The notes beneath the pieces are model-generated. The model was not told where the DNA came from. It saw nothing but the letters and a program-made list of their open reading frames with translations, and made no database searches. 36,074 bases of DNA from Planctomycetota bacterium. GTDB lineage: Bacteria > Planctomycetota > Planctomycetia > Pirellulales > Lacipirellulaceae. The DNA lies in assembly GCA_013152515.1 (NCBI GenBank), contig JAADGD010000225.1:1-36074 (forward strand). Reading direction: 5' to 3'. Positions 1 through 36,074 of this stretch are shown here, one piece after another; the stretch's first letter is position 1, and the number at the start of each line of letters is the position of its first letter. Made by a program: the position numbers and the translations under genes.

Positions 1-2620
1 AATCACTGGCATTGTTCATCAAGAAGACTGCGATATCAGCCGCCGGATCGGTCACCTTGCCGGTTGGTTTGCCAGTTGTGTCTTTCTCCGTGATCGGATC
101 GAGGAACAATTCGGGCATCTTGGTCCGCACATGATAACGGTGCGGCTGCTTGATCCAAGAATAAAGCCAAAGGGCTCCCTTTTCGGTCTTAAATTTCGCA
201 CTCACCCGCGACAAATCGGGGCCTTGTCTTGAAGCAATCTCAGGAAAACTCTCGTGCGAGTGACAGGCCAAGCAGCCACGCGACTCGAACTGCCATTTGC
301 CGCGCTCGACAGAGGGCTGCTCGGTCACTTCTGCGGGCGGGCGGAGATACTCGAAGTCGTCGCTGTTGCTAAGCAAAAACTCGGTCAAGGCACGAATCTC
401 AACCGGCTCGTAACGTTCGCTGACAGCGAGTTGATCTTCGTCGCCGGGGTCTTGTAGATGCTGGTACTGCCCGAAGAACTGAGGCATCTTTGTCGTAGGG
501 CGGAAGTTCGAGGGTTGCTTAATCCAACTGTAAAGCCAATCGGCTTCGACTTTCGATTTCAAGAAACGCAGGCTTGGACCAGCCTTGCGGTAAGAGCCGG
601 GCGCATCAACATCCTTGAGCCCTCCGGCGAGTTTGTGCGTCGCTGGCGTAAGGTTGGCTTTAGCCTTTTGCCCTTGCTTTTGGTCTTGGTTCAAAGCAAC
701 CATCAAGCGGTTGCGAACTCGATCGTCTCCGGGAACTTTCACAAGCCGCTCGGCCAAACTTCGTTGATCAACGGAAAGTCCCTTGTCACGCAAAATCTGC
801 TGTGCCACCTCGGCGTAGTTCGGTCCCAAACGAACATCAGGACCGACTTGGTGGTCAGGCCCATCGAAGCCGTTCATTTCGTGGCAACCAAAGCAGCCGT
901 ACTGCTCGACAAGCGTCCAACCTTCGACCAACTTCGGCGCGGGCGGCGCGGGGAAACGCTCGCTCGGTTCAAGCCCACCTTTGTCGAAGTGACATTTCAG
1001 GCAGTTGCTTTCGGCAAACCGCGCGGGCTTCATTGGGAAGATCCAATGATGGTTGTCAAACCAACCATGCTCTCGCGTCCATTCGATTTGCTGTTCGGCG
1101 TTGTTCGGTGTGTGTGAGGTCCAAGGGAACTCGGTGCCGCTACCCTGACCATCGTGGCAGATCGTGCAACCGAAGTCTTTTTCAGCGTGCGGACTGGAGT
1201 CCGACAAAAACAAATCGAGTCGCGGATGCGTGGTAAACGGGTGACTCAGACCACGAATGATGGTCAGTGATGCAGGAGCCTCTTCGCCCCATTTGGTACG
1301 TTCGGCAAGCAGATAGTTGACGACCGTGGCGTTGTCGTAAACAGGGAGATCTCCGGCCAACCGAATGACATCGCCTGACTCAAGCCCCGCTTTGGCGGCA
1401 AGACTCTCAGGGAGAACGAAGTGTACGGTCACATCGGCATAGTTGATAACGCCTTCGTCAGCCAATTTGAGACCGTACGCCTCCAGCAAGCCGACGCCGT
1501 CCTCGGGTGCCGAGTCTGGCGTTGCAAGCGTGAGGACCTGCTCACGCTCTTCAACAGGCAAAGCAGGATAGGCCGGTTCGGACGGGCTGCCGGGGGCGGA
1601 CTGCGAGATCGACTGATGGCATGACTTGCAGCGATCGAAACGGGCAGGCGTCGAAAAATTGAAATTGATGGTCAGCTCAGGCAGCCAAATCTGATCGATT
1701 TGCACATTGCCATCATACAACGCGTCAAGCACGGGCCAGCGCGTAACCCATTCCAGTGGGTTGGAGGTATTCAAATAAACTTGGTCTTCGAGTCGCGAAA
1801 GCTCGGTCGTCAATGTCGATTTCTCTTTGGCAATCGCGGTACGTTTTGCGTCGATTTCGCCATGTACGCCTTGCAAACTCAAACGATAGTTTTTCGCATT
1901 CGCAATTTCTGCGGTCAACTCAGCAATCTTGTCAGTAAATCCTTGAATGCTCGTCTGTATCGTTTTTTTCTCGGCGGCAGAGGCACCACCCGCTTCCATT
2001 AAGCCCAACTCACTGACGGTGGCTGTGCGATCTGCGGCAACAAATTTTCGCTGGCCAACCAAGACTTTTTCGCGTTGCTTGGCATCAGCGATGAAGCTGG
2101 CCAACTCTCCGAGTACGCCGCTACGTGTGTCGACCGCTTTTTTTTCTGCCGCCAACAAAGCATCTCCAGCACTCTGCTTGTTCGCTTCGTCCGCTTCGTC
2201 AACTTGCACTTTTGTGGAGGCAACTGCTTCGAGAGCGGCCTCAAAATCTTCGAGTGCAGAATCAAGTGAGGGAAAGCCAATTTCTACCTGGGTGTCTTCA
2301 GGAGCAGAACGCCTTGCTTCTTCGGAGACAAGAGTCTTGAACTTTTCAATCAGCCCCGAGTCAATTGGCTCGGCCTGTACAGTTAGCATCTCGACATCGT
2401 AGCCGTTCATCTTGCCTTGAAACTGATAGGCCAGCGAATCGTGTTGAGCCTGGATCATCCAGGCTTCTTTTTTACGATTAGCGAGCTGCCAATCTTTCCA
2501 CTCGCGGTTGTGGTCCTCCGCCATCAACCAAAGTGTCGCGACAAGCATCACCAGCGACGACGCGCCGAAGATGACGTGCATCACTTTTTGGTTACGCCAA
2601 GTTTTTTCCGTAGCGGGCAT
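1..2620 (-). CDS. Membrane-anchored multiheme cytochrome c with coiled-coil and PDZ-like region (3' end beyond window)
   Basis: Manual translation from ATG at 2620 on the minus strand: MPATEKTWRNQKVMHVIFGASSLVMLVATLWLMAEDHN..., one open frame to the window edge. In-frame CxxCH motifs CKSCH (~1616-1630), CTICH (~1155), CLKCH (~993), CFGCH (881-895) and CLACH (260-274). PDZ-like stretch LPESLAAKAGLESGDVIRLAGDLPVYDN. Missing from the ORF track because it is open at the edge. Confidence 0.88.
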   Translation of the reverse strand, partial: MPATEKTWRNQKVMHVIFGASSLVMLVATLWLMAEDHNREWKDWQLANRKKEAWMIQAQHDSLAYQFQGKMNGYDVEMLTVQAEPIDSGLIEKFKTLVSEEARRSAPEDTQVEIGFPSLDSALEDFEAALEAVASTKVQVDEADEANKQSAGDALLAAEKKAVDTRSGVLGELASFIADAKQREKVLVGQRKFVAADRTATVSELGLMEAGGASAAEKKTIQTSIQGFTDKIAELTAEIANAKNYRLSLQGVHGEIDAKRTAIAKEKSTLTTELSRLEDQVYLNTSNPLEWVTRWPVLDALYDGNVQIDQIWLPELTINFNFSTPARFDRCKSCHQSISQSAPGSPSEPAYPALPVEEREQVLTLATPDSAPEDGVGLLEAYGLKLADEGVINYADVTVHFVLPESLAAKAGLESGDVIRLAGDLPVYDNATVVNYLLAERTKWGEEAPASLTIIRGLSHPFTTHPRLDLFLSDSSPHAEKDFGCTICHDGQGSGTEFPWTSHTPNNAEQQIEWTREHGWFDNHHWIFPMKPARFAESNCLKCHFDKGGLEPSERFPAPPAPKLVEGWTLVEQYGCFGCHEMNGFDGPDHQVGPDVRLGPNYAEVAQQILRDKGLSVDQRSLAERLVKVPGDDRVRNRLMVALNQDQKQGQKAKANLTPATHKLAGGLKDVDAPGSYRKAGPSLRFLKSKVEADWLYSWIKQPSNFRPTTKMPQFFGQYQHLQDPGDEDQLAVSERYEPVEIRALTEFLLSNSDDFEYLRPPAEVTEQPSVERGKWQFESRGCLACHSHESFPEIASRQGPDLSRVSAKFKTEKGALWLYSWIKQPHRYHVRTKMPELFLDPITEKDTTGKPTGKVTDPAADIAVFLMNNASD

Positions 2621-2625
2621 ATGTT

Positions 2626-2698
2626 AGCCTCCGGCTCTGCCGGGGGATCGTGCATTGTTAATTTGGACGCGGTTCATCCCCCGGCAGAGCCGAGGGCT
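2626..2698. repeat. Intergenic palindrome, ~23-nt near-perfect arms (agcctccggctctgccgggggat / atcccccggcagagccgagggct)
   Basis: Arms at 2626-2648 and 2676-2698 are reverse complements with few mismatches. Lies between two co-oriented genes. Confidence 0.85.
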
Positions 2699-2702
2699 AC
2701 CG

Positions 2703-4136
2703 TTAAAAATTGAAAAAATACTCAGGAATCGAAATCAAATACTTCAGGTCAAAAATCCAGCGCAGCAACATCTTGATCGGCAACGACCCCATGAACAGTA
2801 GCAAGTTGGCCATCACCATAAAACGAATGAAACCCATCCGCTTATAAAAATTGCGTAAGACCGTCAGCGCCATCAGCGGCGGCAAGGCGATAAAATAGCC
2901 GAGGACAAGCAGCGTCCCTGGCAATTCTCGTCCAAACAACAGCGAGAAAAACTGCAAAAACGGGTCGGCAATCCCGCCTAGCCATGCAATCCAGCTTGGC
3001 CAGTTTGAGGGATCGAGCGAAGCCGATATGTCTGCCAGAGCAAGTGTGCCGGGAAGACTCCGACCTAGCATGTTCTCCCAGAAAAACTCCGACAAGTTCA
3101 CGTTGTTCAGCGCCTGCACCTTGTGCGCATCCCAATGTTCGTAGGGGCCAAAAAAGTTCCAGTTCGGTCCGCGCAGCAGCGTCCCCAGTACGATGAGCGT
3201 GATCCACATTTCGAGGAAACCGAACTGAAAGATCGAGTAGCTGAACATCCGCTCTTTGATCGTATAATAGCCGTTGCCAGCTTTATTGAAATCGAGATAC
3301 GGAATGGCCATCAGTCCGGCGACAATTAAGCTCGGCAACACGACGCCCGCCATCCACGGATCGTAATAGACCAGCATCTCTTGCAGACCGAGGAAGTACC
3401 ACGGCGCTTTCGATGGGTTGGGCGTTTTGACGCTACTGGCGGCTTCTTCGAGCGGGGCCGGCAAGGCAATTGCCCAAAAAATAAGGAACGCCGTCAGGGC
3501 GATCATGCAGATCAGCTCGGGATAGACCAAGTCGGGCCAAACGAGGACTTTTTCGTTATCGAGCTTTTCCATCGGCGGCTCGCCGTTCTCTTTGCGGCGA
3601 TCGTTGATTACCGCTTGCGAAGTACCGAGCCAAGTGAAAAAGGCCAGCAAGAAGACGAGCATCACGATCGGCACATTATCGGGCTTCGCAACGATTTCAA
3701 AAAAGTCGCGGTCGGTCATCGACAGGCCGAGGAACAGCCACATCAGGTTCCAAATAGTCCAAGCAACTGCTGGTCGAACGAAGAACTCGCGAAAAAAGAA
3801 CAAGATGATCAGGATGACCGTAGTACCAGCGCTGTAAATAACTGGGCCAGTCGACTTGTTGATTGCCTCGCGAAACGATTCTGGCAACGACAACGACTCC
3901 GCCATGCCACCGCCGGCGACGGCACCCAAGATGGCAAACCCCATCGCGACGGCGAGCCAGACAATCGCATTGGGGATTTCGATGCCTTTGGCAAGCTTCA
4001 ACCAAGTTTTCAGTTGCCCCGAGCGCCACAGATAAAGTGCCGCGAGGCCGTTCATCAGCGCCAGCGCAATGTAAAAGGGCCCCAGAAACGAGGAAACCTT
4101 TTCAAAAAACTGGGCGTCGGTCAGTCCGTGAGTCAT
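2703..4136 (-). CDS. Cytochrome b C-terminal domain / subunit IV-like membrane protein of a bc-type complex
   Basis: ORF 2703..4286; likely start is the internal Met at 4136 (MTHGLTDAQFFEKVSSF). Multiple TM segments and the motif APWYFLGLQEMLVYYDPWMAGVVLPSLIVAGLMAIPYLD. The upstream extension would overlap the next gene. Confidence 0.85.
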   Translation of the reverse strand: MTHGLTDAQFFEKVSSFLGPFYIALALMNGLAALYLWRSGQLKTWLKLAKGIEIPNAIVWLAVAMGFAILGAVAGGGMAESLSLPESFREAINKSTGPVIYSAGTTVILIILFFFREFFVRPAVAWTIWNLMWLFLGLSMTDRDFFEIVAKPDNVPIVMLVFLLAFFTWLGTSQAVINDRRKENGEPPMEKLDNEKVLVWPDLVYPELICMIALTAFLIFWAIALPAPLEEAASSVKTPNPSKAPWYFLGLQEMLVYYDPWMAGVVLPSLIVAGLMAIPYLDFNKAGNGYYTIKERMFSYSIFQFGFLEMWITLIVLGTLLRGPNWNFFGPYEHWDAHKVQALNNVNLSEFFWENMLGRSLPGTLALADISASLDPSNWPSWIAWLGGIADPFLQFFSLLFGRELPGTLLVLGYFIALPPLMALTVLRNFYKRMGFIRFMVMANLLLFMGSLPIKMLLRWIFDLKYLISIPEYFFNF

Positions 4137-4248
4137 AGTAAAGTGGGGTTGGGAGGCTGGAAATTGGGGGCTGGGGTGTTGAATGCTAAGCGAAACGTAA
4201 TTCAGGAACTTCCCTCGTCCCCGAATCTCAGTTCCTAGCCACCCATTG

Positions 4249-5025
4249 CTACAGCGGTCCGCTGATGCCGCCGTCCTTTCTGACACGCCAGAAGTGGACA
4301 GCTAATAGCAGTGCCACGCCTAGCGGGATCGCGATGCAGTGTAAAATATAAAATCGATTCAGCGTTTCTTCGCCTACCTCGCGCGCACCTAGCAGCGCAA
4401 AGCGGGCGTCAGACGCGTTGGTAATCATGTCGACGCCGCCCAATGTCAGCAATTGCTGCCCAGGACCTTCGTGGCCCAAAATGGGCGTTGCGCGGGCCAT
4501 GTTCGACCCCACAGTGATCGCCCAAACGGCCAATTGATCCCACGGCAGTAAGTAGCCCGTAAATGACAGCAGCAGCGTCAGCAACAACAAAAAGACGCCG
4601 AGCACCCAGTTAAATTCGCGTGGCGGCTTGTAGCTACCTGTGAGGAAGACACGATACATATGCAGCCAAACAGTGATCACCATCGCATGGGCAGCCCAGC
4701 GATGGATCTCGCGCAATAAGCCCAGCGAATGCACGTCGCGCAACATCTGGATATCGGTATACGCCCATTCCACCGTCGGGCGATAGTAGAACATCAGCAG
4801 CACGCCGGTAACCGTCTCGACCAAAAACAGGAAGAAGGTCACGCCGCCCATGCACCAAGTGTACGAGAGGGCGATGCCCTGCTTCTTGATCGAAACGGGA
4901 TGCAAGTGCAAGAAAAAGTTCGTCAGCATCACCACAATGCGATTGCGGCGATCAACCGGCATCGGATGCCGAAAGATACTTTTCCAGATTTGCGATTCGC
5001 GAATCATTTCGCCTAAGTCGGCCAT
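4249..5025 (-). CDS. Cytochrome b6-like N-terminal cytochrome b subunit
   Basis: 258 aa; [80 protein letters not shown], and helix D His pair [16 protein letters not shown]. Confidence 0.93.
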
Positions 5026-5082
5026 AGTAGCTGTTTCTTTGCTTTAACTTTTCCACTTAACAAACATCAAAAACTAAAGTAA

Positions 5083-5148
5083 CTCCCGTCCCTTACGGTC
5101 GGGGCTCGCCGTGTTTCCTTCTTTTCTCCCGTCCCTTACGGTCGGGGT
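5083..5148. repeat. Two direct copies of ctcccgtcccttacggtcgggg
   Basis: Identical 22-nt cores at ~5083-5104 and ~5126-5147, between the cytochrome b6-like and Rieske genes. Confidence 0.85.
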
Positions 5149-5176
5149 TCACCTTTTTTGTCTTTCGATCTTTTAT

Positions 5177-6238
5177 TTATACCGGAATATAACACGAGGG
5201 GTCTTCCCACTGCCCCATCTCTTCTTGAAAGATGCGGCTCTTGTCGACTTCGATTTGTCCGTCGTCGGCAATGCGAATCGCACACCTTTCGAGCGGCCGC
5301 GGAGCAGGCCCTTCAAAGTTGATCCCGTCCTTATAAAAACCGCTACCGTGACAGGGGCATTTGTATTTTTGTTCGGCGTCGAGCCAACTTGGTGTGCAGC
5401 CCAGGTGAGTGCAGACTGACTTGAGAGCGTAGATTTGCGCCTGGCCATTGTACTCGGCGTTGGCGACCCAAACACCGTACTGTGCTTTGAATTTCGTCTG
5501 CACTTGCCCAGCCGGAAAGGCATCGGGGAAACCGACCTTGAACTTGCTCGGCGGCTCGCGACGCACGTTCGGGAACAAAAACTTGAGTGAGGCCAAACTC
5601 CAAATTCCTGTCACAGCGGCGAGGGCACCAAAGCCAACCCACAAAAAGTCGCGACGCTCTTCTTGGCCGGCACCCTTTGATTTCGACTTGGCTGCAGCGG
5701 GAGTCGGCATCGCGTAGGCCGGTTTGGACGGCATCGGCGGAACGATAATTTTGGGCTTTGCTTTGGCTTTGGGGTCGGCCTTCTCTTTCGCGGCTGCCTC
5801 GGCCTTGCTCATCGGGCCAGCTTTACTCGACTTACGCGCTGCCGCCAAGATACTCGCAGTATCGCGTGGTTCGGCAGGAGCAGCTTTTGCTGCGGCTGTT
5901 TTTTTTGCTGCAGGCTTTGGCTTTCCAGCGGCTGGTTTTTTCGTGGCGGGCTTTTCGGCAGTGCCCCCGGCTTTCTCGCCGCGGGCCATCGCCATCATTT
6001 CGGCAACGCTCAGGCGACCGCCAGAGGCCGACTTGGCAGGCTTGGCCTTGCCGGTGGACTTAGTACCTGTGGGCTTCGGAGATGCGTCTGCGGCCGATTC
6101 ATTTTCAACAGGTGCAGCAGCAGATTCGGCCTGTGCAGATTCGGCCTGTGCTGGCTCCTCACTTGCAGCGCTGCCACCATCCGTCTTCCTGGCAGCAGCC
6201 AAGATATCGGCGACAGACATCTTTTTCTTTTCAGCCAT
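5177..6238 (-). CDS. Rieske [2Fe-2S] protein with ~195-aa Ala/Lys/Pro-rich N-terminal extension
   Basis: CTHLGC...CPCHGS cluster-binding motifs; RRDFLWVGFGALAAVTGIWSLASL Tat-like/TM segment after a low-complexity N-terminus. Confidence 0.92.
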   Translation of the reverse strand: MAEKKKMSVADILAAARKTDGGSAASEEPAQAESAQAESAAAPVENESAADASPKPTGTKSTGKAKPAKSASGGRLSVAEMMAMARGEKAGGTAEKPATKKPAAGKPKPAAKKTAAAKAAPAEPRDTASILAAARKSSKAGPMSKAEAAAKEKADPKAKAKPKIIVPPMPSKPAYAMPTPAAAKSKSKGAGQEERRDFLWVGFGALAAVTGIWSLASLKFLFPNVRREPPSKFKVGFPDAFPAGQVQTKFKAQYGVWVANAEYNGQAQIYALKSVCTHLGCTPSWLDAEQKYKCPCHGSGFYKDGINFEGPAPRPLERCAIRIADDGQIEVDKSRIFQEEMGQWEDPSCYIPV

Positions 6239-6728
6239 AGCGTCTCTCTTCTTCTATGGCTCGTCGAACGGCCACATGGAATAACGATCCCAAAAAGCGT
6301 GGAAATCGCTAGATCACCACGCCAAAAACAACCTCGGACAAAACTCTAGGGGACTTCGCAAACCCCTAATAAAACAGGCCTCGCGAGAGAAGCAATAACC
6401 GGACCTTTGTGTCCACTTTGGAGATTGTGACTTTTTTCACAAACCCCTAGTGCTTCTAGGTTTACGAACTCTCACGAAGAATGTCAACCGCCCTTTATTT
6501 TTGTTCCAAAACCACGCCAAAATTTGATCCCATGGCACCCCAAGATGTCGGCAGTTTCGTCGGGCTGAACTGCGGACTCTTGGAAGTGAATCGGAGAGAC
6601 TAACTGAGGGTACGAAGAAGTAATGATCGGGCGATGGCTATCTCTTCTCTAGGAGGAACCTTAGAATCACCGAGATTGTCCGCACTGATGAGCGGAAGGA
6701 GAATCTGAGGAAAAATGGGAGGCCTGGG

Positions 6729-8015
6729 ATGAAGGTGCTAGTTGTAGGTGGTGGTGGGAGAGAACATGCGCTCGCCTGGAAAATCGGCCAGAGCAGCCGC
6801 GTCGATCGGGTGTTTGTCGCTCCGGGAAATGCCGGGACAGCGCTGGAGGAGGAGGGTTCTGTCGAGAATGTCGACCTTGCCGATTCCGATATTCCGGCAC
6901 TACTTGAGTTTGCCAAGCAAAACGAAATTGGCCTAACGGTGATCGGCCCCGAAGTCCCCCTCGCCGCCGGCGCGGTCGACGCTTTTTCGGCAGCAGGTCT
7001 CCGTGCGTTCGGCCCCAGCCAACAAGCGGCTGAGTTAGAGGCGAGCAAAGTCTTTTGCAAAAACTTGCTTCGCCATGCCGACGTTGCCCAAGCCGAATTT
7101 CATACATTTTCCGATCCCGCCAAGGCACGGCTATTTTTGCACGATCGCGAAGATGTGCCAGTGGTGGTGAAAGCCGATGGCCTAGCTGCTGGCAAAGGTG
7201 TCATCGTTTGCGACAATCGCGAAGAAGCACTCACCGCCGTCGAACGCATCGCTGGCAGTAAAGAATTTGGCGAAGCAGGCTGCCAACTGTTGATCGAAGA
7301 ACGGCTCGTCGGTCAAGAAGCAAGCATCTTAGCGATCACCGATGGGCGCACCATTTTTACGATGCCTGCCGCGCAAGATCACAAGCCGGCCTACGATGGC
7401 GATCAAGGCCCCAACACCGGAGGCATGGGGGCTTACAGCCCAACTCCGCTGGTGACCGACGACATTATGCGCACTGTGGAAGAAAGAATCTTGGTGCCAA
7501 CGATCCACCAAATGAAGCGTTCGCGACGCCCGTTTCGTGGCGTGCTATACGCCGGTCTGATGATCACCAAGCAGGGCATCAAAGTCCTTGAGTACAACGT
7601 CCGCTTTGGCGACCCCGAATGCCAACCGCTAATGATGCGATTGCAAAGCGATTTGGTCGAGGTACTCGAAGCAACGGTCGATGGACGCCTCGACGAAATC
7701 GAACCAATGCGTTGGGATCCTCGCCCGGCGGTCTGTGTCGTGATGGCGAGCGAGGGCTACCCTGGCAGCTACACCAAAGGCCACCCCATCCGCGGCCTGG
7801 ACGCCGCCGCCAAGCTGCCCGACGTCAAAGTTTTTCACGCCGGCACGAGCCTTTGGGATGGCCTACCCGTCTCGCACGGCGGAAGGGTATTAGGGGTAAC
7901 AGCCCTAGGCGACACGATTTCGCAAGCAAAACTGCAAGCCTACACTGCCGTTAAATGTATTCGCTGGGAAGGTGCCTGGTGCCGCAAGGACATCTCCGAT
8001 AAGGCCTTGCAGTAA
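6729..8015 (+). CDS. purD: Phosphoribosylamine--glycine ligase
   Basis: MKVLVVGGGGREHALAWKIGQS...VFVAPGNAGT; ATP-grasp features VVVKADGLAAGKGV and GPNTGGMGAYSP. Confidence 0.96.
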   Translation: MKVLVVGGGGREHALAWKIGQSSRVDRVFVAPGNAGTALEEEGSVENVDLADSDIPALLEFAKQNEIGLTVIGPEVPLAAGAVDAFSAAGLRAFGPSQQAAELEASKVFCKNLLRHADVAQAEFHTFSDPAKARLFLHDREDVPVVVKADGLAAGKGVIVCDNREEALTAVERIAGSKEFGEAGCQLLIEERLVGQEASILAITDGRTIFTMPAAQDHKPAYDGDQGPNTGGMGAYSPTPLVTDDIMRTVEERILVPTIHQMKRSRRPFRGVLYAGLMITKQGIKVLEYNVRFGDPECQPLMMRLQSDLVEVLEATVDGRLDEIEPMRWDPRPAVCVVMASEGYPGSYTKGHPIRGLDAAAKLPDVKVFHAGTSLWDGLPVSHGGRVLGVTALGDTISQAKLQAYTAVKCIRWEGAWCRKDISDKALQ

Positions 8016-8068
8016 GCGAACTGGCTGTGTTGTCTTTCAATGGTACCGTTCACCGAAAAAAAGAAAAA

Positions 8069-8135
8069 GCCGCCGATGAACGCCGATAAACGCAAATATT
8101 TGAACTTAGGTTTCGCATCTGCGTTTATCGGCGGC
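8069..8135. repeat. Intergenic palindrome (gccgccgatgaacgccgataaacgcaaat / atctgcgtttatcggcggc)
   Basis: Right arm reverse complement gccgccgataaacgcagat matches the left arm apart from a ~10-nt internal duplication. Just downstream of purD. Confidence 0.8.
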
Positions 8136-8220
8136 TCTTAGCTTTCCTGGGTAACGTTGCAAAAGGCTCGCTGGCCTCGCGAACAGTTACCTTTTAATCT
8201 CATGTGTCCAGTTGGCTTTC

Positions 8221-9033
8221 ATGTTCTTTAACTTCTTCCGCAATCGTCGACGCAAACGCTGGCTCGCCGCGCGCAGGCCGAGTTTGTGGGAAGACTGGCT
8301 GCAGGCCAACGTCTGGCAATATCGGCATCTGTCTGCGAATCAGCAAGCGAAGATCCAGCGATTTGTTTGTATTCTGTTGCGTGAAAAGCAGTGGGCAAGT
8401 GGGGGCGGGCTGCAAGTGACTGACGAGATGCGAGTGACCATTGCAGGGCAGGCGGCGCTGGCGACGCTAGGATTTGAGAAGCCGTACTATTTTGAACGGT
8501 TACAGACGATTATCGTCTATGCGGGCACGTTTAGCAGTGGTCAGTTATCGAGCGGCGACCTGCTGTTGGGCGAACTTGGGCAACCGACACCCGACTTCGA
8601 CGCGCGCACCGGTGAATCGTGGCAAGGGGGGCCCATTATTTTGTCGTGGGACGCAGTCCGCCGCCAGGGTCGCCATGCTCGGTTAGGGCGAAATGTGGTG
8701 CTGCACGAATTTGCACACCACATGGATGGACTTGATGGCAGAACGGACGGCGCGCCGCCGCTGACCGATTATGAGTTTGAGAAAAAATGGTATCGAGTGA
8801 CAGAGGCCGAGTACGAACGACTGCTCGGTTTTGCGCGTCGCGGCGAAGAGACTTTGCTCGACCATTACGGGGCGACCAACCAAGCAGAGTTTTTTGCCGT
8901 GGCGACCGAGTGTTTTTTTTCTCAGCCGCACGAATTGGCCCTCGAACATGACGAGTTGTTCGCGGTGTTAGTGCGTTTGTTTGGTCAAGACCCGCGCGAT
9001 TGGCTGCCCAGAGCATTCGATGCCAACGCATGA
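8221..9033 (+). CDS. MtfA-like zinc-dependent peptidase
   Basis: VVLHEFAHHMDGLDG (HExxH) and ATECFFSQPHEL; overall MtfA-type layout. ORF track starts at TTG 8212; ATG at 8221 preferred. Confidence 0.85.
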   Translation: MFFNFFRNRRRKRWLAARRPSLWEDWLQANVWQYRHLSANQQAKIQRFVCILLREKQWASGGGLQVTDEMRVTIAGQAALATLGFEKPYYFERLQTIIVYAGTFSSGQLSSGDLLLGELGQPTPDFDARTGESWQGGPIILSWDAVRRQGRHARLGRNVVLHEFAHHMDGLDGRTDGAPPLTDYEFEKKWYRVTEAEYERLLGFARRGEETLLDHYGATNQAEFFAVATECFFSQPHELALEHDELFAVLVRLFGQDPRDWLPRAFDANA

Positions 9034-9034
9034 G

Positions 9035-9655
9035 CTAGCGAAGCACGGTGAAAGCACCATATCCCAGCAGCCCGCCTAATGGCAGTGTCGTCACCCAGGC
9101 GACGAGGATCGTGGCGATCGTGCGCCAGCGAGCTGTACCATTGACTGTGCCAATGCCAAAGAGTGCGCCGCAACTGACGTGTGTGGTCGAGACGGGCATG
9201 CCGAACTTGCTGGCACCGATGATGATCAGCCCTGCGAGAGCATTGGCCGTAAAACCTTGGCCGTGATTGAGCTTGGTGATCCGTTGGCTCATCGTTTCAG
9301 CCACACGTCGCGCGCTGATCAGCCCGCCGATCATCGCATGCGTCGTGCTGACCGGCATTCCGATGCGAGTCGCCAGCAGCACGGTCAGCGCCGCACCGAT
9401 TGCGACGGCAGCAACGTAAGTCGGGTCGGCGACCAGCACCGCATCAATGAGCCCTTTGCCTTTGAATGCCTTGATCAATTGTCCGGCGAGAAAGATCGCG
9501 GTCAGCGACTCAAGCAACGTCGTTACCGTAGCCCAAGCTAACGCGCCGCGATACTCGGTCGTGCCACTGCCGAACAGGGTGGCCCGCAAGTTGCTCTCCA
9601 GGACGAGTGGTTTGCGGCAAGGCCATTCAACAAAAAAGCCCTCAGCTTGCACCAA
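9035..9655 (-). pseudogene. Truncated / internally deleted PiT-family inorganic phosphate transporter
   Basis: Two GMPVSTTH repeats and ISARRVAETMSQRITKLNHGQGFTANALAGL are PiT-like. The conserved N-terminal GANDNFKG-type segment and the central linker appear missing; only 206 aa. ORF start overlaps the sod terminator. Confidence 0.65.
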
Positions 9656-9662
9656 GGGCTCA
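9632..9662 (-). terminator. Rho-independent terminator of the sod gene
   Basis: Minus strand: agcccttggtgcaagctgagggcttttttg (6-bp stem then T run), just downstream of the sod stop at 9689. Confidence 0.8.
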
Positions 9663-9688
9663 AGGAATTTCCGTTTGTGGCTTTGCGA

Positions 9689-10300
9689 TCACCCTTTTGC
9701 GGCAGCGTAGCGCTCGCCAACAGCGTCCCAATCAATCACGTTAAAAAAGGCAGCCACATAATCAGGCCGACGGTTTTGATAGTTGAGATAATAGGCATGT
9801 TCCCAAACATCAAGGCCCAAGATCGGCGTGCTGCCTGCCATGTAAGGGTTGTCTTGGTTCGGCGTGCTTTCAACGACAAGCTTGCCGTCGGTTGTGACAC
9901 TCAGCCAAGCCCAACCGCTGCCGAAACGCGTAGCAGCCGCTTTGCTAAAAGCTGCTTTGAAAGCGTCGAAGCCGCCAAGTTCGCTGCCGATCGCGTCGGC
10001 CAATGCGCCGGAAGGTTCACCGCCACCGCTGCCGCTCATGACGGTCCAAAACAACGAGTGATTCGCATGGCCACCGCCATTGTTACGGACGGCACCACGG
10101 ATGTTTTCGGGCACTGAGTCGATGTTGCGGCAGAGGTCTTCGATCGATTGCTCGGCCACGCCAGCCCCGTCGAGGGCACCGTTGACATTGGTGACGTAGG
10201 CGTTGTGATGCTTGTCGTGATGGATTTCCATCGTTTTGGCATCGATATGCGGCTCTAGGGCGTCGAAAGCGTAGGGCAGATCGGGAAGGGAGTAGGCCAT
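9689..10300 (-). CDS. Fe/Mn superoxide dismutase
   Basis: [36 protein letters not shown]...[30 protein letters not shown]. Start placed at the internal Met of ORF 9689..10390. Confidence 0.95.
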
Positions 10301-10510
10301 GACTTTAGTCTCCTGGATATGTGGGGAACTTCCAGTTAACCGCGTAAACGGCACCGGAGGGTGCGAAACAAGGAGTCCAGGATATCGCATCGGCTAGAGA
10401 GTGGCAATTGGCCAGAGGCCTACCTATTTTGCCAACATCCAAACCTACTCACTTTACCGTTGCGAACTCAAACCTTGCTTCAGAGAATCAGGCCATGTTA
10501 GAATTGCAGT

Positions 10511-10783
10511 ATGGATATTCCACTTCCCATAGCGATGACTCCTGAACAACTGACAGCTCTACAAATGGGCCAGGGAATTGCTCATCTCCAAGATCCTAAG
10601 ACCAGACGCACCTACCTCTTGATAGAACAAGGGCAACAGCCATCGCTCTCAGACGACTACTTTTGTGAGAAACTCAACGAAGGGATCTCCGAAGCAGAGC
10701 GAGGTGAGAGCAAACGATGGGATGTCGAAGCATTAAAAAGCGATCTGCGCGATCGTTATTCTTCTGAGCAGTCGAAGTCGTAG
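10511..10783 (+). CDS. Putative antitoxin partner of ParE-like toxin
   Basis: 90 aa ORF immediately upstream of a ParE-like gene (5-nt gap), acidic C-terminus. Confidence 0.6.
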   Translation: MDIPLPIAMTPEQLTALQMGQGIAHLQDPKTRRTYLLIEQGQQPSLSDDYFCEKLNEGISEAERGESKRWDVEALKSDLRDRYSSEQSKS

Positions 10784-10788
10784 ATAAA

Positions 10789-11079
10789 ATGGCAAGAGTG
10801 ATTCGCACTTCCTTGGCACTTCGAGACCTCACAACGATCGCGAATTGGCTCGCCGATCACAATCTTGATTCAGCACTCAACTTCTACGACGAAGTCGACC
10901 GTATTTTGATATTACTTTCGCATCACCCGTTGATGGGGGAAGCAGTCGATCACCTTTCTCCGGGAATTCGGCGACATACTTTGGGAGATTACCTGATATT
11001 CTATCGGCCCGTTGACGAAGGGATCGAATTGATTCGCATCCTTCACGGTTCACGTGATATTGACAGTTTGTCAGAGTAG
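10789..11079 (+). CDS. RelE/ParE superfamily toxin
   Basis: RTSLALRDLTTIANWLADHNLDSALNFYDEVDRILILLSHHPLMGEAVDHLSPGIRRHTLGDYLIFYRPVDEGIELIRILHGSRDI, a typical ParE pattern. Confidence 0.85.
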   Translation: MARVIRTSLALRDLTTIANWLADHNLDSALNFYDEVDRILILLSHHPLMGEAVDHLSPGIRRHTLGDYLIFYRPVDEGIELIRILHGSRDIDSLSE

Positions 11080-11098
11080 AGACAAATAGCATCAATTT

Positions 11099-11368
11099 TC
11101 AGCGACTGGCCTGAGCTTGATCGAGTAGTCGCTGCAGCTGTTCGCGTTGCTTCTCTAACAGGTCAAGCTGGTTGGCCAGAGTCGTGACGATGTCGGTACT
11201 ATCGAGCTGCTCGCTGGCGGGTGTCTCGGCCGCAGCTTCGGTCAAGGCAGCGTCGACCGCTTCGGCGGCCAATTCAGCGTGTTCATGCGTGCGGTTACGC
11301 GAAGACCACGATTGTTTACGTTGAGAATTGGCACGCCAATGTTGAGGTTCAGAAATTTCTTTACGCAT
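11099..11368 (-). CDS. Hypothetical small coiled-coil protein
   Basis: From MRKEISEPQHW; C-terminal heptad-like DIVTTLANQLDLLEKQREQLQRLLDQAQ. Confidence 0.5.
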   Translation of the reverse strand: MRKEISEPQHWRANSQRKQSWSSRNRTHEHAELAAEAVDAALTEAAAETPASEQLDSTDIVTTLANQLDLLEKQREQLQRLLDQAQASR

Positions 11369-11484
11369 GATATTGCTTTGGGCTAAGAGCCTATCCCAGA
11401 ACCCTCGTGGAGGCGTCCAGCGGCCGAAAAATCTTGAGCCACCCAATGGTTTTGAGACGTGCAGTAAATAACTAACCGGAAAAA

Positions 11485-13827
11485 CTATCTTGCCACCGTC
11501 GGAACAAATTCGGCTTTGGCTTCGTCGCTTTCTTTCGCCATCAAATAGGCTTTGATACTTTGCTGGATCAAACGGGCACGCTCTGCCATGTCGGATTTAC
11601 GGCCTCTTTTTGACCGTTTGGGGCGAATTTTGAGATCGACTTTGGTGTGGGCGTACTCTCCGGCGGCGAAGCCGAGGCTATTGGAGCGTTCGACGCGGAC
11701 CTCAGAAAACTGCATCTCGACACGGAAGATCACATGATGGTCTCCTTGACGTCGGTCGTAGGAAACCTTCTCGCTCGAGACTTCTAACTCGACCGAGTTT
11801 TCACGCGTCGAAATGATCTTGGCCTGATGGTCCGAAACAAAGCCTCGTAGTTTCTCGATCGCAATATCGATTGGCACGGCGCTCGTCAAACTGGTTTCGA
11901 CAACCGACTGAACACGCAGGCTAGCAAATTTCCACCACGGGTTTTTCTTCACGATCTTTTCCATACCATTACCTAATTGAACGACTTGGTTACGACCTTG
12001 TTCCTTCGCTTGGAGCAGAGCACGATCCGATCGGCGTAACATGGTTTCAGGGGTATCACCAGCTTGCTGTTCGGTGACACCAAAGCTGGCGGTGATTCGT
12101 TTGTTGCCGAGGCAAGAGTGTTGCAATTCAGAGAGTTTGCGTCGGATCTGCTCGGCACGTCGGGCACCATCGGCATTCGTGCAGTCAGCACACAAAACGG
12201 CAAATTCTTCGCCCCCGTAGCGGGCAACCAAGTCTCCCGCACGGCACAACGAGCTGAGCAAGTTGGCCAGCGAGATAATCGCCTCGTCGCCCGCTTGATG
12301 TCCATAGGTATCGTTGATGTTTTTGAAATGATCAATGTCGCACATAATCAGACTGCACGGCTGCCCAGCTTGTTGGTGTGCTTCGATAAACAAGGCCAAC
12401 ATGCGATCGAATTCCGCACGATTGGCGATCTTGGTCATCGGGTCTTTGGTGACTTCAGCGTGGAGCGCCTCGCATTTTTCTTCGAGCGACGCTTCTGGCT
12501 GGGCATCGTGAAGCAGCACCGTGGCTCCCAACACTTTGCCCTCGGGCGAGTGAACTGGGATGGTGTGTAAATCGATCGCCACATGATGTCCCTGACGTCC
12601 TTTGACGAGCAACCGCTGTCGAAGTTGGGTGTTGTTGATGAGCGATTTGGCGACAGGACACGCATCGTCAGCAATCCGGTAATCTGCTTGAGTACACATA
12701 TCAAGCAAGCTGGGAGCAAATGCCCGCCCAGTAGCCGCTTCGCAGTTAATGCCGGTAAGTCGCTCAGTCCCTTTGCTCCACAAAGTGATTCTGGCCTGCG
12801 CGTCCACAAACACCACGCCATCGTGCATCGCATCAATAAGTTTTTCCTCAAACCGAGACCGCGAAGGGTTTGATTCGATGGGCCCCGCTGTTGGGGCGAT
12901 CTTTGCTACTGGAACAGTGGGCGCACTCCAAGGCAAAACTTGCTCGGCTACTTTTCCTAACCAGCGATTGGTGACTTGATCGGAGAGTGTACTCTGATTT
13001 TTTTCGAGCGACTCGACAAATTGCTTGACTAAACCAGGATCGAATTGCATTCCTGCCAGCTCAAACAACTCATGTAGTGCACGTTCATGAGATTTCGCAG
13101 GCCGATTGACCTGATCGGTAGTCATTGCATCAAATGCGTCAACGATCGTAATCATCCGCGAGACTAACGGAATGCTCGCTCCTTGCAAGGGAAATTTGCC
13201 ATCTTGACAGTCGTAGTGGACCCCGACATAACGCACCGCTTCTAAGACTTGTTCGTCTCCGCAACAGCTGGAGAGAATATCGAGCCCGATCTCGCGGAAT
13301 TGTTCGATCGAAGCGAGCTCTTTGGAAGTTAAGCGTCCAGGATTGAGCAAAATGCTCTCGGAGGCTCCGATCTTGCCAATGTCGTGCATCAATGCCGCGA
13401 ATTCGAGTGTATCTCGCGTCTTGTCTTCCAACGCCACATGCTCTGCCCAAGCACTGCACGCCAGCGCAACTCGCAAACTATGCGCTGCCGTATGGGGATG
13501 CTTGTATCGCAAGGCCTTGAGCAGGCTGTTGACCATGCCAAGCCGCCCCTCGGACAATAAATGGCCGGGGTGGTTTTTCTCGGTAATCAGCTCTTCCGGC
13601 TGGCGCGCTGACAAGCCGCTCTCGGAAGCGGCCTCTTCGAGCGCATTCAGCAGCGAACTGATTTCTGCCACTCGATTCTGAGTCGTTACGCGGCGCGTCG
13701 AGACTTCGGGACTTGCCTCCAAAGGGGCCGGCCTCGTCACCGGTAGATTCGTCCCTGGAAGTTCATTCCCCGGCAACACAACGGTTGAGACCGGAGTTTC
13801 CGGGTTGGAAGTGATTGATTCGGTCAT
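11485..13827 (-). CDS. HD-GYP-like / PAS / GGDEF protein with an additional C-terminal domain
   Basis: HD region MHDIGKIGASESILLNPGRLTSKEL; PAS EEKLIDAMHDGVVFVDAQARITLWSKGTERLTG; GGDEF region with RAGDLVARYGGEEF (RxxD five residues before GGEEF); ~145-aa C-terminal extension. Confidence 0.92.
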   Translation of the reverse strand: MTESITSNPETPVSTVVLPGNELPGTNLPVTRPAPLEASPEVSTRRVTTQNRVAEISSLLNALEEAASESGLSARQPEELITEKNHPGHLLSEGRLGMVNSLLKALRYKHPHTAAHSLRVALACSAWAEHVALEDKTRDTLEFAALMHDIGKIGASESILLNPGRLTSKELASIEQFREIGLDILSSCCGDEQVLEAVRYVGVHYDCQDGKFPLQGASIPLVSRMITIVDAFDAMTTDQVNRPAKSHERALHELFELAGMQFDPGLVKQFVESLEKNQSTLSDQVTNRWLGKVAEQVLPWSAPTVPVAKIAPTAGPIESNPSRSRFEEKLIDAMHDGVVFVDAQARITLWSKGTERLTGINCEAATGRAFAPSLLDMCTQADYRIADDACPVAKSLINNTQLRQRLLVKGRQGHHVAIDLHTIPVHSPEGKVLGATVLLHDAQPEASLEEKCEALHAEVTKDPMTKIANRAEFDRMLALFIEAHQQAGQPCSLIMCDIDHFKNINDTYGHQAGDEAIISLANLLSSLCRAGDLVARYGGEEFAVLCADCTNADGARRAEQIRRKLSELQHSCLGNKRITASFGVTEQQAGDTPETMLRRSDRALLQAKEQGRNQVVQLGNGMEKIVKKNPWWKFASLRVQSVVETSLTSAVPIDIAIEKLRGFVSDHQAKIISTRENSVELEVSSEKVSYDRRQGDHHVIFRVEMQFSEVRVERSNSLGFAAGEYAHTKVDLKIRPKRSKRGRKSDMAERARLIQQSIKAYLMAKESDEAKAEFVPTVAR

Positions 13828-14230
13828 TAGTGTTTATTTCGCTGTTTATTTTGCTGCGTATTTCGCTGGCAATGGCAGAGTTTGCGGCAGCTCGCACTCG
13901 CCAAGCAACAGCTAACTCCTTACGTAAAACTTAGGTTACGGTAACACGTGTCCGCTCAGGCAATGCAGCATTCGCGCAGTTCTCACTCACCATTGACCAC
14001 AAAATCGTTATGTTTCTCACGATTAGGTGCTTCCTCTCAGTCGGCAAGCTTGCTCTAGGCGTTAAACTTTGCCCATCTGAAACAACCGAAGCCCTTCTGA
14101 CTTCGTGCCGACTGAGACGATCAAAATGCCGAATCCGATTATGAGGAAAGTCATTGCTGTTCAGGCTGCTAGCTCTCAGTTCGGCGGCGAAAGAATCACC
14201 TATAGGTCGCAGGGAAGTTACATAGGCAAC

Positions 14231-15328
14231 ATGGCACGCAACACCACACGAGTCGGACGCCGTCGTCGCGTTTTGAACGAAGAAGTCCTCTCCGCGAGCA
14301 ATATCGCAGCTCGATCGGAGGCCCTTTCGAGCACACTCGAGCCTGGCGACACGCCTCGCTACGGGGTTGGGGCCAATATCGAAAACCATCCCCAGGTCAC
14401 AAGCTTTGTGCCAAGGCGTTTTCGCACGCTCAGTTTGATAGCCCTCTGCGGATTAGCGGCAGGCACCGTTGCCGAGCTGATAGCCCACCATGCCCAGTCG
14501 CTCAGCGAGCTAACGCAAGTCGTTACGCCTGCAGAAATCACCGAAGTCTTTGCCTCTCGACTCGTTGCCTGGACTTCAGCGACATTGCTACTGCTAACAT
14601 TCTGTTACACACGCTTGATCTTTTCCTTACGACGTCACCGCGTGGACGATTATCGAGGGCGATATCGTGTTTGGCGGACCGCAGGCTGGGCGGCCATTCT
14701 GCTTAGCGTCAATGCGGTACTTGGGGCTCATGAACTGGTCGCTCGTTGCTTGGGAAATTTGGTCGATTGGCAACTTTTGCCCTCCCACGCTGGTTGGTGG
14801 CTGGCACCAGCCGCGTTGCTGGGCGGTTGGCTCCTCATCAAGCTCCTCATCGATGCCGCAGAATGCCGGAGTGCCTTGACGTTTTATCTGCTAGCGGTGG
14901 CTTGTTTGACTGTCGCGGGAGTCCACAGCGCCGGCTGGTCTCCTGAGTGGGCAGTCGATTGGCCGGGCCTGCTGAGTCGGTCGTTGCCACTCGCTGGATA
15001 TACGATGCTGTTGATCGGCTCGCTGTTGTTTGCTCGCTATGTCATTCTCGACGTGCAAGGTTTAATCGAACATCAAGCCGTCGAACATCAAGCCACTGTC
15101 GAATTGCCTGCACCCGATGTCAGCAAAAAAGAGCTGCCTAGTTCCGGTCTTGCTGAAAAATTCGATTCCCAGGAACGGGCAATCAAACCCGCTTTGAAAT
15201 CGGAAACTTCCACCTGGGTCGATGGTAGCGAGCCCGAGTTGGACGACGACCAGCAGAGCACTCGTCGTCTCAGCAAAGCAGAGCGAAAACGGCTCCGCAA
15301 GCAAAAACAGCGCAATCGAGCGGCGTAA
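14231..15328 (+). CDS. Hypothetical multi-pass membrane protein with basic C-terminus
   Basis: MARNTTRVGRRRRVLNEE..., several hydrophobic segments, C-terminus SKAERKRLRKQKQRNRAA. Confidence 0.6.
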   Translation: MARNTTRVGRRRRVLNEEVLSASNIAARSEALSSTLEPGDTPRYGVGANIENHPQVTSFVPRRFRTLSLIALCGLAAGTVAELIAHHAQSLSELTQVVTPAEITEVFASRLVAWTSATLLLLTFCYTRLIFSLRRHRVDDYRGRYRVWRTAGWAAILLSVNAVLGAHELVARCLGNLVDWQLLPSHAGWWLAPAALLGGWLLIKLLIDAAECRSALTFYLLAVACLTVAGVHSAGWSPEWAVDWPGLLSRSLPLAGYTMLLIGSLLFARYVILDVQGLIEHQAVEHQATVELPAPDVSKKELPSSGLAEKFDSQERAIKPALKSETSTWVDGSEPELDDDQQSTRRLSKAERKRLRKQKQRNRAA

Positions 15329-15394
15329 GGCGAGCGGCAGAAGAGAATTTACCTGCCTCAACCGGCCTTTATTTTTACCACAAACCAAGAAGTG

Positions 15395-15457
15395 AACCAC
15401 AGCGACACGACGGACACAACGAAAAATCCACGTTGTGCCCGTTGTGTCGTCGTGGTT
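15395..15457. repeat. Intergenic palindrome (aaccacagcgacacgacggacacaacg / cgttgtgcccgttgtgtcgtcgtggtt)
   Basis: ~27-nt arms with few mismatches. Confidence 0.85.
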
Positions 15458-15555
15458 AATTTTCAAGCAATTTTTCGTCACCAGTAAATTCTCAACTGCC
15501 GCTCGCCTTATCACTTTCGGAACCGAATACTTCAAATGCTTGCTACAATAACTCC

Positions 15556-15626
15556 GAACCGCGCCCGTGAGGAAGCGGGCGCATGGGATTCTAGCCCGGT
15601 TGAACGCTTCCTAACGGGCGCGGTTC
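15556..15626. repeat. Intergenic palindrome (gaaccgcgcccgtgaggaagcg / cgcttcctaacgggcgcggttc)
   Basis: 22-nt arms, one mismatch. Lies between convergent genes; related to 33295-33374. Confidence 0.9.
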
Positions 15627-15641
15627 AGTACGAAAGTGAGC

Positions 15642-18614
15642 CTAAGGCGTTTCGTCAGATTTTTCGACAGGCTTTTCCTCAGTTGTTTTATCAGGCGTTT
15701 TCAGTTGCTGTGCGTCGAACTTTGCCAGATGCCAAGTGATGCGGTCGTGATCGTGGAAGGAAATACCCCAGTCGCGATAGCGGACGGCATGTTCGGTGAA
15801 TCCGCGAGCTTCGAAAAAATTGCTCAAAAAGTAACAAGCGTCGCACCAGCCGAACGTAGAATTGTCGTCGCGGATCAACGGGTCGAACTCCTCCAGTGGT
15901 ATCTGGTCGGCGGATTCGGCGGCCATAATCGTGGTGACCGCTTTGGCAAAGCGTGTGGACCAGGGCTTGTCGGGGTCTTCTTCTTTGTCCGCCCATTCTG
16001 TGAGCTTGTCGAGAGATTGTTCCGTCAGTTTCTTGTCGTCACGGTCGAGAGCAATGGCCAGTAAAAAACTGTCGCTGTAGAGCCCAGGTATTTCCTTTTG
16101 CCGCAGCTTCATCATTTTCAGGGCTCGGTCGAGATCACCTTCCATCAAATAGTAGGCGAGCGGCCACCAACCGGCAGAGGTACAGTCTTGCAAGGCCTGC
16201 GGCCCCAATTGTTGAAGTGCGAGCTTCTTGGCTTCTTCAATTTCATCCACGTTGCCTGATCGACGGCACCACAGATACCATTTAAGGCCGCTATAGGTTG
16301 GGTAGGACTTGCTGAGTTCATAAAACCATTTCCCTGCTTCTTCGCCGAGTTCTAAACGCTCGCAGACCTTTGCCGCTATTCCTAAACCTCGTCCCGACCA
16401 ACTTTGGGCAGATTCCAGAGCATGAGGCTTGGCTTCTTCGGCACGATCGTGGCGGAGATAAAAACGGGCGATTTCGTAGTGCGTGTTGCTGTGCCCGAGT
16501 CCGAAATCCTCTTCTTCCAGATAGAGTTTCAGCGTGGGAACCACTTTGTCCAATTCTTTGGCATACTCGTACGCCCAAGCCCAATCTCGGGCGGTCGCGT
16601 ACGTCGGGCTCAGTCCAAACGACGTCTCGTAACAGCGACACGAATCTTCGTATTCGAGACGCTTCAAATAGAACTCCCCCAATTGGTGCCAAGCGGTAGC
16701 ACTGAATCCGGCACGTTCTTCCCAAGCCGCGAGTTCCTCTGGTTTCGCTTGCTTCGCTTCTTTCAATCGCCCTTTGATTTCGTTGACGAGTACCATCGGC
16801 GAATACGGGGAGACCTTTTTCAGCTCACGCAACAGCATTTGGCGAAATTTATTGCCGAGCTTTCCACGTTTGCTATTCACAAACAGGCTGCTGGCGGTGA
16901 AATCTCGCGAGGCACCGTAGTAAGCGTCGTAGCCCACGTTTTCGTCGCGTGAATTCTTGGTACTCCAGACAGAATACGTGTCGTAGCCGATCCACAAACT
17001 GGGATCGACGAAGCGCAGGTCGCGGCACGCTCGAGTCACTTCCTCCGGTTCGTGCTTCGCCGAGTATTTTCGTGAGACAAAGTAGCCTCGGAGCGGGTGA
17101 TGTTCCAACGCGGGCAGAAACGCGTCGACATAGGGCACTAACGACTGTTCGGTTGAACCACATCCTGCAACATAAAGATTCGCCGCCGCGACATGGGCTG
17201 CCGTGTCTTCCAGCAGGGTTGCCAATAGTTGCCAACTCGGGTCGGCTCGATCCTCTTCCTCGCGCAGAGCTTCGAGGACGGCTCCCCAGCCATTGAGCGG
17301 CGAGGCTTTTGTTGGGGGTTGCGACGCGGCTTCCTGAACAGCGGCTGGTAACTCGGCATTCTCTGCCCAACCGTTGGCACAGGCATAGTACATGGCACTC
17401 ATACTAGCCCGACTGACGCGGTGCATGATTCCTAAGCTACCTTTGTGGGCCAGTGGAGAGTATAAATTGAATGCCAACGGGCAATCCTTCATGGTTTCTT
17501 CTGCGGTGCTGTTGATCCTGCGTTTTTCGTCCGACAGATAAAAGGACCAGAATCTCAGATAACGGGCCCAGTGGTTACCCGTCTCAACGAGTTGGCCCAG
17601 TTCTTCGGTGTCGTAGCGGCAGTACGGTTCGATCACTTCTGCCCAGGCGGGCAACGAGGGGAGATCGGCCACCTCGACGCCCTCGGGCAGCGGATCTTCT
17701 AATTGTTCGATCGCGGCAAAATGAATTCCGGCCATTGCGCGTGCATAAGCCCAATGCCAACGACCAAAGAGATAGTCGTCGTACTTTGCACGTAAACGTT
17801 CTGCATAAATGAGCGAGCGTGCTTTGAAAACTCGCGAGGTGGCTCCCCAGTATCCTTCGGTCAAGATACCGAGATTCGCATACGCGTTGGCCAGTCGTCC
17901 CAGCAGTTCAGGCGATTCTCTTTGGCTGTCCAGCAACTTCCCAATCTTTCGGATTGCCAAAAATTGAGCGAGGAGATCGACTTCCGACAGTTGCTGGTCT
18001 AGCTCGGCTAGCTCTTGCTCCGAAGGAGGTTCGATCTTCGCTTCCGTCTCTTCCGAAGAGTCCTCTGCTGGCTTCTCTGCCCCAAGTTCCACGAGTAGAT
18101 CAACGAATTCGCCGCGTGAGAGCGTTTCCAACTGCGTAATGAGCGTAGGGTAGGTCTGTTTTGAGTTGGCCTCGAATTTGAGAATTTTTGACCAGATCTT
18201 TTTTTCTTCGCCGCCATCTGCTTGTTGGCTGATTTGTACGAGACAGTTTCCGTCTGTCCCAGCATCGACGGTGAGGAGTAACTCGATTTTCGAGTCTGCC
18301 GAGCTGGTTTCTCGGAGACTCTGATCACGAGTCGCCAATCCCAACTCATCACGAGCGGCAATCAGGAACGCCTGACGGGCCAATTCTCGTGGCAACAAGC
18401 CCGTAATTTTCTTAGCACGTTCCTTGTCGAATCCTACCTGATGCCTTGTTTGTAAGACCAACACTTCGAGTGCGGCACCAACGTTCGTTTGTTGCAGACA
18501 AAGGGCCATCCAGAGTATGACCAACAGAAATAAAGGCCGATTCGTCACGTCGCCACCACCTTTCACAGAATAGGATCCGAGAGAAGTCCAGGCCGACGTT
18601 TCCTCTGGAAACAA
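15642..18614 (-). CDS. Large secreted/membrane TPR-like repeat protein
   Basis: 990 aa, N-terminal hydrophobic signal (RPLFLLVILWMALCLQQT; true start possibly GTG ~18548), repeated helix pairs such as AWHQLGEFYLKRLEYEDSCRCYETSFGLSPTYATARDWAWAYEYAKEL. Confidence 0.7.
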   Translation of the reverse strand: MFPEETSAWTSLGSYSVKGGGDVTNRPLFLLVILWMALCLQQTNVGAALEVLVLQTRHQVGFDKERAKKITGLLPRELARQAFLIAARDELGLATRDQSLRETSSADSKIELLLTVDAGTDGNCLVQISQQADGGEEKKIWSKILKFEANSKQTYPTLITQLETLSRGEFVDLLVELGAEKPAEDSSEETEAKIEPPSEQELAELDQQLSEVDLLAQFLAIRKIGKLLDSQRESPELLGRLANAYANLGILTEGYWGATSRVFKARSLIYAERLRAKYDDYLFGRWHWAYARAMAGIHFAAIEQLEDPLPEGVEVADLPSLPAWAEVIEPYCRYDTEELGQLVETGNHWARYLRFWSFYLSDEKRRINSTAEETMKDCPLAFNLYSPLAHKGSLGIMHRVSRASMSAMYYACANGWAENAELPAAVQEAASQPPTKASPLNGWGAVLEALREEEDRADPSWQLLATLLEDTAAHVAAANLYVAGCGSTEQSLVPYVDAFLPALEHHPLRGYFVSRKYSAKHEPEEVTRACRDLRFVDPSLWIGYDTYSVWSTKNSRDENVGYDAYYGASRDFTASSLFVNSKRGKLGNKFRQMLLRELKKVSPYSPMVLVNEIKGRLKEAKQAKPEELAAWEERAGFSATAWHQLGEFYLKRLEYEDSCRCYETSFGLSPTYATARDWAWAYEYAKELDKVVPTLKLYLEEEDFGLGHSNTHYEIARFYLRHDRAEEAKPHALESAQSWSGRGLGIAAKVCERLELGEEAGKWFYELSKSYPTYSGLKWYLWCRRSGNVDEIEEAKKLALQQLGPQALQDCTSAGWWPLAYYLMEGDLDRALKMMKLRQKEIPGLYSDSFLLAIALDRDDKKLTEQSLDKLTEWADKEEDPDKPWSTRFAKAVTTIMAAESADQIPLEEFDPLIRDDNSTFGWCDACYFLSNFFEARGFTEHAVRYRDWGISFHDHDRITWHLAKFDAQQLKTPDKTTEEKPVEKSDETP

Positions 18615-18867
18615 CCATTGCCCAACTGCCTCGATTATCTACTCTGCGAGCCTAAGAAATCAAGCAGATAACATCATAAAAACTGCCTGTTAAGATTCCC
18701 ACGCAGTGAGTTTATGGGTTAAGTGGTAGGGGCAGCCATGCGAGGAGAGTCGTTCCGTCAGGCTTTCCCGTTGACCTTGCTTGCCTGCCAGCGCTATACT
18801 CCAGGTCGCGGGCTTGGCTGAGCCCAAGGAGATTCACCAAACCTCTCAAGTTGTGAAACGACCAAGT

Positions 18868-20052
18868 ATGAAAATTCACGAATATCAAGCGAAACAACTG
18901 CTTCGCGACGCTAAAATTGCTGTGCCTGAGAGCATCGTGGCCCGCTCTGCCGCCGAAGCGGCGGACGCCTTTACGAAGCTCGGCGGCCCGATTGCGGTCG
19001 TTAAAGCCCAGATTCATGCCGGCGGCAGGGGTAAAGGCACCATAAAATCGAATCCAGAGCAGCATGGCGTCCAGCTCGTCAAATCGGCCGACGAAGCCTC
19101 GACGGTCGCCGAGAGCCTGCTCGGCAAGGAGTTGGTCACCATTCAAACGGGTCCAGCGGGCAAACAAGTCCAGCAGGTATTGGTCGAAGCTGGGTGCGAC
19201 ATCGCTCGTGAGCTATATCTGGGTATCGTTGTTGATCGAGCAGGCGGATTGCCGGTGTTGATGGTGTCGAGCGAGGGTGGCATGAACATCGAAGAGGTCG
19301 CCGCCAAGACGCCAGAGTTGATTTTCAAGGAGCATTTTCACCCTGACAAGGGCCTGCAAACCGCGCAAGTCGCCATACTGTGCCAAAAGCTCGACATCAC
19401 CGGCGACAGCGTAAAATCGGCCGAGCATTTTATGACGTCGCTTTGCAAGCTGTTTGTTGACCTCGATTGCTCGATCGCCGAGATCAACCCGTTGGTCGTC
19501 ACCGGCAGCGGCGACATCATCGCGCTCGACGCCAAGATCACCTTCGACGACAACGCCCTTTTCCGCCACAAAGAGCTGGAAGAGCTACGCGACCTTAGCG
19601 AAGAAGACCCCGCCGAAGTCCGCGCCGGCGAGGCAGGCCTCAGCTACGTGCAGCTCGAAGGCAACATCGGCTGCCTCGTCAACGGTGCCGGCCTAGCGAT
19701 GAGTACGATGGACCTTATAAAACTCCACGGCGGCGAGCCGGCCAACTTTTTGGACGTGGGCGGTAGTGCAGGCGTCGAACAAGTGACCGAAGCGTTCCGC
19801 ATTTTGCTCGGCGACAAAGAAGTCAAAGCGGTACTCGTCAACATTTTCGGCGGCATCATGCGTTGCACGACGATCGCCAACGCGATCCTCGAAGCGTATA
19901 AGCAAGTTGGCTTTAATGTGCCGCTCGTCGTGCGTTTGGAAGGGACCGAAGTCAAAGAAGGCCGCAAGCTATTGGCTGAGAGCGATGTCGACATCATCGC
20001 CGCTACCGATTTAACTGACGCCGCGAACAAAGTCGTCGCGGCTGCCTCCTAA
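18868..20052 (+). CDS. sucC: Succinyl-CoA ligase (ADP-forming) beta subunit
   Basis: [25 protein letters not shown]...[13 protein letters not shown]...[16 protein letters not shown]. Confidence 0.96.
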
Positions 20053-20064
20053 AGAAAAGAATTG

Positions 20065-20140
20065 AACCACGACGACACCACGAGCACGACGAAAAGAAAA
20101 ACGTTGCTCTTTACGTAGTATCCTTCGTGTCGTTGCGGTT
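20065..20140. repeat. Intergenic palindrome related to 15395-15457
   Basis: aaccacgacgacaccacgagcacgacg ... cgtgtcgttgcggtt, between sucC and sucD. Confidence 0.75.
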
Positions 20141-20161
20141 AGCTTTTTTAGAATCGAAACT

Positions 20162-21037
20162 ATGAGCATCTTAATCAATAAAGAGACCCGCGTTGTTTGC
20201 CAAGGCATCACTGGCCGTGCTGGCGAATTTCACAGTAAAAACTGTATCGACTATGGTACCCAACTGGTGTGCGGTGTCACGCCCGGCAAGGGTGGGCAAG
20301 AGGTGCTGGGCGTGCCGGTCTACGACACGGTCGCCGAGGCGGTCGAGAAGCAGGGCGTCGATGCGAGCATGATTTTTGTGCCGCCGGCGTTTACGGGCAA
20401 CGCCATCATCGAAGCGGCCGACGCCGGGATCAAGACGATCGTCGCGATCACCGAAGGCGTACCGGTCCTCGACATGGTGCGGGTGTACGACAAGATCAAA
20501 AACATGGACGACGTCACGCTCATCGGTCCGAACTGCCCTGGGGTGATTACCTCCGATGAGTGCAAGATCGGCATCATGCCCGGCTACATCCACAAAAAAG
20601 GGAATGTCGGCGTGATGAGCCGCAGTGGTACGTTGACCTACGAAGCGGTCTGGCAGCTTTCCGAAGTTGGCCTCGGCCAGTCAACATGCGTCGGCCTGGG
20701 CGGCGATCCGATCGTCGGCACTTCGTTCATCGACCTGTTCAAGCTCTACCAAGAAGATGAACAGACCGAGGCGATCATCATGATCGGCGAGATCGGCGGC
20801 ACCGCCGAAGAAGAAGCTGCCGCGTTTGTGAAAGAACACGTCACCAAGCCGGTCGCCGCCTTCATCGCGGGCCGCACGGCACCTCCCGGCAAACGCATGG
20901 GGCACGCCGGTGCGATCATCTCCGGCGGTAAAGGCACGGCGGAGGAAAAGATCGCGGCGCTCGAGGGCGCTGGGATTGAAGTCGCCCAAAGCCCGGCGGA
21001 CATGGGGACGGCGATTCAGCGAGCGATGGCGAAGTAA
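20162..21037 (+). CDS. sucD: Succinyl-CoA ligase (ADP-forming) alpha subunit
   Basis: [45 protein letters not shown]...IGPNCPGVI...[17 protein letters not shown]. Confidence 0.96.
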
Positions 21038-21073
21038 TTCTTCCTGTTCATTTAACTCGGAGCTAGAAATTCC

Positions 21074-21277
21074 GTGAACGAACACAAAGATCAACGCTCA
21101 TTGAAAGCGACAAGAGCTTTAGCTATTCGTGGTGCAAGCATTGGAACAATCGCAGCATTCATCTGTGGCATAAAGTATTGGGAGGCCGGTGATTCCAAAG
21201 CTTGGAGGATCGTTGCTTTTTGTTTAAGTGCAATGCTCGCATTCGTTGCTTTTTCGCGTTGGAAATCACCGAATTGA
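21074..21277 (+). CDS. Small putative two-TM membrane protein
   Basis: 67 aa, GTG start, two hydrophobic segments. Confidence 0.4.
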   Translation: MNEHKDQRSLKATRALAIRGASIGTIAAFICGIKYWEAGDSKAWRIVAFCLSAMLAFVAFSRWKSPN

Positions 21278-21278
21278 C

Positions 21279-21304
21279 GGCGGCGAGGCGTAGCTCGCCG
21301 GCTG
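21279..21304. repeat. Short hairpin repeat ggcggcgaggcgtagctcgccggctg, copy 1
   Basis: Same core found at 22361-22383 and, inverted, at 28262-28286. Confidence 0.9.
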
Positions 21305-21307
21305 TTG

Positions 21308-22405
21308 TTAGTACGTCAAGCCGCCGCGTACGAATAGCGAATTATCGAGTCGTACGTTGGGTGTGGCGCTGGCGAATTCTAGCTCGCGGCCGAAGACGTA
21401 GCCGACTTCTATGCGGCGGCTGAGGCCGCCGGGGATTTTTCGCTCGACGCCGACGTAGAGGCGAAAATCGGTATAGGTGAGTAAGTCTTGGACGAGAGTC
21501 GGCATTGCTGGGATTGGGCGACGCTCGATCGACCAGATGCCGCCGCCAAATTCGCCAGCGACGTAAGCCCAGCGTTCGCCGTCGGACAGACGCCAAGCAA
21601 TTCGCGGGCGGGGAAGGATTGCTTCGTATTTGACGTCAGGCGTCGGTTGGTAAATGACTCCGCCGACTGGCAAGATCGAGATATCTTCGCGATTGAGATA
21701 CGCAACGCCCAATACCCATTGCGCAGCGGGCGACGATTCGTAAACGGCCAAGGCTTGGCCCGTGACACGAAAAGCGTCGGCGTCGCTGCTTTCAAAATCG
21801 CTGTACTGCCCGAGCGTGACCGCCGCGTTCATTGCCCACGGGCCCTTGCCAAATTTGCGAAGGTGACGAAACGAGACTTCCGCGTCGAAGACTCGCGCGG
21901 GCAAGTCGGGCGTCGTGGGGCCGTCGAGATAATGGACGGCAAAGCGTGGCGTGATCAACAGCGGCGCCGACACGCGAAAGAATGGCACGCCAAAGACGAG
22001 GCCCGTTTCGAGCTCGCTGAAGCCGAGACTGTCGTCGTCGAATTGCGGAATCCAAGTCCCGCTAAAGAACAGCTTTTGAAAGAGCCCCTCACGAAACCCA
22101 GACGGCACGTGCTCAGTCGCTTGCGGCTTAGCCTGCTGAAATACTTCCGACTGGCAAAACTCTGGACACGAATCAAGATAAATCGGCGTTTGATCTAACG
22201 GAGGAGCCGAGCACACCACTTCGGACGGGGACGGCATCCTGGGCTGATACGGCACCATTTCCTGGACGAGCTGCCCGCCGTAGTCGGCCTGGGGTTGGAT
22301 GAAGATAGGTTGAGCGTTGGTACGTGCTGGAACGAATGCGATGAGGAGTATTGTGACGATGGCGAGGCGTAGCTCGCCGGCTGCTTGGTTGGCGATCATG
22401 AACAT
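21308..22405 (-). CDS. Putative outer-membrane/beta-barrel protein (paralog of the next gene)
   Basis: Start ATG 22405 (MFMIANQAAGELRLAIVTILLIAFVPARTNAQ). Shares PLLITPxFAxxxxDGP...PDLPARVxDAxxxxxxHxR...ILPVGGVxxxP with 22417..23688. Confidence 0.65.
   Translation of the reverse strand: MFMIANQAAGELRLAIVTILLIAFVPARTNAQPIFIQPQADYGGQLVQEMVPYQPRMPSPSEVVCSAPPLDQTPIYLDSCPEFCQSEVFQQAKPQATEHVPSGFREGLFQKLFFSGTWIPQFDDDSLGFSELETGLVFGVPFFRVSAPLLITPRFAVHYLDGPTTPDLPARVFDAEVSFRHLRKFGKGPWAMNAAVTLGQYSDFESSDADAFRVTGQALAVYESSPAAQWVLGVAYLNREDISILPVGGVIYQPTPDVKYEAILPRPRIAWRLSDGERWAYVAGEFGGGIWSIERRPIPAMPTLVQDLLTYTDFRLYVGVERKIPGGLSRRIEVGYVFGRELEFASATPNVRLDNSLFVRGGLTY
22361..22383. repeat. Short hairpin repeat, copy 2 (inside the signal-peptide coding region)
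   Basis: ggcgaggcgtagctcgccggctg, identical to the core of copy 1. Confidence 0.9.
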
Positions 22406-22416
22406 ACCGCGATGCC

Positions 22417-23688
22417 TCAAAAATCAACTCCAGCACGGACCATCACGGTGTCGTCAAGATTCAAGCTCCTGGTGGCGGTATCGGTGTAGATGATCTCGCG
22501 ATCAAGAACGTAGGCGATTTCGATGTGCCCGCGCGCTTGGGTTTGGGTTTCCCACTCGAGGCCGTAGATGATGCGGACATCGTTGTAGTCGATGTCGTCT
22601 GGCGAGCCATCTGCTCGTTCGATAGTCCACCGTCCGCCACCGTATTCGCCAGCAAAGTAAATCCACCATTGGCTACTACCTATATTGATCGAGCGGCGGC
22701 GAATCTTGGGATTTGGGAAGACGAGGTAAAAATCCCAAAGGCCGTTGGGTCGCCAATGAACACCGCCGGCGGGAAGCACTTTAATACGATTGCGGTCGAG
22801 ATACCAAGCACCGATGAGGATGTCGAACTGGGGTGAAAACGCCAGGACGCCCAAGCCTCGTCCAAGAATGCGGAGCGAATCGCCATTGACTTCATTAAAG
22901 TCGGTCCACACGCCAGTCCGAAGACCCAAGTCGGCATGGAGCCAGTCGGTGAGCCGCGGATGCCAAGCCGCATCAAGATAAGCATCGTAGACTCGTGCCG
23001 GCAAATCGGGGTTCGGTGGATCTCCTGGAGCGGCCACTGGATTCGTCAAGGGGCCATCAAACCAATTGAATGCGAACCCGGGCGTGATCAATAGCGGAGT
23101 GTTGGGATTGTAAAATATCGGTATGCCAAAGGTTGCGGAAATTTCTGACCGGTTGATCCCCAAGTCATCAGCGCCGCCTTCACCGTAAAGCCACGTATGC
23201 TCGAAGCTGATCTGTTGCATAAATCGCTGCAGACGCGCGAATTGACCGCCGGAATTTTCGTACTGATAGCTGCCCGACTCCCACTGAAAGGGCAGGCCGT
23301 TGGGGAAAATTGAGTTGCCACTTTGAGGTACACCCGGCGAGCCAACGGGATTGGCGGGAGGCAGCACTTGTTGACCAAAAGGTGGCACGACGGACCGGCC
23401 AAATTGGGGAGCCGCTTGAACGCCCGGAGCGACAGGCTGACCAAACCGAGGCGTGACGTTGTAAGGGATGTTGGCGGGAGGTGTTCCCAGTAAAGGATTG
23501 CCATACGGGTCAAAGTTAGGCAGGATGGGAGCAGGATTCGCCGGCGGATTGAAGTTAGGAGCTGCTGACGGAAACTGCACACGTTGAGCGTCAAGCGGAT
23601 TGGCAAAGACCAACCAGACGGCAACGAACAGGGCAAGCAAAGGGAGTCGACGGGACACGAGTCGCCTCGCGCGCAGGGCGCTGATCAA
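22417..23688 (-). CDS. Putative outer-membrane/beta-barrel protein with Pro-rich N-terminal linker
   Basis: Signal peptide LPLLALFVAVWLVFANPLDA, Pro/Asn/Gln-rich linker, C-terminal domain similar to 21308..22405. Confidence 0.65.
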   Translation of the reverse strand: MISALRARRLVSRRLPLLALFVAVWLVFANPLDAQRVQFPSAAPNFNPPANPAPILPNFDPYGNPLLGTPPANIPYNVTPRFGQPVAPGVQAAPQFGRSVVPPFGQQVLPPANPVGSPGVPQSGNSIFPNGLPFQWESGSYQYENSGGQFARLQRFMQQISFEHTWLYGEGGADDLGINRSEISATFGIPIFYNPNTPLLITPGFAFNWFDGPLTNPVAAPGDPPNPDLPARVYDAYLDAAWHPRLTDWLHADLGLRTGVWTDFNEVNGDSLRILGRGLGVLAFSPQFDILIGAWYLDRNRIKVLPAGGVHWRPNGLWDFYLVFPNPKIRRRSINIGSSQWWIYFAGEYGGGRWTIERADGSPDDIDYNDVRIIYGLEWETQTQARGHIEIAYVLDREIIYTDTATRSLNLDDTVMVRAGVDF

Positions 23689-23786
23689 CGGGAGCGGGGT
23701 AAACGGGAAATGAGTAATTACTGATGCCGTGGCTTGCTGTCAAGCTGGATGTCGTGCTAGCGGGAGTATTGCAAAGTCGATTTTTT

Positions 23787-23874
23787 AACCGCCAAGGACG
23801 CCAAGAGCGTCAAGGAAATGCTGGCAAAGGGCATTTTTTGGGGGGGAGGAGGGTTCTTGGCGTTCTTGGCGGTT
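23787..23874. repeat. Intergenic palindrome (aaccgccaaggacgccaagagcgtcaagg / cttggcgttcttggcggtt)
   Basis: Outer arms complementary; built from a repeated CGCCAAG-type unit. Confidence 0.8.
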
Positions 23875-24074
23875 CACTTTATTCAGAGCGGCTTTGCAGT
23901 TCTCTTGGTGGGTTGCGAGGTGTTTCGTTTCCAGTTTGAGAAGGTGAGTTGGCCTAATGTTCGGAATTCGCACAATGATTTTGTTGCCTAGGACAGGATC
24001 ATCGATTAACTTGGTGACATTCTGCGATGATGTCTGCTCCGAGGCTAGCCGTTTCTTGACGTCATTCTTCGTAT

Positions 24075-24128
24075 CCCTGACTTGTCCCTGACTTGTCCCT
24101 GACTTGTCCCTGACTTGTCCCTGACTTG
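24075..24128. repeat. Tandem repeat, 11-nt unit ccctgacttgt, five copies (last imperfect)
   Basis: Read directly: ccctgacttgt x4 then ccctgacttg; ends ~16 nt before ATG 24145. Confidence 0.95.
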
Positions 24129-24144
24129 CCGTTTGGAAATTTCC

Positions 24145-25152
24145 ATGAAGCCTATGCTAGAAAAAATCGCATTACTACTTTTCTCTGTCTCCTTTGGGCA
24201 GCCGATGGCGATTGCCGAAACAGGTTCTGTCTCAAAATCAATCTCTGCGAAGATTCCCGTGATTTACGATTCTGATATTGGAGATGACATCGACGATACT
24301 TGGGCACTGTGCATGTTGCTCAAGAGCCCCGAGCTTGATTTGAAGCTGGTCGTGGGTGATCAGGGGAAGACCGAGTACCGTACCAAACTGTTCGCGAAGC
24401 TATTGGAGATCGCCCAACGGACCGATGTTCCGATCGGCATTGGCCTAGAGGTGAATCTTGACGGTACGGGTGACCAGCAAGGCTGGGTTGAAGATTACGA
24501 TTTGAAATCGTACCCTGGCACAATCCATGAAGATGGAGTGCAGGCGATCATCGACACGATCATGAATTCTCCCGTGCCGATCACAGTTCTCGCGGTGGGG
24601 CCACTGCCGAACATTCGCGAAGCGCTGAAACGCGAGCCAAGAATCGCCGAGAAAGCCCGCTTCGTCGGCATGCACGGTAGCGTTCGCAAAGGGTATGGCG
24701 GCAGCGGCGAAGTTTCTGCCGAATACAATGTGAGAGTCGATGCCAAAGCCTGTCAGGCGGCACTGAGCGCCCCTTGGGACATTGTGATTACGCCTTTAGA
24801 TACGTGTGGACTCGTCCAATTACAAGGCGAAAAGTATGCCTCGATCCGCGATTGCAATGCCCCGCTCACCAAGGCCTTGATTGAAAACTATACCTATTGG
24901 ATCAAGGAAAAGCCGTGGTATAAAGAGAGTTCAGACAAAAGAATAACCCAGAGCAGCATTCTATTCGATACGGTTGCCGTCTATCTGGTGTTTTCGCAGG
25001 ACTTGTGTGAGATGGAAACACTACCGATCCGTGTGACCGAAGACGGAAAGACGGTGATCGACGACTCGGCAAGAAAAATGCGAGTTGCCACCGAGTGGAA
25101 AGATCTAGGTCGGTTTGAAGACCTGCTGGTCGAGCGATTGACGGCGGAGTGA
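24145..25152 (+). CDS. Inosine/uridine-preferring nucleoside hydrolase family, secreted
   Basis: Signal peptide, then IPVIYDSDIGDDIDDTWALCMLLKSPELDLKLVVGD (IUNH N-terminal motif). ORF track starts upstream at TTG 24115. Confidence 0.85.
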   Translation: MKPMLEKIALLLFSVSFGQPMAIAETGSVSKSISAKIPVIYDSDIGDDIDDTWALCMLLKSPELDLKLVVGDQGKTEYRTKLFAKLLEIAQRTDVPIGIGLEVNLDGTGDQQGWVEDYDLKSYPGTIHEDGVQAIIDTIMNSPVPITVLAVGPLPNIREALKREPRIAEKARFVGMHGSVRKGYGGSGEVSAEYNVRVDAKACQAALSAPWDIVITPLDTCGLVQLQGEKYASIRDCNAPLTKALIENYTYWIKEKPWYKESSDKRITQSSILFDTVAVYLVFSQDLCEMETLPIRVTEDGKTVIDDSARKMRVATEWKDLGRFEDLLVERLTAE

Positions 25153-25203
25153 TGTTGACGTGGTTGTTGCGGTACTCGCTAAACTTTCAAATTGGAAAAC
25201 AAG

Positions 25204-27345
25204 ATGACAACAAAGACCGTGGTTCTGCTTCTCTTCGCTATTTTGATTTCGATGCCGTCAAATGCTGCCACGTCGAAAATCGGCACGACGAGGGTACTCT
25301 CCGAAGGCCAGCTCCCCGTGGACGCGCGATTGGGTCCGCTGCGTCACTTGAGTCACGACTACTTTCCTTTTCGGCAAGTCGAATCGCTGGAAGCTTGGGA
25401 AAAGCGGGCAGCAAAGCTTCGTCGGCAGGTCGAGGTCGCTACGGGAATGTGGCCACGTCCGACACGGACGCCACTGCGTGCGGTCGTCCATAGCCCTGTT
25501 GACCGCGACGACTACACCGTTTCTCGCGTTTACTTTGAATCGTTCCCTGGACATTTTGTCACGGGAAGCCTGTATCGCCCGAAGAACAAAAACGGTCGGC
25601 TTCCGGCAGTGTTGACGCCGCATGGACACTTTCCAGAGGGACGTTTTCACGCGTATAGCGACAAAGAACTGAAAGATCAAATTTCCATCGGCGCCGAACG
25701 ATTCCTAGCCGGTGGGCGGCACCCGATCCAATCGCGATGTGTCCAACTGGCACGTATGGGCTGTGTGGTGTTTCTCTATGATCTGGATGGCTACGCCGAT
25801 TCGGTACAGCGTGTGAATCATCGCAACGGCGTCCGCAAACATATGAATTCCAAGCAAGGTTGGGGGCTCGCCAGCCCGCGGGCTGAGTTGCAGTTGCAAA
25901 ACCTCATGGGTCTGCAAACTTGGAACTCGGTGCGGGCGCTCGATTTTTTGTCGAGTCTTCCCGATGTCGATCCAAATCGGATTGCTGTTACTGGCGCGAG
26001 TGGCGGCGGCACACAAACATTTATTTTGATGGCCGTCGACGAGCGACCGGCGGCTGCGGTTCCTTGCGTGATGGTTTCCACTGGGATGCAAGGTGGCTGT
26101 AACTGCGAAAACGCCCCCTATCTGCGCATTGGTGCTGGCAATATCGATCTGGCGGCTCTTGCTGCTCCTCGTCCGATGGGGCTCACGGCAGCCGATGACT
26201 GGACCGTTGAACTGGAAACGAAAGGGTATCCTGATCTCGTCAAAATTTATTCGATGTATGGCCAGCAGGACCGTCTGCGCGCTGTGTTTCATACGGAGTT
26301 CAAACATAACTACAACTCGGTCAATCGCATGTTCATGTACGGCTGCATGAACGATTTTTTGGGTCTAGGCTTTGAAACGCCGATCTTGGAACGCGACTTT
26401 GTGCCGCTCTCGAAAGAAGAATCGACCGTCTGGACCGAGGACCATCCCGCCCCGACCGGCGACCAGGTGGGCGAAACTCACGAAAAGGCGATGTTGCGTT
26501 GGTGGACCGAAGACTCACAGAAGCAACTGGGCGGCAATCAAGAAGCGGTCGTCAGTGCGTGGGACGCGATAATTGGCCAAAAGCTGGAAGAGGTCGGAAA
26601 GGTAGATGTCGAAGTCGTCCGCGACGTTGGGCTGGGCGACTACCAAGCGCAACTCGTGCTGTTGAATCCCAAGAGTGCAAAACAGCAGCTACCGGCGATG
26701 ATCGTGCGACCGCAGTCCAACGATCGAGCGGAAACGGTTCTCTGGCTTACCGACACAGGAAAGGCTGGCTTGATCAACAAAGTGGGCGAACCAACCCGCG
26801 ACGTCAAAAAGTTGCTTGATGCAGGGTTCACTGTCGTGGGTGTCGACTTGCTCTATCAAGGCGAGTTTTTGGCGGACGGCGGAAAGCTTGCGCATCAGCC
26901 GATGAGCCATCTTTATCCGCAAAAGAGCCACGACACGCGCGCGCCGTGGGAGTTGTTCTCTGGCTACACGTATGGCTACAACCGCCCGCTGTTTTCGTCG
27001 CGTGTTCAAGATGTACTCACGGCAATTCACGCCCTTCAAGCCGAGAAGAATCCGAGCCAGATTCACCTAGTTGGCCAAGGCCGTGAATCAGGCGCGATTG
27101 CTTTGGCGGCCCGACTGCAGGCGGGGGACGCTGTCGACAGGACGGTTGCAGCAACCGAAGGCTTTCGCTTCGCCTCGGTTACCGAATTCGACGATCCGAT
27201 GTTTTTGCCTGGAGCCGTGAAATACGGCGATGTGGAGCGACTTGTCCAATTAGTTGGCGACTTAGTTGGCGACGAAATCCTGTGGCTAGACGATCGCGAT
27301 TCGAGTCAAGCTGCGACTACCATTGCTGCTTGGATTTTACGGTAG
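25204..27345 (+). CDS. Secreted alpha/beta-hydrolase, acetyl xylan esterase-like
   Basis: Signal peptide MTTKTVVLLLFAILISMPSNA; ALDFLSSLPDVDPNRIAVTGASGGGTQTF (nucleophile elbow GASGGG). Confidence 0.75.
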   Translation: MTTKTVVLLLFAILISMPSNAATSKIGTTRVLSEGQLPVDARLGPLRHLSHDYFPFRQVESLEAWEKRAAKLRRQVEVATGMWPRPTRTPLRAVVHSPVDRDDYTVSRVYFESFPGHFVTGSLYRPKNKNGRLPAVLTPHGHFPEGRFHAYSDKELKDQISIGAERFLAGGRHPIQSRCVQLARMGCVVFLYDLDGYADSVQRVNHRNGVRKHMNSKQGWGLASPRAELQLQNLMGLQTWNSVRALDFLSSLPDVDPNRIAVTGASGGGTQTFILMAVDERPAAAVPCVMVSTGMQGGCNCENAPYLRIGAGNIDLAALAAPRPMGLTAADDWTVELETKGYPDLVKIYSMYGQQDRLRAVFHTEFKHNYNSVNRMFMYGCMNDFLGLGFETPILERDFVPLSKEESTVWTEDHPAPTGDQVGETHEKAMLRWWTEDSQKQLGGNQEAVVSAWDAIIGQKLEEVGKVDVEVVRDVGLGDYQAQLVLLNPKSAKQQLPAMIVRPQSNDRAETVLWLTDTGKAGLINKVGEPTRDVKKLLDAGFTVVGVDLLYQGEFLADGGKLAHQPMSHLYPQKSHDTRAPWELFSGYTYGYNRPLFSSRVQDVLTAIHALQAEKNPSQIHLVGQGRESGAIALAARLQAGDAVDRTVAATEGFRFASVTEFDDPMFLPGAVKYGDVERLVQLVGDLVGDEILWLDDRDSSQAATTIAAWILR

Positions 27346-27378
27346 AGAGCGGCGGTAGAGAGCGCTAGACTCCGACAC

Positions 27379-28218
27379 TTACAACCACAGTTCCAACCGC
27401 CCATCGAGCATCCCAGGCAGCGCCTTCGCGACCATGCGCTTCACCGTGTTGGGATGATAGCGAGTACTCAAGTGCGAGGCGATCACGAGTTCATTCTGAA
27501 ACTTGTCGCGGCGGTCGACAAAATCGTCGAGGTGCATGTGGCCGAATTTGTGGATTTTTTCTTTGCGATGGTCGGGCGAAACAAAAGTCATTTCGCAGAT
27601 GAGTACTTTTGCCCGATACATCTCGGGGCAGTTGTCGAGGCCCGCCGGGGCCGTGTCACCGGCGTAGGCGATTAACGGCGTGCGATGTTCGGCAGAGACT
27701 TCGGTGCCGGCGAGCCGTAGGTCGCGGATTTTTTCGCCCGGCAAGCCGTGGAATTCCTCCTTCAATTTGAGGCGACGTTCCCAGACGATAAACCCGAGCG
27801 CCGGCACGCTATGTTTACACTCCGAGACCGTCACGACCAACTCGCGTGACAGCTCGATCTCGTCCCCCGGTTGAATCGCTTTCAGCTCGCACGGCATCCG
27901 CCCACGGTCGAGACGCGTAAAATTCCGCAAGATGTGTTGCATCGGCTCGATCGTCGCTGCAGGCATGTAGATGGTCGGTGGCTCCATCTTCATCATCCGC
28001 CGTCGCGCGACATAGACCGGCAGCGCCACGATGTGGTCGAGATGCCCGTGCGAGATGAACCAAGTTTCGGTCCCCATAAACGACCACGGTTGGCCGCCCA
28101 AGTCGAAGCCGATTTTTAGCTCCGGGATCCGCCAGTAGCTCTGCACGGCAGCGCGCGAGTACCCCTCGATCGTGAGCCCGTCATGCTGTAAAGTTTTGAC
28201 GGGTGCATTCTCAATCAT
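27379..28218 (-). CDS. MBL-fold metallohydrolase, ribonuclease Z-like
   Basis: [18 protein letters not shown] (SHxHxDH), [30 protein letters not shown]. Start at [14 protein letters not shown] preferred over 28302. Confidence 0.82.
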
Positions 28219-28261
28219 ATTTGGTCGATCACGGTGTTGGCGTTTGAGGATATCGAAAAAT

Positions 28262-28286
28262 AGCCGGCGAGCTACGCCTCGCCGCC
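28262..28286. repeat. Short hairpin repeat, copy 3 (inverted)
   Basis: agccggcgagctacgcctcgccgcc is the reverse complement of copy 1. Confidence 0.9.
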
Positions 28287-28681
28287 AAATTAGGCTTCCC
28301 ACGTCTCGCCGCCGAAACAGGCTTAAAAGAGGCCGGGAAAACTGAAGGCCGGTTAGTAGCCAAAGCCCTCATCCTGTTGTTTATACACAAGTCCAAGACC
28401 GTTTTTACTTTTAGTTGCGGAGCAACGACATCTGCTAGCCTTGGGTTTCAACCCTGTCGATTATACGATAAGTCGTCATGCATTTCGATCTGGCCCGAAG
28501 GCACTCTATGCGATTGAAAAATCGGTCATTCGACGAATGCCGGCCCAAATCCCTAGTGGGCCGAGTGGGTGGTCTGTGGAGCGGTTATTGTATCCACGAT
28601 GAGCCAACATGGGAATGAATACAGGCAGCGATGCAGGAGGACTGCAAAGTCGGGGAAGCGGATAGACTCCTAGGGGAGGGG

Positions 28682-28921
28682 CCAGGGCCATCGCATCAAA
28701 AATCAAGGTAAGGATAGCGAGCTATGGCGATGGGTAAACCGCCAATTTGTTGGTGCTCTGACGGGCTACGGTTTTCATAGGCTCCAAACCTAACGCGATG
28801 ACGACGCTATCACTAGACAGTTCGACCGACTTTTAGAAGAAACCAGCAATTTTATGGCTGCCGCGAATCAAAGAGGGATTTTTACAGGGGATTGAGCAGC
28901 ATTTTGATGCGATGGCCCTGG
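28682..28921. repeat. Pair of 20-nt perfect inverted repeats ~200 nt apart
   Basis: ccagggccatcgcatcaaaa (28682-28701) and ttttgatgcgatggccctgg (28902-28921). Confidence 0.9.
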
Positions 28922-29038
28922 GGGAGGGGCCGACGCTGGTACCAAGTTCAAAACCCTCCACCAGTTTCCAAGGTAACTGGCCTCCCTAAAAGGGGGAGGG
29001 GGATTTTTGGTTGCGGCCTGACGGTCGCGCTGGGTTTT

Positions 29039-29638
29039 TTATGGCGTCGCCGGAGGATCGTCGTCGTTGGCATTGTGAATCGCAACAGGAATGCTCACGG
29101 CCGTCGCAACCACTCCGCCGAGAATCCAAGGGTTGGCAAGACGGCGTTTATTCACGCGGAAAAATTGGTTGATCTTTGGCGCAACGACGCGCTGCCCACG
29201 CACGATTTCGGTTGAGGGCGTCACCAAAACGCCTTGACTGGCGCTCGGCGGCGCCGTGCCCGCCGACCAAACGCGCAACACTTGCGTCTGACCAGCAACC
29301 CGCAATTGGTAGGTGCCACCACTCAGTTCGGCGACCTGAAACCAGCCCTGCTCGTCCGTTTCTGTTTGCCAGCGTTGACGACCGCTAGTCAATTCCACGG
29401 TGGCTCTGGCTATTCCGATGCCTGCATTGTTGACGACCTGCCCTCGCAAAACGCCTCCTCGCTTCAAGGCGACGTCCGCAGCACGCATCGAAGCTGCTGT
29501 GTTGAGCGTTTGCACCTGCTGCGGAACGCTGATAGCAGCCCTAACTAAGCAAGATTCCAGGGTAAGGGCCAACACAAAAATCCCAAAAACGCCAGATCGA
29601 GCTTTGCGTAATTTCCACAGCAACATAGAAGACTCCAT
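29039..29638 (-). CDS. Secreted carboxypeptidase-regulatory-like protein with C-terminal helix-NDDDPPATP tail (paralog 1)
   Basis: Start MESSMLLWKLRK; GGVLRGQVVNNAGIGIARATVELTSG...TDEQGWFQVAELSGGTYQLRVAGQTQVLRVWSAGTAPPSASQGVLV; ends HNANDDDPPATP. Confidence 0.75.
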   Translation of the reverse strand: MESSMLLWKLRKARSGVFGIFVLALTLESCLVRAAISVPQQVQTLNTAASMRAADVALKRGGVLRGQVVNNAGIGIARATVELTSGRQRWQTETDEQGWFQVAELSGGTYQLRVAGQTQVLRVWSAGTAPPSASQGVLVTPSTEIVRGQRVVAPKINQFFRVNKRRLANPWILGGVVATAVSIPVAIHNANDDDPPATP

Positions 29639-29713
29639 ACGCGTAAGCCCAATGCGGTAATTCAATGTGATGGTCAAGGGCGTCAATCTGTCAATTCCGA
29701 AAACAGCAAAAAG

Positions 29714-29746
29714 AAATCCGAAGGCCATCTTACGGCCTTCGGATTT
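29714..29746 (-). terminator. Rho-independent terminator
   Basis: aaatccgaaggcc...ggccttcggattt, 13-bp perfect stem, T-rich on the minus strand, downstream of the 29783 stop. Confidence 0.85.
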
Positions 29747-29782
29747 CGGAATTCGTATGCCGCACAGTATTCGTCAATCCAC

Positions 29783-30382
29783 TTACGGCGTGGCCGGCGG
29801 TGGATCGTCATCGTCGTCCAACGCGATCGGAATCGCGATCGCTGCTGCAACAGCTCCTGCTGTAAGGATCGGATGCTCGGCTATCCATTGGCCTGCCGCC
29901 GAAAAGGGATTGCCTGGACCGCCACCATATTGACCGCGCACCACATCAACTGGTTGCGATACGATGCTCAGGCCTTTCGCAGCCGCTGGCGGAGCAGTTC
30001 GTGGAGCCCATAGACGATAGACGCCTTGGTGCCCCTTGGAAGCGACTTGATAGACGCCACCTTTTAAGCCTTTTGCCTCGAAGCGTCCCGATTCGTCAGA
30101 AACGACGCGAACAACTTCTTTTCCGCCCGTCTGCAGAGAGACCGGCGAGTTGGCCACAGCTTTACCTTGGGTATCAAGGATGCGTCCGACAAGCACACCT
30201 TTGTCCTGTAGGACAACATCGCTGGGGGCCTGCACATTGCGTGCGCCAGTCACTATTTTCGCAGGCAAGGGAGCAGTCGTAGCCGACTCTCCTGCCACCA
30301 ACAACTGCGGCTGCAACACCATAGCGACCGTGGTCACCCCTGCTGTTACTCCCCGCATGATCTTCTCACGATACAAAGACAT
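29783..30382 (-). CDS. Secreted carboxypeptidase-regulatory-like protein with C-terminal helix-DDDDDPPPATP tail (paralog 2)
   Basis: GVLVGRILDTQGKAVANSPVSLQTGGKEVVRVVSDESGRFEAKGLKGGVYQVASKGHQGVYRLWAPRTAPPAAAKGL...VDVVRGQ...IALDDDDDPPPATP. Confidence 0.78.
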   Translation of the reverse strand: MSLYREKIMRGVTAGVTTVAMVLQPQLLVAGESATTAPLPAKIVTGARNVQAPSDVVLQDKGVLVGRILDTQGKAVANSPVSLQTGGKEVVRVVSDESGRFEAKGLKGGVYQVASKGHQGVYRLWAPRTAPPAAAKGLSIVSQPVDVVRGQYGGGPGNPFSAAGQWIAEHPILTAGAVAAAIAIPIALDDDDDPPPATP

Positions 30383-30596
30383 CAAACGACTCCCTTCATC
30401 CCCCAGCCAATTAGAAACGAACACATTAAAATACTTGTTTCACAGTCCCGAACAACGGAACGATTGTACTCACATCAAACCTGCAAATTAGAGCGGCGGA
30501 AGCCTAGCCAACATCGCACTTTCTGCCAAGGCCACTTTTTAAGGAATTTCAGCAAATGTTCCTCTAAACCTTTTGACCCTTCACGATTTCGCTTGT

Positions 30597-31220
30597 TTAG
30601 GGAGTGGCTGGAGGAGTATCGTCGTCATCCAATGCTAGCGGCACAGCAATCGCGGTTGCAATTGCACCAGCTGTAATCAGCGGATGATTAGCAATCCAGT
30701 TGCCAATGCCTCTTCTACCACCGCCTCCACCAAAAACACCGCCACCACCACCATCACTGCAAGCACTACCACAAACGGGCGTTCCACAAGTCTGACCACG
30801 CACCACGTCGGTGTTAGAAACCAACATTAAACCTTGCTGTGCTGCCGGCGGCGCTGTTTGGGGCGCCCAAAGTCGATAAACATCTTGCTGTCCGGCGGTT
30901 GCCACTTGATGAACACCACCTTTCAAACCTGTCACCTGAAATTTCCCCGTTTGGTCCGTGAGAGCGCGGGCCACTTCCTTGCCGGAAGTCCGCACCGAAA
31001 CAGTGGCTCCTGCGATCGCCGCCCCCTGGGCGTCGAGCATTTGGCCAACGAGAACGCCGCCCTGGCTGTCGGTCCCTTGATGCAAAGCGATGTCGCGCGG
31101 TGCCTGAATAACGGGCGTGGCAGCGTTGGCGGATACGGGAGCTGCCGTCGCCATCGGTGATATCAACATGCTGGCACACGAGAGCGCGACCGCAAAAACT
31201 TGGACTTGTTTGAATTTCAT
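30597..31220 (-). CDS. Secreted carboxypeptidase-regulatory-like protein with C-terminal helix-DDDDTPPATP tail (paralog 3)
   Basis: GVLVGQMLDAQGAAIAGATVSVRTSGKEVARALTDQTGKFQVTGLKGGVHQVATAGQQDVYRLWAPQTAPPAAQQGL...TDVVRGQ...LALDDDDTPPATP. Confidence 0.8.
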   Translation of the reverse strand: MKFKQVQVFAVALSCASMLISPMATAAPVSANAATPVIQAPRDIALHQGTDSQGGVLVGQMLDAQGAAIAGATVSVRTSGKEVARALTDQTGKFQVTGLKGGVHQVATAGQQDVYRLWAPQTAPPAAQQGLMLVSNTDVVRGQTCGTPVCGSACSDGGGGGVFGGGGGRRGIGNWIANHPLITAGAIATAIAVPLALDDDDTPPATP

Positions 31221-31547
31221 ATTGGTTCCCCCGAACTTAATGTGAAGAAAAATGCGTGCAACTTATAATCCCAACCTCTATACCGTTATGTGAAGGAATC
31301 CTCTTCGGTATCGACCGATACGGTTGAGTGCCTCAAGAGCTATATCCGAAAAAACACGACTTGCACGCATTGCTAGCGATATCGGCACTGACAGCATGTC
31401 ATGACCGCTAAGGTTTTCGCAGTCTCGCCGACGGGAAGCATCGACAACCTCGACGTACTCCCTTCTTCGCGTAGAAGCACTTCAAAACCCCTACGAGAGT
31501 TCCGTCTGCGGTCCAAAATCAGAAACCTGGATTCTGGAACCCTCAGC

Positions 31548-32384
31548 TCACCGCCGCCACTTTTTGAAGTGCAGCGCCAACTGCCGTTCAAGATCAGGCA
31601 TAGCTTGGTGCAGTCGCTCTGAAAGTTTTCCCGGAGGATTTCCCCGACGGATGTCTGCCAGGTAATGCACCAATGCCCGATGGACAGGCAAGGGTCCGTG
31701 CAACATAAAATGGACCCAAGCCCAAGCAAAACGATATTCTGGCCCGCCCATCTCAACGAGATCATGATGGGCTTCTAGCGACTCAATGCTGGGGATCATG
31801 CCAAAAAGACGATTAAAACGGAGCTTCTTGAAATGCGGATGATCAAAGGCTCGTTGCTCAGCAGGCATCTCAAAATATTCTGCCAGCCCCTCGTCGAGCC
31901 ACAACGGCACCATCGAAAGATTCGTATGTAGCAACGCGTGCGTACACTCATGCCGCAAGTCCACCGCTAATTCACGATGCCGATAGGCGTAGACGCTGCC
32001 TCGGCCACCTCGTTGCACATACAGCGCGCGGCGATAGGGAACGCGCGGAAAAAGTTCGTTCAGCAATTGTCGGTGACTCTGTTTGTTTTCGAGCAGATAG
32101 ACATTCACCGTCTGAGCTGCAGGCGGGACTGCGAGCGTTCGTTGCAATTCAAGTTCTAAGGCAGAAAGCTCCTGAAACAACGGCGTCAGATTGCCCAGCG
32201 GAAAAGTTGCCTGGCATTGAAAGGGGCCGTAGCTTTGATGATCGACCCACCGTCGCGAAGACGTAGGCAAAGACGAAGGCAATGGCTGCGGCGCAGCACG
32301 ACAGGGTAAGGCTGTGGTAACCCATTGCGACGCCGCCGCCGCCCCGCCAAGGGCTATGAATTGACGCCGCGATAAGCTCTGCAT
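31548..32384 (-). CDS. Tat-signal protein with HExxH motif (DUF1570/peptidase-MA-like)
   Basis: MQSLSRRQFIALGGAAAAS Tat-like signal; DLRHECTHALLHTNLSMVPLWLDEGLAEYFE. ATG overlaps the stop of the upstream gene by one nt (TAATG). Confidence 0.75.
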   Translation of the reverse strand: MQSLSRRQFIALGGAAAASQWVTTALPCRAAPQPLPSSLPTSSRRWVDHQSYGPFQCQATFPLGNLTPLFQELSALELELQRTLAVPPAAQTVNVYLLENKQSHRQLLNELFPRVPYRRALYVQRGGRGSVYAYRHRELAVDLRHECTHALLHTNLSMVPLWLDEGLAEYFEMPAEQRAFDHPHFKKLRFNRLFGMIPSIESLEAHHDLVEMGGPEYRFAWAWVHFMLHGPLPVHRALVHYLADIRRGNPPGKLSERLHQAMPDLERQLALHFKKWRR

Positions 32385-33181
32385 TAACCGGCTTTCTTCG
32401 AGGAAAAGAAGCTTCGCCACCCACGCCGGTTGCGTACGGCCCGTCGCCCAGCCGGAACTTTTTCGCCTCGCGCCACGAACGCGGGATTGTGGCAGCAAAG
32501 ATCTTCAGCCGTCGCCGCGTCGGTGAGCTCAGCAACGCGTTCGAAGGCTCTGTGCATCAACGGCCGTCGCGACTTAGTGCCATGAGCGTCGGTCGCAATG
32601 AAATGTACCAAGCCATTTTCCAGCATCCACTCGGCCAAGTCTTGCGATTTTGGCCCAAACGTGCCCATCAAGCTGCCTGCCGTCACTTGCATCAAGCATC
32701 CCCCCTCGACCAATTCTGGCAGCAAATTGGGCTCTCGCAACAAGCCGCGATTCCGTTCTGGATGAGACAAGATGCCAACTATACCTTGCCGCAACAGCGA
32801 CGCTAGCACACCTTCAAGCGGAAAATAGAGTTCGTGCGGCAATTCCAGCAACACATGCTTCCGCAAATCACCAAGCGACATCACCTCGCCACTCTCGAGT
32901 CCTTCGAGCATGCCATCTTCGATCCGCACATCTCCGCCAGGCATCACCCGTAGCGCGATCCCATGCTGATCGAGTACTTCTTGCAGCTGAACCGTCCGCG
33001 CACGAATGTCGTCGCCCCGATTGTGAGAAAAATTCCCCAGTTGGTGTGGCGTCACAATGGTCAATTGCATTCCGTCGGCGACCGCCATCTGTGCCATGCC
33101 AAGCGTCGTTTCCCAGTCAGTCGACCCATCGTCGATCCCCGGCAGTAAATGGCAATGGATGTCTACGAAACCGTGATGCAC
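32384..33181 (-). CDS. CpsB/YwqE-like PHP-family tyrosine-protein phosphatase
   Basis: MHHGFVDIHCHLLPGIDDGSTDWETTLGMAQMAVADGMQLTIVTPHQLGNF; VHFIATDAHGTKSRRP. Confidence 0.85.
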   Translation of the reverse strand: MHHGFVDIHCHLLPGIDDGSTDWETTLGMAQMAVADGMQLTIVTPHQLGNFSHNRGDDIRARTVQLQEVLDQHGIALRVMPGGDVRIEDGMLEGLESGEVMSLGDLRKHVLLELPHELYFPLEGVLASLLRQGIVGILSHPERNRGLLREPNLLPELVEGGCLMQVTAGSLMGTFGPKSQDLAEWMLENGLVHFIATDAHGTKSRRPLMHRAFERVAELTDAATAEDLCCHNPAFVARGEKVPAGRRAVRNRRGWRSFFSSKKAG

Positions 33182-33294
33182 AGCAGTGCCTCTCAGGAAA
33201 GCTGGGAAAATAGCCGCGTGAGTGTAGCGGAAAGAGTGAACCGGTCAAGATGGGCTAAGCGAAGACCAAAATTTACTTTGCACGAAAGCTCTTC

Positions 33295-33374
33295 CACCGA
33301 ACCGCGACCGTGAGGGAGTGTCCGTTTGAGCAAGAAACCTAGTTCGATCGCTCCCTCACGGTCGCGGTTCGGTG
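33295..33374. repeat. Intergenic palindrome, 24-nt perfect arms
   Basis: caccgaaccgcgaccgtgagggag and ctccctcacggtcgcggttcggtg. Confidence 0.95.
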
Positions 33375-33501
33375 TTTTTGCGAAATATTGCGAGTGCCCC
33401 GTGCTAGCAAAGCAAGCCCAACGGCCAAATACAACACTCTCCAACTACCGCTCCATCAACAAATCGAGATGTTCTCGAAGGGCAAGATTTCACTAGCCAA
33501 C

Positions 33502-33534
33502 AAAAAAGGCCCACCAAAATGACGGACCTTTTTT
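33502..33534 (-). terminator. Rho-independent terminator of a PEP-CTERM gene
   Basis: Minus strand aaaaaaggtccgtcattttggtgggcctttttt, ~30 nt downstream of the stop at 33565. Confidence 0.8.
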
Positions 33535-33564
33535 GAGAATCAGTGTTGCAATCGGTGTTGTAAT

Positions 33565-34077
33565 TCAGCAGCGATTTTTGCGTCGCAACCCACAGAGGCC
33601 CATCGCACCAAGTAGCGACCAAACGACAAAGGTTGTGGGCTCAGGGATGACGCCATTATCCCTCAAAAAAGCGTAATTCGTAAATTGAGGTCCTCTCAGA
33701 CCATCTAAAACGTATGCTGAAAAGGCAGAGCCGTTGCCTCCTGGAGTTGCATATCCAGGAGCCCCAAGATCAAGACTGAAATTTTCTGCAAATACGTTTG
33801 ATGCAACTGTTCCAGCATGTACACCCCATCCGTCCATCCAAGTTGTATTTGAAATCGTGTTGGGATTTGTACCGTTAATCGAGATCTCATAATCGGCAGG
33901 GACACCACCAAAAAGAAATGCCGCAGTCTCTACACCAGAATAAACTTGAGGATTTGTGGTCCATAATGGGCCATCATCGACCTGCCAGCTACCGACATAA
34001 ATCGAGGCAGCAGCCTGCCCGCCAAAAAGAGTTGACACAGTTACAAGCATTAAAGTTAAAGCAAAAATTTTCATCAT
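33565..34077 (-). CDS. PEP-CTERM sorting-domain protein A
   Basis: Start MMKIFALTLMLVTVSTLF preceded by aggagg; C-terminus VIPEPTTFVVWSLLGAMGLCGLRRKNRC. Confidence 0.92.
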   Translation of the reverse strand: MMKIFALTLMLVTVSTLFGGQAAASIYVGSWQVDDGPLWTTNPQVYSGVETAAFLFGGVPADYEISINGTNPNTISNTTWMDGWGVHAGTVASNVFAENFSLDLGAPGYATPGGNGSAFSAYVLDGLRGPQFTNYAFLRDNGVIPEPTTFVVWSLLGAMGLCGLRRKNRC

Positions 34078-34207
34078 TTTCCTCCTGGATAATTGCATGT
34101 GAAACGAAAGCAGGACAAAGCATATTTTAGCTAATCCTACTGAAAGCTACGACTGACTTCTTAGTTCAACGCAGAGAAAGAACAACAAAGAAGAGTGAGC
34201 CGCAAAA

Positions 34208-34666
34208 TCAAACGGCTTGTGGTGGCCGTAGAAGAGAGGGCCCAGCTACCATAGAAATGTCTAACCACTTCGATTGGTTTAGGCAGCCAACAAGTGCGTC
34301 GTCGAATGGTAGCTCACTCGCAGAAGCAATCACATGTACACCGGTGCCACTACCCGAGGAAGATGCTCTCCCGCTAGTCGCACTGCTCGAGTTTCCTGAT
34401 CCTTGCATTGTCACAACAGCGATAACCCTTAATTGTTGAATCATGCTCAACAAAGGGAGTGGAGTCGATGGCGTGCGCTGGTTACTGCTTGCTTGAGAGG
34501 AATTTGCTACCGACTTGCCAAGAGTGCTAACCTCGATCGCTCGAACGGCATCCTCTGCCGCAAATCCGAACGATTTGGTGAGCTGAATACTAGCTGACGC
34601 ATCTACGGCGAACGTCGACGATGCTAGGCAAATCAGAGAGGGTATAAACCAACGAGGCACTAACAT
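34208..34666 (-). CDS. Hypothetical secreted Ser-rich protein
   Basis: 152 aa with signal-like N-terminus MLVPRWFIPSLICLASSTFAVDASAS; no PEP-CTERM tail. Confidence 0.45.
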   Translation of the reverse strand: MLVPRWFIPSLICLASSTFAVDASASIQLTKSFGFAAEDAVRAIEVSTLGKSVANSSQASSNQRTPSTPLPLLSMIQQLRVIAVVTMQGSGNSSSATSGRASSSGSGTGVHVIASASELPFDDALVGCLNQSKWLDISMVAGPSLLRPPQAV

Positions 34667-35015
34667 TCTCGGCTAACTTCTCAGGGTGATGCAAACGGTA
34701 ACTGCCTCCGGACTATGGTGGGTCCAGGTGGAATGCAAGCTTTATTAGGCCTAGCCGGGCAAATCCAAGCTCTTTTCTCCTCCTACGCAGGGAAACAGGG
34801 AACATATGACCGTTGAATGATTCGGGGACCACCAGAATTCGCCCGCTTCAAGCTCCAAAGGATAGAGGGATAAACTCCCGCTGACGAGGATTGTTAGACC
34901 ATCTACCTCGACCAACAAGGGCCTTGATCCGCCGGCAATGTGAGAACACCATAATTTGGCCCGCCAAAATGACAGGCCTTTTTGCCGGGTCGATGTTGCA
35001 ACACTGCATAGCAAT

Positions 35016-35669
35016 TCAGCAGCGATTTTTGCGTCGCAATCCACAGAGGCCCATCGTCCCAAGTAGCGACCAAACGACAAAGGTAGTGGGCTCGGGGCTG
35101 ATGCTCAGGTTGCTTTCTAAATCCAAACCCACCTCCACGTCAAAAACCAGTGTAGCTGTAATGTATTCGTCTGGGAGAGATCTAATAAATCGAAGATTGT
35201 CAACTTTGAAGCCGAAATCATCAAATCCTAAGACAAAAGTACCATCAGCCAAAAATACATCTAATTGGCTTTCAGATAACTTCAAGGTCGCGCCATCATT
35301 TCTGCCATACAGGCCATACTGCCGTCCTCTGTCATCGTTCGTAGTAAAGCCCACAAAGCCATCGTTGGAAGGGTTGTGGTCCCAAAGTCGTCCGAACGAA
35401 GTTCCTTCAATGGAAATATCAATCCATTCCTTGACCGAATTGAAGTCGCCAAAAGTCTCTAAAGTCAAAGTCCCTCCCGCAATCGAATTCGTCGGCAAAT
35501 CCGAAAAAATTATTTGGAAGGGATTGGGAGAATTGCCACCAGTAGCATTTGCAAACCCAGTGACCGTGGCGGTGCTAGAGCTAATGGAAGCATCTACTTG
35601 TCCAGCGGAAGCTAGTAATATCAGCACGCAATAGAATGCAAGTAACGAGAAATATCGATAGTTATTCAT
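35016..35669 (-). CDS. PEP-CTERM sorting-domain protein B
   Basis: Start MNNYRYFSLLAFYCVLILLASAGQVDAS; C-terminus SPEPTTFVVWSLLGTMGLCGLRRKNRC. Confidence 0.92.
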   Translation of the reverse strand: MNNYRYFSLLAFYCVLILLASAGQVDASISSSTATVTGFANATGGNSPNPFQIIFSDLPTNSIAGGTLTLETFGDFNSVKEWIDISIEGTSFGRLWDHNPSNDGFVGFTTNDDRGRQYGLYGRNDGATLKLSESQLDVFLADGTFVLGFDDFGFKVDNLRFIRSLPDEYITATLVFDVEVGLDLESNLSISPEPTTFVVWSLLGTMGLCGLRRKNRC

Positions 35670-36010
35670 CTCTCCAGCAACTTTCTCTAGGTGTGAGACA
35701 CTCTGCAGATGCCAACAACTTAAGAACGATCTGAGTACAACGCAAGCAGTTTGCACCTATTGCGTACTATTTGCGTCTTTCCCTCAATCTCTCGCGGTAA
35801 TTCGTCCTAAAAACATAGAATTCAACGTAAAGGTCCGTCGCGATTCCAACAGGTCGTCAGTCAAGTACTCTTCTTGTCTGTCCGTTGTTCTTGCATCCTC
35901 TTCGACCTTGAAGACTCCCCCGACGGGCCGGTTTCCAAAAGTTACACAAAAAAGGCCCGCCAAAATGACGAACCTGTTTGGGAGATCAGTGTTGCAACCA
36001 GTGTTGTAAC

Positions 36011-36074
36011 TCAGCAGCGGTTCTTGCGTCGCAATCCACAGAAGCCCATCGCTCCGAGCAGCGACCAAAGGACG
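36011..36074 (-). CDS. PEP-CTERM sorting-domain protein C (only the C-terminus is in the window)
   Basis: Minus-strand translation at the edge: VLWSLLGAMGFCGLRRKNRC* with stop at 36011-36013. The ORF track shows only an out-of-frame ORF here. Confidence 0.88.
   Translation of the reverse strand, partial: VLWSLLGAMGFCGLRRKNRC

Follow-up and report, generated by a model that had tools for sequence, protein, structure and literature searches.

The three tandem genes at positions 29039 to 31220 of the window analysed here (the whole stretch of 36,074 nucleotides of contig JAADGD010000225.1, from a Planctomycetota bacterium) belong, on sequence comparison, to a single planctomycete family of probably exported proteins, which is old and has been passed on vertically. 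On balance, they probably encode membrane-anchored transthyretin-like proteins, which may be serviced by a peptidase encoded next to them. It is proposed that a signal peptide would export a single PF13620 beta-sandwich domain, with R[LV]W...APP...VRGQ as its closing motif, and that a flexible linker would lead from this domain to a hydrophobic C-terminal helix, after which the protein ends in a short polar stretch. This helix would most likely hold the protein in a membrane so that the folded domain lies outside, and the neighbouring peptidase may trim or quality-control the family proteins. The anchor appears to be the family's own and not a transferable sorting signal. With this reading, a supposed sorting signal of planctomycetes is given up in favour of a testable conserved unit, consisting of a polysaccharide-type phosphatase gene, a secreted metallopeptidase gene and genes for tandem, presumably anchored, beta-domain proteins. 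Planctomycetes have an unusual cell envelope, the building of which is little understood.

A preliminary description of this DNA had reported three consecutive minus-strand genes whose products terminate in NDDDPPATP, DDDDDPPPATP and DDDDTPPATP, and the ends of the open reading frames agree with this. Paralog 1 (29039..29728, minus strand, type B) comprises a signal-like N-terminus, the PF13620 domain, the basic patch KRRLANPW, a C-terminal helix and the tail HNANDDDPPATP. The same layout is found in paralog 2 (29783..30424, minus strand, type A; tail DDDDDPPPATP) and in paralog 3 (30597..31220, minus strand, type A; tail DDDDTPPATP), the latter having a Gly-rich linker. The C-terminal hydrophobic helices, of about 19 residues and with Kyte-Doolittle values of 1.62–1.84, are ILGGVVATAVSIPVAIHNA in paralog 1 (29069..29125, minus strand; 1.62), HPILTAGAVAAAIAIPIAL in paralog 2 (29819..29875, minus strand; 1.84) and HPLITAGAIATAIAVPLAL in paralog 3 (30630..30686, minus strand; 1.67). 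The single carboxypeptidase-regulatory-like domain originally assigned to each paralog was confirmed as PF13620 (CarboxypepD_reg): against a curated cut-off of 32.3 bits, paralogs 1 and 3 score 39.4 and 36.4 bits, respectively, and paralog 2, at 31.6 bits, falls short by 0.7 bits. The shared motif is likewise present, but alignment showed that its earlier spelling is better replaced by R[LV]WxxxTAPP[AS]A..G...[DE][VI]VRGQ. Invariant columns of the paralog alignment include R.W, T-APP-x-A, V-R-G-Q and the final five residues, PPATP.

The listed open reading frames of paralogs 1 and 2 begin too far upstream, and the likely starts are internal. Because the orthologs point there, MSLYREKIM (30382) is suggested as the start of paralog 2, and M31 or M35 (29638 or 29626) as that of paralog 1; a hydrophobic, signal-like segment follows each revised start, and all three paralogs have a hydrophobic N-terminal segment. 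A lipoprotein assignment was rejected: the Cys in many putative signal peptides of the family (ALSC) stands without a lipobox fit as judged by eye, and is followed by an Ala-rich cleavage-like site.

The last 28 residues are 52–74% identical between paralogs, against 32–50% for the remainder of the protein, and between the paralogs and their orthologs in the related genome G012 the corresponding values are 75–93% and 51–80%. At identical tail residues the codons differ synonymously in 7 of 14, 11 of 14 and 13 of 20 cases, that is, at half to four fifths of them, so that it is selection on the protein that keeps the tail, and recent gene conversion as the source of the tail identity is ruled out. 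Recent local duplication is also ruled out, because in the tree every paralog of the window pairs with its own ortholog in G012, with paralog 1 in a separate, older lineage. The tail had been called nearly invariant, which is true of its last four to six residues and not of the rest. Division of the family into two clean clades, with HN- and D-type tails, was considered and rejected, since it forces at least four changes on the tree.

Members of the family were found in 33 of 60 related genomes, mostly as two or three tandem copies, and named carriers include Bythopirellula polymerisocia, Adhaeretor mobilis and Botrimarina colliarenosi. A 34th listed genome, G040, was discarded, its weak match lying within a 1030-residue protein. 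Outside the order, six of the genomes sampled from the same class carry the family; elsewhere in the phylum sample, those matches that could be judged extend over no more than the common domain within other proteins. Constant across the family are the single PF13620 domain and its R[LV]W...APP...VRGQ motif, the hydrophobic C-terminal helix and, at the very end, [ST]P or [AGST]S. The terminal dipeptide is found in 85% of members, compared with 3.8% of 550 other open reading frames, although members share descent, so that test values cannot be read as if the events were independent. Of 127 members, 88% have a helix with a Kyte-Doolittle value of at least 1.6, which is followed by a median of nine residues; the net charge of the C-terminal end ranges from -6 to +2 and is negative in most members. 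Beyond the helix the tails of relatives are varied, examples being DDDDPAS, DDDSSS, HNSQRPSSP, SNSKKSPSSP and DDDAS, and in Planctomycetales-like relatives a charged stretch (for example NDLEDKVDAL) precedes TPASP, giving ends of the form LEDKV..TPASP. The proteins at L229, L232, L233, L235 and L237 have a charged, coiled-coil-like extension (NDLEDKV) instead of the short acidic tail and keep the terminal SP. Three Asp residues in a row close to the end are seen in 44% of members, and PPATP as the last five residues in only 4%. The Asp run and PPATP, at first put forward as a signature, are not a conserved core across the wider family, and the combination is, among the proteins compared, a local, lineage-specific variant of a loose polar end.

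Single-domain PF13620 or transthyretin-like (CnaB-type) proteins have the same beta-sandwich by profile and by predicted fold, to which the present family adds the R[LV]W...APP...VRGQ strand, the C-terminal helix, its tandem arrangement and a fixed neighbourhood. With a putative signal peptide at one end and a hydrophobic helix at the other, the family also resembles the PEP-CTERM/exosortase proteins (TIGR02595, PF07589), and the linkage of that system to exopolysaccharide loci (PMC1569441) is a further likeness. It differs in that its end is acidic or neutral rather than basic, and in that one protein family is involved rather than dozens. No PEP motif precedes the helix in the three tails, no CTERM model turns up in NCBIfam at E values of up to 10, and the cluster of basic residues that follows the helix in PEP-CTERM proteins is absent, the end being mostly net negative. 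The charge order of the three paralogs (basic, helix, acidic) is indeed opposite to that of LPXTG, PEP-CTERM and GlyGly-CTERM signals (PMC1569441, PMC3237569), but the reversed polarity noted in the preliminary description is not kept in the wider family. GlyGly-CTERM/rhombosortase systems similarly pair a C-terminal helix with a protease, the two being adjacent if there is a single substrate (PMC3237569); here, however, the neighbour is a DUF1570-type HExxH peptidase and not a rhomboid, and the family is without a GlyGly motif and a basic cluster.

The neighbouring genes are a CpsB/CapC gene (PF19567, capsular polysaccharide synthesis; 32384..33181, minus strand) and a DUF1570-like zinc-peptidase gene (31548..32384, minus strand). 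In window coordinates the stop of the former and the start of the latter overlap by one base, which suggests coupled translation. The peptidase scores 22.4 bits against PF07607 (cut-off 22), and its translation begins with the twin-arginine-type sequence MQSLSRRQF. Residues H183, E184, H187 and E203, which make up HExxH and a downstream Glu, are invariant in 19 sequences, as is WLDEG. With DUF1570 (PF07607) and gluzincins such as collagenase (M9) it has in common HExxH, WLDEG and a matching predicted fold, its model being nearest to collagenase peptidase domains and M1 aminopeptidases; it differs from them in being small, in its twin-arginine-type start and in being tied to CpsB and to the helix-tailed family.

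The gene order is conserved, CpsB/CapC being followed by the Tat-type DUF1570-type HExxH peptidase and then by one to five family genes. The family lies downstream of the DUF1570-like gene on the same strand in 27 of 33 loci, and the count for CpsB/CapC is again 27 of 33. At 80 named peptidase loci (L159–L238), a family gene is found within 1.5 kb downstream in 47 and is absent in 27, the remaining six being on contigs too short, so that the proportion among loci with enough downstream DNA is 47 of 74. This adjacency reaches another family of the class. Where there is enough downstream DNA, the helix-tailed proteins are encoded at 40 of 52 loci with CpsB, as against 4 of 17 without it. No published description of the module was found in the literature searched, coverage of which was partial, and the conserved module is apparently undescribed. 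In several relatives it adjoins polysaccharide genes, so that it is likely to have to do with the envelope or with exported polysaccharide, the link to polysaccharide being suggested by this neighbourhood. Genes of the Wzz/tyrosine-kinase type and Wzy type, or for an M24 peptidase, are found near several loci. The M24 (Xaa-Pro type) gene is often upstream of CpsB (L097, L088, L100 and others), and at these loci a small gene without a Pfam match and a protein kinase gene often come after the helix-tailed genes. The CpsB/CapC and Tat-type peptidase pair is itself conserved in Planctomycetota, with or without helix-tailed proteins.

It is possible, if unlikely, that the neighbouring DUF1570-type metallopeptidase recognises or cleaves the C-terminal region, so releasing or maturing the adjacent family proteins, in what would resemble a sorting or processing pair with a single family of substrates. 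The adjacency of the two genes in 27 of 33 relative loci and 47 of 74 named loci speaks for such dedicated processing, as do the invariant catalytic HExxH and WLDEG in 19 peptidase sequences, the twin-arginine-type N-terminus, the resemblance of the model to collagenase peptidase domains and M1 aminopeptidases, and the constraint on the terminal dipeptide of the family. Haft and Varghese (2011) noted that enzyme and target stay adjacent in single-substrate systems (PMC3237569), and confinement of the tail to one family is therefore compatible with a dedicated system. Co-occurrence is nevertheless loose: for the one candidate enzyme, 30 of the 60 genomes, which are not independent of one another, have both peptidase and family, 3 have the family only, 12 the peptidase only and 15 neither. 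The peptidase, found without the family in those 12 genomes and at 27 named loci, cannot serve only the family; at 12 loci CpsB and peptidase occur together without it, so that at least there the peptidase has another job. No cleavage site was seen.

The helix itself is rich in small residues, is only moderately hydrophobic and contains a conserved Pro. The moderate hydrophobicity and the Pro count against a membrane anchor, as does the charge arrangement, basic ahead of the helix and acidic behind it, which is the opposite of what the positive-inside rule requires for a domain lying outside. These same features, among them a charge pattern unlike that of a normal type I anchor, would fit an alternative in which, instead of entering a membrane, helix and tail serve to join the proteins to one another or to dock them to another envelope protein, the domains forming a surface layer or stalk. 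The charged, coiled-coil-like continuation (NDLEDKV) of Planctomycetales-like relatives would fit it too. In an AlphaFold2 model of paralog 3, built from 37 family rows, an N-terminal helix (residues 3–19) is followed by a confident beta-sandwich (42–134) that includes the VRGQ-motif strand, by a disordered linker and by a low-confidence helix (172–192). The domain matches CnaB, carboxypeptidase D transthyretin-like and pilin domains, of which the pilin and CnaB matches might be taken to favour a role in assembly; but the fold is a very common one, so it provides no pointer to function. Given also that 88% of members reach a hydrophobicity of 1.6, we regard an assembly helix as unlikely and prefer to view the helix as a membrane anchor.

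It is tempting to go further and to suggest that CpsB/CapC, the Tat-exported peptidase and the helix-tailed proteins together make up a system that Planctomycetia devote to envelope assembly, in which the peptidase would recognise the helix and the terminal [ST]P or [AGST]S and process only its neighbours. Such a system would be a one-family counterpart of sortase-like systems, with a gluzincin in place of a sortase, exosortase or rhomboid, but at present we consider its existence quite doubtful.

The preliminary description took the tail for a targeting or anchoring signal, and of these two roles a C-terminal anchoring element is plausible, while the searches do not support a portable targeting signal. 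A tail-only profile built from 29 tails matched the host genome in three places at E < 1e-15, all of them this family, and beyond the three paralogs gave nothing below E 0.24; these statements, like the others made for the host genome, come from pattern and profile searches of an assembly that is about 80% complete. The DNA pattern DDDxPP was found in the tail of paralog 2 (two overlapping matches), in that of paralog 3 and at one unrelated place, on C316 (L010), which was rejected as lying away from any protein end bearing the tail. PA[ST]P followed by a stop occurs at 29 places in the genome, and only the three family genes combine it with an open frame and an upstream hydrophobic helix. That a shared C-terminal signal can be detected in this genome is clear from a positive control, which gave 49 PEP-CTERM matches above cut-off. 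The tail was not found on other folds, all C-terminal profile matches across the 60 related genomes being to the same family, and in 1.42 Mb of fetched planctomycete DNA, a sample biased towards family loci, helix and terminal dipeptide together occur in 103 family proteins and in no others. Restriction to one paralogous family was the outcome that the preliminary description had itself named as speaking against its reading. The best matches outside the family, at L090, L091 and L094 (E 8e-6 to 2e-3), were rejected because the matching segment is N-terminal, and those at L092 and L093 because they are internal, the frames being partial or short. Pfam identifies L090 as DUF6690, and L091 and L094 were grouped with it by reading the sequences; the N-terminal hydrophobic segment of these proteins, GAAVGVPYAIHN, is strikingly like the C-terminal helix of the family, AAAIAIPVAIHN. 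The idea of a general planctomycete targeting signal, borne by many proteins and served by one processing protein, drew on the greater conservation of the tail and on a layout of signal peptide, domain, linker, helix and tail that resembles known signals, but it is very improbable now that, in the host genome and 60 relatives, the tail proves limited to a single family, and that the wider family keeps neither the Asp run nor PPATP. Confined in this way, the tail looks like the family's own membrane anchor.

Elsewhere in the window, two adjacent genes at 21308–23688 encode proteins of 370 and 423 amino acids that both match DUF6268 and probably arose by tandem duplication. An HD domain is joined to PAS and GGDEF domains in a 780-residue protein encoded at 11485–13827, and a 990-residue open frame at 15642–18614 is without a Pfam match at E 0.01.
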